From a virus: a stretch of 64,000 nucleotides of DNA. The DNA is taken from IMG/VR virus record IMGVR_UViG_3300042566_002057, positions 62,001-126,000 of that record. One strand, given 5' to 3'. The position numbers and the translations under genes were made by a program. This document shows, piece by piece, positions 1 through 64,000 of the stretch. The notes below the pieces were generated by a model. It saw nothing but the letters and a program-made list of their open reading frames with translations, ran no database searches and was not told the DNA's origin. The stretch's first letter is position 1; every line of letters starts with the position of its first letter.

Positions 1-1
1 A

Positions 2-127
2 AATACAAATAAATTCAATGAGTATGAGAAAAAAAACGAATACTATCTAAGATCTAATAGTTGTCTATATAATTATCAACAATTACTTAGTGATACGATA
101 GAAGATATAAATAATTGTTTATTATGA
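2..127 (+). CDS. C-terminal end of an unidentified protein (5' end outside window)
   Basis: An open frame enters from the left edge and runs 41 codons to a TGA. The stop overlaps the next gene's ATG in an ATGA arrangement, the same coupling seen through the following glycan cassette, so it is probably the preceding member of that operon. The tail is rich in Asn, Tyr and Leu and has no recognisable motif. Confidence 0.6.
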   Translation, partial: NTNKFNEYEKKNEYYLRSNSCLYNYQQLLSDTIEDINNCLL

Positions 128-1011
128 TAGATATTATATTAGTTCACACTGGTACTGTTTTTGAGAGTTATATAAATGATTGTATCACTCAACTAAAAAA
201 ATTTAACTTAAAAATACATCTAATATTAAGTGATTGTTTGTTCGACAAGGTCGAACACAAAGATGTTATTTTAGTAAAAGCAGAAGACTACCTAGATGAT
301 TATTATAATAATTTTAATCTTATTGGACATGACAATTCTTTTAGAGATGGATTTTGGATAAGAACTTCAACAAGATTCTTCTTGATAAATTCATATGCTC
401 GTAATAACAACGTACAATCTTTTTTTCACATAGAAAATGATAATTTGATATTCAATGATTTAAACAACATCAAACAATTTTTACAATCACAATCTTATGA
501 TATGGCCTTAGTTGTTGATTCAGAACAAAGATGTATACCATCTGTTATTTGGTTTAGAGATTCAACTATAACAAAAAGGTTATCAGAACACATTTATAAT
601 AACAATAGTGTTAATGATATGACAAATTTGTATAATTTTTTTATATCAAATAGAGATATTGTCACAAACTTACCAATAATACCATCTTATGTAGAACAGA
701 CAAAATTAATTAGTACTACCGGAATAAATTATTCTGGTGAAATTAATTATTCAAATTTTTATGAAGAGCTACAGTGTGTGTTTGATGGAGCTGCTATTGG
801 TCAATACATAGGTGGAATTGACACAAGAAATAATCCAAGAGAAACTGAAGGTTTTGTAAATGAAACTACAATATTTGATGTTTCTAAATTCAATTTTTTT
901 TGGAAAAATACAAAACCATATTTTGGTGATGAATTAATTCCTATAGTTAATTTACATTTACATAGTAAAAATCTAAAAAAATTCTTAAATTATGGACTTT
1001 ATACAAGGTGA
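124..1011 (+). CDS. Putative glycosyltransferase-like protein
   Basis: This 295-residue protein is first in a set of surface-glycan genes. I chose the ATG at 124 rather than the TTG three codons upstream because it forms an ATGA overlap with the preceding frame. The N-terminus (IDIILVHTG) looks like a first Rossmann-type strand. A segment with HIENDN near residue 105 resembles the metal-binding acidic motif of GT-A transferases, and FDGAAIGQYIGG near residue 220 resembles an acceptor-side motif of such enzymes. The next gene, an exostosin-like transferase, overlaps its end by 20 bases. Family assignment is tentative; transferase rather than another nucleotide-sugar enzyme is inferred mostly from context. 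Confidence 0.5.
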   Translation: MIDIILVHTGTVFESYINDCITQLKKFNLKIHLILSDCLFDKVEHKDVILVKAEDYLDDYYNNFNLIGHDNSFRDGFWIRTSTRFFLINSYARNNNVQSFFHIENDNLIFNDLNNIKQFLQSQSYDMALVVDSEQRCIPSVIWFRDSTITKRLSEHIYNNNSVNDMTNLYNFFISNRDIVTNLPIIPSYVEQTKLISTTGINYSGEINYSNFYEELQCVFDGAAIGQYIGGIDTRNNPRETEGFVNETTIFDVSKFNFFWKNTKPYFGDELIPIVNLHLHSKNLKKFLNYGLYTR

Positions 1012-1837
1012 GAAATTCATATACTTACAAAATGAGAATATAGTTTATTGTGCAACTCACGATGTAAATCAGTTCTTCAGAAGTTGTCAAATTAGTAAAC
1101 CATTTATTTTAATAACACATAATAGTGATGGATATATAACTGACAATCCGAGATATGTAAATACACTTGAACCACATCACCACGCTGATGTGAGTCTAAT
1201 TCCAGAAAACTTACATAAATGGTTTGGTTGTATGGTAGAATATCAACATGAAAAAATAGTTTCAATACCAATTGGAGTTGAAAATGCAATGCACTTCCGT
1301 AACAAAGGAGAAATAATAATCAATACATTAAATAAAAAAAATAATAAGTATTCAGATAAATTACTTTTTGTCAATTTTAAGATTTCTAATAATTACTCAG
1401 AAAGAATATCTGCATACAAGTCTGTTGAAGGTAAACCATTTTGTACATTTTCAGAAAAAATGTTTACAGAAGAACAACTTAATCCACCTACAGAAGCTTT
1501 TCCACCTATACACACAGAACCTTATGAGTATTTTGTTGATGAGATTAGCAAACATAAGTTTGTTTTATGTCCGGTGGGTAATGGATTAGAATCACATAGG
1601 TTATGGGAAGTTCTATACATAGGTTCAATTCCTATTACTCGTAGAAATGTAAACTACTCATTTTACGAAGATAAACTACCTATACTTATGGTAGATGATT
1701 GGTCTGAAATCACAGAAGATTTTTTAATTCAGAAATATTCAGAAATAACAAACAAATTAGAGAATAACTTCTATAATTTAGAAATGTTAAATTTTTCATA
1801 TTGGAGAGATTTAATCATTAACGAATCAAAAAAATAA
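992..1837 (+). CDS. Exostosin-like (GT47-type) glycosyltransferase
   Basis: This 281-residue protein has the C-terminal signature of exostosin/GT47 transferases: KFVLCPVGNGLESHRLWEVL followed by GSIPIT and then a PILMVDDW stretch (about residues 188-235), where the Glu-x-x-Arg-x-(W/Y)-E region binds the nucleotide sugar. It would transfer a sugar from a nucleotide donor onto a glycan in the host cytoplasm. It overlaps the preceding gene by 20 bases and lies 6 bases before the NodZ-like gene, so the set is probably co-translated. The target could be a host surface polysaccharide or a glycan on the phage particle; the sequence does not decide. Confidence 0.7.
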   Translation: MDFIQGEKFIYLQNENIVYCATHDVNQFFRSCQISKPFILITHNSDGYITDNPRYVNTLEPHHHADVSLIPENLHKWFGCMVEYQHEKIVSIPIGVENAMHFRNKGEIIINTLNKKNNKYSDKLLFVNFKISNNYSERISAYKSVEGKPFCTFSEKMFTEEQLNPPTEAFPPIHTEPYEYFVDEISKHKFVLCPVGNGLESHRLWEVLYIGSIPITRRNVNYSFYEDKLPILMVDDWSEITEDFLIQKYSEITNKLENNFYNLEMLNFSYWRDLIINESKK

Positions 1838-1843
1838 ATTAAA

Positions 1844-2650
1844 GTGAAATTTAGAATTATTCTTCCTCCAGTAGGTGGTTTATTTAGTCAACTACACATG
1901 GGTATTTGTATTCTTATAAAAGAGACAAATTTAGAAGATGTCGAGGCTTTTAATTTGAGTCCTTCCTCAATATATATAAATAAAAAGGATAATTATATAA
2001 TTGAATCATTCAGTGGAATATATGAGATGACTGATGATGACTCATATATTCAAATAAAAGATGATAATATTACTATTGAATATGATAAGTATTTGAGCCT
2101 TTCTAATCCATTTTCTTCAATTGATATTGTTAAGTCCTTACTTAGTAAGATTAGAATTAAACAAGAGTTTTTATCATCTGTAGATGATTATGTAAATAGT
2201 TTTAATATAAATAAAAATACATTGGGTGTACACATAAGATTGACAGATATGAATAAATATCACACAAATGAGTATGGAAATTTATACTACGATGATTTTC
2301 TAATGAAAATAAAAAAGGTATTAAAAGACAACAGTTCTATTGATAACATATTTATATCTTCTGATAATTATGAGTCAATTGAAAAAATAAAAAAAGATTT
2401 GGATGATATTAAAATTAGTTATATAGAAAATATAAAAAGGTGTGAGTTGGAGACTTCAGATAATTATCAATTTCAACTTGATAATCTAAAGAGTGATGAG
2501 TATATAAAAAGCACATTTACAGAAATGTATCTTTTATCAAAGTGTAGTTATCTAGTACATAGAATTTCTGGATTCGCTTTATTCGCCATACTATATAGTG
2601 AAACTTTATCAGAGGATAGAGTTTTTCAAATAAAAAATGAAGAAAAATGA
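1844..2650 (+). CDS. NodZ/O-fucosyltransferase-like glycosyltransferase
   Basis: This 268-residue protein starts at GTG. It carries LGVHIRLTDMNKYH (near residue 126), which matches the H-x-R-x-(T/G)D motif that binds the GDP-fucose phosphate in alpha-1,6-fucosyltransferase/NodZ-type enzymes. FISSDNYE follows at the position where these enzymes have a conserved (V/I)-x-(S/T)-D segment. The N-terminal PPVGGLFSQLH resembles the glycine-rich loop of the same fold. It sits between the GT47-like gene and a cupin gene with a 4-base ATGA overlap downstream. The donor may be GDP-fucose, which would fit the second fucosyltransferase at 3051, but specificity is inferred. Confidence 0.6.
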   Translation: MKFRIILPPVGGLFSQLHMGICILIKETNLEDVEAFNLSPSSIYINKKDNYIIESFSGIYEMTDDDSYIQIKDDNITIEYDKYLSLSNPFSSIDIVKSLLSKIRIKQEFLSSVDDYVNSFNINKNTLGVHIRLTDMNKYHTNEYGNLYYDDFLMKIKKVLKDNSSIDNIFISSDNYESIEKIKKDLDDIKISYIENIKRCELETSDNYQFQLDNLKSDEYIKSTFTEMYLLSKCSYLVHRISGFALFAILYSETLSEDRVFQIKNEEK

Positions 2651-3054
2651 AGAAAATTTACTCAAAAATAGAATCTGAAAAACTGATTTGTTCAGTTATT
2701 TCTTTAGAAGACATTGGTTCTTATCGAATAGATATTAGTCCGGAGAGTGAATTTTTACAAGTTAGTGCTAGAAGTCTAAATGATAAAGTATTTGTAAAGG
2801 CACATAAACATAAACCTATTTTAAGAGAAACTACTATAACACAAGAGGCATGGATTGTACACAGAGGTAAAATAAAAGCAATGATATATGATATTGATAA
2901 AACCTTTATAGAAGAAATTATCATAACTGATGGTGGTTGTATAGTTTTATATAATGGAGGTCATAGTCTCACTACACTTGAAGAAAACACCATATTTTAT
3001 GAGATTAAAACCGGTCCATATTTTGGTTATGAAAATGATAAAGAAGATATATGA
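2647..3054 (+). CDS. Small cupin-fold protein (WbuC/WxcM-like)
   Basis: This 135-residue protein has a single cupin core: a first motif around KAHKHK (residues 55-60) and a second around GGHSL (near 107), with the beta-rich pattern EAWIVHRGKIKAMIYD between them. Small cupins of this type occur in O-antigen and sugar-modification operons as sugar isomerases or metal-binding accessory proteins. It overlaps both neighbours by 4 bases. The His pair suggests metal binding. I cannot say whether it is an isomerase. Confidence 0.6.
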   Translation: MKKIYSKIESEKLICSVISLEDIGSYRIDISPESEFLQVSARSLNDKVFVKAHKHKPILRETTITQEAWIVHRGKIKAMIYDIDKTFIEEIIITDGGCIVLYNGGHSLTTLEENTIFYEIKTGPYFGYENDKEDI

Positions 3055-3809
3055 TAACTGTCAATTTTAATCCATTAACCGATGATAAAAATATAGCACT
3101 TGGTAATCATATGTTTCAATATGCTGTCTGTAGAATAGTTGCTGAAAAAAATTCTTATAGTTTTTATATACCTCACAAAAGTTTTATTTCTCAGTGTTTT
3201 GAGAATATAGACCTAGGAGAAAAAAATGGTGAAATATTACATAATTACATTGAAAGTGCTGACCAAACATACGATCCTAATATTTTTTCTGTTTCAGACT
3301 TTACAAATTTAGTTGGTTATTTTCAAACTGAAAAATATTTTTTAGACTACGAAGACGATGTGAAAATGTGGTTCAAACCAACATTAGATAGTAAAACAAA
3401 AAGTATAATTGATAAATATCCAATATCTAAATATTGTTACATTCACTTAAGAGGAGGAGATTATAGAATTAATGGTTCACTATTACCCAAAGAGTATTTT
3501 GATAGAGCTATTGAAAAAGTCAAAGAGATTAAAAGTGACTTATCTTTTGTTGTTGTGACTGATGATTTAGAACTCTCTAAAAGTTATTTTCCAAACTTTG
3601 ATGCTATATCAAATGAAGTCATAACGGATTTTAAGACACTTTACTTTTCTAATTTTTCAATTATATCAAACTCATCATTCTCTTGGTGGTCAAGTTGGTT
3701 GACTGATAAAGAAATAACTATTGCTCCTAATAATTGGTTATATTATAACAATACAGCAAAAGATATTCATCCAAAAGACATTAAAACTAATAAATTTATA
3801 TTTATATGA
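3051..3809 (+). CDS. GT11 family alpha-1,2-fucosyltransferase
   Basis: This 252-residue protein has the family's hallmark motifs: GNHMFQYAVCRIVA near the N-terminus (the usual GN(Q/H)(M/L)FQYA), HLRGGDY at residues 132-138 (the H-x-R-x-G-D-Y GDP-fucose site), and SNSSFSWWSSWL near residue 205 (S-x-SFSWW). Length is slightly below the usual 280-300. It would add fucose in alpha-1,2 linkage using GDP-fucose. It is coupled to both neighbours by ATGA overlaps. Phage copies may modify host surface glycans or decorate the virion; the direction is not visible here. Confidence 0.88.
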   Translation: MITVNFNPLTDDKNIALGNHMFQYAVCRIVAEKNSYSFYIPHKSFISQCFENIDLGEKNGEILHNYIESADQTYDPNIFSVSDFTNLVGYFQTEKYFLDYEDDVKMWFKPTLDSKTKSIIDKYPISKYCYIHLRGGDYRINGSLLPKEYFDRAIEKVKEIKSDLSFVVVTDDLELSKSYFPNFDAISNEVITDFKTLYFSNFSIISNSSFSWWSSWLTDKEITIAPNNWLYYNNTAKDIHPKDIKTNKFIFI

Positions 3810-4927
3810 AATTTGATTTTGTAATAGTTGGTTCTGGTTTCTTTGGTGCTATCTGTGCTTATGAACTAAATAAGAGCGGATATAAATGTTTAGTTTTAGA
3901 AAAGAGAAATCACATTGGTGGTAATTGTTATACTGAAAATAAAGACGGTATAAACATACACACTTACGGACCTCATATTTTTCACACATCAAATGAAAAT
4001 GTTTGGTCTTGGATAAACCAATTTGTAAGCTTCAACAACTTCACACTTAGACCGGTTGCAAATTATAAGGATGAGATTTACTCTTTACCATTTAATATGT
4101 GGACATTTTCTAAATTGTGGAATATAACTCATCCTGAACAAGCTAAAAAAATTATTGAAGAGCAATCTAAAGAAATTGAGGAACCTCAAAATCTTGAAGA
4201 ACAAGCAATAAAATTAGTTGGTAAAGATGTTTATTATAAGCTTATAAAAGGATATACTGAAAAACAGTGGAGAAAGTCAGCGACTGAACTTCCAAAAGAA
4301 ATTATTAAAAGACTTCCGGTAAGATTTACTTATGACAACAATTACTTTAATGATAAGTATCAAGGTATTCCAATTGGTGGATATACTCAAATTTTTGAGA
4401 AGTTGTTACAAGACATCGAAGTTAAATTAGAAGTAGATTACCTAAAAGATAAAGAATATTGGAACTCACAATCAAAGAGAGTAATTTATACCGGTCCAAT
4501 TGATGCTTATTTTGATTATCAATTTGGTGAACTAGAATATAAAACTACTGAATTTGACCATAAAAGAATTAAATCTGATAATTTTCAAGGAATTGCTATG
4601 ATGAATTTTACAGATATTGAAGTACCGTATACTAGATGTATTGAACATAAACACTTTGAGAACTCTGTATCAGATTCAACTTGGATTAGTTATGAGTATC
4701 CAGTGGAATATAATAAAACAAAAGAACCTTATTATCCAGTTAATGATAAAGTAAATAATGAAAAGTACACTGAATATAAAAATCTTTCACAGAGTATAGA
4801 AAATATTTATTTTGGTGGAAGATTAGCTGAATATAAATACTATGACATGCATCAAGTTATAGATAGTGCTCTTAAATTTGTAGATAACTTATTAGAATCT
4901 CTGAATGATTCCAGGAATTTCTCCTAA
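3806..4927 (+). CDS. glf: UDP-galactopyranose mutase
   Basis: This 373-residue flavoenzyme converts UDP-galactopyranose to UDP-galactofuranose. The N-terminus FVIVGSGFFGAICAYEL is the FAD-binding Rossmann motif, followed by VLEKRNHIGGNCYTE, and the body has GPHIFHT, NYKDEIYSLPFN, GYTEKQWRKSATELP and a C-terminal FGGRLAEYKYYDMHQVI, all typical of bacterial Glf. Length matches the family. It closes the glycan operon and implies that a Galf-containing glycan is made. Its 3' end overlaps the convergent tail gene by 36 bases, so the two transcription units meet without a terminator. Confidence 0.95.
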   Translation: MKFDFVIVGSGFFGAICAYELNKSGYKCLVLEKRNHIGGNCYTENKDGINIHTYGPHIFHTSNENVWSWINQFVSFNNFTLRPVANYKDEIYSLPFNMWTFSKLWNITHPEQAKKIIEEQSKEIEEPQNLEEQAIKLVGKDVYYKLIKGYTEKQWRKSATELPKEIIKRLPVRFTYDNNYFNDKYQGIPIGGYTQIFEKLLQDIEVKLEVDYLKDKEYWNSQSKRVIYTGPIDAYFDYQFGELEYKTTEFDHKRIKSDNFQGIAMMNFTDIEVPYTRCIEHKHFENSVSDSTWISYEYPVEYNKTKEPYYPVNDKVNNEKYTEYKNLSQSIENIYFGGRLAEYKYYDMHQVIDSALKFVDNLLESLNDSRNFS

Positions 4928-5491
4928 TTCTAATACCTTACTCTTATCTAATACAAACTCAATATCGTAGAAATTAAAGTGGAATGTCAGTGTAAAATCT
5001 TGAGCATTTACTTTTTGTTGTGAGTAGTTAAAGTCTTGGTCAGAAAGACCTTTTAGAATTATTTCGTAGAATCTAATTACATAAATGGCATCTCTGTGTA
5101 TATCAACACATGTTATTGTAAACGGATAAATAAAAGAGTTTTCTGTATCTAAATAGTGTTTAGATATTATATCAAACATTAACCAATAATTTAAGTCAGA
5201 GTCTACTGATCTAAAAGTAAGTGTTAAATCGTGAGTAGTTGTTATATCTTGAATGTTTTTAGCTGGTTTGAATTGTCTTTCTTTACCTCTAATTAATATT
5301 TGTTTCGGCATATCAAAACTTATACCTGGAAAATTTACCGATTTGATAGTTGAATTTAAGTAATCAATAATATTTTCATACTGAATCCAATTTTTTTCTA
5401 ATATAGGTTTATAAGTATCCAGAATCTCTGATGGTAGAAAATCTGAGGGCAAATTGAATATAAACTGACTACTCTGACTATTTAATCTCAT
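4892..5491 (-). CDS. Putative tail-tube/baseplate protein (gp19/gp54-like fold)
   Basis: This 199-residue protein contains alternating beta segments such as DLTLTFRSVDSDLNYWLMFDII and, near the C-terminus, AQDFTLTFHFNFYDIEF, a pattern seen in T4-type tail-tube proteins and their baseplate-hub relatives. It follows the large structural gene with a 4-base overlap and lies in the virion block. I infer a tail or baseplate role; whether it is the main tube subunit or a hub relative is not decided by the sequence. Confidence 0.5.
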   Translation of the reverse strand: MRLNSQSSQFIFNLPSDFLPSEILDTYKPILEKNWIQYENIIDYLNSTIKSVNFPGISFDMPKQILIRGKERQFKPAKNIQDITTTHDLTLTFRSVDSDLNYWLMFDIISKHYLDTENSFIYPFTITCVDIHRDAIYVIRFYEIILKGLSDQDFNYSQQKVNAQDFTLTFHFNFYDIEFVLDKSKVLELGEIPGIIQRF

Positions 5492-7551
5492 TTACCTTTT
5501 AATTTTTTTAGTTTTTCTTGTGCGTCAACTAATCCAGTTGATTTCTTAAATGGTGAATTTTCTTTTGTTATTCCAGTTTCTTTAATAATTTGTTGAGTCT
5601 CACTTTTTATAGTATCATCTAAAATTATCTGTTGATTTAATGTCGCTGGAGGTGTTTTCTTATTTAAGTCTGCTGCTTGTTTATTCAACTCAGCAACGTT
5701 AACTTTATTATCAAATATTTTAAATAAACCGGTATAAATAACTGAAGTATTGGATTTACTAGAACCAATAATATAAAACACATTAATTCCGGAATCAAAA
5801 ATTGCTTTTATGTCCTTAAACTTACTTTGCGGTAATTTAAATACACACTGACCACCTTTTAAGTCAACTACACCAGCTTCTATATAAAGTGGAGCTGATA
5901 CTTCTGTTTTATCGTTCTTAATAACCATTTTAATCTCATCAAACAATGACATATCAAAATACTGTGGTGATGTCGACAAACCAGTAGCAATTGAGAATCT
6001 TACTATATTATCAAATGGATATAAAAGAACTTGAATTTGACCATTTCCAAAAAATGTTTGTGAATTAAACACCGCATTTTCAGACTTAGCAATAACATTA
6101 AACCTATCAACCAATACTGGAAAAGGAACCTGTACTGTTTCAACAACAACATTTGATCCACCTTGAGACATCGGTGTCATTGTGGTTGTTGGTGATGATA
6201 TGTTACTTGTTGCATTTGATATAAGACCATTAGGATCGTTTGGTGACAGTGATGACTGTTGCATAGACTGAGATAGTTGTAATATGTTTGTAGACGTTCC
6301 TAATATAGTAGCGGCTGAGTTTGGTGATATTATTTGTGGAGGTCTCGGTGGTAAATTCTTTAATTTCAACATACCCATTGAGTTTCCAATACCAACCAAC
6401 GAAGGATCTATAGCATTTTTAATGTTATAAATTTTAGGTTTAGATGCTTTATTTAAGTTAATCTTAATTAACCTAAGTGAATATTTAGATACTTCATCCT
6501 GTAACATACCATAAGAAGCTCTTCTTATAATGTATGAATCATCAACAGCATCTATTAATCTCATTTCAACATCTATAATAGCAGTCGTAGTTGAATACTT
6601 TATAATAGGTCTAAATTCAATTGTCTCATTAAAATTCTCAGTAACAACTGTTGTAATAGTTTTTCCTCTAATATTTTGTTCATACATTGTTATGTTGTAT
6701 TGAACATAAAATCTATTTCCTAAGTAATATGAGTCATCAATAAATTGTTTGAATCCCGCGATTGTGCCATTATAAGTACCGTAGATTTCAAAGAAATCAC
6801 CATTTGGACTTTGTTCAATCATTAAACCTAAACTCTCGAACTCTGGAGTTTGAGGAAGAGAAGTAGAAACTTTTGGTGATAACAAGTAAGTAGTTACAGC
6901 ATTAATAGTCTGAACTGAATTGATAAAGTGAAAATCAATGAAAATAGGTGTAGTGGTATTGAAACCGTTTCCATCAGACAATATTGAATTTAGACTATTC
7001 TCTTTTGGTCTGTTATCTACTCTTTGATTAGAAACAGCACCTAATGCTGGAATCTGAATTGTTATGTTCTTACCCCAAAGTTTCTCCTGAAATAAAAGAG
7101 GTGGTGACGTAAAGTTCATCAGATACTGTTGACTGATATCAGTCATATCAAAATAAAAATTACTTAAGTCGTATGTTCTTTGATTTTCTATATCATAAGC
7201 GAAAACTCGCATATAAAATCCAAGATATTCACCAAATGTCCAGTTAATAGGTAAGTGAACTCTTACACTATCATGTTTTGTTGGTGATGATATACCATAG
7301 TTTTTAATTTGTAAAAATGAGTAAAATGATGTATCTATTTTACCAAATCTGTTTGATACATTATCTAACTTGAAAAGTTGATTACCAACTGTATTCCCAG
7401 TAGCAGATGCGTCAGTTGCCATATAAGAGTTCAACTGATTTTTACTGTTTACTAATATATCATAAGACTCTGATAAGATGTTAGAATCGTCGTAGATATA
7501 TTCTATCAAAACATTCTTGTCTACTTTTAGAAATTTACTTACTTTTGACAT
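5488..7551 (-). CDS. Large virion structural protein, probably baseplate or tail
   Basis: This 687-residue protein is mostly beta-rich with many Asn, Thr and Tyr residues, typical of tail or baseplate components. A low-complexity linker rich in Ser, Gln, Pro and Asn (about residues 400-455) splits it into two parts, and the C-terminus is Lys-rich and helical. It is translationally coupled to the tail-tube-like gene. Its upstream region carries a TTTATATATA box 26 bases before the start, directly after the terminator of the preceding gene. I recognise no named family, so the exact place in the virion is open. Confidence 0.5.
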   Translation of the reverse strand: MSKVSKFLKVDKNVLIEYIYDDSNILSESYDILVNSKNQLNSYMATDASATGNTVGNQLFKLDNVSNRFGKIDTSFYSFLQIKNYGISSPTKHDSVRVHLPINWTFGEYLGFYMRVFAYDIENQRTYDLSNFYFDMTDISQQYLMNFTSPPLLFQEKLWGKNITIQIPALGAVSNQRVDNRPKENSLNSILSDGNGFNTTTPIFIDFHFINSVQTINAVTTYLLSPKVSTSLPQTPEFESLGLMIEQSPNGDFFEIYGTYNGTIAGFKQFIDDSYYLGNRFYVQYNITMYEQNIRGKTITTVVTENFNETIEFRPIIKYSTTTAIIDVEMRLIDAVDDSYIIRRASYGMLQDEVSKYSLRLIKINLNKASKPKIYNIKNAIDPSLVGIGNSMGMLKLKNLPPRPPQIISPNSAATILGTSTNILQLSQSMQQSSLSPNDPNGLISNATSNISSPTTTMTPMSQGGSNVVVETVQVPFPVLVDRFNVIAKSENAVFNSQTFFGNGQIQVLLYPFDNIVRFSIATGLSTSPQYFDMSLFDEIKMVIKNDKTEVSAPLYIEAGVVDLKGGQCVFKLPQSKFKDIKAIFDSGINVFYIIGSSKSNTSVIYTGLFKIFDNKVNVAELNKQAADLNKKTPPATLNQQIILDDTIKSETQQIIKETGITKENSPFKKSTGLVDAQEKLKKLKGK

Positions 7552-7580
7552 TACTACTGGTTAGAATTTAATGTATATAT

Positions 7581-7615
7581 AAAAAAAGAAAACCTTTCTC
7601 TCAAGAAAGGTTTTC
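7581..7615 (-). terminator. Rho-independent terminator
   Basis: On the minus strand an 11-bp stem (arms 7605-7615 and 7588-7598) with a 6-base loop is followed by seven T. It overlaps the last codons of the coiled-coil gene at 7601-7996. The T tract runs straight into the TTTATATATA box of the next gene, so terminator and promoter form one compact unit. Confidence 0.85.
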
Positions 7616-7996
7616 TCTAATAAGTCTTTGTTTGACATATTCTATAATGACATTTTCGGGTATATCTCCGTGTTTTATTTTGATAGCTCTCCACAATTCT
7701 TGTTCTTCAAGACCAAGTTTTTCAACTTGTTTATTAAGTGGGTCTACAAGTTTCTGTAGTTTCTGACCTTCAATTTCAAATTCTTGAACCACCTTTGCTA
7801 ACTCACCGACCGCTTCTTCAACAGAATTTCTATCATCAGCAAAATTTTCTTGAATATCTTCTACTTTGTGAATTAGATTATCAATATTTGCGGTAATTTC
7901 TCTAGCTCTTCTTTTATATAAATCTAAATTAGAATTTACTTTAAGATATTCTCTTCTTATTCTAACAGCCGCATTTACAAAATTTTCGTCAATCAT
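7601..7996 (-). CDS. Coiled-coil protein of unknown function
   Basis: This 131-residue protein is almost entirely helical. Heptad-like hydrophobic spacing between about residues 20 and 110 (for example NIDNLIHKVEDIQENFADD and VVQEFEIEGQKLQKLVDPL) suggests a coiled coil. It overlaps the preceding gene by one base and ends inside a strong terminator. It belongs to the small operon downstream of the gp32-like gene and could be a scaffold or accessory factor; there is no motif to name it. Confidence 0.55.
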   Translation of the reverse strand: MIDENFVNAAVRIRREYLKVNSNLDLYKRRAREITANIDNLIHKVEDIQENFADDRNSVEEAVGELAKVVQEFEIEGQKLQKLVDPLNKQVEKLGLEEQELWRAIKIKHGDIPENVIIEYVKQRLIRENLS

Positions 7997-8958
7997 TATT
8001 TGGAAGTTTCTTTTTTAGCTCTAGGTTTTCTAGTAGTTTTTGGTTTTGTTGGAGTCTCAATATCTTTTGTTAAAACCGGTTCTTTCTCAAAAGAAAGTGG
8101 TTCATGTTTTTCAACTTGTGTAACTGAATCTGTTATTTGTGGATTAACAGGTGTTGTAGTAGTATCAGCTCCATATACAACTTCTTTAATTTTTTGTCTA
8201 ATCATATCTTCAATCATTTGAGGATTTGACAAAATATTTTGAGTAAACTCTGATGCTAAGAAATCAATAATACTAGTGTTATAAGAATCTTCCATCATTT
8301 CAATAAAGTCAGGTCGAGGAATTCTGTTTTTAATTTCAAGTGAAATTGAAAAATCTTTTATTCTTTTTACGTTCTTAAACATATTTATAATAGGATCCTC
8401 AGTTTGTGTTTGAGTAACTTCTGGTTGATTATAATTAACTTCTTGAGGGGTAGGATCTCTATTTACTTCTACTCTCATCACAGGCTCATCGACTATTGGA
8501 GGTCTTTGTGTTACAACTGGTAATTCATCTTCTGAATCTTCACCTAAAATTTTAGCAAAGGCTTGTTGTTGATTCATTACTTGTGGTGAACTATCAATAG
8601 AAGCTCCATATTTTCTAGCCAGTTCAGCTTTTTCATCTTCTTCAGTAGTCATAACAATAGCACTTTCATTTACTGCCGGTGAAAGTTCTCCACCAAATCT
8701 TGAAGATATTTCTTCAGGATCATCTTGCATCATATTTGTTGGGATATTTTTTATTTTATCTGCTAAAATATTATAAGCACCTTGGTTGTTGAAAAAGTTA
8801 AGAGGGTCTATTTGTTCGGTGAAGTGATTTGTATCAGTTAGAGTCCTAACATCTAGTTTTTGTTTATTTTCGAGAATTGCGATGTTCTCAAAAGAATCAA
8901 TAACTTTGACAACTTCTCCTGTTTTATTATTTCTGAAAGTTTTATTGGCTAAATTCAT
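7996..8958 (-). CDS. Pro/Thr-rich protein of unknown function downstream of gp32-like gene
   Basis: I start this gene at the ATG at 8958 (320 residues). A longer frame reaches 9090, but its extra 44 codons would be translated through the gp32 terminator hairpin and do not resemble coding sequence. The N-terminus (NKTFRNNKTGEVVKVIDSFENIAILE) resembles a small SH3/KOW-like beta fold. The middle is disordered and rich in Pro, Glu and Gln. A helical block (RIKDFSISLEIKNRIPRPDFI and onward) precedes a basic C-terminal tail rich in Lys, Arg, Thr and Pro. Nothing identifies its role. Confidence 0.55.
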   Translation of the reverse strand: MNLANKTFRNNKTGEVVKVIDSFENIAILENKQKLDVRTLTDTNHFTEQIDPLNFFNNQGAYNILADKIKNIPTNMMQDDPEEISSRFGGELSPAVNESAIVMTTEEDEKAELARKYGASIDSSPQVMNQQQAFAKILGEDSEDELPVVTQRPPIVDEPVMRVEVNRDPTPQEVNYNQPEVTQTQTEDPIINMFKNVKRIKDFSISLEIKNRIPRPDFIEMMEDSYNTSIIDFLASEFTQNILSNPQMIEDMIRQKIKEVVYGADTTTTPVNPQITDSVTQVEKHEPLSFEKEPVLTKDIETPTKPKTTRKPRAKKETSK

Positions 8959-9021
8959 CTGGGTAAATTTTATTTTTCTTCTATTTATATAAGAATTAGT
9001 TCTTTTGTTTAAGTATATAAA

Positions 9022-9050
9022 AAAAAATCCCATATTTCTATGGGATTTAA
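9022..9050 (-). terminator. Terminator behind the gp32-like gene
   Basis: A 10-bp stem (9025-9034 with 9039-9048) with a 4-base loop is followed on the minus strand by a T-rich run. It lies just past the stop of the single-strand DNA-binding protein gene and separates it from the next gene. Confidence 0.8.
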
Positions 9051-9067
9051 TTTTTTCAGAGTTACTA

Positions 9068-10036
9068 TTATAAATCTGAGAAGAAATCATCTTCTTCTTC
9101 AGTTACTGATTTAGTGTTTGAAGACGAAGTTGAACTGAAATTATCATCAAAATCGAAATCATCAGAAGATGGTTTTGACTCTTGTTTCGCTGCGTTGAAC
9201 GAACCAGATGATTTTCCAGTCAAGAAATTTGTGATTTCTGTAATTTTTGACTGTTGTTCTTCAGTAAGAGATTTTGGTGAAAACTCTTCTAAGTGATGCT
9301 CACGGTCTAATAAGAAATCTTTGATTTTACCTTGAACAGATGCTTCAATTTTACCTTCGTTAAGAGGAGCATTCTTGAATGCTTGTTTCTCTTTAAAGTA
9401 GATAGGAAGAGAAGAAGTCTCAGGCTTAAACATACTCATTTTGTAATCAGGGTATGTTTCATCACCAGTTTGGATTTCTTTTACTACAAGTACGAAATCT
9501 TTACCAGCTGCCAAGTCAAAGACATTACAAGGAACACCAGAGATTTCTCCGTTTTTCTCAGCTTGAATTTTATCTTTGATTGTTTTACCATATTGGAAGA
9601 TTAAAATCTTACCAACTAATTCTGGTTGTTGCTCATCTTCAATAACTAAAACATAAGAGTAGTATTTCTTAGAATACTTTAACATCTTAGATTTTTCGAT
9701 TAAGATTGCGTTTTTAGAATTTTGCATTGTGTAGTACAAATCTGTCAAAGGACACTTCTCGTTGAAGTTCTTTGGAGAGTCAAACCATCCGCTTAATTCT
9801 TTTTGATTTTTGATATCAACATAGTGAGTAATTTTCTCAATTGCTGATTGACCAACTTTACCTTCTTGTGTTAAGTTAGGAAGAAATCTTACTACAGATC
9901 TCCATCCTCTTTTTTTGTCCTTACATTTAGAAAGGTCAACTCGATAAATACCGTCGTTGTTTGTTGCTTTTTGTTCATTAAGGAAGTCCATTTTGGTGTC
10001 CAAACTGCCGTTAAATAAGTCATCTAATTCTGCCAT
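9068..10036 (-). CDS. Single-stranded DNA-binding protein, T4 gp32-like
   Basis: This 322-residue protein resembles T4 gp32 (301 residues), the replication and recombination protein that coats single-stranded DNA. The region KDKKRGWRSVVRFLPN followed by HYVDIK and WFDSPKNFNEKCPLTDLYY matches the start of the OB-fold core. The C-terminal 40 residues are strongly acidic (DDFDFDDNFSS... EEEDDFFSDL), as in gp32, where this tail recruits partner proteins. Only one Cys remains in the region where T4 gp32 binds zinc, so the zinc site is probably lost. It has its own terminator downstream. Confidence 0.82.
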   Translation of the reverse strand: MAELDDLFNGSLDTKMDFLNEQKATNNDGIYRVDLSKCKDKKRGWRSVVRFLPNLTQEGKVGQSAIEKITHYVDIKNQKELSGWFDSPKNFNEKCPLTDLYYTMQNSKNAILIEKSKMLKYSKKYYSYVLVIEDEQQPELVGKILIFQYGKTIKDKIQAEKNGEISGVPCNVFDLAAGKDFVLVVKEIQTGDETYPDYKMSMFKPETSSLPIYFKEKQAFKNAPLNEGKIEASVQGKIKDFLLDREHHLEEFSPKSLTEEQQSKITEITNFLTGKSSGSFNAAKQESKPSSDDFDFDDNFSSTSSSNTKSVTEEEDDFFSDL

Positions 10037-10205
10037 AATTGCTTTTTATTTTTTGTTATTCAGGAATTTATCCTGATAATATTTATATCAATGTTAATTG
10101 AAAAAGTTTAGTTATTTTTTAATTAGTTTTTTGTTTTTTACACAGATATATTATTATATTTTACTATAAAAATATGTTTTATTTTGAGATTGTAATTTTG
10201 TAAGA
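10037..10205. other. AT-rich intergenic region
   Basis: These 169 bases separate the LamG-type fibre gene from the gp32-like gene, both on the minus strand. The stretch is very AT-rich with T runs and probably holds the gp32 promoter. I see no open frame or stable hairpin. Confidence 0.4.
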
Positions 10206-11198
10206 TTACAGACCGAATCTTGATTTAGTTAAATTCCAAATAGATTCAATTTCTGAGTTACCTAAAGCTTTGTCATAGATATCAACTGTGGCTAATCTGC
10301 CACCCCAATAATCAGATAAATCCCATCTTTCCATTAATCGTATACCAGCACCTGATGATGTTGGTGTTCCTGTATAATTAGTACTATCAACTAATGTATT
10401 ATTAACGTATAATTTAATAGTTGAACCATCATAAGTTCCAACAATATAATACCAATTATTTGGAGTTAATGAATAACCATCAGTAATTCTCCAACTACCA
10501 TTAAAGAATCCCACACTAAATGGTGCAAGATTTTTACCAAGTGAATAATTTATACCTCCACCAATAAAGGTTTCAGTTACGATACAAGGAGCAGCACCTG
10601 TCTCTGTTCCTGTATAATAATGCCAAACAGCAACTGACCAAGTACCTAAGCTTGGTAAACTTGTTGAACATCTTACAGATTGTGATAACGAGGTATTAAA
10701 GTTAAAATAACCTCCATTACTTGCAGACCAAGTGGGTGAGTTGTATAATACAAATGATTTTGATCCAATAGAATCTATCCAATCACCACTTGTATAATCA
10801 GCAGCATCTAAAGATAAGACAGGTATTGCAATATCACTATAACTTGTCCAGTATCCATTACTTTCTAACCAAGTTTTTGCGTCTATAGCAGAGGTTGCTT
10901 GGTAACCTGATACAACTTTTACTAAATCAATAAACTCATTATCATCAAAATTATCCGTTCTAAAAAAACCAACACTACCTGTATTACCATCATTTGGTGT
11001 TGGTTGGTCTTCTGTTGCAACTGTTGTTGCAATAATATATCCTAAATCCTCATCAGCTCCACTCCACCATTTAACTCCAGAGTAATTTGAATTGTAAGGA
11101 TTAGACGCATCAACTCCAACTAAAAGATCGCCATATCTTTCAGTTCCGCTAGGTGTTCCACCACCTGTATATCTAGCAAAAAGTCTTGTTGTAGCCAT
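10206..11198 (-). CDS. Tail-fibre/adhesin protein with LamG-like (concanavalin A-like) domain
   Basis: This 330-residue protein has a repetitive Gly/Thr-rich N-terminus and a C-terminal LamG-type jelly-roll (about residues 130-330). Typical signs are LPSLGTWSVAVWHYYTG, NNWYYIVGTYDGSTIKLYVNNTLV and the closing LATVDIYDKALGNSEIESIWN, the standard end of LamG domains in phage and Bacteroidota surface proteins. It probably binds a host glycan as part of a fibre. The start codon lies exactly 4 bases after a TTAATATATA box, the late-type arrangement. Confidence 0.75.
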   Translation of the reverse strand: MATTRLFARYTGGGTPSGTERYGDLLVGVDASNPYNSNYSGVKWWSGADEDLGYIIATTVATEDQPTPNDGNTGSVGFFRTDNFDDNEFIDLVKVVSGYQATSAIDAKTWLESNGYWTSYSDIAIPVLSLDAADYTSGDWIDSIGSKSFVLYNSPTWSASNGGYFNFNTSLSQSVRCSTSLPSLGTWSVAVWHYYTGTETGAAPCIVTETFIGGGINYSLGKNLAPFSVGFFNGSWRITDGYSLTPNNWYYIVGTYDGSTIKLYVNNTLVDSTNYTGTPTSSGAGIRLMERWDLSDYWGGRLATVDIYDKALGNSEIESIWNLTKSRFGL

Positions 11199-11202
11199 AA
11201 AC

Positions 11203-11212
11203 TATATATTAA
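11203..11212 (-). promoter_or_regulatory. Late-type TTAATATATA box, 4 bases before the fibre gene
   Basis: On the minus strand the box is followed by GTTT and the start codon at 11198. It resembles the T4 late promoter box TATAAATA, but its position would place the mRNA 5' end at or near the start codon. Confidence 0.6.
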
Positions 11213-11944
11213 TTATAAAAAGTGATGCGTGATGACTTTACTTAGATCGGTTGAAACCATACTAGATTTAAGAACACTATATGATTCATCACTACATTTG
11301 ATAAACTCTACTTCACCTCTTGCCAAAGTAACTACATCACCGTTTTCCTCATCAACATAATCTTCTAACCAAAATCCTAAAAGTGGTCTAAACTCAGTTG
11401 CCTGATAAACTCGTTTTAGAACATCAACAATTTCTGGTAAATCTTTTTTATCAAAATCACCAATTGAAAACATCATTATTGGATAAGCTTTGATTTTACC
11501 ATTTTCAATATTTTCAATAAATAATTCATCTTTTGTTTTATTAGTTAATCCAGATTGTCTTATCTTAGATACTGAATTTTTAACATCATCTAAAAAGATA
11601 TATTCTTTTCTATTATCAAGTATTTTTTTGTTAAGAGGGGTATCTGGATTGCCAAATGTAAGTGATTCAGGATTTAAAAAAAGTTCTTCCCATGTTTGGC
11701 CAAGTAATTCATCTGGTTTTCTAAATTCCCAATTTTCTGGATAACTTGTCATATCATAATATAAGTCAGATTGAATTTGTCTAGTCCACATATAAGGAAA
11801 ATAAAGATATCCTGAGTCAATAAATTCACATTTAGAAATAATATTATCATCTAATAATTCAATTAAAATATCTTTTATATCTTCTGGATTAGCGAATATT
11901 TGGGTATTAGACTCAAATAATTTATATGACTTAAGAAATTTCAT
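11213..11944 (-). CDS. Candidate packaged protein with capsid-targeting-like N-terminus
   Basis: This 243-residue protein begins MKFLKSYKLFES, one of the clearest copies of the window's shared N-terminal motif; a gp21-type cut would fall after the Glu. The rest is acidic with conserved-looking blocks (LGQTWEELF, RPLLGFWLEDYVDEENGDVVTLARGEVEF) and no family I recognise. It is last in a four-gene minus-strand run in which every gene has such a start, abutting the gene upstream. I infer delivery inside the head; the enzymatic role, if any, is unknown. Confidence 0.6.
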   Translation of the reverse strand: MKFLKSYKLFESNTQIFANPEDIKDILIELLDDNIISKCEFIDSGYLYFPYMWTRQIQSDLYYDMTSYPENWEFRKPDELLGQTWEELFLNPESLTFGNPDTPLNKKILDNRKEYIFLDDVKNSVSKIRQSGLTNKTKDELFIENIENGKIKAYPIMMFSIGDFDKKDLPEIVDVLKRVYQATEFRPLLGFWLEDYVDEENGDVVTLARGEVEFIKCSDESYSVLKSSMVSTDLSKVITHHFL

Positions 11945-12922
11945 TTATAAATTGAGTAATATTTTAACAGTGTAGTCATATACTTCATAGTTTTCAGTAT
12001 CAAATCCTCTATTACCTCTTGAAACATCAAATATTACTTCTTCATAATCTAAAGTTGGTAAAATTGTTGGAAGAACTTCATCTAAGTCAGACTCTAGTTT
12101 TAATAAATTCATTTTACCTGTTGTGTGTGAATCGTGATAACCACCTATATTTATAGTGACACACGGTTTATACATTTCTAAAATTTTAGGTATAGAGTAT
12201 TCTTTTAATTCTTTAATATCTCTTTCTGTGATAGTTACACTACGTTTCTCATCACCCTTAAAAGTAGCACCAGCATAAATACCCATTTCTTTGTAATCAT
12301 CTATATTAAAGTTTTGACACTGCCATTTCTTATCAGTAACATAATAACTTTCATCACTTTGTCTTAAAAAGTAGGATGGATAAGAACCAATATTAAGTGT
12401 TGGAAAAACTATATCTTTTATGATACTTATAATAATTCTCATTTTAGTTTTATCATCTGTTTCTTTTACAGAAAGTAAACCGTTATATTTATATTGAGAT
12501 GATTTTTCATAATTCTCTACATCACCATAAGCTATACAACACATTGTATACTTTTGTTTTTCTGAAGGTAGTAAATCATAAACATCATACATTCTATCAT
12601 TAATATATTCAACATCGACTTTATCAATCGAATCAAACATTTTATCAACTAATGTCTCAATCTTATCATACCAACCTTCTCCGATAAAATGGTCAGACCA
12701 TTTTTTTACAGACTGAAAAGTAACTGGTTGTGAACCACCTCTACTCCATTCCCAAGACTTAAGATCTTCGATCCAATCGTGAATTCCATATGAGTTATTT
12801 GACTCAAATATTTGATATTTTTTTAAGTATCTCATTCTATCTCTAATTAGTATCTGGATAACTTCTTCTTTAGTTAAAGTTTTAGAATTCAAACTTTCAT
12901 TTATTCTCTTTAGGTATTTCAT
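11945..12922 (-). CDS. Candidate packaged protein with two tandem capsid-targeting-like motifs
   Basis: This 325-residue protein begins MKYLKRINES and has a second motif, MRYLKKYQIFES, at residues 31-42. The repeat could come from a duplication, a fusion of an upstream short tagged gene, or two alternative starts. The body has no recognised fold; W-rich and Asp-rich stretches and ESYYVTDKKWQCQNFNIDDYKEMGIYAGATFKG look like an ordered globular domain. It overlaps its upstream neighbour by one base and abuts the downstream one. Confidence 0.6.
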   Translation of the reverse strand: MKYLKRINESLNSKTLTKEEVIQILIRDRMRYLKKYQIFESNNSYGIHDWIEDLKSWEWSRGGSQPVTFQSVKKWSDHFIGEGWYDKIETLVDKMFDSIDKVDVEYINDRMYDVYDLLPSEKQKYTMCCIAYGDVENYEKSSQYKYNGLLSVKETDDKTKMRIIISIIKDIVFPTLNIGSYPSYFLRQSDESYYVTDKKWQCQNFNIDDYKEMGIYAGATFKGDEKRSVTITERDIKELKEYSIPKILEMYKPCVTINIGGYHDSHTTGKMNLLKLESDLDEVLPTILPTLDYEEVIFDVSRGNRGFDTENYEVYDYTVKILLNL

Positions 12923-13461
12923 CAGATACTAAATTTAGTTTTTGTACCATCTGGTTTAGAATAAACTATATTAGTCACATTTTTTACTTGATATTTATAA
13001 TCTGATTTAACATATTTTTTACCTGTTCCTTTATTAACATAAGCAATCGTGATGTGTGGCTTATAATCAGGAAACTCATTTGAGTTAGGAAACTCAGATA
13101 ATTTATTGTGTAACTCTAAAAGAGTACCATCTGGTCTTACATTGAATTTAACAACATCATACTTTTCATTCTCAAAGATATCAATACCATCAACTTCAAT
13201 ATTAATATCACTATTGAAATTATCGAATACTGATTTTACCATTTCATCTGTTACTTCTTCATGTAGACCGTAAAGTATAGTAACATGTGGATTTTTTTGT
13301 ATACTGTGAGTAGAGTCACCTTCTTCTTGATAAACATCTTCAGTATCAATTGATGATGTTATTTCATCCCAATTGCTTATTGGAATTTCAACCATTACAC
13401 AACCATACTTATAGCCGTTTATTGATTCATTGATAAACTGTATGTAACTTTTAATTTTCAT
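12922..13461 (-). CDS. 2H phosphoesterase-like protein with capsid-targeting-like N-terminus
   Basis: This 179-residue protein starts MKIKSYIQFINES, the packaging-type motif, followed by a compact domain with two H-x-T motifs: PHVTILYG (His59, Thr61) and PHITIAYV (His136, Thr138). Paired H-x-(T/S) motifs about 75 residues apart define the 2H phosphoesterase superfamily, which opens or hydrolyses 2',3'-cyclic phosphates and cyclic oligonucleotides. The superfamily includes T4 Acb1, which destroys CBASS signal molecules, and RNA cyclic phosphodiesterases. Context suggests delivery with the DNA. Whether the substrate is a cyclic nucleotide signal or RNA ends cannot be read from the sequence. Confidence 0.75.
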   Translation of the reverse strand: MKIKSYIQFINESINGYKYGCVMVEIPISNWDEITSSIDTEDVYQEEGDSTHSIQKNPHVTILYGLHEEVTDEMVKSVFDNFNSDINIEVDGIDIFENEKYDVVKFNVRPDGTLLELHNKLSEFPNSNEFPDYKPHITIAYVNKGTGKKYVKSDYKYQVKNVTNIVYSKPDGTKTKFSI

Positions 13462-13832
13462 TAGAATGGATAATCTTCTTTTTTCTCTTCAGTTGCAAAT
13501 ATTTGTATATTAATAGAAGAAACAAATATTTCTGTTGATAATTTATATTCTGGGTACCTTTCAGACAGTCTATTTAAAGCAACTTCTACTTCTTGTAGTA
13601 AATTACTATTATACTTTGTGTAATTTATAAAGTTAAGTAACTCAGAATTTTTAATCTTAGTGGTTCTTCTTAGAACTCTATCATCAGGTTTTGATTTAAC
13701 TTTTACATTTATAGTAACGTATGTTTGATAGTCACTTATTTCAACTACACCGTTATCTATAAGTTCAGCAAAACAATCGTAAATAAAATCATAGTCTGTT
13801 TTACTTTCATTAATTCTTTTCAGATATTTCAT
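13461..13832 (-). CDS. Small candidate packaged protein, first of a tagged operon
   Basis: This 123-residue protein begins MKYLKRINES, identical over ten residues to the gene two places downstream. The remainder (helix, then beta strands DYQTYVTINVKVK and STEIFVSSINIQIFA) has no family I know. A TTAATATATA box lies 5 bases before the start, making this the likely first gene of the four-gene late run down to 11213. Confidence 0.6.
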   Translation of the reverse strand: MKYLKRINESKTDYDFIYDCFAELIDNGVVEISDYQTYVTINVKVKSKPDDRVLRRTTKIKNSELLNFINYTKYNSNLLQEVEVALNRLSERYPEYKLSTEIFVSSINIQIFATEEKKEDYPF

Positions 13833-13837
13833 AAAGG

Positions 13838-13847
13838 TATATATTAA
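13838..13847 (-). promoter_or_regulatory. Late-type TTAATATATA box heading the tagged operon
   Basis: The box on the minus strand lies 5 bases upstream of the ATG at 13832. It overlaps the region upstream of the divergent early-type promoter at 13850-13880. Confidence 0.6.
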
Positions 13848-13849
13848 AC

Positions 13850-13880
13850 ATTGTCAATTAAAAAAGAGTTTGTATCTTTG
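13850..13880 (+). promoter_or_regulatory. Bacteroidota-type promoter (TTG-N19-TATCTTTG)
   Basis: The -7 box TATCTTTG at 13873-13880 follows a TTG at 13851-13853 with 19 bases between. It would drive the small gene at 13898 with a leader of roughly ten bases, longer than at most other copies in this window. Confidence 0.75.
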
Positions 13881-13897
13881 TAGAAATAAAAAAGAAT

Positions 13898-14089
13898 ATG
13901 GCATCAGAAAAAGAACTTATTAAATTAGAGAAAGAAATACGTAGCAAAATGATTCAGATTAAAAATGGTAAAATCACACCAGCTGAGTCTGGTATTGGTA
14001 AACTTATTAACCTAATGAAAAATTTTGATGAGCCTCTTTTTAGTAAACTAATAGCAGAATATAAAGAGATATTATCACAGTCTAAGTGA
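13898..14089 (+). CDS. Small helical protein of unknown function
   Basis: This 63-residue, Lys/Glu-rich helical protein has its own Bacteroidota-type promoter and stands alone on the plus strand between minus-strand virion genes. That layout is typical of an early accessory gene. I see no motif to assign a function. Confidence 0.6.
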   Translation: MASEKELIKLEKEIRSKMIQIKNGKITPAESGIGKLINLMKNFDEPLFSKLIAEYKEILSQSK

Positions 14090-14151
14090 TTAAACTTTTT
14101 TCTCAGTAAATGCTAAATAAAGTTTATTAGAAGTACCTACTGATTCTTGTC

Positions 14152-15402
14152 CTAAATATTTTCATTATATTGAATATTGAAGCCTAAAACATCATAAAAA
14201 TCAATAAAAATAGGAATTTCGATATCTGGTAGTGTATATAATGGTTGTGGATCATATATATTGTTTAACTCAACAACCACACTTCCATTTGATACGTAAG
14301 TAGATACTACACCTACTTCTACATCAGCTTGTACCTGTGCTTTTGTAAAATTATATCTAGCATCCGCATCATTGCTAAAATTGAATATTACTTTAGCATT
14401 TTCAGTATTACCTTGTTCTATTGTGTAATTAACAAATTCAGTTGCTTGAGGTAGAGCATCAGGTGTATAATCATTTCCATCAAAATCATGAATTACAATT
14501 GTACCATCACCTTGTACTGGTGAGTGATCTATATCATTTATAACTTTAACAAAATGTAATTTATCAAATCTATCATAAAGAAGTTGTATATTGTGATTAT
14601 CATAGAAAGGTATTTCTTTTGTTCTACTTGTTGGAATATGAGAAACATAAGAAATATCAGTTACAATACAATTAATATCAAAGTCTGTGCTTTCTTCAAG
14701 TAATTGTTGACCACTTATTCTGATTGGTTCGTCAATGTGATATCTAGTAGTTCCATCTTTTCTAAGAAATTCTTCAAACATGTCTATTCCCTTATCACCA
14801 TCAGCTAGTATAGTAAGTATAGAAGGTTCAACACTTTTAAGAGCGTATGATGTAAATGTAGTGACACCACCTATATTATTTACACTCTGTACCTTTATAA
14901 GAAATGTATTTGGATCTTCCGTATTTCCCTGACCAATATTAAAATCAATCAAATCATTTATGACATAACCACTACCAGAATTTATAACATTTGCAATATC
15001 AACCGCCAAACCTGAACGATTGAGTAATAATATAGCTTTGAATCCTATTCCTGACCCAGAAGTTGTTGTTGAATATGTAGTATCAAACTTATAACCTGCA
15101 CGACTAAACCTCTCTATACTCCAAGTAGTTACGGCACCTAAAGTTCCACCGCTTTGCTCAGTGTCAACCCCTACTAAATTCACATAAAATGTTGCATTAT
15201 CACCAGTTCCTTTTGATATACCTAGTACCTCGTGTCTTACTTCTGGTAATGTTGTATCAATTCCACCATTAACAATTTCTCTAAATAAAGTACCCTCTGG
15301 CACAGATGCTGTTAGTGCGGTAACCCAGCCACCATAAATATCACCCTCAAGTACTTGAGCAAATCTTGATGTTTCTTTAATATTTCTATAATCTTTTGCC
15401 AT
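14152..15402 (-). CDS. Virion structural protein, paralogue of the gene at 15431
   Basis: This 416-residue protein is started here at the ATG at 15402 (MAKDYRN); a TTG two codons upstream is less likely. It is beta-rich with Gly/Ser/Thr repeats. Residues around 270-340 (IQLLYDRFDKLHFVKVIND, then HDFDGNDYTPDALPQATEFVNY) align with HQILYDRFDRKVYTRIINDD and DFNGVAYIPTELPEPTEFIDF in the next gene, so the two are paralogues in that part. I infer a tail, fibre or head-decoration role. No named family recognised. Confidence 0.6.
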   Translation of the reverse strand: MAKDYRNIKETSRFAQVLEGDIYGGWVTALTASVPEGTLFREIVNGGIDTTLPEVRHEVLGISKGTGDNATFYVNLVGVDTEQSGGTLGAVTTWSIERFSRAGYKFDTTYSTTTSGSGIGFKAILLLNRSGLAVDIANVINSGSGYVINDLIDFNIGQGNTEDPNTFLIKVQSVNNIGGVTTFTSYALKSVEPSILTILADGDKGIDMFEEFLRKDGTTRYHIDEPIRISGQQLLEESTDFDINCIVTDISYVSHIPTSRTKEIPFYDNHNIQLLYDRFDKLHFVKVINDIDHSPVQGDGTIVIHDFDGNDYTPDALPQATEFVNYTIEQGNTENAKVIFNFSNDADARYNFTKAQVQADVEVGVVSTYVSNGSVVVELNNIYDPQPLYTLPDIEIPIFIDFYDVLGFNIQYNENI

Positions 15403-15430
15403 ATTCAAATAATTTTAAGTATTTTCTTTT

Positions 15431-16897
15431 CTAATTTGGTTCTCTTAATGTTGTAAATGCTATGGATGCTTTCTCACCGACTACACCTTCAGAACCCTGC
15501 CATTCAGTAGTAGCACTAAATCCTAAAACTTCTTCAGAACCATCCATTAATTTTGTTATATAACCACCGTTGTAACCTCCATTTGTTGCTCCATCACCAC
15601 TCATCCAATAAATTACGACTATATTGTCTTCTCCGGTCCATTGGTAATTCTCAATCTGAAAGAAAACATATCTCTCACCATTTACGATTTCAACAATACC
15701 AGATCTTCTTTGTGAATTAATATCAAGTATTGATGTATTGAATTGTTCATTTACAATTAAATTATTCTGAATCCAAGTATTTGATATAGTTTCGACATTT
15801 GATGTTATTATAGTGGCTGCTACAACAAAACCTCCATTAAGAACTTCTTGTGTAACATTACCAGCACCTCCTGATGTTAAGTGGAATGGTAGACCAATAC
15901 GAGATATAATCTTGCCTGGTGTAACTCCAAATGATTCGACTTCAGTTTTCTTATAAAGAGCAACATGATAAGATTCATTTAAGAAATAAGGTGAACCAGT
16001 CCATTCTATATAATTTGGATAAGACCAGTTATCACCTGTTCCTCCTGGATTTGGAATTGTTACTTCAACACTATCTTGTATTAAGACTCCGAGTATATCT
16101 GTAAACTCTAAGTTAAACGTATAAGTCACATCATACTCAATTTGGTCAAGTGTAATAACTCTAAGTGATGTTTGATATACTGAACTACTATCAATTCTTA
16201 ATGTAGAATTTTCTGAAAAAGTGGCACTCACAGAAACTATAACACCTGGTGCGTTGTTATAAGTAAATAATAATTCTGTTGAACTTACTCTTTCAAAGTC
16301 AATAAATTCAGTTGGTTCAGGTAATTCAGTTGGTATATAAGCAACTCCATTAAAGTCAACATTTTCTATTGTACCATCATCATTAATTATTCTAGTATAA
16401 ACTTTTCTATCAAATCTATCATATAAAATTTGATGATTGAATGATGAACCATAGTTTCTATCTGGATAAATTGAAGTAACTGTAGCTTGTATATCTTTAC
16501 CCGCATTTTCTTGACTAAATCCTGACATATCAATTATTAAATTCTCACCAATATTATAGTTGTAGTAATTAGTATAAATAAGTTGTGGATTAGATAATTG
16601 TAAATAAGGACTAGCTGATATAAATCTCCAATCTGTATAAAAAACCGAATCATTCACCACATACGAATCATCAGCATTAAACTCTAGGGTAAGAACAGCT
16701 CCTTCTCCATTACCATCACTACTTGAAGCCTGTACTTCTACATATGTAGGATTTTCAGAAATTGTTCCTAAATCATATACAATTTCTTTTGATGGTGCTG
16801 AAGCAGTAACTGTTAATATCTGTCCTCCGTAGGTATAAGCACTTTTAAGAAGTACTGTTCTACTACCTATATTTACTTCTTTGTAATTCTTTGGCAT
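15431..16897 (-). CDS. Virion structural protein, paralogue of the gene at 14152
   Basis: This 488-residue beta-rich protein shares with the following gene the segment LYDRF-D-...-DFxGxxYxPxxLPxxTEF and the later strand pattern ending in FxDxLG. Its last 190 residues (from NWSYPNYIEWTGSPYFLNE) look like a jelly-roll or receptor-binding domain with many Trp and Gly residues. The two genes probably arose by tandem duplication followed by divergence of the outer domains, as is common for fibre or spike proteins. Confidence 0.6.
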   Translation of the reverse strand: MPKNYKEVNIGSRTVLLKSAYTYGGQILTVTASAPSKEIVYDLGTISENPTYVEVQASSSDGNGEGAVLTLEFNADDSYVVNDSVFYTDWRFISASPYLQLSNPQLIYTNYYNYNIGENLIIDMSGFSQENAGKDIQATVTSIYPDRNYGSSFNHQILYDRFDRKVYTRIINDDGTIENVDFNGVAYIPTELPEPTEFIDFERVSSTELLFTYNNAPGVIVSVSATFSENSTLRIDSSSVYQTSLRVITLDQIEYDVTYTFNLEFTDILGVLIQDSVEVTIPNPGGTGDNWSYPNYIEWTGSPYFLNESYHVALYKKTEVESFGVTPGKIISRIGLPFHLTSGGAGNVTQEVLNGGFVVAATIITSNVETISNTWIQNNLIVNEQFNTSILDINSQRRSGIVEIVNGERYVFFQIENYQWTGEDNIVVIYWMSGDGATNGGYNGGYITKLMDGSEEVLGFSATTEWQGSEGVVGEKASIAFTTLREPN

Positions 16898-16933
16898 ATT
16901 CTTATATTGTTTTTTAATTCTATAATCTATATA

Positions 16934-17419
16934 TTATTTTACTAATTCATATTTTTCTACTAACTCTGAGTGAATTAGCTGTGGAATCCTTTTCCACTCT
17001 TTGTACCAAATGTTACATACATAAACATCTTGTCCATTATCTTTAATTATTTCAACAACATCATACTCAGCTGATGGAAAAGGACCAATTGGTTTAGTAG
17101 TAACTTTACCAATTATTGGCATCTTAGTCACATCATCACCACTATAAGAGAGTGATTCAACATATTTAATATCAAAATTTTCATCTGAAATTTCTTCTTC
17201 ATCTTCAATATCAAAGTCAAACCCCATACTAACTAAAGAACTCATAGTTGCGTCAATCATATCTAATTTAGCACCTCTTTCTTTCATATAATTCTCAAAA
17301 AATTCAGGGGTTATTATTTGACCATCAGCTCTCATCCTTTTGAGTTGCGGTAATAAATCATTAGCAATGTCATCTGCCAAGTCAAAATAAGTTTCATTAA
17401 ATTTTCTTAAGTATTTCAT
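16934..17419 (-). CDS. Candidate packaged protein with capsid-targeting-like N-terminus
   Basis: This 161-residue protein begins MKYLRKFNET. The rest is acidic (DFDIEDEEEISDENFDI) with a C-terminal beta domain (EYDVVEIIKDNGQDVYVCNIWYKEW) that resembles a small SH3-like barrel. It is last in a second run of tagged genes, after those at 17422 and 17853. Function unknown. Confidence 0.6.
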   Translation of the reverse strand: MKYLRKFNETYFDLADDIANDLLPQLKRMRADGQIITPEFFENYMKERGAKLDMIDATMSSLVSMGFDFDIEDEEEISDENFDIKYVESLSYSGDDVTKMPIIGKVTTKPIGPFPSAEYDVVEIIKDNGQDVYVCNIWYKEWKRIPQLIHSELVEKYELVK

Positions 17420-17421
17420 AA

Positions 17422-17832
17422 TTATCTAAAAATTTTTGAATTAAATATCTTATCTGATAATAAATAATGAAAAGATTGACTTACTTCTTCTTTACTTAAA
17501 TCAGAATACTCTGTATCTAAAAGAGATTTAATCTTAACATAAAGACCAGATTGTCTATCATTAAGTTTATAACCATTTTCTAAATACTCTTCTTCTGATA
17601 TTATTTCTTCTATTATTTTTTCTAAGAAGTTATTAGGATCAGATATACGACCACTATCAATAACTTGTTGAAGTTCGTCAGATGTAAAGGTTAATTCATT
17701 ACATAAGTCACCTAATTCAGAAAGAATATCTTCATTAGAAAGTTTATCAAGATTGATAATTTTATCAGCCATTTTAATGAATTCTTCAATTCTATCAAAT
17801 GATGCTTCGTTAAATCGTTTTAAGTGTTTCAT
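17422..17832 (-). CDS. Small helical candidate packaged protein
   Basis: This 136-residue protein begins MKHLKRFNEA. The remainder is helical and acidic (LSNEDILSELGDLCNELTFTSDELQQVID) with no known family. It sits in the same run as its tagged neighbours, two bases upstream of the next gene. Confidence 0.6.
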   Translation of the reverse strand: MKHLKRFNEASFDRIEEFIKMADKIINLDKLSNEDILSELGDLCNELTFTSDELQQVIDSGRISDPNNFLEKIIEEIISEEEYLENGYKLNDRQSGLYVKIKSLLDTEYSDLSKEEVSQSFHYLLSDKIFNSKIFR

Positions 17833-17852
17833 TTCTTTTTCTTTGATTTTTA

Positions 17853-18107
17853 TTAAAGTTTTCTCAACATATTCAATATTAATGTATTATCATAAACATC
17901 AGTATCTTGAGAATCACCTCCTGACCACCAAGTTACATCACTTTTATAATCAGATACTTTGTTAATTGTCATAGTTCCATATTCATAAGGTACTTCAAAT
18001 CCAAATTCATCACCTTTAAATCCGTCAATCTCTTTAGAAAAATTACATAGGTCATCAAATGATAATTTTTCATCAACGGATTCGTTATATGTTTTTAAGT
18101 GTTTCAT
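17853..18107 (-). CDS. Small candidate packaged protein
   Basis: This 84-residue protein begins MKHLKTYNES, followed by a short helix and a beta-rich end (GFEVPYEYGTMTINKVSDYKSDVTWWSGG). It overlaps the upstream gene by 4 bases. Function unknown. Confidence 0.6.
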   Translation of the reverse strand: MKHLKTYNESVDEKLSFDDLCNFSKEIDGFKGDEFGFEVPYEYGTMTINKVSDYKSDVTWWSGGDSQDTDVYDNTLILNMLRKL

Positions 18108-18628
18108 TTCTTTTTCTTTGATTTTCCTTCACCCGAAAATGGTGATAATAAATGTTTTAAGTTCCAACTGGGTATGAATTTTTTGTTGTGTTTCTCAAAG
18201 TCTTCATAAGACTCAATTCCGGTATCTACTGGATTCTGAATATATTGTATATTAGCACCTTGTTTATTCATATCAGAGACTCTATCACCAATATCAACTC
18301 CCTTTGTCATTTTTCTTAACTTATTCCACTGTTGAACAGTTCTTTCTCTTGGAAGTGATTCTTTTAATCCAACAACAACATTGATTGTTCCATCTGAATT
18401 GAATTTAGCAAAGTAAGTATCTTCTACAATTGGTAAAGTTTTATCAACAAGATCTTGGTTGATGTTATCTACTCCAAACTCTTTAACAGTTTTTACACCA
18501 TTATCATCAATAACAAAATGAAAATTGTCTTCTGGATTTTTATCTATAAGTGATTTAATTTTAGAAGCTACAGAAATAAACTCTGAACTTCCTCCATACG
18601 GCTTTAATCTTGCTCTTAAAATTTTCAT
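18104..18628 (-). CDS. Unknown protein heading a tagged gene run
   Basis: This 174-residue protein starts MKILRARLKPYGG, which resembles the packaging-type motif only weakly because no Glu follows. It ends in a basic tail (GEGKSKKKK). The start lies 4 bases after a TTTATATATA box that follows the terminator of the methyltransferase gene. It is probably the first gene of the late unit 18628-16934. Confidence 0.55.
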   Translation of the reverse strand: MKILRARLKPYGGSSEFISVASKIKSLIDKNPEDNFHFVIDDNGVKTVKEFGVDNINQDLVDKTLPIVEDTYFAKFNSDGTINVVVGLKESLPRERTVQQWNKLRKMTKGVDIGDRVSDMNKQGANIQYIQNPVDTGIESYEDFEKHNKKFIPSWNLKHLLSPFSGEGKSKKKK

Positions 18629-18632
18629 AAAT

Positions 18633-18642
18633 TATATATAAA
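18633..18642 (-). promoter_or_regulatory. Late-type TTTATATATA box, 4 bases before gene start
   Basis: On the minus strand the box is followed by ATTT and the ATG at 18628. It comes directly after the terminator at 18644-18670. Confidence 0.6.
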
Positions 18643-18643
18643 A

Positions 18644-18670
18644 AATAAAAAACCCACTTTAGTGTGGGTT
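18644..18670 (-). terminator. Terminator behind the methyltransferase gene
   Basis: A 7-bp GC-rich stem (18651-18657 with 18664-18670) with a 6-base loop is followed on the minus strand by a T run that leads into the next late-type box. Confidence 0.8.
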
Positions 18671-18678
18671 CTTACTTT

Positions 18679-19209
18679 TTATACTTTTCTAAATGCTGCT
18701 AAGGTATTTTCTGAATCTTTAAAAGAGTTTTCATCCTTTATTAATTCTAATTCCGATAAGTTTAATATACTATGATATTTTGGTCTATTCCAAAAATCGT
18801 GTATCAGTAACACACCACCCTTTTTAAGTGAAGGTATTGATGCTATAGTGGACCTAACTCTGTCTCTACCATCAATAAGTACAATATCAAACTGTTCTTT
18901 ACTTAAATTACTAATATAATTAATATAATTATCAAATTGACCTGGTTTCGCCGGGTCAAATGGATGAGACTGTGGAAAACTTGGTTCAACAACATTTATT
19001 TTCCAATCACACTTAGAATAAATTTTCATCAGTGACGTTATCTTATCAGCCCACTCCTTATTATGTTCAAGCGTAACCAGTTTTTTAACTAATCTTGAAA
19101 AAAATAATGTGCTATTACCACCACCTATTTCTAACATTTCACAGTCTCTGTGTATATATGTAATGAGATCTGAAATCTCTTTAGAATTCATGTAAGGTAA
19201 TATCTTCAT
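18679..19209 (-). CDS. Class I SAM-dependent methyltransferase
   Basis: This 176-residue protein has motif I as CEMLEIGGGNSTLFFS (about residues 28-43), an acidic end to strand 2 (LVTLEHNKEW), and FDIVLIDGRDRVRS plus LKKGGVLLIHDFWNRPKY later. The pattern is like small class I methyltransferases that accompany glycan or capsule genes. Substrate unknown. It lies 10 bases after nrdB and ends before a terminator, so the two probably share a transcript. Confidence 0.7.
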   Translation of the reverse strand: MKILPYMNSKEISDLITYIHRDCEMLEIGGGNSTLFFSRLVKKLVTLEHNKEWADKITSLMKIYSKCDWKINVVEPSFPQSHPFDPAKPGQFDNYINYISNLSKEQFDIVLIDGRDRVRSTIASIPSLKKGGVLLIHDFWNRPKYHSILNLSELELIKDENSFKDSENTLAAFRKV

Positions 19210-19219
19210 ATTTGATTAA

Positions 19220-20179
19220 TTAAAAATCATCATCTAAGTTGTCAAAGTCAATAGCTTTGTCAGATGCTTTTTGATATTCAGATACTCTTTTCTCGAAAAA
19301 GTTAGATTTATTTTGTAAAGAAATCATATCCATAAAGTCAAAAGGATTCTCAACATTATAAACTTTAGAACAACCTAACTCTACTAACCAATAATCAGCA
19401 ACGAATTCAATGTATTGTTGCATCAACTTAGCATTCATTCCAATTAAAGAAACTGGTAAAGACTCAGTTACAAATTCTTTCTCAATCTCAACAGCTTCAC
19501 AAATGATTTGTTGAATTCTTTCTGAACTTACTTTGTTTTGAATGTGTTTATTATGTAATAAACAAGCAAACATACAATGTAAACCTTCATCTCTTGAAAT
19601 CAACTCGTTAGAGAATGTTAATCCTGGCATCAATCCTCTTTTCTTTAACCAGAAAATAGAACAGAAAGATCCAGAGAAGAATATACCTTCAACAGCAGCA
19701 AAAGCAATTAATCTTTCAGCAAATGATTCAGAATCAATCCATTTAAGAGCCCATTCAGCTTTTTTCTTAACTGAAGGAACTGTTTCGATTGCATTGAATA
19801 AATGGTCTCTTTCTTTGGAATCTTTGATATAAGTATCAATTAATAAAGAGTAAGTTTCAGAGTGCACATTTTCCATTGCGATTTGGAAACCATAAAAACA
19901 TTTAGCTTCTGGATATTGAACTTCTTTAAGGAAGTTTTCGGCTAAGTTTTCATTTACGATACCATCAGATGCCGCAAAGAAAGCCAATACGTTTTTAACA
20001 TAATGTTTTTCATCTGCATTTAATTTTTCGTTCCAATCGGTTAAATCTTGTGCTAAATCAATCTCTTCTGCAGTCCAGAATGAGTGTTCAGCTGTTTTGT
20101 ACATTTCCCAAATATCATTGTATTTGAGTGGAAAAAGTACAAATCTGTTAGGATTTTCTGTTAATATATGTTCTGTCAT
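19220..20179 (-). CDS. nrdB: Ribonucleoside-diphosphate reductase small subunit (class I)
   Basis: This 319-residue protein is close to the eukaryote-type R2 subunit that holds the di-iron/tyrosyl radical cofactor for making deoxynucleotides. Asp45, Glu103 and His106 align with iron ligands and Tyr110 (in [13 protein letters not shown]) with the radical tyrosine. [18 protein letters not shown] and [15 protein letters not shown] are near-invariant. The C-terminal FDNLDDDF matches the tail that docks into the large subunit. The large subunit is not in this window, so it must lie elsewhere in the phage or come from the host. Confidence 0.95.
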
Positions 20180-20227
20180 TTTAGGTAAATATTTTGTTCT
20201 TTATATATCTTTTAATTCAAATTATGT

Positions 20228-20258
20228 TTTGTCCAAATCTAAAAAAGATGTAAATTTG
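20228..20258 (+). promoter_or_regulatory. Bacteroidota-type promoter (TTTG-N19-TAAATTTG)
   Basis: TTTG at 20228-20231 and TAAATTTG at 20251-20258 are 19 bases apart. The ATG at 20263 is only 4 bases past the box, so the transcript should be leaderless. Confidence 0.8.
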
Positions 20259-20262
20259 TATT

Positions 20263-20649
20263 ATGAAGTTTTATTATAATAATGAAGGATTTTCATGTAA
20301 ATGGAAGAATCAAATAAAAGATGATACCTGGTGGAGTATGGAACCAGTCAAGTTGGTTTTAAGACTACCACTGTCTACATATAATAAAATACTTTCAGAT
20401 ATAAAATTAAGAAATGAAGAACTACTAGAATTTAAAATACACAAACAAAAAGATGAAGTGGTAAATTGGAATGTGTACTCTTCAGATGAATCTGAGTTGT
20501 GGGAATTTACTACATTAATAGATAGAATATCTTACACATCAAAATTTAATGATGGAACGGTTACGGCTCATTTTGACTTTATGGTGCAGAATCACAGTAT
20601 ATGTGATAAATCTGAATTAAGAGAATTACTTTTAAGTGAATTAGTATGA
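20263..20649 (+). CDS. Unknown early protein
   Basis: This 128-residue protein is probably beta-rich with many Trp, Lys and Glu residues (FSCKWKNQIKDDTWWSME). It is first of a two-gene early unit, coupled to the next gene by an ATGA overlap, with a strong promoter immediately upstream. I do not recognise the family. Confidence 0.6.
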   Translation: MKFYYNNEGFSCKWKNQIKDDTWWSMEPVKLVLRLPLSTYNKILSDIKLRNEELLEFKIHKQKDEVVNWNVYSSDESELWEFTTLIDRISYTSKFNDGTVTAHFDFMVQNHSICDKSELRELLLSELV

Positions 20650-20987
20650 GTACATTTGGAAAAAAAGCTTTAATTTGGTGGGACTATCATAAACGTGATA
20701 GAGTTGACCAGATGCGTTTTAATTCCACACCTAAAGATTTACAATTAAAGATATTAGAGAAATGGTATCCAGTAGGTATGATGGTTGGTTTAGGTGATGG
20801 TAAATATCAATATGTGATTGTAGAATATGTAGAGCACTCAACTTACTGGAGTGTTAGAGTTATTTGGAGATTAGAGAATAGTCTAATGAATAATATGAAG
20901 TCAAATAGAAATCCACTTTCATTGTTTCCTTCACCTGATTGGGAAAAACAAATTAAACGTCAACATAAACTGGATAGAATTGTTTAA
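20646..20987 (+). CDS. Unknown early protein with shared C-terminal RxxKLxxI motif
   Basis: This 113-residue Trp-rich protein has a beta-type core (KYQYVIVEYVEHSTYWSVRVIWRLE). It ends KRQHKLDRIV, a copy of the R-x-x-K-(I/L)-x-x-(I/L) tail found on at least 14 small proteins in this window. Function unknown; the tail hints that it binds the same partner as the other carriers. Confidence 0.6.
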   Translation: MSTFGKKALIWWDYHKRDRVDQMRFNSTPKDLQLKILEKWYPVGMMVGLGDGKYQYVIVEYVEHSTYWSVRVIWRLENSLMNNMKSNRNPLSLFPSPDWEKQIKRQHKLDRIV

Positions 20988-21075
20988 AAGCGAAAACACC
21001 GAGGAGCGAATTCGGTGTTTTCAATAGTTACCCGTCGAGGATATAACTACTCCGGTCCTAAGTCGGATTAAATTT
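20988..21075 (+). ncRNA. Candidate structured RNA or complex 3' UTR
   Basis: An 11-bp perfect hairpin (20992-21002 with 21012-21022, loop of 9) lies directly behind the preceding stop codon and is unusually GC-rich for this genome. Its loop has GGAG (21003-21006), which can pair with CTCC at 21050-21053 to form a pseudoknot. GGTCCTAAGTC follows at 21054-21064 and recurs with one mismatch in the RNA behind dnaK. There is no T tract after the hairpin on the plus strand, which argues against a simple terminator. No known RNA class recognised. Confidence 0.45.
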
Positions 21076-21148
21076 ATAAATTATATATTAAACTTTACCC
21101 CTCATACTACATAAAAACAATGTAAATAATTTAACGAAATCAATTAAA

Positions 21149-21457
21149 ATGATTAAACACGAAATCAAAGTAGAACTGAATCAAACAGAATCACTTAAAT
21201 CAATTATCGAAAAGGCTTATTTTGACGAAGGTCAAATGGGTAAAATACTTGGTAAAAATCATTTCATCAAAATTGATGAATCAGATGATGTAAATTGGGC
21301 TATTTTTAATGGTCTTCATAATGTAACTGTAAAAGTAACAAATGAAGAAGTTATTGATGGTGCAATGAGATTTGTTATTGATGAGTCTGAAAATGAGTTA
21401 AGACTTTATCCTATTTCTATTTATTGCATCAAAGAAGAAAAATACATCTTCTACTAA
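21149..21457 (+). CDS. Unknown small acidic protein
   Basis: This 102-residue protein begins MIKHEIKVELNQTESLKSI and is a mix of helix and strand with many Glu and Asp residues. It precedes the IMPDH/GMP-reductase-like gene by 16 bases. I see no motif. Confidence 0.6.
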   Translation: MIKHEIKVELNQTESLKSIIEKAYFDEGQMGKILGKNHFIKIDESDDVNWAIFNGLHNVTVKVTNEEVIDGAMRFVIDESENELRLYPISIYCIKEEKYIFY

Positions 21458-21473
21458 AAAATAATACAAATTT

Positions 21474-22490
21474 ATGAAATTTGACTGGAATGATATCTCA
21501 ATAGTGCCTGCGGTTTTGAGTAGTATTTCGTCTAGAAGTGAAATTAATCCACTTTATGATGGTAAACTACCTTTATTTACAGCTCCTATGGACAAAGTTG
21601 TTGATGAAACTAATATTAATCAATTTGTTGATAATAATATAAACGTTTGTTTACCAAGACACGTAAAATGGGAGACTATAAAAAATCCAGACTATTTCTA
21701 TTCTTATAGTTTAGATGAAATAATTGAGATTATTGATAATCACGGTGAGCTACCTAGGAGAATTCTTATAGATGTTGCTAATGGTCATATGGAGAAGTTG
21801 TTTAATACAGCTGCTTTAATCAAACAGTTTTTTGGTGATAAGATAGAATTAATGGTTGGTAATATTGCTAATCCAGAAACTTATAAAAGATACTGTCAAA
21901 TTGGAGTGGATTATGTAAGAGTTGGAATTGGTGGTGGATCGGCTTGTACAACATCAGCAAATGTTTCAATTCATTATCCAATGGCTTCTTTAATCAATGA
22001 GTGTGCTGATTGGAAACACGTTTATGACAAACCAACTAAAATTGTGGCTGATGGTGGATTTAGAAACTTCTCTGATATCATAAAAGCACTGGCACTTGGT
22101 GCAGACTATGTAATGTTAGGTGGTGTGTTTAATAAATGTTTAGAAAGTTGCGGAGATAACTTCTTCAAAGACTCAAATGGCATTTATCATGTTATTGACT
22201 CTGATAGAGCCAAAACTCATTTCGACGAAGATATTGATGTTTATAAATATTACAGAGGAATGTCTACAAAAGAAGTTCAGAAATCTTGGAATAAATCTCA
22301 ACTTAAAACCGGAGAAGGTATTACAAAGTACAATAAAGTAGAATATACATTAGAAGGTTGGTGTGAGAATTTTACAGATTATCTTAAATCAGCAATGTCT
22401 TATACTAACTGTAGAACTTTAGAAGAGTTTATTAACAATGTTCAGTTTGAGAAAATTACACCGATGGCTTTCAATAGGTTTAATAAGTAA
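21474..22490 (+). CDS. IMP dehydrogenase/GMP reductase family enzyme
   Basis: This 338-residue TIM-barrel protein belongs to the IMPDH/GMPR family. Visible landmarks are LFTAPMDKVVDE (the family's (S/A)PM), RILIDVANGH, LMVGNIANPET, the catalytic loop VGIGGGSACTT with the active Cys, KIVADGGFRNFSDI and ALALGADYVMLGG, then YRGMS. It lacks the CBS domain of most IMPDHs, as GMP reductases do. It would interconvert IMP and XMP, or GMP and IMP, changing the purine pool during replication. I cannot separate the two activities by eye. Confidence 0.85.
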   Translation: MKFDWNDISIVPAVLSSISSRSEINPLYDGKLPLFTAPMDKVVDETNINQFVDNNINVCLPRHVKWETIKNPDYFYSYSLDEIIEIIDNHGELPRRILIDVANGHMEKLFNTAALIKQFFGDKIELMVGNIANPETYKRYCQIGVDYVRVGIGGGSACTTSANVSIHYPMASLINECADWKHVYDKPTKIVADGGFRNFSDIIKALALGADYVMLGGVFNKCLESCGDNFFKDSNGIYHVIDSDRAKTHFDEDIDVYKYYRGMSTKEVQKSWNKSQLKTGEGITKYNKVEYTLEGWCENFTDYLKSAMSYTNCRTLEEFINNVQFEKITPMAFNRFNK

Positions 22491-23291
22491 TTATTTCTTC
22501 ACCATAAAGAACCAACCAGAGGATGATTGACCTTTTACTTCTTCTTCTACTTGTTGAATTTCCTCTTTTCCCTGAGTCACTAAATCAGCTGCCTGTATTT
22601 TAACACCACCTGGTAGTGTAAAGTCATATCTTCCCACTAAGTTTCCTAACTGCATTTTAGAGTAACCAACTACATACTTAAAGAAAAGATCATCTCTGAA
22701 TAAGTTTTCAGCTGGTATGTTAGCATAAGCTTCCATTATAACATCATACTTAACGTTTGTAAGTATATGTAGTCTGTGATTTAGTTGATTGAATTGATAC
22801 TTAAGAGTATATTTATTTAACTGATTCAACATATCTGACATCGAATCTAATATGGTTTTGTAGACACCTAATTCACCAATCGTAGTAACATAAGATGATA
22901 AGTAAGGTTGGTTGGTAACACCTAAGTTCACTGATAAATTTGGTGTGTTGATACCTAATTGGAAAAGACTATCACCTCTTACTTCATATAAATAAATAAC
23001 TGATTGAATTTCACAAGGCACATTAACAAAATTATATTTGGTAAATTCCTCAGCAAAGAAAGCTTCTTTTCTAATTAAAAAATACATCTTCTGGACAGCG
23101 AATTGATATTGACGATAAAACCAAGGTAAAGCTCTGGTCTCAATAATTTGTCTGACACTTGCATCAGGTAAAGTCTTTGGAAGTGCACATTGAATTGTGA
23201 GCTCATTCTGTACGAAATCTATAAACTCTTCAATCGTGTAACCACCTTGATATGGTACATATTCATCACCGTAACCATTTATTGATGCCAT
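22491..23291 (-). CDS. Neck/head-completion protein, T4 gp13-like
   Basis: This 266-residue protein has a C-terminal block, VVGYSKMQLGNLVGRYDFTLPGGVKIQAADLVTQGKEEI, that matches the conserved end of gp13-type neck proteins (K-x-Q-x-G-x-N ... LPGG-x-x-(I/L)). Preceding parts (YQFNQLNHRLHI, VIMEAYANIPAENLF) fit the same family. In T4, gp13 and gp14 close the head and join it to the tail. A TTAATATATA box sits 21 bases upstream of the start, at T4-like spacing rather than the short spacing seen elsewhere. Confidence 0.6.
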   Translation of the reverse strand: MASINGYGDEYVPYQGGYTIEEFIDFVQNELTIQCALPKTLPDASVRQIIETRALPWFYRQYQFAVQKMYFLIRKEAFFAEEFTKYNFVNVPCEIQSVIYLYEVRGDSLFQLGINTPNLSVNLGVTNQPYLSSYVTTIGELGVYKTILDSMSDMLNQLNKYTLKYQFNQLNHRLHILTNVKYDVIMEAYANIPAENLFRDDLFFKYVVGYSKMQLGNLVGRYDFTLPGGVKIQAADLVTQGKEEIQQVEEEVKGQSSSGWFFMVKK

Positions 23292-23321
23292 AAAATATTT
23301 TTAATTTTGTTTATATATTAA

Positions 23322-23353
23322 TTTGGTGAATCTACTTATTATGACTATATTTG
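23322..23353 (+). promoter_or_regulatory. Bacteroidota-type promoter (TTTG-N20-TATATTTG)
   Basis: TTTG at 23322-23325 and TATATTTG at 23346-23353 have 20 bases between. The ATG at 23358 is 4 bases past the box. Confidence 0.8.
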
Positions 23354-23357
23354 TAAT

Positions 23358-23537
23358 ATGAAAACAGGGATATTAAATATTGGAAAATTTACTAAAGAAG
23401 ATTCATTAAAAGCTTCTCGAAAAGCTTCTAGAGAAATGTCTCTTGAGAATTCCACTGGATGGATATCTACTCATAAAGCACATAAATCTATTAAAGATTA
23501 CACTAGAAAATCTAAACACAAAGTTTCTTACATCTAA
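23358..23537 (+). CDS. Small basic early protein (59 residues)
   Basis: This 59-codon gene runs from the ATG at 23358 to TAA at 23535-23537. It begins MKTGILNIGKFTKEDSLKAS and is rich in Lys, Ser and Arg, with a basic C-terminal half. A near-perfect Bacteroidota promoter lies directly upstream. Its stop overlaps the convergent glycosyltransferase gene by four bases. Small basic early proteins often bind host nucleic acid or polymerase, but nothing here shows that. Confidence 0.65.
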   Translation: MKTGILNIGKFTKEDSLKASRKASREMSLENSTGWISTHKAHKSIKDYTRKSKHKVSYI

Positions 23538-24280
23538 GATTGATAAGACTTTCTTATAAAGTATGACAGTGGAGTTTTTGTTAAAATTTCTTCTTCAGAT
23601 AGTTTTTCAGCTTCTCTATAAATTAAACTAGTAACCATTACAAAAGGTTGAAAGTCTTTAGTCAAATTTTTATAATTCTCATAAGGCTTTTCAATAAATT
23701 CTTTATATGATTCACCCCAAGATATTGGATATACTGTTTCTTTAGCATTCAGTATTAAATACTCAGATAAGTATCCAGAATGTTGAAACCTTATTTTCTG
23801 AAGAATATGCTCACCAATTTCGGTCCATTTAATTTTAGACTTACTTTCTAATAAAATTTCCATTTTATTTTTCCATTCTAACATCAGTCTTGTTGATGGT
23901 CTACTTGCAAAAACACCATTTATTAATATTGATGTTTTTTTTCTTGGTTCGTCAATTAAAAATCCTTCTTTTGTTTTTAATATATTAAATACTTCTGATA
24001 AATCTGACATAACAATAGTATCACTATCTAACCAAAGACCACCCCATTTACAAATTACCTGAACTCTTAACCAATCTGCTTGATGTGTTAAAGATAGTTT
24101 CCAAAAATAATCAGGAATACGATTAACATAATCCTTTATATTTTCGTGATTTATAAAATGAACGGTGTAATTTTTTCCACCAGCGGAATGATGGTAGATA
24201 AGAGCTCTTAAAAACTTTATTACTTTATATTCCTTACCTACCCAAAAAATAAAAACATTATTATCATTTGGATTCACCAT
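23534..24280 (-). CDS. GT32-like glycosyltransferase (capsular polysaccharide synthesis type)
   Basis: This 248-residue protein (ATG at 24280, overlapping the dnaJ stop) has the classic core HQADWLRVQVICKWGGLWLDSDTIV, where Asp-x-Asp binds the metal and nucleotide sugar. The N-terminus (NNVFIFWVGKEYKVIKFLRAL) fits the first strand of a GT-A fold. It probably adds a sugar to a surface glycan. It is coupled to the DnaJ gene, an odd operon partner. Confidence 0.8.
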   Translation of the reverse strand: MVNPNDNNVFIFWVGKEYKVIKFLRALIYHHSAGGKNYTVHFINHENIKDYVNRIPDYFWKLSLTHQADWLRVQVICKWGGLWLDSDTIVMSDLSEVFNILKTKEGFLIDEPRKKTSILINGVFASRPSTRLMLEWKNKMEILLESKSKIKWTEIGEHILQKIRFQHSGYLSEYLILNAKETVYPISWGESYKEFIEKPYENYKNLTKDFQPFVMVTSLIYREAEKLSEEEILTKTPLSYFIRKSYQS

Positions 24281-25347
24281 CACAATTGAAAGTTCTTAGA
24301 TTCTTTAAGTTTTGTTAAAACTTCTTTTTCTTCACTATCTATTTTCTTAGGAATTCTAACAGATAGTTTTATAAAGAGGTCTCCGGTCCCATAAGTAATA
24401 TCTGGAACACCTTTACCAGTAACTCTTACTACTTGACCTGACTCAGTTCCAGGATCCACTGTTATTAAAATATCACCGTGTGGTGTTTTAACAGAAACTT
24501 GATTACCTAATATTGCATCTAAAACTGATATATCTTTTTCAACTACTAAATTAGCTCCTTCTCTTTTAAAGTAGAATTCTTTGATTTCCTCAATAACTAT
24601 ATGTAAGTCACCTGGACTACCATCTTTTATGTTATTACCATATCCATGCATTGTTAGATGCATATTATCTGAAACACCTTTTGGAACTTCAACCTCAACA
24701 ACTTGGTCTTTTAAAACTGTTCCATTTCCGTGACAAACTCCACAGATATTTTGTACTCTTTTACCAGCACCCTGACAATCAGGACAAGTGGTATTAGTTC
24801 TTATCTGTCCAAATGGTGTATTTTGTACTACTTGTCTTTGACCAGTTCCATTACAAGGTAAACAATCTTTTACTCCTGTACCACCAGCTCCGTTACAACT
24901 ATGACAACTATCTTGTCTTCTGTATCTAATTTTTTTAGTAGTTCCTTTTAGAATATCTTCAATGGTAACAGAAATTTTAAGTCTTAAATCCGAACCTTTT
25001 CTTCTTTGTTGTTGTCTTCTTCCACCACCGAATCCACTACCAAAAATATCACCAAATTGACTAAATATATCATCCATATTAAATCCGTGACCAAACTGTT
25101 CACCGAATGGATTACCACCACCGAATGGATTACCAGAACTTCCAAACCTATCGTAGTTTTGGCGTTTCTCACTATTAGATAGTGTATCATAAGCTTCAGC
25201 CGCTTCTTTAAATTTAGTCTCAGCTTCTGGATTGTCAGGGTTTTTATCTGGATGGTATTTCATAGCAGCTTTTCTGTAAGCTTTTTTGATATCATCTTCT
25301 GATGCTCCTTTGTCTACTCCAAGTACCTGATAATAATCTTTACTCAT
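24280..25347 (-). CDS. dnaJ: DnaJ (Hsp40) co-chaperone, full-length type I
   Basis: This 355-residue protein has a J domain with the His-Pro-Asp triad at residues 32-34, a Gly/Phe-rich linker (about 72-110), a zinc domain with four C-x-x-C-x-G-x-G repeats (from CHSCNGAG to CGVCHGNG) and a C-terminal substrate-binding region. It would stimulate the ATPase of the phage DnaK at 33433 and hand it unfolded proteins. It lies downstream of grpE and two small genes on the minus strand. A complete DnaJ is rare in phages. Confidence 0.96.
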
Positions 25348-25362
25348 AAGTTAATTTTATTT

Positions 25363-25677
25363 TTATGATAATAATTGTCTAATTTTTGATTCTCTATATA
25401 TCTGTGTAGGTGTTTCCGTCAATCGGATAACAACATATCTATTATAATCTATAATAAACTCATTGTTGTAGACTCTTGATTTTAAAATAGGTAACTCTTC
25501 TATTATTTCCTTAAAGATGTTGTTGGCATCCTCAAGTTTCCAATCTTTCATCTCAGTAAGTCTATTACAAAAATAATCCATACAAGGACTTGCGGTGTCG
25601 ATTACTTTTGATAAAAACAAATCTGACTTAAATGATTCAGGTGATGAATCTGATATTTCAACATACCAATCAATCAT
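25363..25677 (-). CDS. Unknown small protein with shared C-terminal RxxKIxxLL motif
   Basis: This 104-residue protein lies between the grpE-side genes and dnaJ, overlapping its upstream neighbour by 8 bases. It ends YRESKIRQLLS, a copy of the shared tail. The body has a Trp-rich N-terminus and a central helical stretch. No family recognised. Confidence 0.6.
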   Translation of the reverse strand: MIDWYVEISDSSPESFKSDLFLSKVIDTASPCMDYFCNRLTEMKDWKLEDANNIFKEIIEELPILKSRVYNNEFIIDYNRYVVIRLTETPTQIYRESKIRQLLS

Positions 25678-26251
25678 TTATCAATTTTTTAATTTTTTTA
25701 TCTCTCTGAAATTTCTCAATGTCCTTATTTATATCACTAGCATCAAGTACTGATTTAACAATCTTAGCGATATAATTATCTACTATCAACTCTAAGGTTT
25801 GAGATGTTCTATCTAAGTACTCAAAAATATCTAAACAAGATTTGGATATTTTTATCATCTTTATGAAATAATCTATAAACTCATCAATATCAAAAGAAAG
25901 TTGATAAAGTTCAAGTCTAAGTGGATTATCTAAAAATAACGGTGGTGGTTGTACATATATTTTATTGAAGACTCTTCTAATTGATGGTAATATTAAATCA
26001 GATATATTATCTTCACCTTCATATAATTCACCAAGTAGTCCATCAACATTGAATAGTTGTGACTTTTTTACTATTACATAATCAAGTAATTCTAAAAATT
26101 CCATTTGATGTCTAGTCTCAATTCCTTTACTTAAAACCGTGAACAATTCTCTTTTGTAAAGTTCATCTTGAGCTATATCAAAAAATGAAATACTTTTAGA
26201 TTTACGCATTTCTACCCAATATAATTTTTGGATATCTGAAAGGTTTTCCAT
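25670..26251 (-). CDS. Unknown helical protein with shared C-terminal RxxKIxxLI motif
   Basis: This 193-residue mostly helical protein overlaps the end of grpE by 50 bases, an unusually long overlap for this genome. It ends QRDKKIKKLIND, another copy of the shared tail. It belongs to the grpE-dnaJ transcription unit but has no recognisable chaperone motif. Confidence 0.6.
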   Translation of the reverse strand: MENLSDIQKLYWVEMRKSKSISFFDIAQDELYKRELFTVLSKGIETRHQMEFLELLDYVIVKKSQLFNVDGLLGELYEGEDNISDLILPSIRRVFNKIYVQPPPLFLDNPLRLELYQLSFDIDEFIDYFIKMIKISKSCLDIFEYLDRTSQTLELIVDNYIAKIVKSVLDASDINKDIEKFQRDKKIKKLIND

Positions 26252-26690
26252 TTAGAGTATATCCTTTAGAAACAATATCAACTACTCTTTCTACTTCTGA
26301 TGGCATGATACTGATAACTTCGTGTAAATCCTCATCATATACTTCAGTTTGAATTTCTTCAATACCCTGTGACTTTAGAAAACTTTCTAATTTAGTTGAA
26401 ATTAGTTTTAGACCTTCACTAGCTTCTGGATTTTTTATAGACTTGATAGCAAAACAAAGGTCGTTATCCATATCTAAAATAGATGTTAACATCTTGACTT
26501 TAGTTGATACCATCAAATCTTCTTTATCTTTCTGAGTTCTTTTTTTATAATTATCAAACTCAGCATAAAGTCTTACATACTTTTCTTCTGATTCAGATAA
26601 CAATTTAGATAATTCTTCTAATCTATCAGAGTTATCAGAAACTTGATTTTCTTCTACCACGTTTTGTTCTTCTGTTTTGTTTTCTTTCAT
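26202..26690 (-). CDS. grpE: GrpE nucleotide-exchange factor
   Basis: This 162-residue protein has an acidic, disordered N-terminus, a long helix (EEKYVRLYAEFDNYKKRTQKDKEDL, the family's core R-x-x-A-(E/D)-x-(D/E)NY-x-(K/R)R) and a C-terminal beta domain with EVISIMPSEVE and the end KGYTLNGKPFRYPKIILG. It releases ADP from DnaK. Length is a little under cellular GrpE. With DnaJ and DnaK in this window it completes a phage-encoded Hsp70 system. Confidence 0.93.
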   Translation of the reverse strand: MKENKTEEQNVVEENQVSDNSDRLEELSKLLSESEEKYVRLYAEFDNYKKRTQKDKEDLMVSTKVKMLTSILDMDNDLCFAIKSIKNPEASEGLKLISTKLESFLKSQGIEEIQTEVYDEDLHEVISIMPSEVERVVDIVSKGYTLNGKPFRYPKIILGRNA

Positions 26691-26694
26691 AATA

Positions 26695-27180
26695 TTAATA
26701 ATTGAATTTTAATAATTTTTTAATTGTATTAGAGTTATAAAATTCATAAGTAACATTTTTATCTACAATCTTATGAATTTCTAATTTATCAACCTCAACT
26801 CGAATATCTTCAATATATTGAACGAGGTCTTTGAGAGCTTTTGTATAAGAAGTATTTGGTTCCCAATAGTCAGGAAATTTATCCAAAAATTTCTCAACAG
26901 CAGTATCAAAAGTCTTTTTTCTAACTAGTAATAGTTCTTTTTCTTTTGCTGATTTATTTGTAAGTAGTTCAACTAAATAGGTATTGAACTTGAAAATAAG
27001 ATTATCTGTTTCAATTACTTTTAGAAGTCCAATAACTAAAGCGTCTCTTTCTGTGAGTTCAACTTGACTGTTTTCTTTTAGAAGTTTCTCTGCTTCTTTG
27101 TCAGAACCTATAATGTAATAAACATAGTGATCCCACACACATCTACGTACTAAGTCTTCTGGTGTTAATAGAATTTGCAT
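26695..27180 (-). CDS. Unknown protein upstream of grpE
   Basis: This 161-residue helical protein precedes grpE by 4 bases. It begins MQILLTPEDLVRRCVWDHYVYYI and ends NSNTIKKLLKFNY, a weak copy of the shared C-terminal tail. No known family. Confidence 0.6.
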   Translation of the reverse strand: MQILLTPEDLVRRCVWDHYVYYIIGSDKEAEKLLKENSQVELTERDALVIGLLKVIETDNLIFKFNTYLVELLTNKSAKEKELLLVRKKTFDTAVEKFLDKFPDYWEPNTSYTKALKDLVQYIEDIRVEVDKLEIHKIVDKNVTYEFYNSNTIKKLLKFNY

Positions 27181-27365
27181 TTGTTAAGTTTTTCTTTTTT
27201 ATATGTCTAAACTCATTCAAAGTTTAGGTAAATAATTTTGTGAATTGATATCACAAAAAAAATTTATGAAAAAATATCTAAAAGTTGTAATTTTTTGTAA
27301 AAATCTCAATATATATGATACTTTTATTTTATTGAAATAAGAGATATAAAATTAATATTAATGAA

Positions 27366-27581
27366 TTGAAAAACATCATTAACTCTGAAGTGGACACACC
27401 TGACGGAAAGGCCACAATCAAAGAACTTTACATTACCGAATTGGGTTATCTTATGGTAAAGCTTCACTATAAAAACCGCAGTGTTTATAAAAACTTTAAG
27501 ATAGGTAATATTGAAGATTTACTTAAAAACGAAAGTATATTATTGAAAGAGTGTTGGTCAGAAAAAATTGAGTTAGTTTAA
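27366..27581 (+). CDS. Small conserved-looking protein with TTG start
   Basis: This 71-residue protein starts at TTG (the nearby ATG at 27361 runs into a stop after two codons). The core VDTPDGKATIKELYITELGYLMVKLHY looks like a small SH3-like beta barrel. Its stop codon lies in the loop of a terminator hairpin. Function unknown. Confidence 0.6.
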   Translation: MKNIINSEVDTPDGKATIKELYITELGYLMVKLHYKNRSVYKNFKIGNIEDLLKNESILLKECWSEKIELV

Positions 27582-27597
27582 TCTAACTCTTTTTTGT
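27570..27597 (+). terminator. Rho-independent terminator
   Basis: A 7-bp stem (27570-27576 with 27583-27589) is followed by six T. The stop codon of the preceding gene is within the loop. Confidence 0.8.
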
Positions 27598-27621
27598 TTT
27601 AAATATTTTATTATATATTTG
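27593..27621 (+). promoter_or_regulatory. Bacteroidota-type promoter (TTTG-N17-TATATTTG)
   Basis: TTTG at 27593-27596 overlaps the preceding terminator's T tract; TATATTTG is at 27614-27621. The gene at 27641 starts 19 bases later. Confidence 0.65.
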
Positions 27622-27640
27622 TAAAATCTAATTAAGTGAC

Positions 27641-27826
27641 ATGGAACTAAACGAAAAAATTGAGTTAAACAAACAAATAAGACAATATAAAGGAGATAAT
27701 TCTTTTGTTCTTTCTTTACAAAAACAACTTAAAACGAATAAGTTTTTAGAAAAAGTAGAAGTCGGAGGTCGTCAAGTAAAAATTTTAAGTGAGAAACAAT
27801 ATCAAGCGGCTAAGACTGCTTTCTAA
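27641..27826 (+). CDS. Small Lys/Gln-rich protein
   Basis: This 61-residue protein begins MELNEKIELNKQIRQYKGD, with a helical N-terminus and a short strand (VEVGGRQVKIL). It has its own early-type promoter. Function unknown. Confidence 0.55.
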   Translation: MELNEKIELNKQIRQYKGDNSFVLSLQKQLKTNKFLEKVEVGGRQVKILSEKQYQAAKTAF

Positions 27827-27844
27827 ATACTATTGATACTTGTT

Positions 27845-28255
27845 TTAATTCAATATCACCGGGTCAAATATGAAAGCTACACCTTCTATCTTATTATTAT
27901 TGATAAACTCTTCATTATCTACATAGTTGATGAATTTATCATAACCACCTAAGCTCATAAATTCTTTAATTTTACTACTATATGGTCCATAAAAATGGAC
28001 ATGAATATTTGTTATCTCCCAATTATTTGAGCAAATGTAATCTTTTGCTCTTTCAAAATATTCCCTAACATCTGACCATTGGAATAAATTATCATTTGAT
28101 ACTTCTACACAAAACATATCAACTCCTTGTGGTCTCATATCAATATCAACTTGATAACCAGAATCTTCAAGTTCAAGAAACATATCTTTAACATCTAATT
28201 CTAAATCATGATTGTATACGTTCTCAAATAAAATATACGGTTTTAAATGTTTCAT
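27845..28255 (-). CDS. Candidate packaged protein with capsid-targeting-like N-terminus
   Basis: This 136-residue protein begins MKHLKPYILFEN. The rest has alternating strands and helices (YQVDIDMRPQGVDMFCVEVS, NNWEITNIHVHFYG) with no recognised family. It overlaps the alarmone-hydrolase-like gene upstream by 4 bases and should be co-expressed with it. Confidence 0.6.
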   Translation of the reverse strand: MKHLKPYILFENVYNHDLELDVKDMFLELEDSGYQVDIDMRPQGVDMFCVEVSNDNLFQWSDVREYFERAKDYICSNNWEITNIHVHFYGPYSSKIKEFMSLGGYDKFINYVDNEEFINNNKIEGVAFIFDPVILN

Positions 28256-28842
28256 ATTTCATCAAATCTTTTTATCCTGAATATAGAACTTATGTTGTCA
28301 AGTTTAGCTTGTATATCACCTATTAATAATCGATGAATTCTATTAAACTGTCTGTTCTTCTGTATTTCTGTTAATATCTCAGATGTTTCTTGAAAATACT
28401 TATTTCTAAATCTTTCAGTAGCCGTAAAAGCATCAGATATATTTTGTAATCTATCTGCTAATTTTATGATAAGAGCATCATCTGACATATGAATCATTTT
28501 ATCGGTTAGATATTCTGTTTTACTACCATCATAACTATCATCAATTTCATCGCCATCTGATGTTAGTTCCCAAACTAAATTACCTACTCTTGTTCCAAAA
28601 AGTTCTTTCAGTTCAACTAATCCAACTTCTGGATCCTCATAACAATCTTCTAAAGTATCGTGTAGTAAAGCCGCGCAAAGTAAGTCTTCGTCAGTTGTGT
28701 ATTGTTTTACAATACCATTTACTTTAACAACATGTGCACCAAAGTAAGGTTTGTTTATGAATTTCCTTACCTGACCTTTATGTGCTTGTTTTGCGAAGTT
28801 CCAAGCTAGTTTTTCTTTTTCTGTAATTGGTCTATTTGCCAT
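28252..28842 (-). CDS. HD-domain (p)ppGpp hydrolase-like protein (SpoT/MESH1 family)
   Basis: This 196-residue protein matches the hydrolase half of RelA/SpoT: HKGQVRKF at residue 21, PYFGAH with His37, HDTLED at 61-66, and IIKLADRLQNI near 140. These hold the metal and the alarmone in SpoT and in small alarmone hydrolases; there is no synthetase domain. It would remove the 3'-pyrophosphate from (p)ppGpp or related alarmones in the host cytoplasm. A TTTATATATA box 6 bases upstream suggests late expression. A general HD phosphohydrolase with another substrate remains possible. Confidence 0.8.
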   Translation of the reverse strand: MANRPITEKEKLAWNFAKQAHKGQVRKFINKPYFGAHVVKVNGIVKQYTTDEDLLCAALLHDTLEDCYEDPEVGLVELKELFGTRVGNLVWELTSDGDEIDDSYDGSKTEYLTDKMIHMSDDALIIKLADRLQNISDAFTATERFRNKYFQETSEILTEIQKNRQFNRIHRLLIGDIQAKLDNISSIFRIKRFDEI

Positions 28843-28848
28843 ATCAAC

Positions 28849-28858
28849 TATATATAAA
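28849..28858 (-). promoter_or_regulatory. Late-type TTTATATATA box, 6 bases before gene start
   Basis: On the minus strand the box precedes the ATG at 28842 by GTTGAT. The spacing is two bases longer than in most copies. Confidence 0.5.
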
Positions 28859-28902
28859 CTTTCATAAATATAAACAATATAAATAAAAAATAAAATTAAT
28901 AT

Positions 28903-29100
28903 ATGTCAAGAATTGATTATGATGTTGAAGAGGTAATGTCTGAAAGACCAAGTTACCGTTATGAGAACAAAGAATATCTTTTAGAAGTATTTATGAACCA
29001 ATTAGGAATCACTGAGCAGGATTTAGAAAATGATCCTTCTTGGATGAGAGCTAAAGTTAGAGAAATGAATATCGATAAAGTATTGGATACTCAAAACTAA
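28903..29100 (+). CDS. Small protein with C-terminal RxxNIxxVL motif
   Basis: This 65-residue acidic protein begins MSRIDYDVEEVMSERPSYRY and ends VREMNIDKVLDTQN, a variant of the shared tail. The ATG is embedded in TTAATATATG. It is followed directly by the structured RNA at 29101. Confidence 0.6.
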   Translation: MSRIDYDVEEVMSERPSYRYENKEYLLEVFMNQLGITEQDLENDPSWMRAKVREMNIDKVLDTQN

Positions 29101-29270
29101 TTAATTAGTGTAGTGTAAATAGTCCTAGGTGACTGACCGGTATACAAATAGCACGTACTATTAGCCCTGGCAATAGAGGATACATCAAGCTTGTATCAGA
29201 TAGTAGGTTGAGGTAATAACCGTTAATCCTCACACAAAAGTCAAACCTCACTTCGGTGAGGTTTTTTTAT
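29101..29270 (+). ncRNA. Candidate structured non-coding RNA with own terminator
   Basis: These 170 bases hold no good open frame and are less AT-rich than their surroundings. Visible stems are AATAG/CTATT (29147-29151, 29158-29162), GATACA/TGTATC (29179-29184, 29192-29197) and TGAGG/CCTCA (29209-29213, 29228-29232). They are followed by a strong UUCG-loop terminator. The order of short stems plus a terminator is typical of a stable small RNA or a riboregulator. I could not match it to tmRNA, RNase P, SRP RNA or a tRNA. Confidence 0.55.
29243..29268 (+). terminator. Terminator with UUCG tetraloop
   Basis: A 9-bp stem (29243-29251 with 29256-29264) is capped by TTCG and followed by a T run. 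It ends the structured RNA unit. Confidence 0.9.
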
Positions 29271-29289
29271 AAATAAATCTACAATCTAG

Positions 29290-29319
29290 TTGAAATTTAA
29301 GGTTTTTTTCTTATATTTG
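29290..29319 (+). promoter_or_regulatory. Bacteroidota-type promoter (TTG-N19-TATATTTG)
   Basis: TTG at 29290-29292 and TATATTTG at 29312-29319 are 19 bases apart. The ATG at 29324 follows after 4 bases. Confidence 0.8.
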
Positions 29320-29323
29320 TATT

Positions 29324-29740
29324 ATGATAAACGAGACAAAAATTAAGCAGGTACAGGATAAAATCAAAGCAGCAATTGCTCAGATTGAAAAAGATGAAAA
29401 TGTTAAAATTGATTTTGGTTCAATTAGTTATACAAAAGCTTTTTATGGAGCTAAAATGACTGTTAAGACACTTGAAAAAACCGAAGCAGTTGTAGGTGTT
29501 TACGAAACAATTTGTAGACGACTTGGTTTCACACAAAATATCATTGGAATGCAATTTTATGGAACAAATGGTGTCTATGAAATTGTTGATATTAAAACAA
29601 AAAATAGAACTTATCCAGTTATTGCTAAATCAGTATCTTCTGGAAAACAATATAAATTTGCGGTAGAGCAAATCAAAAGATTAATCGGTGGTGATAAAAT
29701 TATCAATCGAACCGCAAATCTCGACAAATTAATCAAATAG
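29324..29740 (+). CDS. Unknown early protein with C-terminal RxxNLxxLI motif
   Basis: This 138-residue basic protein begins with a helix (MINETKIKQVQDKIKAAIAQ) followed by a beta-rich part (NGVYEIVDIKTKNRTYPVIAKSVSSGKQYKFAVEQI). It ends NRTANLDKLIK, a variant of the shared tail. It is first of an early unit with the next gene. The mixed fold with many Lys suggests nucleic-acid contact, but no family is recognised. Confidence 0.6.
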   Translation: MINETKIKQVQDKIKAAIAQIEKDENVKIDFGSISYTKAFYGAKMTVKTLEKTEAVVGVYETICRRLGFTQNIIGMQFYGTNGVYEIVDIKTKNRTYPVIAKSVSSGKQYKFAVEQIKRLIGGDKIINRTANLDKLIK

Positions 29741-30136
29741 ATGAACTTACATATAGACGATAAAGAATTTAACTTTTATGAATTTCCTGAAAAGATATCT
29801 CAATTAAAAAAGAAAAATAAAATTGATTTTGATATCTCAGTCTATATTTATGATAATCAAGTAAGACCAGTCAAAGATTTAGAATTTCTTAAAAATTTGA
29901 CTGAACTTCCTGATATAATACATGTTTCTAAATCTAAATATTATTATTGGGTTTTTACTGGATGTAAATTATTGGACATATCAGTAAATCAAGATAAAGG
30001 TTTTAGAGATTATAAAGACAGAGATATAGAAAAATTTGATGCCATAATTTCAATGTCTTATGTAGATGTTTATGGTTCTAATAATAAAAATTTAGTTGAT
30101 AGAGAAATTAAACTAAATCAACTTTTCGGAAATTAA
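29741..30136 (+). CDS. Unknown protein with C-terminal RxxKLxxLF motif
   Basis: This 131-residue protein starts on the base after the preceding stop. It ends VDREIKLNQLFGN, one of the clearest copies of the shared tail and close in form to a sliding-clamp-binding peptide (hydrophobic-x-x-LF). The rest is rich in Asp, Lys and Tyr without a known family. Confidence 0.6.
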   Translation: MNLHIDDKEFNFYEFPEKISQLKKKNKIDFDISVYIYDNQVRPVKDLEFLKNLTELPDIIHVSKSKYYYWVFTGCKLLDISVNQDKGFRDYKDRDIEKFDAIISMSYVDVYGSNNKNLVDREIKLNQLFGN

Positions 30137-30158
30137 AATAATAAAAATAAAATGAAAT

Positions 30159-30578
30159 ATGAAGAAGGTAGGTTTTACTTGTTCTTGTTTTGACCTTTTT
30201 CACGCTGGTCATATAATGATGTTAAAAGAAGCTAAGTCAATTTGTGATTATCTTATTGTTGGATTACAAACAGATCCTACAATTGATAGACCAGAAAAAA
30301 ATAAACCTATACAAAGTGTATTTGAGAGATTTGTTCAATTAGAATCTTGTAAATATGTTGATGAAGTAGTTGTTTATGCAACTGAAAAAGATTTACTTGA
30401 TATTCTACACTCTTATCCAATTAATGTTAGAGTTGTTGGTGATGAATACAAAGACAAAGATTTTACCGGTAAACATTTAGAACATATCGAAATTTATTAC
30501 AATTCAAGAAAACACTCTTTCTCAACAACAGAACTCAGAAAAAGAGTTATCGATAGATACAACAAAGATAATCAATAG
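30159..30578 (+). CDS. Cytidylyltransferase-like nucleotidyltransferase (TagD/HldE-C type)
   Basis: This 139-residue protein has FDLFHAGHIMMLKEAK with the H-x-G-H nucleotide-binding motif and FSTTELRKRV near the end (the family's (S/T)(S/T)(T/S)-x-x-(R/K) motif). TagD-like enzymes make CDP-glycerol; close relatives, the C-terminal domain of HldE, make ADP-heptose from heptose-1-phosphate. A heptose-kinase-like gene at 41178 makes the second option attractive. The sequence alone does not fix the substrate. Confidence 0.82.
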   Translation: MKKVGFTCSCFDLFHAGHIMMLKEAKSICDYLIVGLQTDPTIDRPEKNKPIQSVFERFVQLESCKYVDEVVVYATEKDLLDILHSYPINVRVVGDEYKDKDFTGKHLEHIEIYYNSRKHSFSTTELRKRVIDRYNKDNQ

Positions 30579-30606
30579 TCTTCTTTTATATATAAGTAAA
30601 TTTCCT

Positions 30607-30614
30607 TAAATTTG
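30607..30614 (+). promoter_or_regulatory. Bacteroidota -7 box TAAATTTG before RNA ligase
   Basis: The box lies 5 bases before the ATG at 30620. No clear TTTG is seen at the usual upstream distance, but a TTTTATATATA stretch lies about 25 bases upstream of the start, so the gene may have both promoter types. Confidence 0.5.
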
Positions 30615-30619
30615 CTTTT

Positions 30620-31942
30620 ATGAAAATATTCAACTACATAGAATTCCTAAACGAAAGTGTTTCACTTAATAAAATTCCTACTTATGAGGAATCAGTTGAA
30701 ATGTGCTCTGGAGAAGATGCTACATTTTATGAGTCAAAATATGAAGTTGAAGGATTCCCAGTTTCTGTTTTTAACTATCGTTTAGCTCAATACAAAGACT
30801 TTGATATGCCTGTTCCATCAAAACCAGAATTAAAAGGTTTTGAGATGCGAGGTCTTACTTTTGTATTCAATAAAGATGGTTCTCTTTATAACAGATATGT
30901 ACTACTTGAAAAGTTCTTTAACTTGAATCAAGTTCCTAACTCTATGTATTCTGTTGTTAAAGATTACAAAATCAGATATGTAAATAATAAAGAAGATGGT
31001 TCAATTGCTACTTTTGTGAAATTACCAAACGGTAAAGTAGTTGGTAAATCTAAAATGGGGTTTGATAACGATCAAGCGAATGGTATTAATAAGATATACA
31101 AAACTAATCCAGATGTTAAGTCATTTGTTGATTGGTCACTAAATAATAATATTGTTCCTATATTTGAGTATGTTGCTCCACATAATAGAATCGTTCTTAG
31201 GTATTTAGAAGAAGAGCTTATTCTTTTAAGACTTAGAGATAATAAGACTGGTAGACATATTGATATAAAAGAACATTTAGATAAGATTGGTTCTATCAAA
31301 ATTTCTCCGTTTGAGGATGATAATACTTTAGATGATTTGATTGAAAAGTCAAAATCAGAAGTAGATAAAGAAGGATGGATTGTTCAGTTTGATAATGACC
31401 ATATGGTTAAAATTAAAACTGATTGGTATTTCCAAAGACACGGTTTACTTACAAATGATATTTACAGAGAACATGTTATCATTGGTTATATCTTAGATGA
31501 TTTGATAGATGATGTTATTGCTCAAGTTCCAGAAGATGAAAAAGAAGCACACGAAAGAATTAATAAAATAATCTCAATCGTTAAAAAGGATTTAAGAGAT
31601 AAGGTTGATGAAATTAATAAAGCTTATAAAGAATTTGTTAATTCTGGTATGAGTAAAAGAGATTATGCTATAAATCATAGAGTTGGTAATCCTAACTTTG
31701 CTTTTGTTATGAATATGGACAAAGCAGAACAATTAAAGAAAATGTCTAAAGAAGAGATATTGGATATCTATGATGATATGGAATCCTATGAGTCCTCATT
31801 AAAAAGATGTGAACCATTTGAGATGGCTAAAGAATTTATTAGAAACCAAACTAAGAGATTAGAAATTGCTAGAGAATGGTTAGAATCAAAAGATTCTACT
31901 CTATTTTTTAGAGACCCTGAAGAATCTGAAGATGATAATTAA
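30620..31942 (+). CDS. RNA ligase 1 (T4 RnlA-type) with capsid-targeting-like N-terminus
   Basis: This 440-residue protein carries the T4 Rnl1 motifs: motif I KEDGS with catalytic Lys124, GKSKMGF (motif III-like), PIFEYVAPHNRIVLRY (motif IIIa), EGWIVQF (motif IV) and MVKIKTDWYF (motif V). It would join RNA 3'-OH and 5'-phosphate ends, in T4 the repair of tRNA cut by host anticodon nucleases. It is about 65 residues longer than T4 RnlA. It starts MKIFNYIEFLNES, the packaging-type motif, which suggests that it may be carried in the head and act at once after injection. It ends at a strong terminator. Confidence 0.9.
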   Translation: MKIFNYIEFLNESVSLNKIPTYEESVEMCSGEDATFYESKYEVEGFPVSVFNYRLAQYKDFDMPVPSKPELKGFEMRGLTFVFNKDGSLYNRYVLLEKFFNLNQVPNSMYSVVKDYKIRYVNNKEDGSIATFVKLPNGKVVGKSKMGFDNDQANGINKIYKTNPDVKSFVDWSLNNNIVPIFEYVAPHNRIVLRYLEEELILLRLRDNKTGRHIDIKEHLDKIGSIKISPFEDDNTLDDLIEKSKSEVDKEGWIVQFDNDHMVKIKTDWYFQRHGLLTNDIYREHVIIGYILDDLIDDVIAQVPEDEKEAHERINKIISIVKKDLRDKVDEINKAYKEFVNSGMSKRDYAINHRVGNPNFAFVMNMDKAEQLKKMSKEEILDIYDDMESYESSLKRCEPFEMAKEFIRNQTKRLEIAREWLESKDSTLFFRDPEESEDDN

Positions 31943-31967
31943 AGAGAGTTTTTAACTCTCTTTTTTT
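31941..31967 (+). terminator. Terminator behind RNA ligase, merged with next promoter box
   Basis: A 10-bp stem (31941-31950 with 31954-31963) and T tract run straight into the TTTATATATA box of the following gene. Confidence 0.85.
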
Positions 31968-31974
31968 ATATATA
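31965..31974 (+). promoter_or_regulatory. Late-type TTTATATATA box, 4 bases before GTG start
   Basis: The box is followed by GTAA and the GTG at 31979, the standard spacing of this class. Confidence 0.6.
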
Positions 31975-31978
31975 GTAA

Positions 31979-32776
31979 GTGAAATATCTAAAGTCTTATA
32001 AAATATTTGAGAGTTACAATACATTCGGAACTAAATCTATAACTGAAAAAGAGTTTGATCAGATTAGAAAAGAGAATTGTAAAAACTGGACTAAAGCTGA
32101 AACTGAAATATTCAGAGGTATGCCAAATTTAGGTGATTATTTGTTAGTAGATCCACTAAAGGGTGACTTTAGAAGTTCAATTGAAGATACTAACATTCAT
32201 TTAGACCTATTATCAAATCTACCAAGTTGGAAAGATTATCCTAAATATGAAAGATGTATTATAGGTGGAACTCGTGGATCAGCGACTGGTACTTATGGAG
32301 AAGCTGTCTATGAAATGATACCTTTTGATAATACAAAAATTGCGGTTTGTCCAGAATCAACTATTTGGGAATCATTTGGTAATGATTATGACAGATGGGG
32401 AGGTGACATCTATTTAGTTGAACATTTTTTAGACTCAATTGACTTAGATACAAGTTGGAATCAGATTGGTGGTGGAACTATTGAGACTAAATTAAAATCT
32501 TTAGGTAATAGTTTTCACGGAAGTAAAATTTCAGAAATACCTAATAAAGATCAAGAATCAGTAGATAATTTTTTAATGAGACATGCTGAATTTAGTTGGA
32601 AAAGACCAAATGAAATTACTGGTGAAGATTGTTTTAATTTTATAAACAACAGTCTTTTTAATCCAAAAGTTAGAGGTTTTCAATTATTAAACTATGACCA
32701 AAACTTCAGTACAGAAAAAGGTAAACAAGTGTGGACAGAAGGTCCGGTATTACTTATCAAATCACATTTAGTTTAG
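31979..32776 (+). CDS. Candidate packaged protein, possible ADP-ribosyltransferase
   Basis: This 265-residue protein starts at GTG with MKYLKSYKIFES, a clear packaging-type motif. TEIFRGM (near residue 46) resembles the Arg-bearing first strand of mono-ADP-ribosyltransferases, and GEAVYEMIPFDNTKIAVCP (near 110) resembles the strand after the catalytic Glu, (E)-x-(I/V)-(I/L)-P. A clean Ser-Thr-Ser motif is not visible. In T4, the Alt ADP-ribosyltransferase is packed in the head and cut by the prohead protease, so the combination fits. The enzyme call is tentative. Confidence 0.45.
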   Translation: MKYLKSYKIFESYNTFGTKSITEKEFDQIRKENCKNWTKAETEIFRGMPNLGDYLLVDPLKGDFRSSIEDTNIHLDLLSNLPSWKDYPKYERCIIGGTRGSATGTYGEAVYEMIPFDNTKIAVCPESTIWESFGNDYDRWGGDIYLVEHFLDSIDLDTSWNQIGGGTIETKLKSLGNSFHGSKISEIPNKDQESVDNFLMRHAEFSWKRPNEITGEDCFNFINNSLFNPKVRGFQLLNYDQNFSTEKGKQVWTEGPVLLIKSHLV

Positions 32777-33057
32777 AAACTCTTGAAATCTTTTACACCA
32801 CCGATGTTTTGTAAAATTGGTGCTGTGTTTTTTATACCAGTAACTGGTCTTACTGTCTGAACTTTATCTACATTTATAACTGAATTCATTTCATCGGGAT
32901 ATTCTGTAAAGTAATCAATAAGAAATTGCTCATTTTCCTCTTCTGATTTTTCATCATCCCACATACTACGAAGTTGAGTTTTATTTAACTCAACATAATC
33001 TCTCACCTTTTTATTTAAATCAGGATTCCATTCAGACCATTCTTTTATGAACTTCAT
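32773..33057 (-). CDS. Small protein with degenerate packaging-type N-terminus
   Basis: This 94-residue protein begins MKFIKEWSEWNPDLN, a weak version of the motif. The body is acidic and helical. It starts 4 bases after a TTAATATATA box and converges with the preceding gene, overlapping by 4 bases. Function unknown. Confidence 0.55.
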   Translation of the reverse strand: MKFIKEWSEWNPDLNKKVRDYVELNKTQLRSMWDDEKSEEENEQFLIDYFTEYPDEMNSVINVDKVQTVRPVTGIKNTAPILQNIGGVKDFKSF

Positions 33058-33061
33058 TAAT

Positions 33062-33071
33062 TATATATTAA
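33062..33071 (-). promoter_or_regulatory. Late-type TTAATATATA box, 4 bases before gene start
   Basis: The minus-strand box is followed by ATTA and the ATG at 33057. It overlaps the last bases of the gene upstream. Confidence 0.6.
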
Positions 33072-33286
33072 TTACCTAATATCGATTTAATCTTTGAGTC
33101 TCTTATCTCTTGAACTACTAATTCTTTTAGAAATCTATATGAAGACCTTTTACCCGACTTATGATTGTAGTAAATTTTTATATGATTTCTATCATCTATA
33201 TAACCACCGTATTCGCAATATAATGGAACAAAACCTTTTGTTCTCATATTATTAAAATACCAACAAATACTTTCATCATTAATCAT
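33068..33286 (-). CDS. Small protein with C-terminal RxxKIxxIL motif
   Basis: I start this 72-residue protein at the ATG at 33286; an upstream TTG is less likely. It ends IRDSKIKSILGN, a clear copy of the shared tail. The central part, FVPLYCEYGGYIDDRNHIKIYYNHKSGK, looks like a small beta fold. Function unknown. Confidence 0.55.
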   Translation of the reverse strand: MINDESICWYFNNMRTKGFVPLYCEYGGYIDDRNHIKIYYNHKSGKRSSYRFLKELVVQEIRDSKIKSILGN

Positions 33287-33352
33287 ACTATTATACAATA
33301 TTATTTTATTTTGTTAAACTTTTTTGGCATAAGAAAATATAAAATTAAGAAA

Positions 33353-33376
33353 GTCAGAAAAACTGACAATTTGTCA
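33353..33376 (+). promoter_or_regulatory. Inverted repeats upstream of dnaK
   Basis: GTCAG and CTGAC (33353-33357, 33363-33367) can form a hairpin, and TGACAATTTGTCA (33364-33376) is a 13-base palindrome sharing the second arm. They lie about 57-80 bases before dnaK and could be an operator or part of a heat-shock-type control region. No experiment or known match supports a specific regulator. Confidence 0.4.
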
Positions 33377-33432
33377 TAAAATAAACTTTGGCAAATAAAT
33401 TGATATAATCATTACTAAAAAATTAAAAATTT

Positions 33433-35319
33433 ATGAGTAAAAAAGATGTAATAATCGGAATTGACTTAGGAACAACAAACTCCTGTGTCGCAGTCGTAGA
33501 GGGCGGTGAGCCAATCGTAATCACAAATGCTGAAGGTAAAAGAACAACACCATCTGTTGTAGGTTTTACCGACAAAGATCGAAAAATCGGAGATCCTGCT
33601 AAGCGTCAAGCAGTTACTAATCCAAAGAAAACAGTTTATTCAATTAAACGATTCATTGGTAAAGATTTTTCAGTATGTAAAGATGAGGTAGGTAGAGTAC
33701 CTTATGAAGTTACAAACGCTGGTGGTAATGTACCAGGTGTGAAAATTGACGATCGTGTTTATACACCTCAAGAAGTTTCAGCAATGATTTTGCAAAAAAT
33801 GAAAAAGACAGCAGAAGATTATCTTGGTCACGAAGTGAATAGAGCAGTAATCACAGTACCAGCTTACTTCGGTGATGCTGAAAGAACTGCAACTATTGAA
33901 GCTGGTGAAATCGCTGGTCTTAAAGTTGAAAGAATTATCAATGAACCTACAGCAGCCGCTTTAGCTTATGGTCTTGATAAGAAAAATACAGATGCTAAAA
34001 TCTTAGTATTTGACTGTGGTGGTGGTACTCATGACGTATCTGTACTCGAAATCGGTGACGGTGTATTTGAAGTAAAATCTACTGATGGTGATACTCACTT
34101 AGGTGGTGACGACTTTGATAACGCAATCATCAACTGGATGGTTGAAGAATTTAAGAGTGAGCACAATATGGATTTATCAAAAGATCCTATGGCTTTACAA
34201 CGTCTTAAAGAGGCGGCTGAAAAAGCTAAAATTGAACTTTCTTCAACATCACAAAGTGAAATTAATCTTCCGTATATCACAGCTCAGGATGGAATGCCAC
34301 TTCACTTTGTTAAACAATTGACTCGTTCTAAATTCGACCAAATGACAGCCAAATTGGTTGAAAGAACTATCGGTTGTGCTAAAAGTGCTCTTAAGTCAGC
34401 TGGACTTAAACCGTCTGAGATTGACGAAGTAATTCTTGTTGGTGGCTCAACTCGTATTCCAGCAGTTCAAGAAGCACTTGAATCTTACATTGGAAAGAAA
34501 CCAAACAAATCTGTTAATCCAGATGAAGTGGTTGCTTTAGGAGCGGCTATTCAAGGAGCTGTTCTTACTGGAGGAATCACTGATGTTCTTCTTTTAGATG
34601 TAACTCCACTTTCATTGGGTATTGAAACTATGGGAAGTGTAATGACAAAATTGATTGAAGCTAACACAACAATTCCGACCCGTAAGTCTGAAACGTTCTC
34701 TACAGCGGCTGACAATCAATCATCTGTAGAAATTCATGTTCTACAAGGTGAGCGTCCTATGGCAAAAGATAACCGTTCTTTGGGTCGTTTCCACTTAGAT
34801 GGAATCATGCCAGCACCGAGAGGAATTCCTCAAATCGAAGTAACATTTGATATTGATGCAAATGGAATTCTTTCTGTATCTGCAAAAGATAAGGCTTCTG
34901 GTAAAGAGAATACAATTCGTATTGAAGGTGGTTCTCAATTGACTAAAGAAGAAATCGAAAGAATGAAAGCAGAAGCTGAGGCAAATGCTGAAGCTGACAA
35001 ACTTGAAAAAGAAAAAGTTGACAAACTGAATATGGCTGATAGTTTGATTTTCCAAACGGAAAAACAAATGAAAGAATTCGGTGAGAAGTTAACTGAAGAA
35101 GATAAGTCAGCAATTAATGTGGACTTAGACGCACTCAAAAAAGCTCACTCTGATAAAGATGTTGAATCTATTGAGGAAACTTCTAAAAAGTTGAATGAGA
35201 CTTGGTCTACAATCTCAACCAGATTGTATCAAGAGTCTTCTCAACCAGAACCAACAAATGAGGATAACTCTAATCCGAATGATGAGGTTCAAGACGCAGA
35301 CTTTGAAGAAGTAAAGTAA
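33433..35319 (+). CDS. dnaK: DnaK (Hsp70) molecular chaperone
   Basis: This 628-residue protein is a full Hsp70: [18 protein letters not shown] and [16 protein letters not shown] (phosphate loops), [17 protein letters not shown], a substrate-binding domain with [10 protein letters not shown], and a C-terminal lid ending in an acidic tail and EEVK. It folds proteins in an ATP cycle driven by DnaJ and GrpE, both also in this window. It is close in length to cellular Bacteroidota DnaK and uses codons such as CGT more often than its neighbours, which suggests strong expression or more recent acquisition. A structured RNA and terminator follow. Confidence 0.97.
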
Positions 35320-35444
35320 TATCTACTTTTAGGTCGTAAGTCAGGAGAAGGAACGGAGCAGAAACCTCTTAGAAATAAGGTAAGGAAACGAAAGCAAAAG
35401 AGCCTGATGTTTTGACCCCGTTCAAGTTAAAGATATGAAAAACT
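35320..35444 (+). ncRNA. Candidate structured RNA behind dnaK with pseudoknot
   Basis: The 125 bases after the dnaK stop contain TCAGG at 35341-35345 pairing with CCTGA at 35403-35407, and GAACGG at 35351-35356 pairing with CCGTTC at 35418-35423. The order of the arms makes an H-type pseudoknot. Inside it are CTCTT/AAGAG (35366-35370, 35397-35401) and a small GAAA-capped hairpin. GGTCGTAAGTC (35332-35342) recurs with one mismatch in the RNA at 20988. A terminator follows directly. It may be a processed small RNA or a 3' UTR element of dnaK. Confidence 0.5.
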
Positions 35445-35476
35445 AAAAAACCCAGTCAATATTGACTGGGTTTTTC
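35445..35476. terminator. Bidirectional terminator after dnaK
   Basis: A long perfect stem (arms about 35445-35460 and 35461-35476, folding with a short loop at the centre) has A and T runs on its two sides. It can stop transcription from dnaK and from the convergent gene that ends at 35479. Confidence 0.9.
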
Positions 35477-35478
35477 TT

Positions 35479-36714
35479 TTATAGTGAGTCGTAGTCTCCG
35501 CATGTACTTCTACATTCTCTGTCTAATCCAGAGTAATCAGAATCGTTTGTAATAACATTTTCATCTAAATTTAAGTAACTCATAGTATCCATATAAGGAT
35601 AGTAATCCCAATCAACATCATCAGCGTGTACAACAATTCGACCTAATTTTCTATTTGTTCCATCTGTAATCTGTTCCCATTGTTCCATAGATTGAGAAGT
35701 TTTATACCACCATCCATTTTTCTCAGCAAATTGCTTAAACAGTTCTACATCAGAATCGTGTGTGGTGTAGATTCTATCCATAAATTTAATAGGACTTCCC
35801 TCAAACTCAGCATCCCATAGAATTGCTCTACCTCTAATTTTGTCTGAAACATATTTATCACCAGTGATTGTGCCATTTTCTGAATAAAGAATGACCATAG
35901 ATACTTGTTTATTGTTACAATAAATGTCAAAGTAAGATGAATTGACACTTGCCATACAAGAATTATTAAGAGTACCACCACCACTTTGATAATTATCTTC
36001 ATCATACCAATTTGAAATATCATCACCTTTAACAACATCAAATTGTTTAAGAGCATCTTTAGCAAAATCGTAAGTTGCTTTATATTGATTAGTAAAATCT
36101 TCGATATCTTTGTCAGTGAATGCCACATTAGCACTTCTAAGTAAAGCTCTCACAAGTCTACCAATTTTCATATTGTTTCTTGAAGTTGACCAAACAGCTT
36201 TTATTTCTGGATCATTTACTTCTAAACAACTTTTATTTAATACAGTTAGTCTTGGATTTTCAACATCATACTCTTGAAATAGTACAAAAGTTTTTCCAGA
36301 AACTGAACTTATTGTTTCAGATAAAATAGTACCAAATATTCCAATATCAGGTGCCCAATTTGGTCTACCTTCTTTATTATAACCAAGTGCTTCAAATATT
36401 TTATTATTTTTATCACTATGAGTTAGATACTTACCTGATTCAACAACCATCCAAGTTTCTGGTTTACCAGCGTAAAGCTCTTGAGCTTTTCTATCTGGTG
36501 TAAAACTAACAGCATCTTTCTCATCCGTTATGTCAATAAAGTTATATTGTACTGGATAATCCTTTGAGTTTATTTTAATTAGTTCTGATGAAATCTTGTT
36601 ACTATTAAACTTATTAATTAAGTTTATAAACTTTGATGAGAATACTACTTTAGATTCAAGTAGTAAATCATATATTTGGTTTTCTAATAAAAATTCGTTA
36701 TATCTATTAATCAT
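35479..36714 (-). CDS. Candidate packaged protein of unknown function (411 residues)
   Basis: The protein begins MINRYNEFLLEN, followed by a second Glu at LLLES, so more than one processing site is possible. The rest is a large globular protein with blocks such as KAQELYAGKPETWMVVESGKYLTH, GGGTLNNSCMASVNSSYFDIYCNN, GRAILWDAEFEG and FMDRIYTTHDSDVELFKQFAEKNGWWYKTS. It looks enzymatic but I know no family. The nearest TTAATATATA box is 29 bases upstream. It is one of the largest tagged proteins. Confidence 0.6.
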   Translation of the reverse strand: MINRYNEFLLENQIYDLLLESKVVFSSKFINLINKFNSNKISSELIKINSKDYPVQYNFIDITDEKDAVSFTPDRKAQELYAGKPETWMVVESGKYLTHSDKNNKIFEALGYNKEGRPNWAPDIGIFGTILSETISSVSGKTFVLFQEYDVENPRLTVLNKSCLEVNDPEIKAVWSTSRNNMKIGRLVRALLRSANVAFTDKDIEDFTNQYKATYDFAKDALKQFDVVKGDDISNWYDEDNYQSGGGTLNNSCMASVNSSYFDIYCNNKQVSMVILYSENGTITGDKYVSDKIRGRAILWDAEFEGSPIKFMDRIYTTHDSDVELFKQFAEKNGWWYKTSQSMEQWEQITDGTNRKLGRIVVHADDVDWDYYPYMDTMSYLNLDENVITNDSDYSGLDRECRSTCGDYDSL

Positions 36715-36804
36715 AAAAAAATTATTTGTCTTAAAACTATATATTAATTAAGAATTTTCAATATTCAATTTTTTAACCAAAAATGTAAAATTATATATAC
36801 CTAT

Positions 36805-37059
36805 GTGGAAGTTATTTTAGGAAAAATAATAAAGAAGAAAACTATCAAAATAATCAAAACTATTGGTATTGATATTTTTGAGATTGTCATTAAAATGCCA
36901 ATAAGTTTTATTGTATTTGACTCTATTGAATATGTAGAATCAACAGGTAAGATAATTCTTCACTATTGGGAAGAAGACTATGATATGAATTGTGATTTTG
37001 ATGATTTAGAAAATGAAGATAAATTAAAAATCTATGAGATACTTTCTAAGTTCTTATAA
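36805..37059 (+). CDS. Small acidic protein with GTG start
   Basis: This 84-residue protein starts at GTG; the ATG two bases upstream is out of frame and quickly stops. The N-terminus is basic and hydrophobic (KIIKKKTIKIIKTIGIDIFEIVIK), the rest acidic. A TTATATATA sequence lies just upstream. It overlaps the convergent endolysin gene by 6 bases. Function unknown. Confidence 0.45.
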   Translation: MEVILGKIIKKKTIKIIKTIGIDIFEIVIKMPISFIVFDSIEYVESTGKIILHYWEEDYDMNCDFDDLENEDKLKIYEILSKFL

Positions 37060-38085
37060 ACTATTTAACATATCAATCAACTCTTTCTGTGGAAAGATGT
37101 CAAATTTATCTTTTCTAACTTGAGTATGGCTTCTTAGACCACCTAAACTAAACCACTTTTCATCATAGTTAAACCAGTCTTCATTATAAATTCCTTTTTC
37201 AATTTCAATTCCCCAACGGTTCTGTAAATAAGTAATTAGTTTAGATAAAGAGTCTAATTGTTTATCTGTATATTTTTCCCAATATTTATAACCTCTAAAT
37301 GAATTAGAAAGTTCTACAACATCTTTTTCTGAGATTGTTTTATTAACATAGTTTAGAAATCTACCATCTCTACTCATCGTAAGAGGTCCATAGTTACAAA
37401 GTTCAATTGAAATTGATTTTGAGTTTAACTCTTCACTATTTTTGTGATTTACTCCTAAATGATAACCCCAGTATCTATCATCTATAGCTCTTAATATTCT
37501 ACCATCCCATAAAACTTCATTTGTTGAAGAAGATTTTCTTCCAATTACATAATGAGTACCTACTCTTAATGGTTTAGGAACACCATTGGAATCTAAAACC
37601 GAATTTCCGTTAGAATCTTTTACATAATCTTTTTCCCAACCACCTATTGTCCAATCTGGTCTTGAACCACCAGCTGTATGATGTAACCAAATTGTATTTT
37701 TCTTTGTTTGTTTTTTAATGAACTCTTCTTCTTTTAATAAACAATCGTTAATAACTAAACCATTGTCTCCGATATATGACACATCAAATGGAATATCTTT
37801 TACCGTAATAGGAACTTTATTCAATGATTCCATTTTAGAATTTTCAAGTTGAAGAGGTGTTGGATTTGGATTGTGATGTAAAATATGACTCCAAGTTTGT
37901 GGACCAACAACTCCATCAGGTCTTAAATCAACTCTTCTCTGAAAATTAGTAACTGCTAAAAGTGTATTTTGTCCAAAATATCCGTCAATTCTATCTTTAA
38001 ATAAACCAAAATCTTTTAATTTGTTTTGTACAAATCTAACGTCATCTCCTGACATTCTTAACATTATAATTCTCTGCAGTTTCAT
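37054..38085 (-). CDS. Endolysin: N-acetylmuramoyl-L-alanine amidase with peptidoglycan-binding domain
   Basis: This 343-residue protein has an N-terminal PG_binding_1-type domain (about residues 10-70: VRFVQNKLKDFGLFKDRIDGYFG ... FQRRVDLRPDGVVGPQTW). A C-terminal amidase_2-type catalytic domain follows. IWLHHTAGG and SHTQVRKDKFDIFP supply the zinc-binding His and Asp residues, and THYVIGRKS lies between. It cleaves the bond between muramic acid and L-alanine to lyse the host at the end of infection. It overlaps the preceding gene by one base. No signal peptide is seen, so a holin from elsewhere would be needed. Confidence 0.9.
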   Translation of the reverse strand: MKLQRIIMLRMSGDDVRFVQNKLKDFGLFKDRIDGYFGQNTLLAVTNFQRRVDLRPDGVVGPQTWSHILHHNPNPTPLQLENSKMESLNKVPITVKDIPFDVSYIGDNGLVINDCLLKEEEFIKKQTKKNTIWLHHTAGGSRPDWTIGGWEKDYVKDSNGNSVLDSNGVPKPLRVGTHYVIGRKSSSTNEVLWDGRILRAIDDRYWGYHLGVNHKNSEELNSKSISIELCNYGPLTMSRDGRFLNYVNKTISEKDVVELSNSFRGYKYWEKYTDKQLDSLSKLITYLQNRWGIEIEKGIYNEDWFNYDEKWFSLGGLRSHTQVRKDKFDIFPQKELIDMLNSL

Positions 38086-38600
38086 TATGAAAAATTATTT
38101 TTATATCTTTCTTTTTGTTTCTTTTCTAAGTATGCTTTAACATCAGCATATGTCACACTACCTGGATTGGTAAACACTTTTTCCGGATCTCCTTCTGAGA
38201 CAGGCTCTAGTTTTCTAAGTTCTTCATTTTTCACTTTTTCTTCATACTTTAAATCAACATCTTTAAGTAAGAATCCAATATAGTGGTCAATTCCTTTTTC
38301 TTTTGTTAATTTTTTATCAAATGTGTAAAGAAATTCCTCAAAAGTATCTCCTGTATAAAGCGCAAATGTATCGTCTTTAATTAAGTGATCTACATAAAAC
38401 TTTACGTCACCGACATTACCCTGAGCATAAATTGTAGTTTTATATTGATTCTGATAAAAGAATGCAAACTCATCCTTTCTATTCATATCTCTTCTACCAC
38501 TTTTATCTACGGTAATAACAAGACCTAAATTTTGTCTAAAATATTTTGAAGTTTTAAAAACTTGTGCTACTTGATAAGAAGTAATTATATTGATTGCCAT
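38085..38600 (-). CDS. Unknown protein coupled to the endolysin
   Basis: This 171-residue protein begins MAINIITSYQVAQVFKTSKYF, has a beta-rich centre (TIYAQGNVGDVKFYVDHLIKDDTFALYTG) and a charged C-terminal helix. Its stop overlaps the endolysin start, so it is co-translated with it. It could be a virion or lysis accessory protein; nothing in the sequence decides. Confidence 0.55.
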   Translation of the reverse strand: MAINIITSYQVAQVFKTSKYFRQNLGLVITVDKSGRRDMNRKDEFAFFYQNQYKTTIYAQGNVGDVKFYVDHLIKDDTFALYTGDTFEEFLYTFDKKLTKEKGIDHYIGFLLKDVDLKYEEKVKNEELRKLEPVSEGDPEKVFTNPGSVTYADVKAYLEKKQKERYKNNFS

Positions 38601-38628
38601 ACATTATTTATTAAAAAAATGTACCTTC

Positions 38629-39192
38629 CTATTCAGTTTCTATCTTGAATTCTTCATCATTATCATCAAATGTTTCATCTAACTCTAACTTTAAGTCAAT
38701 AATTAAATCTTCAGAAATTTTCTTAATCTCTGTGTTTTTAGATATTTGACCCATTATCTCAAAGTTAGCAGCGATATCATACTTTTTAAATTTGATATAA
38801 CAATTTTTTATATCGTCTATTGTGAAATCTTTGTTTGGATCTTTTGGTAAAGCTTCTTTTAAGTCAATCATTATAATCATAGTGTACATAAAATCAGCAT
38901 CTTGAAATGTTACACTTAACGAATCATATAACTTAGAGTATTTAGAAATTTCAGAGTTTTCTAATCTTAAACCTAAGTCTTTAAAAGACATCTTTGACTT
39001 ATCTTTAGCGTCTTCTTTAGCTTTCTTTATTGATTTTGTTGTTTCTTCTTCTGGCTCTCTATCCGATCCTTCATACTCAAACATCTTATCAATCTTTCTT
39101 TTAAGTTGACTTAGTAAAGTAGAGATATAAGTTTCTGGAGTATCATTCAATAATTCCTCTTTGATAAACTCTGTAAATTTAATAACTTTCAT
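38629..39192 (-). CDS. Candidate packaged protein with capsid-targeting-like N-terminus
   Basis: This 187-residue acidic protein begins MKVIKFTEFIKEE, very like the T4 internal-protein leader. The body is helical and charged, ending in a run of Asp and Glu. A TTAATATATA box lies exactly 4 bases before the start. Function unknown. Confidence 0.6.
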   Translation of the reverse strand: MKVIKFTEFIKEELLNDTPETYISTLLSQLKRKIDKMFEYEGSDREPEEETTKSIKKAKEDAKDKSKMSFKDLGLRLENSEISKYSKLYDSLSVTFQDADFMYTMIIMIDLKEALPKDPNKDFTIDDIKNCYIKFKKYDIAANFEIMGQISKNTEIKKISEDLIIDLKLELDETFDDNDEEFKIETE

Positions 39193-39193
39193 A

Positions 39194-39225
39194 TTGTATA
39201 TATTAAATATTTATCCTTATATTTG
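39194..39225 (+). promoter_or_regulatory. Bacteroidota-type promoter (TTG-N21-TATATTTG) for UV endonuclease
   Basis: TATATTTG is at 39218-39225 with TTG at 39194-39196. The ATG at 39231 is 5 bases past the box. The region also holds the late-type box of the divergent gene, so the two promoters overlap. Confidence 0.75.
39197..39206 (-). promoter_or_regulatory. Late-type TTAATATATA box, 4 bases before gene start
   Basis: The minus-strand box is followed by CAAT and the ATG at 39192. It is back-to-back with an early-type promoter, which could allow early transcription to interfere with the late unit. Confidence 0.6.
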
Positions 39226-39230
39226 TAACT

Positions 39231-40157
39231 ATGATGAAAAATATAGGGTATTGTTGCATTCCAATGGGTTGTAATGTCGGTCTTAAAAAGAAAGAACAAA
39301 TTACAGTAAACAGAGGAATGGTTCGTAAAACATTTGATGCTAAAGGATTACCTTATGTGTCTGAGTTAGTTATTGAGAATCTTAAAGATACTCTCAAAGT
39401 ATTAGACTATAATCTTAAAAATCATATCTACATCTATCGTTTGAGTTCAGACTCTTTTCCTTGGATGTCTGAGTATGAGTTTTCTGACTTACCAAACTTT
39501 AATGTAATACAAAATCTTATGACTAAAATTGGTGATAAGATTAAATCAAATGGTATTCGTTGCTCGTATCACCCAGGTCCTTTCAATGTTTTGGCAAGTG
39601 AGAACCCATCTGTTGTAGAAAAAACAATCAAAGAATTAAATAAACATGCTGAACTTATGGATATGATGGGTTTAGACCAAACTACATTCTATCCAATCAA
39701 TATTCATATCAATACTACTCAACCAACGAGAGAAGAAGCGGCTCAACGATTTGTTGATAGGTTTCCACTTCTTTCTGAGTCTTGTAAGAAAAGACTTACT
39801 CTTGAGAATGATGATTCACCAAATCAATACTCTGTAAAGATTTTACATGATTTAGTTCATACTAAGATTGGTATTCCAATTGTGTTTGACCAACATCACT
39901 TTAATTATGGTCCACAAGACCAATCAATGGAAGAGGCTTTGAAATTGGCTCACTCTACTTGGTCTACAAGAGTAATGACACATATGAGTTCGCCAAAAAC
40001 ATTAGAAGATAATTCTGGTAAACAAACCGCACATGCTGACTACATCTATGAAGAAATTAAAACATTTGGTCTTGACTTTGATACAGAGATTGAAGCGAAA
40101 GCAAAAGACCTCGCAGTTATCAGATACAGACAACAATTTAAAGTTCTCAAAGGGTGA
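39231..40157 (+). CDS. UV damage endonuclease (UvdE/UvsE family)
   Basis: This 308-residue TIM-barrel nuclease has the family landmarks IGYCCIPM, YRLSSDSFPWMS, RCSYHPGPFNVLAS, NIHIN, RLTLENDD, IPIVFDQHHFN and HMSSPKTL, with the His, Glu and Asp residues that bind three metals. It nicks DNA 5' of UV photoproducts. The ATG follows 5 bases behind an early-type box. A downstream frame overlaps its 3' end without a plausible start of its own (see the next feature). Confidence 0.93.
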   Translation: MMKNIGYCCIPMGCNVGLKKKEQITVNRGMVRKTFDAKGLPYVSELVIENLKDTLKVLDYNLKNHIYIYRLSSDSFPWMSEYEFSDLPNFNVIQNLMTKIGDKIKSNGIRCSYHPGPFNVLASENPSVVEKTIKELNKHAELMDMMGLDQTTFYPINIHINTTQPTREEAAQRFVDRFPLLSESCKKRLTLENDDSPNQYSVKILHDLVHTKIGIPIVFDQHHFNYGPQDQSMEEALKLAHSTWSTRVMTHMSSPKTLEDNSGKQTAHADYIYEEIKTFGLDFDTEIEAKAKDLAVIRYRQQFKVLKG

Positions 40158-40359
40158 TTTTGTTAGAATATTTACTGAACCTGATGGTATCTGGTCGGTT
40201 TCATTTACTGGTAAAATAATCGACTACGAATCTGGGTTAAAAGAACCTGTTTACATAGTTGAGACTTATTCATCTAATCTTAGGTTTCCGGAATCGGCGT
40301 TAAAACATAACAATCCAGATGATGAAAGAGATTGGAAACTTAAACAATTATTAAAATGA
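40033..40359 (+). CDS. Small SH3/KOW-like protein overlapping the UV endonuclease end; start uncertain
   Basis: The last 70 codons of this frame look like a real protein: FSKGDFVRIFTEPDGIWSVSFTGKIIDY, a small beta barrel like the next gene's FDKGDEVKVTIYSEIPEFWYVGEVLDI, and the shared tail ERDWKLKQLLK. The first 35 codons lie inside the UV endonuclease gene and read like a shadow of it. There is no ATG, GTG or TTG near the protein-like part. It could start at an internal ATG (40033 or 40048), at a non-standard codon, or be made by +1 frameshifting at the GGG-TGA-T end of the endonuclease. Confidence 0.5.
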   Translation: MLTTSMKKLKHLVLTLIQRLKRKQKTSQLSDTDNNLKFSKGDFVRIFTEPDGIWSVSFTGKIIDYESGLKEPVYIVETYSSNLRFPESALKHNNPDDERDWKLKQLLK

Positions 40360-40673
40360 TAAAAAGACTATTATCTATATTCAAGAAAAATAAAGTAGAA
40401 AATAACTATGGTTATATCAAATTTGATAAAGGTGACGAAGTTAAAGTAACTATCTACTCAGAGATACCAGAATTTTGGTATGTTGGTGAAGTATTAGATA
40501 TTAATGCTAGATATGTTATACCTTCAATTGAATCAAGTTGGCAAGTAGAATATTATGTTGTTTTTATTAATAGTATGAATGACAAAGTGACCGAATGGTT
40601 CTCAGAATCACAGTTGATGAAATACTCTTTACAAGAAGAACGTAACTCACGAATAGAACAGATATTAAACTAA
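40356..40673 (+). CDS. Small SH3/KOW-like protein with shared C-terminal motif
   Basis: This 105-residue protein is a likely paralogue of the frame upstream, with which it overlaps by 4 bases. It has a basic N-terminus (MIKRLLSIFKKNK), a beta-barrel-like centre (KGDEVKVTIY ... WYVGEVLDI) and the tail ERNSRIEQILN. Function unknown. Confidence 0.6.
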   Translation: MIKRLLSIFKKNKVENNYGYIKFDKGDEVKVTIYSEIPEFWYVGEVLDINARYVIPSIESSWQVEYYVVFINSMNDKVTEWFSESQLMKYSLQEERNSRIEQILN

Positions 40674-40700
40674 AAAAGAGAGTCATTGACTCTCTTTTTT
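40672..40700. terminator. Bidirectional terminator
   Basis: GAGAGTC/GACTCTC (arms 40678-40684 and 40688-40694) is flanked by A and T runs. It separates the plus-strand early genes from the convergent thioesterase gene. Confidence 0.88.
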
Positions 40701-41147
40701 TTACACGTTTTCCTTTTCTAATTCTTCTGGGTGTAGTAGACCTCTTCGATATTTTTTGAATCTTTCTTCATATCGAGTTTTAACTCTATCTGATATTGGA
40801 ATAGGAAGACCCTCTTCATCTAACTTAACAAAAACCATTTTTGTTGAGCAAACTAGATTTTGCCTTCCGGTGTGGACATTGTGTTTTCTAGCCTCTAGAT
40901 TAATCGTAATTGAAGTTTTACCAAACTTATCAACAGATGCGTATATCTTTAATAGGTTTCCTACTTTAACTGGGCTTTGGAAAACCACCTCTTCTATCTT
41001 TTTAGTTACCATTTTTGCTGAATCACAGATCTGACAAGCGTAAGCAGCGGCAGCCTCATCTAAAAAAGACATCATATTTCCACCAAACAGATTTCCGTGT
41101 ACTCCTAAGTCTAATGCCATACAAATTTTTGTTGTAACAAGTTCCAT
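40701..41147 (-). CDS. Acyl-CoA thioesterase-like hotdog protein (YciA type)
   Basis: This 148-residue protein has GVHGNLFGGNMMSFLDEAAAAYA, the active-site helix of hotdog-fold acyl-CoA thioesterases (N-x-x-G-x-x-(M/L) ... D-E-A-(A/G)), then VVFQSPVKVGNLLKIYASV and MVFVKLDEEG. It hydrolyses acyl-CoA esters in the cytoplasm. Such an enzyme is unexpected in a phage and could change membrane-lipid or CoA pools, or act on another thioester. A TATATA box lies 6 bases upstream. It is last in the run that includes the heptose-kinase-like gene. Confidence 0.85.
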   Translation of the reverse strand: MELVTTKICMALDLGVHGNLFGGNMMSFLDEAAAAYACQICDSAKMVTKKIEEVVFQSPVKVGNLLKIYASVDKFGKTSITINLEARKHNVHTGRQNLVCSTKMVFVKLDEEGLPIPISDRVKTRYEERFKKYRRGLLHPEELEKENV

Positions 41148-41177
41148 ATTAATTATATAGATTATTGGAAATTAAGT

Positions 41178-41906
41178 TTAGAATGGAGTCGCTACCCCTC
41201 TTTTAGAAACAACAATTGCAGACATTTTATTTGCAAAAATTATTGATTCTTCAATATTCTGAGTTTGATAGAATTTTAGAATAAATGAAGATGTAAAAGT
41301 ATCACCAGCTCCACTAACATCTATAGTTTCCTGTGGATTGTCACTTGAGTATATTTTAGAATTAAACATAGAACCTTTACTTCCTAAAGTCACTATGATA
41401 TTATCAGATGATATATCTTGATTAGAATTATATTCAGACTCATTTAACTTAACAAATGTAAAGTCAGAAGTAACATTTGATTTTAGTTTTCTTTTAGAAT
41501 CTAATATAGATAATTTAGATTTTTTAGATATTGTAATTAAATCATCATCACTTAAGAATCCTTTGTTATAATCACTAACAATGATAATATCAAAAGTATC
41601 AAACTCAATTATGTCTTCAAATTTAGATATAAATTGATCACCCTCATCTAATCTTATGAACATATGATTAGACTTTTTTTCAATAAACCTGGACTTATTT
41701 ATTATTTCTCTTTGATGTATATGAGTTATATTTATTTCAGAACTAATTGATTTGAGATTTCTCACGACGTTTCCTGACATACCTTCATTCTCAATTATTT
41801 CAATTGGTCTTAGAATAGGGACTGGTGCCTCCGGGCAAAATCTTGGGACTTCGCAGTAAACAAATTTATCACTGCATGTTTCACCTATCACTAAAATTTT
41901 TATCAT
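41178..41906 (-). CDS. PfkB-type sugar kinase, heptose-7-phosphate kinase-like
   Basis: This 242-residue protein resembles the kinase domain of HldE. VIGETCSDKFVYCEVPRFCPEAPVPILRP matches its GD-x-M-D-(R/K)-(Y/W) ... ISPEAPVPV region, and ETIDVSGAGDTFTSSFIL is the ATP/catalytic GAGD motif. It is about 70 residues shorter than the usual domain. With the HldE-C/TagD-like gene at 30159 and the epimerase at 54303 it could form an ADP-heptose-type pathway. It overlaps the methyltransferase gene by one base. The substrate is inferred. Confidence 0.78.
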   Translation of the reverse strand: MIKILVIGETCSDKFVYCEVPRFCPEAPVPILRPIEIIENEGMSGNVVRNLKSISSEINITHIHQREIINKSRFIEKKSNHMFIRLDEGDQFISKFEDIIEFDTFDIIIVSDYNKGFLSDDDLITISKKSKLSILDSKRKLKSNVTSDFTFVKLNESEYNSNQDISSDNIIVTLGSKGSMFNSKIYSSDNPQETIDVSGAGDTFTSSFILKFYQTQNIEESIIFANKMSAIVVSKRGVATPF

Positions 41907-42604
41907 TATTTTATTTTATAATATTTGAATGGTAAAGTTGATTCTTCCCAGGTTGGTTCAAGTTCTACAATATCATCAGGAGTCAACTGGTTATCAGCAA
42001 TTGAAACTAAATGTGTTCCAGGTTTTAACTGACTAACGATATATTCAACATCAGATTCATCAAAAAGTAAATCATTTACAAATACAAATGTTGCATCAGA
42101 AAAATCTATGTTTCTAATATCATCATTAATAAATTGTATATTATCATTACTATTAACTTGATTTTGTATAAACTTTGAGTATAAATATCTGACTTTGTCT
42201 ATTTCAACACCGACATATTTTCCAAAATTAGATATAAGTGATAAGTGTAAAACTATTTTACCATTACCTGATCCAATATCATAGAAAACCGATTTCTCAT
42301 TTATATCAATTTTTGTTTTTATAAAATTGTAAAGAGAATCAACACCTACCTTTTTCAATTCACCATAAGTAGTTTTAAGGTCTTTTAGTTGTGAAATATA
42401 ATCCCAAGCTTTTTCTGTCTCTAAATATTTTAGAGTTTCCTCTCTTTTTCTACCTTTAACTCTATTGTATTCATCAATTTCTTCTTGTGTCAGATATTGC
42501 CAGTAATCATAGTTATTTGCAATATCATCTATCTCAAATAAATTAAATGAGTAAAGACTTTTTATTAAGTCAAAATTCTGTATTCTTTTTATAAAATCAT
42601 CCAT
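41906..42604 (-). CDS. DOT1-like class I methyltransferase
   Basis: This 232-residue protein has a helical N-terminus and a class I SAM fold: SVFYDIGSGNGKIVLHLSLIS (motif I), YVGVEIDKVRYLYSKFI (motif II), DIRNIDFSDATFVFVNDLLFDE and LKPGTHLVSIADNQL. The D-(I/L)-G-S-G-x-G-(K/R)-(V/I) and (V/I)N-(N/D) segments are those of DOT1-type protein-lysine methyltransferases and their bacterial relatives. The phage substrate could be a protein or a small molecule. It lies in an operon between dCMP deaminase and the sugar kinase. Confidence 0.75.
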   Translation of the reverse strand: MDDFIKRIQNFDLIKSLYSFNLFEIDDIANNYDYWQYLTQEEIDEYNRVKGRKREETLKYLETEKAWDYISQLKDLKTTYGELKKVGVDSLYNFIKTKIDINEKSVFYDIGSGNGKIVLHLSLISNFGKYVGVEIDKVRYLYSKFIQNQVNSNDNIQFINDDIRNIDFSDATFVFVNDLLFDESDVEYIVSQLKPGTHLVSIADNQLTPDDIVELEPTWEESTLPFKYYKIK

Positions 42605-43010
42605 ATTGAATTACTTCTAATCCCGCACTTTCAAGAAAATCAATTCCTGATGTGTCTTTATATTTTTCTATATAAACTAATCTTTTTATTCCAGATTGTA
42701 GAATCAATTTAGAACAATCTTTACAAGGTGAATGTGTTTGATATAAAGTACCACCTTCACAAGAATGCCCGTGTTTAGCACATTTCAGAATAGCATTAGC
42801 CTCTCCATGAATAACATACCAGTTAGTATCACCATCTAAATTCTCACAACAATTATCAAAACCAGTTGGTGTCCCATTATATCCATCAGATATAATCATA
42901 CCATTTTTAACTATTAAGGCACCTACTTGTTTTCTTGTACAATGTGAAAGTTTAGACCACTCTGTAGCCATACTCAAATAAGTTCTATCATATCTTTCCT
43001 GTTTAGTCAT
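42597..43010 (-). CDS. Deoxycytidylate (dCMP) deaminase
   Basis: This 137-residue zinc enzyme converts dCMP to dUMP, feeding dTMP synthesis. His68 and Glu70 (in VIHGEANA) and Cys96 and Cys99 (in SPCKDC) form the zinc and catalytic site. CTRKQVGALIVKNGMIISDGYNGTPTGFDNC is typical of the phage/ComEB family. It works with NrdB in deoxynucleotide supply. It overlaps both neighbours by 8 bases. Confidence 0.94.
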   Translation of the reverse strand: MTKQERYDRTYLSMATEWSKLSHCTRKQVGALIVKNGMIISDGYNGTPTGFDNCCENLDGDTNWYVIHGEANAILKCAKHGHSCEGGTLYQTHSPCKDCSKLILQSGIKRLVYIEKYKDTSGIDFLESAGLEVIQYG

Positions 43011-43203
43011 TGAATATTTTTTTAATTTTTCTTTGTCTTAAAAGAGGTTTACTCAGTCTCTGTAGATCCTTAATCAATTCTCTATCAATACTTTTAGCCA
43101 ATTCTTCAGATAGAATTTTAGTAAGTTCTGACTCTATGTCTGTTCCGTATGGACTAATACTATTGTCCTGTACTTCAATACCTTTAACTTTATACTTTTT
43201 CAC
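43003..43203 (-). CDS. Small protein with C-terminal RxxKIxxIF motif
   Basis: This 66-residue protein starts at GTG and ends PLLRQRKIKKIFND, a clear copy of the shared tail. The middle is helical and charged (ELTKILSEELAKSIDRELIKDLQRL). It overlaps the dCMP deaminase gene by 8 bases and the gene upstream by 14. Confidence 0.6.
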   Translation of the reverse strand: MKKYKVKGIEVQDNSISPYGTDIESELTKILSEELAKSIDRELIKDLQRLSKPLLRQRKIKKIFND

Positions 43204-43378
43204 CGAATAATCTATTAACTTTTTCTTTTCTAAAATTGACCTTTTGTTTATTATAAACTTCCTGTATCATATCACCAACTGATGGTGATGTAACTACATA
43301 ATTTGCACTTCCTCTTAAAGATGATTTATGAATAGTTTCTGATACTTTTAATAATTTATCAATTAAGTCTTTACTCAT
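43190..43378 (-). CDS. Small protein with C-terminal RxxKVxxLF motif
   Basis: This 62-residue protein begins MSKDLIDKLLKVSETIHKSS and ends FRKEKVNRLFGEKV. It overlaps the HNH gene by 4 bases. It is a second short protein in a row that is little more than a helix plus the shared tail. Confidence 0.6.
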   Translation of the reverse strand: MSKDLIDKLLKVSETIHKSSLRGSANYVVTSPSVGDMIQEVYNKQKVNFRKEKVNRLFGEKV

Positions 43379-44142
43379 ATTATATTTTTAACATTCCAAT
43401 TTTCCGGTAAATACTTAGCCTTAGTATTTTCAATAAAATGAAGTCTCCACATCTCAATAAATTGTTGAATATTTTCTAAATTTTCTACTACAATCTGACC
43501 GTGACTTTTATTAATTTTCTTAGACCTCATAGTTGATATTCTTTCAAGTCTGGATTTAGTAAGATGTTTGTAATTGAAATATTCTCTTAATGTCTTTTTC
43601 ATCATAACTACTCTTTCTTTAGGTATTTTTGATAAATCCTTATTGAGAAGAGTTGTTGAGATTTTAGCCAATTTAATCAACTCACTATTGTATTCGTACT
43701 CTCCAGTTATTGGAGCATAATAATCAATCGAAAGTTTTTGTTTAAGTTCATCAGCTTTTCTTTCATAAGTGTCGTGACAATCAACACACATAAGAAGTAC
43801 ATCATGAAAATTATGAGACTTTAGTTTTAGTGGAAACCACTTTCTATAACAAGTAGGTATTACGTGGTGTCTAGTAAGATAATTTTCAGTATTACAAACA
43901 ACACAATGATTTTTCATCTGTGAAAGTCCAAAGTTTCTTTCGTGATTACCTAAACCATTAGGTCTGAAATTTAGTCTTATTGTGTTTTCATCAATATAGT
44001 TGGCTAAGTTTCTTTTAATATACCAGTTGATGCGTTTTTCATCACATCGAAACATCAATATACCATCAGGTGATTCAACTTGATAGTTACCATACACCCT
44101 TCTGTTTTGACCAACACCGAATGATTTTACCAGTCTACTCAA
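43375..44142 (-). CDS. HNH-type nuclease-like protein
   Basis: This 255-residue protein (TTG start at 44142) has a central treble-clef: CVVCNTENYLTRHHVIP followed by HNFHDVLLMCVDCHDTYE, with two C-x-x-C pairs and the His-His-Val and Asn/His positions of HNH nucleases. The N-terminus RVYGNYQVESPDGILMFRCDEKR looks like a small beta domain. It could cut DNA or RNA, or be a structural zinc protein. It has no sign of being a homing endonuclease within an intron. Confidence 0.72.
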   Translation of the reverse strand: MSRLVKSFGVGQNRRVYGNYQVESPDGILMFRCDEKRINWYIKRNLANYIDENTIRLNFRPNGLGNHERNFGLSQMKNHCVVCNTENYLTRHHVIPTCYRKWFPLKLKSHNFHDVLLMCVDCHDTYERKADELKQKLSIDYYAPITGEYEYNSELIKLAKISTTLLNKDLSKIPKERVVMMKKTLREYFNYKHLTKSRLERISTMRSKKINKSHGQIVVENLENIQQFIEMWRLHFIENTKAKYLPENWNVKNII

Positions 44143-44151
44143 TGTAAATGA

Positions 44152-44700
44152 TTACATTTTGTCAATTTGCATCATATCCAATTCTACAGGAGTTTTACGT
44201 CCAAAAATTGATACTGAAACTTTAACTTTTTGACCACTGATAGATTCAATTGTTCCTACCATAGAAGAGAAAGGTCCATCCATAATTTTAACTTCCTCGT
44301 TAACAACAAAAGGATTTTCTAATTCAACTTCTTCTGCCTCTGCTTGTTGTCCAATCATTTTATTAACTTCGTTTAGTGATAAAGGTTTAATCTCACCTGA
44401 TTTGTTTGTAAGAAATCCGGTAGCGCCGTTACATCCTTTAAGGAAGTATTTTAATTCACCGATTGCTGATGTCTCAACAAATATGTATCCTGGGTAAAGA
44501 ACTTTTTCTCTTTTTACTTTTTTTCCACCTTTCACATAGAAAGATTTCTCCATCGGTACAAGAACTTGAGAAACTTTTCCGATAAGTTCACCTTTTTCTA
44601 CTTCTTTAAGAATTTTTTCGGTTACACTTCTTTCGCGGTTAGATTGAGTTCTTACTACGTACCAATTTGTTTTTGTTGATTTTTCTAAAATTTGTTCCAT
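44152..44700 (-). CDS. Phage NusG-family transcription elongation factor
   Basis: This 182-residue protein is a NusG homologue: NWYVVRTQSNRERSVTEKIL starts the NGN domain, VLVPMEKSFYVKGGKKVKREKVLYPGYIFVE continues it, and FVVNEEVKIMDGPFSSMVGTIESISGQKVKVSVSIFGRKTPVEL is the KOW domain. NusG binds the clamp helices of RNA polymerase and changes pausing, termination and ribosome coupling. A phage copy could favour phage operons, like RfaH or LoaP. It lies at the head of the unit running down to the thioesterase. Confidence 0.93.
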   Translation of the reverse strand: MEQILEKSTKTNWYVVRTQSNRERSVTEKILKEVEKGELIGKVSQVLVPMEKSFYVKGGKKVKREKVLYPGYIFVETSAIGELKYFLKGCNGATGFLTNKSGEIKPLSLNEVNKMIGQQAEAEEVELENPFVVNEEVKIMDGPFSSMVGTIESISGQKVKVSVSIFGRKTPVELDMMQIDKM

Positions 44701-44730
44701 TTAAATTTATAGTTTTGTTTATTTTTATAT

Positions 44731-45120
44731 TTATTGTTTATCAAGTTGTTTATAATACTTTAGCTCTTCTTTTATAAAATCAGGAAAATTATTTACTAAG
44801 TAAGTAATATCCGAGTCTTTTAATTTAAGTCTTAGCATTAAAAGTTTGAAATCCTTTTCAGGTATTTCTGGTTTATCAGTAGGTGACTTTGACCAAAACC
44901 ACTGAGGATAAGGTTTGCCTTTCATAAAATAAAACCACAAATCCATTCCATCTGATTTATTTGTGGTCTTCATATTAAGTAAATGACTTTTCTCTGGATA
45001 TTTTTTACTAAAATATCGATTGAATATAAAAAACAACTTTTCTTTATCATCATCAGTAATTTTTTCCCAATCACTTCTATTTCTAAACATCGCATTTGCG
45101 ACATCAATTAATTCCGCCAT
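44731..45120 (-). CDS. Unknown protein between NusG and RNase H; possible clamp-loader subunit
   Basis: This 129-residue protein has EKLFFIFNRYFSKKYPEKSHLLNMK and MDLWFYFMKGKPYPQWFWSKS, a pattern I associate loosely with small replication proteins of large T4-type phages, perhaps the gp62-like clamp-loader subunit. It overlaps the RNase H gene by 17 bases, which supports a replication role. The identification is weak. Confidence 0.4.
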   Translation of the reverse strand: MAELIDVANAMFRNRSDWEKITDDDKEKLFFIFNRYFSKKYPEKSHLLNMKTTNKSDGMDLWFYFMKGKPYPQWFWSKSPTDKPEIPEKDFKLLMLRLKLKDSDITYLVNNFPDFIKEELKYYKQLDKQ

Positions 45121-46078
45121 AAACTGTTTTCATTTTACTAACAATATCTTCAGGAAGATTGTCAATTCTTAAGTCAATTAACTTAACATTGTCTTGTATA
45201 TTCTCAACTATAGATTCTATTTGTGTTTTACTTAACTTTTTCTTTTCACAAATTAAATCAGCAATGTTTTCATAAAGATCTGGATCAAGTAAATTAACTT
45301 CACCAAATTCAGAAAGATAATTGTCATAGATTGACTTAGCTCCTTTAGCTCCTATACCTCTTTTCTTACCATTCTTTACTTGAGACCAAACTGAAGATAT
45401 GTTATCACTCTGATCACCTGATATGATTTTAATTACTAAAGATTCCATAGAATCAATTTCATTTACATCATACTTAGTTAAAAATCTATTTAGAAGTAAA
45501 AGAAATTCACTATTATCATTTAGATTAAAGATATCATCATTTGGTAAAGTAGATACTTTGTCCACAAATATTTGATAGTTCTTTGGTAAGAATAGTTTCT
45601 CTTTATTATACATTTCATTAGTCATTATGTTAATGAATAATGGTTCTAATCCATAAGATACAATCTGTTTGATATCGTAATCATTTGATACGATAATTGC
45701 AGAACGACCTTCTTCATTTGATTTATCACAAAGAAAAGATATCCAGTCATCTCCTTCGATAGTTGGAGCTTCAAGGACTTTTATTGTAGATTTCATTGAT
45801 TGCTTAAACTCATCGTAAGCAGTGTAAACAAAAGACCAATCAATATCGTTATCTTTCTTTCTGTTACTTTTATAAGTTTTTGTTAATTGTTTTCTCCAAG
45901 ACTTTTCTTTAGAGTCTGATACTAAATATACATTTGCAAAAGGATACCATTTTCTATAATTTGATACCGTATTTTCTAATGATTTATGTAGAGCACCGTA
46001 GAGTAAATTATTTTTATGAAGTGTAAAAACTAATCTACTCAAAATATAGTTTCCGTCGATTATTAAATCACATAACAT
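45104..46078 (-). CDS. RNase H / 5'-3' exonuclease (T4 Rnh, FEN type)
   Basis: This 324-residue protein has the acidic centres of the FEN/PIN superfamily: Asp8 in LIIDGNY, Glu108-x-Asp110-Asp111 in TIEGDDW, Asp133 and Asp135 in VSNDYDI, and SGDQSDNI further on. KKRGIGAKGAKSIYDNY is the helix-hairpin-helix that holds DNA. T4 Rnh removes RNA primers and 5' flaps from lagging-strand fragments. It fits with the gp32-like and topoisomerase genes. Confidence 0.9.
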   Translation of the reverse strand: MLCDLIIDGNYILSRLVFTLHKNNLLYGALHKSLENTVSNYRKWYPFANVYLVSDSKEKSWRKQLTKTYKSNRKKDNDIDWSFVYTAYDEFKQSMKSTIKVLEAPTIEGDDWISFLCDKSNEEGRSAIIVSNDYDIKQIVSYGLEPLFINIMTNEMYNKEKLFLPKNYQIFVDKVSTLPNDDIFNLNDNSEFLLLLNRFLTKYDVNEIDSMESLVIKIISGDQSDNISSVWSQVKNGKKRGIGAKGAKSIYDNYLSEFGEVNLLDPDLYENIADLICEKKKLSKTQIESIVENIQDNVKLIDLRIDNLPEDIVSKMKTVYGGIN

Positions 46079-46131
46079 TAATATTTTGATTATTTTTTAT
46101 TTATAGTGATTTATAAAATGTAAGTTTATGT

Positions 46132-46509
46132 TTAATCTGGTAATAATGATTCTAATTTCTCATCTCTGTCATATATCTTAAGCCTCTTCTCAATAAAATT
46201 TTCTAAATCATCATCAAATTTTATATTCTGTTTTTTTAGTTCTTCCCAGAAAGGTCTTTTCAATACATTGAGAGTTGCTATTACAATTGATAAGTTAGGA
46301 TCTGTATAAGTACTTTTGACTTCATAGTCTTCTCCTAAAATGTGATATGTTGATTTGTATGTTGATATACTAAAGGCACCTGTTCCGGCAGAATAAACTA
46401 AGTTATTACCAGTTGTCGTAATTGTTGTGTTAGAGTTAGTTCCTAGAATGATACAACCTGAACTACTAGAAGATGTTCCACTACTGTGTATATTTATAGA
46501 ACCTATCAT
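46132..46509 (-). CDS. Unknown protein with C-terminal RxxKLxxLL motif
   Basis: This 125-residue protein has a Ser/Thr/Gly-rich N-terminal half (HSSGTSSSSSGCIILGTNSNTTI) and a C-terminal half with SIVIATLNVLKRPFWEELKKQ and DLENFIEKRLKIYDRDEKLESLLPD, which includes the shared tail. The repetitive first half suggests an exposed or structural region. Function unknown. Confidence 0.55.
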   Translation of the reverse strand: MIGSINIHSSGTSSSSSGCIILGTNSNTTITTTGNNLVYSAGTGAFSISTYKSTYHILGEDYEVKSTYTDPNLSIVIATLNVLKRPFWEELKKQNIKFDDDLENFIEKRLKIYDRDEKLESLLPD

Positions 46510-46540
46510 ATCGATTTATATAAAATCGAATTAAAAAAGT

Positions 46541-48082
46541 TTACTTAACTACTAAGTGTGGAGATGACCAAAGTGATTCTGACTTTGCAAATTTTACAAT
46601 TGTAGAAACAAATCTATTTCTGGTGATTGAACTTTGTGTGAGCAACCAATCTAAAACTAAGTAAGATTGTAATCTTGAGTTTATTTCTTGAGTTTTAGTT
46701 TCCGATTCTAAATCAACACTAACACACTGAGCTATCTCTGGTGAAGTAAAATTGTGTGTAGACAAAATCTCTCTGATTTTTTCCATATCTTTTTCTCTTC
46801 TGACTTTCTCAATCAAATTGTACCATTGATTAGGAACTATTGTTGAAAGTAACGAACCAGCTTTTCCAGACATATGTTGTGCTTTTTTAGAACCTTTCAC
46901 CTCAACTGAAATAGCAGATACTGGACTAGTATCAAATGTTCTAAGTTGTAACTCACCGTCTCTATAAAACTTAGAGTTCTTAGAGAACTTATATCCGAAT
47001 TTTATAACAACAGTTTTTATTTTATTATTTGATTTATAACCTAAAAACTGGTGTTGAACATCATCTTCTTTCATATTAACAGTTCTCACTCTGTTTTCAC
47101 CAGTTTGTTGTTGTTTTAAAGATACACCAACTATACCATTTCTTTTTTCAATACATGCATAAAGGTAATTGTTCAATTCGTCTAAATCATTAATATTGGT
47201 ATCATACCACTTAGTATTGTAAATTGGTTCTTTACCATCTTTAAATGCTATCCAAATATCACTTGGATTCCATTTAGATATATTTACAGTATCAGGAAAC
47301 TCATAAATAGATTTTTCTTTGTCATAAGGATCTAAATTTCTATACATTTCTATCTCTTCATCTAAGTAACTTTTAGCCATTTGAGCAATTAAAAGGTTAG
47401 TTGAATTTTTATAAATTGCTTCTACATTAAATATATTCTTATCGATGAATGTTATTAATTCCTTAGACTGACGAATCATTGAGTTATACAAACCTTTATT
47501 TGCTATAAACTCCTCAAATCTTCTTCTAAAATCACCTCTCTCATTGTCTGAAATTATAGCAAATCTTTTTTCACTATCTTCTTCGCTGTATAAATAATCC
47601 ATTTCAATTTTTCCTCTATTAGAGTAAATATCGACTTTGTGACCAGTTAATTCCCATATTGTTGATGCAAAAATAATAATGAATGCTGTTTCTCTAAAAT
47701 GCTCAGCTCTTTTTGTAACACCTTGTCTACCTTTTTGTCTTAGTATAGTAGTTCTAATTCCTTTCTTTACTATAGCGAATGGGTATTTTCTTGATGTTGT
47801 TTCATAAACCATAATTTTACTAAAAGCAGATTCATTATCAAAGTCTAATAACTTCTTTAAGTCTTTAAATTCAAGTGATTTCACCGAAGATGGTCTTATG
47901 TGTAGAATTTCAACATCATCATTTGGTAAATAATCTATAGGAACAAAGGTCAAGTTTTGACTTATTTCAAATCTTTTAGCATATGTTTGACCGTCTCTGG
48001 AGAACTCATATTCAATACCAGATTTACTATCATCGATAGTAGCTTCATTAATAGAAATGTAATTATTGAATTTATTTATCAC
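46541..48082 (-). CDS. Candidate packaged protein, possible PD-(D/E)xK-type nuclease
   Basis: This 513-residue protein starts at GTG with MINKFNNYISINEA, a packaging-type motif. The middle has NISKWNPSDIWIAFKDG followed about 45 residues later by RNGIVGVSLKQQQTGENRV. The spacing of Asp-Ile-(W/Y) and (I/V)-G-(V/I)-S-L-K resembles a PD-(D/E)xK core, where Asp and Lys are catalytic. The N-terminal 200 residues contain KKGIRTTILRQKGRQGVTKRAEHF, possibly nucleic-acid binding. The nuclease call is an inference. A TTTATATATA box lies exactly 4 bases before the GTG. Confidence 0.5.
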   Translation of the reverse strand: MINKFNNYISINEATIDDSKSGIEYEFSRDGQTYAKRFEISQNLTFVPIDYLPNDDVEILHIRPSSVKSLEFKDLKKLLDFDNESAFSKIMVYETTSRKYPFAIVKKGIRTTILRQKGRQGVTKRAEHFRETAFIIIFASTIWELTGHKVDIYSNRGKIEMDYLYSEEDSEKRFAIISDNERGDFRRRFEEFIANKGLYNSMIRQSKELITFIDKNIFNVEAIYKNSTNLLIAQMAKSYLDEEIEMYRNLDPYDKEKSIYEFPDTVNISKWNPSDIWIAFKDGKEPIYNTKWYDTNINDLDELNNYLYACIEKRNGIVGVSLKQQQTGENRVRTVNMKEDDVQHQFLGYKSNNKIKTVVIKFGYKFSKNSKFYRDGELQLRTFDTSPVSAISVEVKGSKKAQHMSGKAGSLLSTIVPNQWYNLIEKVRREKDMEKIREILSTHNFTSPEIAQCVSVDLESETKTQEINSRLQSYLVLDWLLTQSSITRNRFVSTIVKFAKSESLWSSPHLVVK

Positions 48083-48086
48083 ATAC

Positions 48087-48096
48087 TATATATAAA
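48087..48096 (-). promoter_or_regulatory. Late-type TTTATATATA box, 4 bases before GTG start
   Basis: The minus-strand box is followed by GTAT and the GTG at 48082. Confidence 0.6.
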
Positions 48097-48111
48097 ATTT
48101 GTGTTATTAAA

Positions 48112-48639
48112 TTACAAAATTTTGCTGATTATTATTTCTCTGTATAAAGTTCTGAACTCTTCTCTTATTTCCTCGTTGTATCTATATGTTGATTTATTCG
48201 AATAGTAATCATAGTCTTGATGATTTACTTTCTTTAACATATACTCATAATTCTCCTTAACCAAATTAAAACAGTTTTCTTTTTCAGTCCATTTGATTAG
48301 ATTATAAATCAAATCAAAATTTATTTTTCTAAATCCATTAAAGAACTCTTTTTTAGAATAAGAGTGTAGATAATGAAGTACAGTAGTATCATTTAAATTT
48401 TCAACTCCTTCTGGATTTGAAAATTCAGGTATTGTAAAATAGAACTCAACGCCTTTATCAACTAATAAAGAAGTTAATTTAAGAACTTGTTTATAGATTC
48501 TAACGTCTAAAAAAACATAAACGATATTATCATTGGATATAAAGCAGGTCGGTATGTTCTGAATCTTCTTAAACATTAAGAAGTCATTCTTAACAGACCA
48601 ATTAGATGAATTGTCTGGTATTAAATCACTTAATTCCAT
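48112..48639 (-). CDS. Unknown protein (175 residues)
   Basis: This protein begins MELSDLIPDNSSNWSVKND; it has a strand-rich first half (NIVYVFLDVRIYKQVLKLTSLL) and a helical, Tyr-rich second half, ending YREIIISKIL, a partial copy of the shared tail. It overlaps the upstream gene by 14 bases. No family recognised. Confidence 0.6.
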   Translation of the reverse strand: MELSDLIPDNSSNWSVKNDFLMFKKIQNIPTCFISNDNIVYVFLDVRIYKQVLKLTSLLVDKGVEFYFTIPEFSNPEGVENLNDTTVLHYLHSYSKKEFFNGFRKINFDLIYNLIKWTEKENCFNLVKENYEYMLKKVNHQDYDYYSNKSTYRYNEEIREEFRTLYREIIISKIL

Positions 48640-48958
48640 TATCTCTTAGTATTTTAAGAAATTCTAATTTTGATTCTTCTCTTGTGTTTGTACCACCTTT
48701 ATATCTATAAGGATGTTTACATTTGTTTGGAGAATATTTTGTCTTATACCTAGTGTCGTATCTTTTTGTAGTATGTGTCTTAAAGGTAAAATAATCTGTA
48801 GAACCTATGTAATCAGATAAAAATGGATGGTGATGTTTAATTCCATTGGCATCTTCAAATCCTCTCCAATACCATCTTGCAGTGCACATTTTATTGTTTA
48901 GTCTACGAATGACTATCCTTTCTTCTGTATATCTTCTCCAAGCGCGGTCTCTGCACAT
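48626..48958 (-). CDS. Small basic Trp/His-rich protein
   Basis: This 110-residue protein is strongly basic (MCRDRAWRRYTEERIVIRRL, then ARWYWRGFEDANGIKHHHPF) with several His, Cys and Arg residues. Binding to nucleic acid is possible. It has its own early-type box 4 bases upstream of the ATG. Confidence 0.6.
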   Translation of the reverse strand: MCRDRAWRRYTEERIVIRRLNNKMCTARWYWRGFEDANGIKHHHPFLSDYIGSTDYFTFKTHTTKRYDTRYKTKYSPNKCKHPYRYKGGTNTREESKLEFLKILRDNGIK

Positions 48959-48962
48959 GGTA

Positions 48963-48970
48963 CAAAGATA
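48963..48970 (-). promoter_or_regulatory. Bacteroidota -7 box TATCTTTG, 4 bases before gene start
   Basis: On the minus strand the box is followed by TACC and the ATG at 48958. A matching TTTG at the upstream position is not clear. Confidence 0.6.
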
Positions 48971-48974
48971 CGAA

Positions 48975-49217
48975 TTAATTTATAATTTGTGAAATTTTAT
49001 CATCTCTATCTAATTGTAAAGTATCAATTTCAAACAATGGAAATCCATCAATTCTTGAAGGATTTAAGTATTTAACCCAAACTAATTTTCCTTCATATTT
49101 ATCATAGTTAAATACCATACCAAACTCTACGCTATCAATAACTCTCATTTTAGAAAAGTCTAATATAATTATCTGATTATTATGTTCTAACTCCTCTGAT
49201 TTTATTGTAAATTTCAT
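48975..49217 (-). CDS. Small protein with C-terminal RxxKIxxII motif
   Basis: This 80-residue protein is a small beta fold (NNQIIILDFSKMRVIDSVEFGMVFNYDKYEGKLVWV) ending LDRDDKISQIIN, a clear copy of the shared tail. It overlaps the topoisomerase large-subunit gene by 4 bases, so it is probably made with it. Confidence 0.6.
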   Translation of the reverse strand: MKFTIKSEELEHNNQIIILDFSKMRVIDSVEFGMVFNYDKYEGKLVWVKYLNPSRIDGFPLFEIDTLQLDRDDKISQIIN

Positions 49218-51058
49218 TTTAATAATTCCGTTTTTCTCAAATCAGAACTCTTACCAAACCAAATATCTAATGACTTATCAGAAACATCATCTTTTGTAAT
49301 TAAGGTAAGTTTTGGACTATTGATAATATCTTGGTACTCATCATCAACAAGTGCTGCTAAACCTTTTTTGTATTTAATATCCCATTGTTTTAAGTCTGTC
49401 TTGGATTCCCATTGATTATACTCATCCTGTGAGTAAAAAAGAACCTTCTTCTTAGTTTTAGATTTGGGAATAGCAACAACAATTGGTGTTTCTACTTTGT
49501 AAATCATTCTTCTATCAAACATATCTGGCCAGTACTTATGAAAAAAGTTTATTAAAAGACCAGCGATTGAATTACCGTCAACATCAGCATCGACATAAAA
49601 AAGAATACGACCATATCTTAAGTCTTTAAGATCAATCTTTTGACCTAATTTTAATCCAATTGAAGCCATAAGATTTACTACTTCTGAGTTTTGAACTAAT
49701 TTCTGATTAGTCATTTCAGATACATTAACAAATTTACCTTTAAGAGCAAAGGCTCCCATTACTTGAGGATCTCTATACTTTCTAAAGGCTGAAATAGCTG
49801 AGTCACCCTCGAACAAACCAATTGAATACTTCCATCTTTCCTTACCCTTTGCGTCAATTAATTTTTCAACTTTAATCTTATCAAGTTTTTTATTTAATTC
49901 TCTTTGTAGTTTAGAATCTTCTGCTGATTTCTTTTGTTGAATCCAATCAAGAATTGAATTAACAATTTCAGACTTAAGTATTTGTTGTATCAGTTTCTGA
50001 GATACCTCAAATGTAGAACCAAAGTCTTTAATCTCTGTAATTAACTTTTCTTTAGTTTGAGATGAGAAAGATGGATTAATTACAGTAGAGTCTAAGAATA
50101 AAAACATATGTTGTTTTAATTCAGAAGGTTTGACATCTACTTTATGTTTCTTAGTAAAGAACTCTCTTAATTGTGATATGATTTGATTCATAACATAATC
50201 AACGTGAGTACCACCATCGTAAGTATCTGTCGAGTTGGCAAAACTCACTTGTTGAAATCCATTCTCAGAGAGAGCAACTCCAATAGACCAAGTTTTATCT
50301 TTCTTTGATTCGTAGAAATAATTTGTATTATAAAGTTTGATATAATCCTCAAATGATTTGAAGTTAATTAGTTTACCATTGAAGTAGATTTTAAGACCAG
50401 TGTTACATGCCGCTATATCATACACTCTCTTTTCAATCATACGATAGTGTTCATTATCGATACCGGTAAGACCAAATTTATCAAAGTCTACTAAGTAGTT
50501 AATTTCAGTATGATTCTTCGTGGACTTTTTAACTTTAGGTGCCGTTCTTTTTCTCATATTATCAGAGAAAGTTTGAGTGAAGTGATTTTTACCATCACAA
50601 GTAGTAACGGTAAACTTTTTAGAATAGATATTAGTCAATGTTGATCCAACACCATTTGTACCAGCCCATGATCTTGATTCAGTGTCATCAAAGTTAGAAC
50701 CAGCTTTTAAGTTAGAAAAAATCATTTCTGGAATCCACTCTTTGTGTTGTGTGTGTTTAACAACAGGAATTCCACCATTGTCCCAGATATTAATGTATCC
50801 AGTAGATTGGTCAATAGTTACTTTGATTGTATTTAGTTTAGAACCTTCTCTTTTACTTTCGTCTACTGAGTTAGTAACAATCTCATCAAATATTTTGAGA
50901 AAACCTGGATTATAAGTAATCTCTGATTGAGACATTTTGTTTTCATTGAGTAACCATTTATTTGATTTGTGTGGTTTGATTGAACCAATATACATTCCCG
51001 GTCTGAGAATAACGTGGTCTATATCATCTAATTTCTTGAATTTCTTATCAACTGACAT
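49214..51058 (-). CDS. Type II DNA topoisomerase large subunit (T4 gp39+gp60-like)
   Basis: This 614-residue protein has the ATPase part (DEIVTNSVDE, IWDNGGIPV, the G-x-x-G loop WAGTNGVGSTLTNIYS, and QTKEKL) and a TOPRIM domain with LFEGDSAISAF and RILFYVDADVDGNSIAGLLINFFH. In T4 these are split between genes 39 and 60; here they are one uninterrupted frame. It works with the medium subunit at 52661 to pass DNA duplexes through each other during replication. Confidence 0.95.
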   Translation of the reverse strand: MSVDKKFKKLDDIDHVILRPGMYIGSIKPHKSNKWLLNENKMSQSEITYNPGFLKIFDEIVTNSVDESKREGSKLNTIKVTIDQSTGYINIWDNGGIPVVKHTQHKEWIPEMIFSNLKAGSNFDDTESRSWAGTNGVGSTLTNIYSKKFTVTTCDGKNHFTQTFSDNMRKRTAPKVKKSTKNHTEINYLVDFDKFGLTGIDNEHYRMIEKRVYDIAACNTGLKIYFNGKLINFKSFEDYIKLYNTNYFYESKKDKTWSIGVALSENGFQQVSFANSTDTYDGGTHVDYVMNQIISQLREFFTKKHKVDVKPSELKQHMFLFLDSTVINPSFSSQTKEKLITEIKDFGSTFEVSQKLIQQILKSEIVNSILDWIQQKKSAEDSKLQRELNKKLDKIKVEKLIDAKGKERWKYSIGLFEGDSAISAFRKYRDPQVMGAFALKGKFVNVSEMTNQKLVQNSEVVNLMASIGLKLGQKIDLKDLRYGRILFYVDADVDGNSIAGLLINFFHKYWPDMFDRRMIYKVETPIVVAIPKSKTKKKVLFYSQDEYNQWESKTDLKQWDIKYKKGLAALVDDEYQDIINSPKLTLITKDDVSDKSLDIWFGKSSDLRKTELLK

Positions 51059-51117
51059 TTAATCTAAAAATAAATTTTAGTTATATATCGTCAATCTTAT
51101 AGTTTGTTTATAACTTA

Positions 51118-51783
51118 TTACTTTAAGGGAATTTCCGGATCAATCGAAAACCTATCATTTAAGTAAGCTTTAAGTTCATTTTCAATATAATTATCGGGAA
51201 CTTCTTGGTCTAAGTTTTCAAGAGCCATTTTTTCAGAAAGATATAGTGAAAATTGTTGTAACACTTCTGGTTTGATTGCTTCAACAATCCTATCAGATAC
51301 AACAAATGCTCTAGTGAATCTATCTTTTTCATGTGTAAAATCACCTTCAGCAACTGACATAGTTGCGTCAATTACCTTCTTTAAGAAGGCTGGATAATCA
51401 TTACCTGGATCAGCTAATATTGGAGCAATCACTTTATTAAATGCTCTTGATGAGCCAAGAATATAACCTATAATTGCTACAATCGGAAAGAAAGGAGCTA
51501 AAGCCATTGGTATAATTCTATGAACCGCTTTTATGATTCCGGTTTTAATATCGGTTCTTCTTTTAGCATCTCTAGCATCATGAAAAAGAGCATTTAACAT
51601 TCCAAATGTAAATCTTCTACCAGTATCTTGTAAGTATTTAGCTAAACTACCACGGTGAGCATGATAAAGATGTCTATTGATTTCATCTTCATCAGTAACT
51701 CCCAATCTTAACAACTCAGCTCTAATGTTATCGTCAAATTTTTCTAAAATCATAAATTCTTGATAACTCTTTACACGTTCCAT
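51118..51783 (-). CDS. Candidate packaged protein with hydrophobic segment
   Basis: This 221-residue protein begins MERVKSYQEFMILEK, close to the T4 internal-protein leader (MKTYQEFIAE). A hydrophobic stretch, IIPMALAPFFPIVAIIGYILG (about residues 90-110), could enter a membrane. The flanks are helical and charged. A TTAATATATA box is exactly 4 bases upstream. An injected protein that reaches the host membrane is a reasonable guess. Confidence 0.6.
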   Translation of the reverse strand: MERVKSYQEFMILEKFDDNIRAELLRLGVTDEDEINRHLYHAHRGSLAKYLQDTGRRFTFGMLNALFHDARDAKRRTDIKTGIIKAVHRIIPMALAPFFPIVAIIGYILGSSRAFNKVIAPILADPGNDYPAFLKKVIDATMSVAEGDFTHEKDRFTRAFVVSDRIVEAIKPEVLQQFSLYLSEKMALENLDQEVPDNYIENELKAYLNDRFSIDPEIPLK

Positions 51784-51787
51784 AGTG

Positions 51788-51797
51788 TATATATTAA
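51788..51797 (-). promoter_or_regulatory. Late-type TTAATATATA box, 4 bases before gene start
   Basis: The minus-strand box is followed by CACT and the ATG at 51783. Confidence 0.6.
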
Positions 51798-51889
51798 TTT
51801 ACAAACATTTAATATTAAGTTAATATCCCCACTATAAAAAACCAGACAATTCTTATCAATTTTATTTAATAAAAAAATAAATAGATAAG

Positions 51890-52621
51890 ATGAAAATAAA
51901 AACATTATTCATTTCCGATGTTCACTTAGGCACATCAAAATGTCAAGCTGACAAACTTCTTCAGGTACTTAAAGACTATGAATATGAGAAGTTAATAATC
52001 GTAGGAGACTTTATAGATTTAACATCACTTAAAAGAAAGTTTTTCTGGAAACCAGATCATTCTACAGTAATACAAAAAATTCTAAGGTCTTCTAGAAAAG
52101 GTACAGAAGTTGTTTATATTTTAGGTAATCACGATTTTTATTTAAGAGGTCTTATAGATGATGGTGATATAAATATTGGTGATATTTTACTTTGTGATGA
52201 ATACTACCACACAACAGTTTCTGGTGAAAGAATTTATATATGTCACGGTGACCAATTTGACGGATTCATAAGATTACATCCATTTTTGTATGTATTGGGT
52301 GATTGGGCGTATGAAATGAGTTTTAAGATAAATAAATGGTATAATGTGATGAGGAGATTTTTTGGTTTACAATACTGGTCTCTTTCTCAATATCTTAAAC
52401 ATAAAGTTAAAAATGCTATTGCTTTTATCAATGACTTTAAGATATTATCTATGAGAAAATTAGATGAAGTGAAATGTGACTCTATAATGATAGGACACAT
52501 ACACACACCTGCTGTTGAAAAGATTGGAGATAAACATTACTACAACACTGGAGACTTTTGTGAAAGTTGTTCATTCTTATATGAAGATATCAATGGTGAA
52601 ATAAAACTGGTAGTATTGTGA
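51890..52621 (+). CDS. Calcineurin-like metallophosphoesterase (LpxH-like)
   Basis: This 243-residue protein has the metal-site motifs SDVHLG, GDFIDL, GNHDFY, CHGDQFDG and GHIHTP in order, as in UDP-2,3-diacylglucosamine pyrophosphatase (LpxH), with the helical insert typical of that family (FLYVLGDWAYEMSFKINKWYNVMRRF). LpxH makes lipid X for lipid A. A phage copy could alter the outer membrane or hydrolyse another nucleotide. It stands directly before the topoisomerase medium-subunit gene. Confidence 0.85.
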   Translation: MKIKTLFISDVHLGTSKCQADKLLQVLKDYEYEKLIIVGDFIDLTSLKRKFFWKPDHSTVIQKILRSSRKGTEVVYILGNHDFYLRGLIDDGDINIGDILLCDEYYHTTVSGERIYICHGDQFDGFIRLHPFLYVLGDWAYEMSFKINKWYNVMRRFFGLQYWSLSQYLKHKVKNAIAFINDFKILSMRKLDEVKCDSIMIGHIHTPAVEKIGDKHYYNTGDFCESCSFLYEDINGEIKLVVL

Positions 52622-52660
52622 TAAAAACAAAAAAAGATTTTTCTCATATATATCATTATT

Positions 52661-54001
52661 ATGAGAGAAACTTCAATTACTAACTTTCTAGCAAAAGAAT
52701 ATAAAGAGTTTGCAATGTACTCGATTGAGGGTAGAGCTATACCTTCTATTGTTGATGGTTTTAAACCTACCCAAAGAAAAATTATTCACGTTTCAAGTCA
52801 GATTTGGAAGACCGGAAATGAAAAAACTCTTAAAGTATTTCAGTTAGGTGGTAAAGTTGCATCTGATGCTTTTTATCATCACGGAAACGCTTCATTAGAA
52901 AATGCCATTATTACGATGGCTCAGAGATTCAAGAATAACGCACCTCTATTAGAAGAAGAAGGACAGTTTGGTTCATTAAGATCCCCACAAGCTGGTGCTC
53001 CTCGTTATATCGGAACTAAACTCACAGAGAACTATAGATTACTTTACAAAGACTTTGAGTTATTAGAATATAAACAAGAAGAAGGTGAATCAATTGAACC
53101 AAAATTCTTTTTACCTATTATTCCAACTGTACTTATTAACGGTTCATCTGGAATTGCCGTAGGATTCGCATCAAACATTCTAAACAGAGATGTTAAAAGT
53201 ATAATCGAATGTTGTCAAAAGATTTTAACAGATAAAAAAATATCTGAAGTTAAACCATCTTTAACAGGATTCACTGGTGAGTTCATACAGGATAAAGAAA
53301 ATCCAAAAAGATGGATTATTAGAGGTAAGTTTGTAAGAGCAAACACTTCAACTGTTAAAATATCAGAACTCCCACCATCAATGACTTATGAAAAATACGA
53401 AGAGATTTTAGACAAACTTGTTGATGACAAATTAATTGTTTCTTATGATGACAACTGTAAGGATAACATAGATTATACAATAAAGTTTACACGTTCTGAT
53501 TTAGAGAAATTAGATGACGAGAAACTAATTAAGTTATTGAAATTAGAAGAATCATCTACCGAAATATTCTCAACACTAGATGAGACTGGTAAATTAATGA
53601 TATTTGAGTCGACATCAGATATGATCACTTACTTTGTTAATTTCAGATTGACATATTATCATAAGAGAAAACAATTCTTATTAGATAAATTAAACAGAGA
53701 ACTAAAAATACTTTCTAATCGTGGTCGATTTATTAAAGCAATAATTGATGGTAAATTAAAAGTTAACAATGTTGCTAAGTCTCAAATCATCGAAGGAATT
53801 GAAGCGATGGGTTTAGATAAGATAGATGACTCATACGATTATCTTTTAAGAATGCCTATCTACTCCTTAACAAAAGAGATGTATGAAAAGTTAAAAGAAG
53901 ACTTTAAATTGAAAAAAGAAGAGATTACAAAATTAGAAGCAACCGATCCAAAAGATATGTATATAGATGATCTTAATGAGTTAAAAAAGAAATTTAAATA
54001 A
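52661..54001 (+). CDS. Type II DNA topoisomerase medium subunit (T4 gp52-like)
   Basis: This 446-residue protein is the DNA-cleaving subunit. AMYSIEGRAIPSIVDGFKPTQRKI, GGKVASDAFYHHGNASLENAI and QFGSLRSPQAGAPRYIGTKL match gp52 and GyrA; the Tyr in APRYIGT is the residue that bonds to DNA. It ends in a long charged coiled coil. It pairs with the large subunit encoded on the other strand at 49214. Confidence 0.95.
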   Translation: MRETSITNFLAKEYKEFAMYSIEGRAIPSIVDGFKPTQRKIIHVSSQIWKTGNEKTLKVFQLGGKVASDAFYHHGNASLENAIITMAQRFKNNAPLLEEEGQFGSLRSPQAGAPRYIGTKLTENYRLLYKDFELLEYKQEEGESIEPKFFLPIIPTVLINGSSGIAVGFASNILNRDVKSIIECCQKILTDKKISEVKPSLTGFTGEFIQDKENPKRWIIRGKFVRANTSTVKISELPPSMTYEKYEEILDKLVDDKLIVSYDDNCKDNIDYTIKFTRSDLEKLDDEKLIKLLKLEESSTEIFSTLDETGKLMIFESTSDMITYFVNFRLTYYHKRKQFLLDKLNRELKILSNRGRFIKAIIDGKLKVNNVAKSQIIEGIEAMGLDKIDDSYDYLLRMPIYSLTKEMYEKLKEDFKLKKEEITKLEATDPKDMYIDDLNELKKKFK

Positions 54002-54303
54002 TGGAAAGAATGAAAAGATATGAGGATTTCAAGAATGAAAGTAATGATACTGACTACCTCACTAAAGAAGAACTTGAAAAAGTAAAGTGGACTAGATATA
54101 AAATTATAGTTCCGACTCAAGAAGATAAAGAAGAATTAGAGAAAGCGTTTGAGCACATTCACTATTCTGATATTGATACAGATAATATTGCTGTTAATCA
54201 ATTAGCACATGAATATCTAACTGAAGAAGTAACAGGTGATACTCAAACCAAAAATAATATTATAGTTGACGAAGAACTATATAATAAATTAAATAAAAAC
54301 TAA
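54001..54303 (+). CDS. Small candidate packaged protein
   Basis: This 100-residue acidic protein begins MERMKRYEDFKNES, a packaging-type motif, then TKEELEKVKWTRYKIIVPTQEDKEELEKAF, a short mixed fold. It shares one base with the topoisomerase gene before it and one with the epimerase gene after it. It is the only tagged gene here without a late-type box, so its timing may differ. Confidence 0.55.
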   Translation: MERMKRYEDFKNESNDTDYLTKEELEKVKWTRYKIIVPTQEDKEELEKAFEHIHYSDIDTDNIAVNQLAHEYLTEEVTGDTQTKNNIIVDEELYNKLNKN

Positions 54304-55181
54304 TGAAAAGTTTAGTAACAGGAGGTCTTGGATTTGTTGGATCAAATTTGGTTGATATGTTAGTATCAATGGGTGATGAAGTTTGGGTTATTGACGACCT
54401 CTCATCAGAGTCTTCATCATTAGATTATAAGAATTCAGAAGCTAACTATGTAATTGATAAAGTTGAAAATATTAGATCACACTCTAATGAAAGATTTGAT
54501 AGAATTTTTCACTTAGCAGCAAAGGCTAGAATACAACCATCATTTGATAATCCTACTGAATATTTTAATTCCAATGCTTATGGTACATCAGAGTTGATGG
54601 AATTTGCGAGAACATCAAATTCTGGAATTGTTGTCTATGCCACTACATCATCTAAAAATCATGGTTCGCCTTATATCACACCATACACATACTATAAAGT
54701 TGTTGGTGAAGGTATTCTCAAAACTTACGCGAATTGTTTTAATCAAAAATGTGCAATGGCTACTTTCTACAACGTATATGGTCCGAGAGAACCAAAAGTG
54801 GGTGAGTGGGCAACTGTCGTTGCAAAGTTTGGTAGACAATGGCAAGATGGTGAACAACTTACTATCGTTGGTACTGGTGAACAAACCAGAGATTTTACAC
54901 ACGTTGATGATATTTGTAAAGGACTTATTCGTATAAGTGAAGATAATTGGTATGGTGAAAACTTTGATTTAGGAAGAGGTGTACCAGTTTCTATTTTAGA
55001 ACTATCTAAACTTTGGTGTGATAATGAGAGTAGAATATCTTTTGTTCCTTTAAGAAAAAATGAAGGTCTTCATACAGAATCTGATTATGAAAAAACCTAT
55101 GGGATGATAGGTTGGAGAGCTCAAGTAAATCTAAAAGATTATATTATTAAGGTAAAAAATAAAACTGAGGTTTTGTCATAA
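54303..55181 (+). CDS. NAD-dependent sugar-nucleotide epimerase/dehydratase
   Basis: This 292-residue SDR-type protein has the NAD motif GGLGFVGSNLVDML, WVIDDLSS at the end of strand 2, FHLAAKARIQPSFDNP, and the catalytic Tyr-x-x-x-Lys in PYTYYKVVGEGIL. It then has FYNVYGPREP and RDFTHVDDICKGL. It changes a sugar while bound to a nucleotide, as GalE or HldD-like enzymes do. It could serve the glycan operon at 124-4927 or a heptose pathway with 41178 and 30159. Confidence 0.88.
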   Translation: MKSLVTGGLGFVGSNLVDMLVSMGDEVWVIDDLSSESSSLDYKNSEANYVIDKVENIRSHSNERFDRIFHLAAKARIQPSFDNPTEYFNSNAYGTSELMEFARTSNSGIVVYATTSSKNHGSPYITPYTYYKVVGEGILKTYANCFNQKCAMATFYNVYGPREPKVGEWATVVAKFGRQWQDGEQLTIVGTGEQTRDFTHVDDICKGLIRISEDNWYGENFDLGRGVPVSILELSKLWCDNESRISFVPLRKNEGLHTESDYEKTYGMIGWRAQVNLKDYIIKVKNKTEVLS

Positions 55182-55202
55182 TTAATTTAATTACTATATT
55201 TG
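55172..55202 (+). promoter_or_regulatory. Bacteroidota-type promoter (TTTG-N19-TATATTTG)
   Basis: TTTG at 55172-55175 and TATATTTG at 55195-55202 are 19 bases apart. The ATG at 55209 follows after 6 bases. Confidence 0.8.
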
Positions 55203-55208
55203 TCAGTA

Positions 55209-56330
55209 ATGAAACAAGAACTATTTAACCTTATTGAACAAAAATCACCAGGAGCAAGACCTTTATATCTTGTTATTCGTGGTTCACATGCTTACGGAAC
55301 TAATATTGAAAGTTCTGATACTGACTATGCTGGTGTATTTATTCAATCAATGGATGACATCTTTGGATTTAATTACAAAGAGCAAATTAATGATGATAAG
55401 AATGATACTGTGATTTATGAAGTTCGTAGATTTCTTCAACTTCTTGCTAGTAATAATCCAACTGTATTAGAATTACTTAACACTCCACAAGATTGTGTTA
55501 TCTATAAAGACCCTATCTTCGACTTGATTCTAAATGACCGTGATAAGTTTATCACTAAAGTTTGTGCTAAGTCTTTTGGTGGTTATGCTAAACAACAAAT
55601 TTCTAAAGCAAAAGGACAAGATAAAAAACAAAACTGGGAGAAAGACAAAGTAACTCGTAAAACTCCTTTAGATTTCTGTTATATTCATCGTGGTGAAAAA
55701 TCAATTTCACTTGTGAATTTTATGGAAGAAAAAGGCATGGACCAAAGATTTTGTGGTTTATCTAATATTCCACATAGTAGAGATACTTACGCACTTTTCT
55801 ATGACTTTAAGGAAGAAGAAACCAATGGTGAAATTAAAAATTTAGGATTTAAGGGTATTGCTTTTGAGGATTCTAATCAAGTTAGACTATCATCTATTCC
55901 GGTAGATGTTCCTAAAAACTATTTTATTGGACACATTTCTTACAATAAAGATGGATACTCACAACATTGTAAAGATTATCTTTCTTATCAAGAATGGTTA
56001 GAAAAAAGAAATGAATCACGTTGGGTAGATGTTCAATCACACGGTCAAAAAATTGACGGTAAGAACATGATGCACTGCATGAGACTTATTCAAATGTCGA
56101 GAGAGATTGCTGAAGGTAAAGGTATTATTGTAAAAAGACCAAACGCTTCTGAGTTAATTTCTATTCGTAAAGGTGAAGTGGATTTACAGACTTTAATTGA
56201 TAATGTTGAAAATGAAATCTTAGAGATTGATAATCTTTTTGATAATTCTAATTTACCTAACTCAGTAGACTCGGATTTTGTTCACAATCTTTTAGTCAAA
56301 ATTAGAAATCAAGTATATAATATAAATTAA
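55209..56330 (+). CDS. Predicted nucleotidyltransferase (YcgL/COG3541 type)
   Basis: This 373-residue protein is started at the ATG at 55209 because the TTG three codons upstream is part of the promoter box. RGSHAYGTNIESSDTDYAGVF is the G-S-x(n)-D-x-D nucleotidyltransferase core, and the following FLQLLASNNPTVLELL is typical of the phage/bacterial YcgL-like family. These are common in T4-type phages and may modify nucleic acids, but their substrates are not established. Confidence 0.85.
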   Translation: MKQELFNLIEQKSPGARPLYLVIRGSHAYGTNIESSDTDYAGVFIQSMDDIFGFNYKEQINDDKNDTVIYEVRRFLQLLASNNPTVLELLNTPQDCVIYKDPIFDLILNDRDKFITKVCAKSFGGYAKQQISKAKGQDKKQNWEKDKVTRKTPLDFCYIHRGEKSISLVNFMEEKGMDQRFCGLSNIPHSRDTYALFYDFKEEETNGEIKNLGFKGIAFEDSNQVRLSSIPVDVPKNYFIGHISYNKDGYSQHCKDYLSYQEWLEKRNESRWVDVQSHGQKIDGKNMMHCMRLIQMSREIAEGKGIIVKRPNASELISIRKGEVDLQTLIDNVENEILEIDNLFDNSNLPNSVDSDFVHNLLVKIRNQVYNIN

Positions 56331-56336
56331 TATATA
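56327..56336 (+). promoter_or_regulatory. Late-type TTAATATATA box, 4 bases before gene start
   Basis: The box overlaps the end of the previous gene and is followed by GTTT and the ATG at 56341. Confidence 0.6.
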
Positions 56337-56340
56337 GTTT

Positions 56341-56952
56341 ATGACGTTTTTTATTTCACTTATGATAATTATGATGGTGTTTGCTTTGGGTATGAAAGCT
56401 CAAAATACCATTTATAAATACAGTTCAGACACTGAGCAAAAGAAGAAAATTTCAGAAAAGAATCAAGAGTTTTCTGAAATTTTACAAAATATTCATAGTT
56501 GTATATTTAGAAGTAGAGTAAATACAACTGTTTACATACAAACTAAATCATCAAAACACGGTGATGTTGATATTATTTACTTGATGGACAAACCGGATAT
56601 TGCAATATTCAAAGGTGATTCCTGTATTTACACATCTGATTCGGTTGACGAAGAAATTATTACTAAAATTATTGAGTCAATAAATATTAAGTTTAGAAGT
56701 AAAATTAATGATGTTGTAGAAGTATTAGGTTTTACTTTTTACAGAGAAGATTTTGAGAAAACCTTTGGTGGTAAATTCAAGAATATGAATTTTGACTCAC
56801 TAATCCAAGAAGACGAACTTGGTTCTATAATTAAAGAAAACTCAAAGAAATTTGACTTAGATGAAATATTAGATAAAATTTCTGAGTTTGGTGTTAACTC
56901 TCTAACATTAGAGGAAAGATTGTTCCTCGATAAGTATGGAAAGAAAGATTAA
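56341..56952 (+). CDS. Membrane-anchored or secreted protein of unknown function
   Basis: This 203-residue protein starts with a hydrophobic segment (MTFFISLMIIMMVFALGMKAQ), a membrane anchor or uncleaved signal, followed by a charged soluble domain. It precedes a small helical gene with a 17-base overlap. The late-type box is exactly 4 bases upstream. A role at the host envelope is likely; its nature is unknown. Confidence 0.6.
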   Translation: MTFFISLMIIMMVFALGMKAQNTIYKYSSDTEQKKKISEKNQEFSEILQNIHSCIFRSRVNTTVYIQTKSSKHGDVDIIYLMDKPDIAIFKGDSCIYTSDSVDEEIITKIIESINIKFRSKINDVVEVLGFTFYREDFEKTFGGKFKNMNFDSLIQEDELGSIIKENSKKFDLDEILDKISEFGVNSLTLEERLFLDKYGKKD

Positions 56953-57310
56953 TTTAGAAAATATAATTTCTTCTATTGAGTTCTATGATTATACATCATT
57001 GAATAAAATGGTCAATTTAATTATTGAATCAAATAATACTTATTATTTTATTGAGGATGAATTAGAAAAAGTTATAGATGTGACTCAAATGCCATCCTAT
57101 ATTCAATTAGATTGGTTTAAGTATAACAAAAAAGAATTAACTTTATCTATAGTTAACAAACATATCAAGTATTTAAAAGACTCAATAGAAGATTTATATA
57201 CAAAAAATATGTCAATTCAAAAAAATATTGAAGTTGAACAACAAATACAACAAGTACTTGAAAAAGTATTTTTAATTAGACGAGACCTTATTATTAACGG
57301 AATACTATAA
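56936..57310 (+). CDS. Unknown helical protein
   Basis: This 124-residue protein is helical with long charged stretches (KYLKDSIEDLYTKNMSIQKNIEVEQQIQQVLEKVF), probably a coiled coil. It overlaps the membrane-anchored protein's gene by 17 bases. No family recognised. Confidence 0.55.
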   Translation: MERKINLENIISSIEFYDYTSLNKMVNLIIESNNTYYFIEDELEKVIDVTQMPSYIQLDWFKYNKKELTLSIVNKHIKYLKDSIEDLYTKNMSIQKNIEVEQQIQQVLEKVFLIRRDLIINGIL

Positions 57311-57312
57311 AA

Positions 57313-57480
57313 ATGAAAAAACAGATTGCTAAAAAAACAGACACATTTGCTCATTATGCTCCAGTAGGCAAAGCCTTTTGTGAAAGTAAATGTGATAGAA
57401 AAGTTATTATGACTAAAGACGGACCTGTCATTGTTTGCAACGGTTGTATGAGAATTGTTATGGACAACAGAGAAAACTAA
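57313..57480 (+). CDS. Small zinc-ribbon-like protein (55 residues)
   Basis: This 55-codon gene runs from the ATG at 57313 to TAA at 57480. It has AFCESKCDRK (C-x-x-x-C) and, about 16 residues later, VCNGCMRI (C-x-x-C), the four Cys of a zinc ribbon. It starts 2 bases after the preceding stop. Small zinc ribbons of phages often bind nucleic acid or polymerase. The role here is unknown. Confidence 0.65.
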   Translation: MKKQIAKKTDTFAHYAPVGKAFCESKCDRKVIMTKDGPVIVCNGCMRIVMDNREN

Positions 57481-57543
57481 TAGTAATTTTTATCGTATAA
57501 CTAATTAATAAAATTATATTTTACAAAACAATATATAAAAATT

Positions 57544-59766
57544 ATGAAGAAAGCTTTACTAACACTAATCAGTACAATAGCCTTAGTCAATACACTATTC
57601 TCTCAGTATTGTCCATTTCTAGGCCCAGATCAATTTTTACCGTGTGGTGTGACATCAACAACACTCACTGCTGACTTAAGTCAATGTGGACCAGGTGGTG
57701 CAAATCCAAACCAAACAACTAACTATGGTGTTACTCAAATTCCTTATGTTTCTCAAACAAATACAGGTACTTTAGTCAATTTGTCGGATGACTCACAATC
57801 AGGTCCTTTCAATATTGGATTTACTTTTTGTTACTTTGGTCAAACCTACACACAATTTTATATTGGATCAAATGGTTGGATATCATTTAGTGCTGGTCAA
57901 TCAACCACATTTACCTCAACTCCAATTCCAAACGTTGCTGCTACAACTCCCAAAAACTGTATTATGGGACCGTGGCAAGATTGGAATCCTGGAATAGGTG
58001 GTCAAATAAGATACCAAGTTCAAGGAACAGCACCGTGTCGTAAATTAGTCGTGAGTTGGGTAAATGTGCCAATGTTTTCTTGTACGAATTTATTGGGAAC
58101 TTTTCATATTGTAATTTATGAATCAACTAACGTAATCGAAAATCACATACAGAATAAACCAAATTGTCTACAATGGGCTGGTGGAACAGCAGTACAAGGT
58201 ATTCATAACTTACCAGGTACTACAGCAATATCTGTTCCTGGTAGAAATTCATCACAATGGACCACACAAAATGATGCAAGAAGATGGACACCATCTGGAC
58301 CAGTTGTTACTCCAACACTAACTTGGTTTCAAGTTGGAAATCCAAATCCAATAGGAACAGGACCTACTATTACAGTAACCCCACCACCAGCTGGTGCTAA
58401 CTACACTTGTCAATTTGTTTATCCAATTTGTAATACTGGGTGGTCTAATTGTAATTTAGCAGGTGGTGGATTAGGACCAGACACAGTTTTTGTTCAACCA
58501 GGTCCACCTCAATTACCTAACCCAACTGTAGTTTTTCAAGATCCTTTATGTAATGGTGATTGTAACGGAACAATTGATGTCACACCCAATGGTGGTACCG
58601 GAGTTATTACAATTTCTTGGACAACACCAAATAATGGATTTAATCTAACTAGCTTATGTGCTGGAAACTACAACTATAACTTAATAGATGCTGCTGGATG
58701 TACTTACAATGGTTCAGTGACTCTCAATAATCCACCGGTAGTCATAGTGAGTACTATAACAGGATCTGATACTGTATGTATTAGTTCTAATAATGAATTA
58801 TATTCGGTAGTTAATCAACCTGGTTATACTTACATTTGGCAGACAATTGGTAATATAACCTCTGGTCAAAATACAAATACAATTACAGTTGACTGGAGTT
58901 CACAACCTTCTGGATTTATCCCTGGTTCAGTTCAAGTTACAGCTTATAACCAAAACAATTGTCCAAGTCTTCCTTCCGTATTCGATTTAACAGTTTTCTC
59001 GGTAAGTCCTTTAATAACTCAAATTGGTCCTTTCTGTACTTATGATGAATGTGAATTATTGACAGCTCAACCAATAGGTGGATTATTTACTATAAATGGT
59101 AACAACAACACACAGTTTTGCCCTCAATCAAATTCATCTTTTGATACGGTTGTCTACACTTATGTACAAAGTGGTTGTATCTTTTATGATACAGCATCTT
59201 TTGTAGTAAATCCACAACCTAATATTCTAAGCATCTCACCGGATAACTCTTTTCTAGAGCTCTGTGAAGGTGATTCAGTACAAATAGATTTTAGTATTCA
59301 ATCTACATTAAATGGAATTGTTAGTTGGAATATCAATAATCAACAAATTAATAGTATTAGCTCTATTTCAACTACTTGGAATTCATTTGGAACCTTTATA
59401 ATAGATGCTTTTGTAACAACACCTGAAGGTTGTGTCTCACCTGAAATATCAACATCATTAACTATTCAAGAGTGTCCAAATACTTTAATTTATATACCAA
59501 ACTCTTTTACACCTGATGGTGATGAGCATAACAACAAATGGTTACCAGTCTTCACAAGTGGGTTCGATCCTTTTGACGTAGATATATTTGTTTTTAATAG
59601 ATGGGGTGAACTTGTATGGGAATCTCATAATGTTAGTTTTGGTTGGGATGGTACTTACCAGGGTACGATGTGTCCAGTTGGGGTTTATGTTTACAAAATC
59701 ACTTATGGTAATGTTAAAAATGATTCCAGAAGTATTATTATTGGTCACTTAACTTTATTGAAATAA
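57544..59766 (+). CDS. Secreted surface protein with type IX secretion (gliding-motility type B) C-terminal domain
   Basis: This 740-residue protein begins with a signal peptide (MKKALLTLISTIALVNTLFSQ, about residues 1-21). A large beta domain follows (to about 250), then a SprB-like repeat near 330-395 (DPLCNGDCNGTIDVTPNGG ... LCAGNYNYNLIDAAGC) and Ig/PKD-like domains. The last 97 residues (644-740: YIPNSFTPDGDEHNNKW ... FNRWGELVWES ... GWDGTYQG ... VGVYVYKITYG) are the gliding-motility-associated type B sorting domain. In Bacteroidota this domain sends proteins through the type IX secretion system to the cell surface. An AATATATA box lies 6 bases upstream. Confidence 0.88.
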   Translation: MKKALLTLISTIALVNTLFSQYCPFLGPDQFLPCGVTSTTLTADLSQCGPGGANPNQTTNYGVTQIPYVSQTNTGTLVNLSDDSQSGPFNIGFTFCYFGQTYTQFYIGSNGWISFSAGQSTTFTSTPIPNVAATTPKNCIMGPWQDWNPGIGGQIRYQVQGTAPCRKLVVSWVNVPMFSCTNLLGTFHIVIYESTNVIENHIQNKPNCLQWAGGTAVQGIHNLPGTTAISVPGRNSSQWTTQNDARRWTPSGPVVTPTLTWFQVGNPNPIGTGPTITVTPPPAGANYTCQFVYPICNTGWSNCNLAGGGLGPDTVFVQPGPPQLPNPTVVFQDPLCNGDCNGTIDVTPNGGTGVITISWTTPNNGFNLTSLCAGNYNYNLIDAAGCTYNGSVTLNNPPVVIVSTITGSDTVCISSNNELYSVVNQPGYTYIWQTIGNITSGQNTNTITVDWSSQPSGFIPGSVQVTAYNQNNCPSLPSVFDLTVFSVSPLITQIGPFCTYDECELLTAQPIGGLFTINGNNNTQFCPQSNSSFDTVVYTYVQSGCIFYDTASFVVNPQPNILSISPDNSFLELCEGDSVQIDFSIQSTLNGIVSWNINNQQINSISSISTTWNSFGTFIIDAFVTTPEGCVSPEISTSLTIQECPNTLIYIPNSFTPDGDEHNNKWLPVFTSGFDPFDVDIFVFNRWGELVWESHNVSFGWDGTYQGTMCPVGVYVYKITYGNVKNDSRSIIIGHLTLLK

Positions 59767-59790
59767 TTATTTCTTATCATATTTTTTTAT

Positions 59791-59798
59791 TATATTTG
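59791..59798 (+). promoter_or_regulatory. Bacteroidota -7 box TATATTTG, 5 bases before gene start
   Basis: The box precedes the ATG at 59804. An upstream TTTG at the usual distance is not evident. Confidence 0.65.
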
Positions 59799-59803
59799 TA
59801 ATT

Positions 59804-60178
59804 ATGAAAAAAGAAGGAATTGAAAGTATGGTAGATAAAGTAGTTTTAGAATCTCTAAATGAGGGTTATTCTATTAAGAATACTCAATTAAAACTACAAG
59901 AGAGAATAATTAAATTCAGAAACATACTTATCAGAGATAATGTTGATTTAGAACAAACTGTACTTACTGCAAATGAAGATTGGCAAAAAATAACCAATAC
60001 TCGACATAGATTTGCCGCATATTATATTTGTTTTTGTTGTAAACGTATAGTAGACTTAGAATGGTTCTCAAATAAGAAACTTACCTTCTATAATTTATCA
60101 AATAGTAAAATGTTAAGTTTACTAAAGTTTAGAGATAAGTTATCAAAAGAAAACGCTGTAGAAAATTCACCTTTTTGA
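59804..60178 (+). CDS. Unknown early helical protein
   Basis: This 124-residue Lys-rich protein begins MKKEGIESMVDKVVLESLNE. It contains YYICFCCKRIVDLEWF, with a Cys cluster that could bind metal but does not form a full zinc finger. Function unknown. Confidence 0.6.
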   Translation: MKKEGIESMVDKVVLESLNEGYSIKNTQLKLQERIIKFRNILIRDNVDLEQTVLTANEDWQKITNTRHRFAAYYICFCCKRIVDLEWFSNKKLTFYNLSNSKMLSLLKFRDKLSKENAVENSPF

Positions 60179-60188
60179 TTATTTTTTG

Positions 60189-60196
60189 TATCTTTG
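60189..60196 (+). promoter_or_regulatory. Bacteroidota -7 box TATCTTTG, 5 bases before gene start
   Basis: The box precedes the ATG at 60202. The usual -33 TTTG is not found at the right distance. Confidence 0.6.
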
Positions 60197-60201
60197 TATT
60201 A

Positions 60202-60435
60202 ATGAAATTAAGTAATCAAACAAAATTTATTCTCTGGTTAATATTAGACAAATATGATGGTCATAGAGACTATCTACCGTTTTGTGATTCATTATCTAGA
60301 ATAATTCAAGAAAGGCCAAAAGGATGTGATTTATTAATTGTTTACAATCATTTAAGAAAAATAGACAGGTCTGATAAAATAGGAATTGATTATTCTATTG
60401 GTCCACATATTGAGTATAATTTGTTTGCAATCTAA
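60202..60435 (+). CDS. Small early protein (77 residues)
   Basis: I start this gene at the ATG at 60202, 5 bases behind the promoter box; the nine codons upstream overlap that box and the previous stop. It begins MKLSNQTKFILWLILDKYDG and is mixed helical. No family recognised. Confidence 0.6.
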   Translation: MKLSNQTKFILWLILDKYDGHRDYLPFCDSLSRIIQERPKGCDLLIVYNHLRKIDRSDKIGIDYSIGPHIEYNLFAI

Positions 60436-60510
60436 ATTTTCATGCAACATCATGATCCATATCTAATATAAATTCGTCGGTTTTTTACAGTATTTAACAC
60501 TGTGGATTTT

Positions 60511-60894
60511 TTACTGAAACGATGATGGTAAAGTATATTTCTCAGCCTTAAGAAATTTTATCAAAAGAAATATAATACTGGCTCCTGGTATTAATGTGAG
60601 TACAGTAAGACTAATTGTCTTAAATATATCTTTTAATTGGTCATAAATCTTTTTTCTTTGTTCTTTATTTAATTCTATTTCATCTTTACTAGCTCTTACG
60701 ACTAGATTAAAAGCTTCTTTTGTTTCTTTACTTTCATTTTTAATGCTATCAATAAATTTAAAAAAATTCTTTTTCATTTCTTTATAAAAGTCAGAATAAA
60801 TATCACCCATCTTAGCGATTGGATCAACCGGCATAAACATCATATCCATTGTCTCATTGATGTTAAAATTCTCAAATGTTTTAAGGTGTTTCAT
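60511..60894 (-). CDS. Candidate packaged protein with C-terminal membrane segment, LETM1-like end
   Basis: This 127-residue protein begins MKHLKTFENFNINE, a clear packaging-type motif with Glu at a likely cut site. A helical, charged middle leads to ISLTVLTLIPGASIIFLLIKFLK and ends TLPSSFQ. This hydrophobic, Pro-containing end with LPS(S/A)F resembles the membrane segment of LETM1-like proteins in Bacteroidota. It could insert into the host inner membrane after injection. Confidence 0.6.
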   Translation of the reverse strand: MKHLKTFENFNINETMDMMFMPVDPIAKMGDIYSDFYKEMKKNFFKFIDSIKNESKETKEAFNLVVRASKDEIELNKEQRKKIYDQLKDIFKTISLTVLTLIPGASIIFLLIKFLKAEKYTLPSSFQ

Positions 60895-60896
60895 AT

Positions 60897-61643
60897 TTAT
60901 TTTATGTTTTTAATCCAGTTTGTGAATTTGACAATTGATTCCTGTAATGTTTCTACGAAATTAAATTCTTTAAGAAACTCACCGAATTCAGCAACATATC
61001 CTTCTTTAGATTCATCATTAGCATTTTTTAAGAATTGCCAGTTAAATGAAAGTTGACTCGGTGTCTTAAACCCAAAGAAACCTAAAACTTCTTTTTCTAA
61101 TTTAACAGATTCTTCTCCATTCCAGTTATGACCAACTGATACAACTCCTACTTCTTTATCTTTTAGTAAGTTTGACTCACCTAAAGTTGTATGTCTGTTT
61201 TCTAACCAAGTAAGTCTTTCTATAAGTGATGTGTAGATTGCGTTCATTTTACCCCAACGAATTGAACCAAAGAATATTACAATATCAGCGTCAAAGATAG
61301 CGTTTGCTACTTTATACATTTCATCTGATTTGTTATTTAGAGAAGCCCAACATCTGATATGACCGGTTGGATTTTTTTCTTTATCATTTAACTTAGCGTC
61401 TTTAAGACCACAAGTATTTCCTCTTTTGGTAGAAACATTACCTTCACAAGGAAAAATTTTAAGTTTAGCAACATTTATTATTTGACATCTATCACCACCT
61501 AACTTTTTCATTAGTTCCTCAGCTATAATTGAAGATTTAGGAAGTTCTTTATCACCACTCCACCTATTAGAAGTCGTAAGGAAAAGAATTTTTTTCTTTT
61601 GATTCTTTTTAAGATAATTATATAATCTCTTCAATTTGTCCAT
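60897..61643 (-). CDS. Flavodoxin-like NAD(P)H-dependent FMN reductase family protein
   Basis: This 248-residue protein has a flavodoxin-type fold: KKILFLTTSNRWSGDKELPKSSIIAEEL (phosphate loop), DADIVIFFGSIRWGKMNAIYTSLIERL (FMN-side loop) and VGVVSVGHNWNGEESV. It probably binds FMN and carries out NAD(P)H-dependent redox chemistry. Two Cys in FPCEGNVS and NTCGLK are unusual additions. A TTAATATATA box lies exactly 4 bases upstream of the ATG. Its role in infection is not clear. Confidence 0.78.
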   Translation of the reverse strand: MDKLKRLYNYLKKNQKKKILFLTTSNRWSGDKELPKSSIIAEELMKKLGGDRCQIINVAKLKIFPCEGNVSTKRGNTCGLKDAKLNDKEKNPTGHIRCWASLNNKSDEMYKVANAIFDADIVIFFGSIRWGKMNAIYTSLIERLTWLENRHTTLGESNLLKDKEVGVVSVGHNWNGEESVKLEKEVLGFFGFKTPSQLSFNWQFLKNANDESKEGYVAEFGEFLKEFNFVETLQESIVKFTNWIKNIK

Positions 61644-61647
61644 AAAG

Positions 61648-61657
61648 TATATATTAA
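61648..61657 (-). promoter_or_regulatory. Late-type TTAATATATA box, 4 bases before gene start
   Basis: The minus-strand box is followed by CTTT and the ATG at 61643. It lies downstream of the coiled-coil gene's terminator. Confidence 0.6.
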
Positions 61658-61693
61658 TTATTATGACTTGAATATTGATTATAGTTTAAAAAT

Positions 61694-61724
61694 AAAAAAG
61701 TGAGAATTAATTCTCACTTTTTTT
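61694..61724. terminator. Terminator behind the coiled-coil gene
   Basis: A perfect inverted repeat centred at 61708/61709 (GTGAGAATT and its complement) has A runs on one side and T runs on the other. It ends the unit at 61725-62618 on the minus strand. Confidence 0.88.
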
Positions 61725-62618
61725 TTATTCTTCAATTGCTGAAGGAGGTTTTGTCATCCTTTGTAACTTCCAGTGTAAATTCTCCCAGTCAGATATTTCT
61801 TGACTTAACTTTCTATTATCTTCTTCAATAATCTTAAACTCTTCAAGTCTTATTTCAAAGTCTCTGATTTTATCATTAATATCAGATTCCCTTTTCTCTA
61901 AATCAGATTCTCTTTTACTAATATCTTTTGATTTTACTTCTAAATCTTTTTCTTTCTGAGTTACTAACTCTAAATCAGAATCAATTTTTTTCTGTAGGTC
62001 AGCGTACTTAGTATCCAATTCAGCAGCGGATTGTAAAACACTTCTATCAAAATTTCTTTCTTTTTCATTTAAGTCTTGTGTTTTGTCCTCTAAATCTATT
62101 TGTTTTTCTGTTAGAATCTTATTTCTTTCTCTTAACTCGTCTTCTTTTTTATCTAATAACTTTAAATCTTCTTTATAAGATTCTTCTCTTTTCTCAACTC
62201 TACTGATTCTGATTTCAATTTCTTCTTCTTTGTCTTTGATTCTGAGTTCTCTGTTATTGAGATCCTTTTCTTTTCTTTCTAACTCTTTAATCTGGTATTC
62301 ATCAACTACTTGACCTTGTGGTTGTGATTGAGAGATTGAAGAAAGAATCATTTCTTCAATGAATGGAATAATTTTTTTACCAAGTTGAGCTGGTTGTGGA
62401 AGTTTTTCCGATCTCATATAAGATAAGAGTTCTGCTTTCCAATCAATTACCTCGAAAAATTCTGGATTATTATCAATGATGTCTTTATCGATTGGTATAA
62501 TATCAGTTTTGACTCTATAATTATATTCTTCTAAAATAGTTCCTATTTTTAGGATAAATATCTTCTTATCAGGACTCAAATACTGAAACTCTTTAATTAC
62601 TTTATGTTTTATTTTCAT
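61725..62618 (-). CDS. Long coiled-coil protein, probably structural
   Basis: This 297-residue protein has a globular N-terminus (to about 105) and then a long, highly charged coiled coil (about 108-275) with repeated E-(K/R)-x-x-(D/E)-L patterns such as ERKEKDLNNRELRIKDKEEE. It ends QRMTKPPSAIEE. Such rods are found in tail, fibre or scaffold proteins. A TTTATATATA sequence lies about 21 bases upstream, at T4-like spacing. Confidence 0.6.
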   Translation of the reverse strand: MKIKHKVIKEFQYLSPDKKIFILKIGTILEEYNYRVKTDIIPIDKDIIDNNPEFFEVIDWKAELLSYMRSEKLPQPAQLGKKIIPFIEEMILSSISQSQPQGQVVDEYQIKELERKEKDLNNRELRIKDKEEEIEIRISRVEKREESYKEDLKLLDKKEDELRERNKILTEKQIDLEDKTQDLNEKERNFDRSVLQSAAELDTKYADLQKKIDSDLELVTQKEKDLEVKSKDISKRESDLEKRESDINDKIRDFEIRLEEFKIIEEDNRKLSQEISDWENLHWKLQRMTKPPSAIEE

Positions 62619-62655
62619 AAGAAAAAGATATATTTTAAGTTATATATAAAAAACC

Positions 62656-62685
62656 TTTGTTTTTGTTTTATTTTTCGTATATTTG
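62656..62685 (+). promoter_or_regulatory. Bacteroidota-type promoter (TTTG-N18-TATATTTG)
   Basis: TTTG at 62656-62659 and TATATTTG at 62678-62685 lie 18 bases apart. The ATG at 62693 is 7 bases past the box. Confidence 0.75.
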
Positions 62686-62692
62686 CCTAACT

Positions 62693-63163
62693 ATGTCTCA
62701 GATCGATGTAAATCTAAATAAAATAATGAATCTTATTAGATTCAATGCCAATCTATCAAGATATGTTGATGTAGGTGAATTAGTTCGACAATCACCTGAT
62801 TACATATTAGAAAAATATAACCATTGGATTTCATTCAATCCAGTTATTGATGAACCAATTTACACACCTGACGATTGTGAGCAACTTATTCATCAATACT
62901 CCAAAATCTGGGGTAGATTTCCAACACAGAAAGTAACAAGACATCTTTTTTATTTACAACAAACTAATAGTATGAAACTATTAAATATGGTGGAAAAGTT
63001 TGAGGTGTATTTCGGACCTATTGAGTTGATTAGTAGTGAAGAAAAAAATGGACTACACTTTATTTTAGAAAGAGATTTTGTTAGTAAAGTTGTAGAATAT
63101 AACGAAGAGGCACTCACAATCATTCTAAGAGATTTGAAATTAAAAAAATTAGTAAACAATTAA
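62693..63163 (+). CDS. Unknown early protein with C-terminal RxxKLxxLV motif
   Basis: I start this 156-residue protein at the ATG at 62693 because the upstream codons overlap the promoter. It begins MSQIDVNLNKIMNLIRFNA and ends ILRDLKLKKLVNN, a clear copy of the shared tail. The body is mixed helix and strand, without a known family. Confidence 0.6.
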   Translation: MSQIDVNLNKIMNLIRFNANLSRYVDVGELVRQSPDYILEKYNHWISFNPVIDEPIYTPDDCEQLIHQYSKIWGRFPTQKVTRHLFYLQQTNSMKLLNMVEKFEVYFGPIELISSEEKNGLHFILERDFVSKVVEYNEEALTIILRDLKLKKLVNN

Positions 63164-63176
63164 AAACAAAATAAAG

Positions 63177-63647
63177 ATGAAAACAATTAAATTTTTTATG
63201 TTGGCTCTTGTAGCAACAATGTTCTTAACTTCGTGTAGTGAGAACTATTCTAATGGTGAAAGAATTGGTATGATTACCAAATTCTCTCAAAAAGGACTTA
63301 TTTGGAACTCTTGGGAAGGTTCGTTGAACACGACACAAACTGGTATGAATAGTGCGACTCCGTTTGAGTTCTCTGTTGATAATGATGTCAATGACCCTAA
63401 AGTAATTGCTACTTTGGATAGTGCGGCTACTGAAGGTTGGAAAGTTAAGATTAAATACCACGAAACATTTGGTAAGAACTGGTTCTCTAATAGAGGTGAG
63501 ACCAATTACTTTGTTAAAGAAGTTGAAGTTTTAGATAGAGATCCAATGGGAAGTGTATTTGGAAATAAAAGTGATAATAACACTGGTGGTAGAGTAGTTG
63601 ATACAGTATATGTAGTTATTGTACCAAAAGAAAAAGTAATTAAATAA
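63177..63647 (+). CDS. Lipoprotein
   Basis: This 156-residue protein has a lipoprotein signal peptide (MKTIKFFMLALVATMFLTSC) with the lipidated Cys at residue 20. The mature part (ERIGMITKFSQKGLIWNSWEGSLN and later WKVKIKYHETFGKNWFSNRGETNYFV) is a small beta domain. In Bacteroidota the residues after the Cys (SENYSN) can act as a surface-export signal. Phage lipoproteins often block superinfection; that is an inference here. Confidence 0.78.
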   Translation: MKTIKFFMLALVATMFLTSCSENYSNGERIGMITKFSQKGLIWNSWEGSLNTTQTGMNSATPFEFSVDNDVNDPKVIATLDSAATEGWKVKIKYHETFGKNWFSNRGETNYFVKEVEVLDRDPMGSVFGNKSDNNTGGRVVDTVYVVIVPKEKVIK

Positions 63648-63651
63648 AACT

Positions 63652-63867
63652 ATGAAAAAGGAAGACATTCTTATTTGTCAAGAAACAATTAAAAATACAT
63701 TTGGGTGGATTCTATTTGAATCTGGTAAAGAGTATAAAGTGTTAAATATTGATGATGAAGAAGTCTTCCTTAACCACACTCTTTATGCGAATGAGTATAA
63801 TTCATTTCCTATCAATTGGGTATTAGAAAAATTTAAACTTAAAGATAATGTTAAAAGAAAAGATTGA
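63652..63867 (+). CDS. Small unknown protein
   Basis: This 71-residue protein begins MKKEDILICQETIKNTFGWI and has a beta-rich core (GKEYKVLNIDDEEVFLNHTLY). It lies 4 bases after the lipoprotein stop and overlaps the next start by 20 bases. Function unknown. Confidence 0.55.
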   Translation: MKKEDILICQETIKNTFGWILFESGKEYKVLNIDDEEVFLNHTLYANEYNSFPINWVLEKFKLKDNVKRKD

Positions 63868-64000
63868 ACTTATTATTGACACACTTGTTAAAACCACCGA
63901 GTCAGGAAATCTAATCTGGGAAGAAGATTCATCTTCATATGATAGAAGGTATAAAAGAAAAATGCAATCTGTTGGTGAAGATTCATCAATATATGAATTA
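63848..64000 (+). CDS. N-terminal part of an unidentified gene (runs off the window)
   Basis: An open frame of 51 codons starts at the ATG at 63848 and reaches the right edge without a stop. It begins MLKEKIELIIDTLVKTTESG and is helical and charged. It overlaps the preceding gene by 20 bases. Nothing can be said of its function. Confidence 0.5.
   Translation, partial: MLKEKIELIIDTLVKTTESGNLIWEEDSSSYDRRYKRKMQSVGEDSSIYEL

Follow-up and report, generated by a model that had tools for sequence, protein, structure and literature searches.

Type B substrates of the type IX secretion system (T9SS) require a shuttle of the PorP/SprF family, which is usually encoded by an adjacent gene and produced in limiting amounts (PMC12618676), and they appear to be anchored through binding to this shuttle (PMC9143113). 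Five C-terminal motifs (A to E) were shown to be necessary for type B secretion, and three of the 12 type B cargos of Flavobacterium johnsoniae are orphans that share one shuttle; when there is too little shuttle, an orphan cargo may be secreted inefficiently (PMC12618676). In phages, T9SS cargo of type A has been described in 'Cryophage' (PMC7468147, 2020), for which a hijacking of host secretion and a role in superinfection were proposed. T9SS sorting domains were also noted by the authors of another study on gut-phage contigs, beside crAss-BACON ORFs (PMC6949934). Our searches of the open-licence literature turned up no description of a jumbo phage with type B cargo.

The window, the whole 64,000-nucleotide stretch analyzed here, corresponds to G000:C1:62001-126000 and is part of a 151,950-bp IMG/VR virus record. 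A gene on its plus strand (57544..59766, ATG start) encodes a 740-aa protein that we describe as a phage-encoded orphan type B T9SS cargo. Residues 1 to 20 (MKKALLTLISTIALVNTLFS, 57544..57603) were read as a Sec signal peptide from the sequence and a heuristic scan, with predicted cleavage between the final serine of MKKALLTLISTIALVNTLFS and a glutamine, so that Gln21 (57604..57606) is expected at +1 once signal peptidase I has cut, as in the Bacteroidetes Q-rule (PMC5837995). Glutamine at +1 is the pattern of Bacteroidetes signal peptidase I substrates (PMC5837995; PMC10653852). The N-terminal cysteine-rich beta domain that defines the family follows (residues 22-320, 57607..58503), and then come one 36-residue SprB repeat (residues 328-363, 58525..58632; PF13573, E 2.6e-7) and PKD/Ig-like domains, including a PKD-like domain of the PKD_6 family (residues 402-472, 58747..58959; PF19408, E 4.9e-9), all encoded on the plus strand like the sorting domain below. 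Cysteine makes up 3.4% of the protein, about three times the mean of the window genes (1.06 +/- 0.79%). The last 90 residues form a complete type B sorting domain (residues 650-739, 59491..59760), which matched CHU_C (PF13585) in Pfam at residues 650-729 (E 2e-14) and TIGR04131 in NCBIfam at residues 650-739, with 50.6 bits against a cut-off of 35 (E 1.6e-13). The CHU_C, PKD_6 and SprB repeat matches all exceeded the curated Pfam cut-offs, and the C-terminal domain (CTD) is of type B and not of type A (TIGR04183). When the complete virus record was searched for the type B domain, this gene was recovered at 8.7e-16; none of 14 control genomes matched.

Homologues of the ORF were found at 26 IMG/VR loci in a scan of viral contigs, as well as in the 634,780-bp phage LR745206, where the homologue shares 53.5% identity over 97% of the length. 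Together, the 26 contigs and LR745206 provided 20 distinct phage homologues. The signal peptide, the +1 glutamine (invariant) and the sorting domain were retained in all 20 aligned sequences. Invariant positions of the sorting domain include Y650-P652-N653-F655-T656-P657, N685-R686-W687-G688 and W701-D702-G703-T704, and the blocks YxPNxFTP, NRWG, WDGT and GxY occur in every homologue. The signal peptide, SprB repeat and type B sorting domain announced in a preliminary description of this gene, which was made from the sequence alone, are confirmed. The same description had called the protein SprB-like, an identity that we did not retain since the repeat number varies from 0 to 2 across homologues (0 in L030, about 1 in LR745206 and in the window protein, 2 in most others) and since the protein has only 740 aa. 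A part in gliding, also put forward there, found no support. Median pairwise dN/dS values were 0.151 for the N-domain, 0.298 for the middle part, 0.244 for the CTD and 0.384 for the signal peptide. The family is under purifying selection, with omega of about 0.15 to 0.30 in the mature domains. The GC3 of the gene (0.182) is close to that of the other window genes (0.192 +/- 0.034), and this phage-like value suggests a long residence in phage genomes. We consider the family to be a maintained protein of predicted exported type.

The N-domain is widespread among T9SS proteins of cellular Bacteroidota, for which 145 candidates were confirmed and 78 loci kept. Maximum-likelihood analysis placed all 20 N-domains from phages in one clade (support 100/96) nested within the cellular family, with UBA2475-like Bacteroidia MAGs and one Flavobacteriales MAG as nearest cellular neighbors. 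Since the phage proteins form one clade inside the cellular family, a single capture from a Bacteroidota host followed by transfer between phages is the simplest reading and a likely one. The cellular relatives from the UBA2475-like MAGs (L040-L048) and from the Flavobacteriales MAG SKW189 (L039) have the same N-domain, a signal peptide and a type B CTD. They differ in being cellular genes that are mostly longer (about 1040 aa), with a CTD less similar to ours: the window protein is 58-73% identical to them in the N-domain and 36-43% in the CTD. No neighbor of PorP/SprF size was seen beside them at the loci read. Identities to the UBA2475-like and Crocinitomix proteins were 0.62 and 0.46, respectively, for the N-domain and 0.37 and 0.42 for the CTD. 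A joint CTD clade with the cellular MAG relatives was nearly rejected (AU p 0.0575), and the nearest cellular relative of the CTD may differ from that of the N-domain, at a p value that is not significant. As the N-domains of cellular relatives reach 73% identity, one could think of a passenger gene recently taken from a bacterium and without function for the phage, or of an assembly contaminant. We give this explanation practically no credence and rejected it on the conserved slot shared across megaphages (see below), the single clade of 20 phage sequences, the low omega and the phage-like GC3. The phage origin of the gene, which had been proposed previously, is borne out.

The window is syntenic with the megaphages LR756502 and LR745206, a pair that is the sister group to Mar_Mega_1 (PMC9723777), and topoisomerase subunits are 77-81% identical. 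The synteny anchor is a T4 gp52-like topoisomerase subunit (52661..54001, plus strand; 77-79% identity in LR756502 and LR745206), which was not found in the remaining jumbo-phage contigs bearing a homologue of our gene. To the left, the slot is bounded by a 55-aa ORF (57313..57480, plus strand) whose homologues hold the same left-hand position beside the type B genes of LR745206 (49%) and LR756502 (57%), and to the right by a 124-aa ORF (59804..60178, plus strand) whose homologue bounds the slot in both megaphages. In this slot beside the topoisomerase genes, all three megaphages carry a type B gene, with ectodomains that are unrelated to one another. The occupant has 740 aa here and 1670 aa with 13 SprB repeats in LR756502, while in LR745206 it is a 107-aa protein (L038:13895-14218) with a signal peptide, a sorting domain and few residues between them. 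LR756502 encodes a second mini-protein of this kind away from the slot (L036:1486-1836, 116 aa, signal peptide and type B CTD), and in LR745206 the homologue of our protein is located outside the slot. No type B match was obtained in the megaphages LR756500, 501, 503 and 504, where the controls were also silent, and the same query matched LR745206 and LR756502. It does not seem that huge phages in general share the type B trait. A bolder and doubtful proposal is that Bacteroidota jumbo phages maintain, at one syntenic locus, a type IX cassette whose contents can be swapped, exchanging ectodomains or even cargo-less sorting domains while the export logic stays constant, so that orphan type B proteins would seize scarce host PorP/SprF shuttles and viral proteins would replace host adhesins on the cell.

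We also searched for the shuttle. The PorP/SprF profile PF11751 had no match in 10 phage records, namely G000 (a fragment), LR745206, LR756502 and seven others, two of the ten being 635 and 642 kb long. The same profile gave 10, 15 and 17 matches in three related cellular genomes, and a phage-borne shuttle was discarded on this basis. A missing shuttle gene is not disqualifying, as orphan type B cargos exist in F. johnsoniae, and because none was found in the phages a host PorP/SprF shuttle would be needed. This dependence leads to another explanation, in which the type B domain mainly occupies scarce host PorP/SprF and thereby keeps the type B adhesins of the host, which may be receptors or gliding adhesins, from being displayed, the ectodomain being secondary. 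The suggestion that cargo and shuttle are stoichiometric and the shuttle scarce (PMC12618676) agrees with it, as does the lack of PorP/SprF matches in the 10 phage records, and the nearly cargo-less proteins of the two related megaphages (L038:13895-14218 and L036:1486-1836) fit titration well. However, the ectodomain of the window protein is under tighter constraint (omega 0.151 in the N-domain) than its CTD (0.244), and so strong a constraint speaks against titration as the only role of the gene. CTD-only ORFs are also cellular, with about three among some 150 matches listed, two of them possibly partial. We regard titration as quite unlikely to be the main role of the gene.

The N-domain was poorly modeled in a first full-length AF2 model, and we used instead a model built from a 75-sequence alignment (pLDDT 94.1, pTM 0.88). 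This model had no fold match below E 1e-3 in the PDB, where no known superinfection-exclusion fold was found for it at this threshold, and its best match in BFVD was an uncharacterised phage protein. Among solved structures, the model and the CTD come closest to those of GhpA, the grappling-hook protein of Aureispira sp. CCB-QB1 (PDB 9flp and others), which matches our CTD by sequence (E 1.2e-19) and resembles the protein in the fold of its Ig-like repeats. GhpA is a cellular adhesive surface protein of 5898 residues and has no significant match to the N-domain. These relatives, together with the 13 SprB repeats of the LR756502 slot protein and the fact that bacterial type B proteins are adhesins, raise the idea of a phage-encoded adhesin by which infected cells would clump or attach and progeny would be released near new hosts. 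Such a role is very unlikely in our view, because the likeness to GhpA consists mainly of repeated Ig-like folds with TM-scores of about 0.2, which are not proof of function, and the N-domain, with no PDB match below E 1e-3, does not indicate a ligand. As a clue to function, the modeled fold likeness may be taken as a weak one.

Gene neighborhoods in the other phage lineages bear on a possible role in the particle. At L005, L006, L009, L011, L014, L017, L018 and L024, the gene lies near an FKBP-like gene (as judged by eye), and where a contig of this lineage has both, the sheath gene is about 100 kb or more away. A second lineage, with nine contigs (L015, L021, L025, L028 and L030, and also L016, L020, L022 and L026), places the gene in a tail operon, in the order two sheath genes (phrog_23, 5e-74), tail tube (phrog_4542, 4e-24), homologue of our gene, 123-aa ORF, baseplate hub (phrog_150) and tape measure (phrog_167). 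The gene is located in a tail module in this one lineage and outside it in the window virus and the other lineages. Judging from gene order, the tail-operon placement is the strongest argument that could be made for late timing or a virion role. The corresponding explanation is a tail-associated late structural or fibre protein with borrowed Bacteroidota surface modules that would act on the particle, perhaps in host adhesion. In the nine contigs, the gene stands right after the two sheath and tail tube genes, or beside the same downstream genes, before the baseplate hub and tape measure, and virions of phages often bear Ig-like modules. Proteins of the BACON/T9SS kind encoded close to structural genes have also been discussed (PMC6949934). 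On the other side, all tail-operon homologues keep the signal peptide and the +1 glutamine, neither of which would be needed by a virion protein assembled in the cytoplasm. Furthermore, gene and sheath lie far apart elsewhere, at 202 and 34 kb in G012, 224 and 117 kb in G011, 26 and 168 kb in LR745206, and 426 and 236 kb in G005, and the protein matched none of the PHROG families. A promoter search upstream of our gene gave no clear early or late signal. The virion had been discounted earlier on the signal peptide; that argument stands in so far as the peptide is kept in every homologue read, but it is weakened by the gene being inside the tail operon in nine contigs. Overall, we find a virion role rather unlikely.

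More T9SS-type genes were found in the same virus, outside the window. At about 23.6-28.3 kb of G000:C1 (L121:7618-12286, minus strand), four consecutive ORFs each encode a signal peptide followed by Q at +1. These are an 819-aa ORF with a type A-like CTD, a glycine-rich 349-aa ORF, a 188-aa ORF, and a 190-aa ORF with a type B CTD (2.4e-15). The type A-like CTD (G000:C1:25838-26068, TIGR04183) reached 24.5 bits against a cut-off of 23, although the translated ORF reached 18.6 bits and the domain is under the Pfam cut-off. The four-ORF cluster is retained in G005 and, without its first gene, in G003. The 349-aa and 188-aa ORFs have similar P-I-x-H-N tails. LR745206 encodes an 832-aa protein (L003:9294-11792) whose N-terminus resembles the 349-aa ORF (58%) and whose C-terminus resembles the 190-aa ORF (42%), a fusion which suggests that the pieces act together. 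The window itself contains surface-glycan genes at 3051-3809, 3806-4927 and 54303-55181 (glycosyltransferase family 11 (GT11), UDP-galactopyranose mutase and NAD-dependent epimerase), which may be a further sign of cell-surface chemistry altered by the virus. TonB-receptor plug domains were observed in LR745206 (79335-79634 and 138255-138581) and in LR756502 (152576-152902), and a putative SusC has been reported in LR745206 and Mar_Mega_1 (PMC9723777).

Other features of the window were recorded. The pattern TTG-N18-22-TAnnTTTG, a promoter of Bacteroidota type, precedes the ORFs starting at 13898, 20263, 23358, 29324 and 39231, that is five window ORFs for 0.23 expected from simulations, and this would fit a Bacteroidota host. 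Upstream of many ORFs (e.g., 57544-59766, 51118-51783, 46541-48082 and 31979-32776) we noted the hexamer TATATA, in a large number of them at positions -10 to -16 relative to the start codon and in some others at about -26 to -36; it may represent a class of phage promoters or an element of translation. A short leader such as MKHLKRFNE(S/A) or MERVKSYQEFMILE starts many ORFs, including those at 11945-12922, 12922-13461, 13461-13832, 16934-17419, 17422-17832, 17853-18107, 51118-51783, 54001-54303 and 60511-60894. These leaders resemble the T4 capsid-targeting sequence cut by the prohead protease, and by this analogy the ORFs may encode numerous internal head proteins that are injected along with the DNA.

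Taken together, we favor, with somewhat better than even confidence, a captured orphan type B cargo that would be displayed via the host type IX system and a host shuttle and would change the surface of the infected cell. That the protein takes the type IX route of the host, as the preliminary description had envisaged, is the best reading given the conserved +1 glutamine, the cysteine-rich ectodomain, the purifying selection, the single capture from Bacteroidota and the additional T9SS-type genes of the virus. During infection, this Bacteroidota-derived protein would leave the cytoplasm by Sec, signal peptidase I would cut before Q21 to give an N-terminal glutamine, and folding with disulfides would take place in the periplasm. 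The C-terminal domain would then direct passage through the host type IX translocon, and a host PorP/SprF-family shuttle would hold the protein at the cell surface. There, the N-domain of about 300 residues, carried on Ig/PKD/SprB spacers, would alter what the infected cell exposes. As a conjecture, the likeliest benefit would be to hinder the binding of additional phages or the working of an adhesin or receptor of the host. For the phage, we favor, equally as a conjecture, such a surface change over a virion role, titration or adhesion.

Display on the host surface through type IX secretion has been suggested once before for phages, for type A enzymes in one phage. With a type B cargo that appears to have been maintained for long in several lineages of jumbo phages, each virus having several T9SS-type genes, the idea can be tested in type IX mutants; it would also connect infection by phages with the system of PorP/SprF shuttles and adhesins. 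For megaphages lacking known hosts, the +1 glutamine and the sorting domains also offer a sequence-based hint of Bacteroidota hosts. Compared with SprB of F. johnsoniae, our protein shares the type B CTD and the SprB repeat. However, SprB, a gliding adhesin of very large size, has many repeats and a cognate SprF encoded downstream (PMC12618676), whereas the phage protein has 740 aa, one repeat and no shuttle gene found. The crAss-BACON-adjacent T9SS proteins are other proteins, of other phages, and lie near head genes. Cryophage resembles our case in having phage genes that bear T9SS sorting domains, but its cargos are of type A (PorV), namely an endoglucanase, a GH39 and a PA14 protein, whereas the cargo described here is of type B (PorP/SprF route), has an unrelated ectodomain and occurs in jumbo phages. 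Type B cargo in jumbo phages is a variant of the published idea of phage type A cargo.
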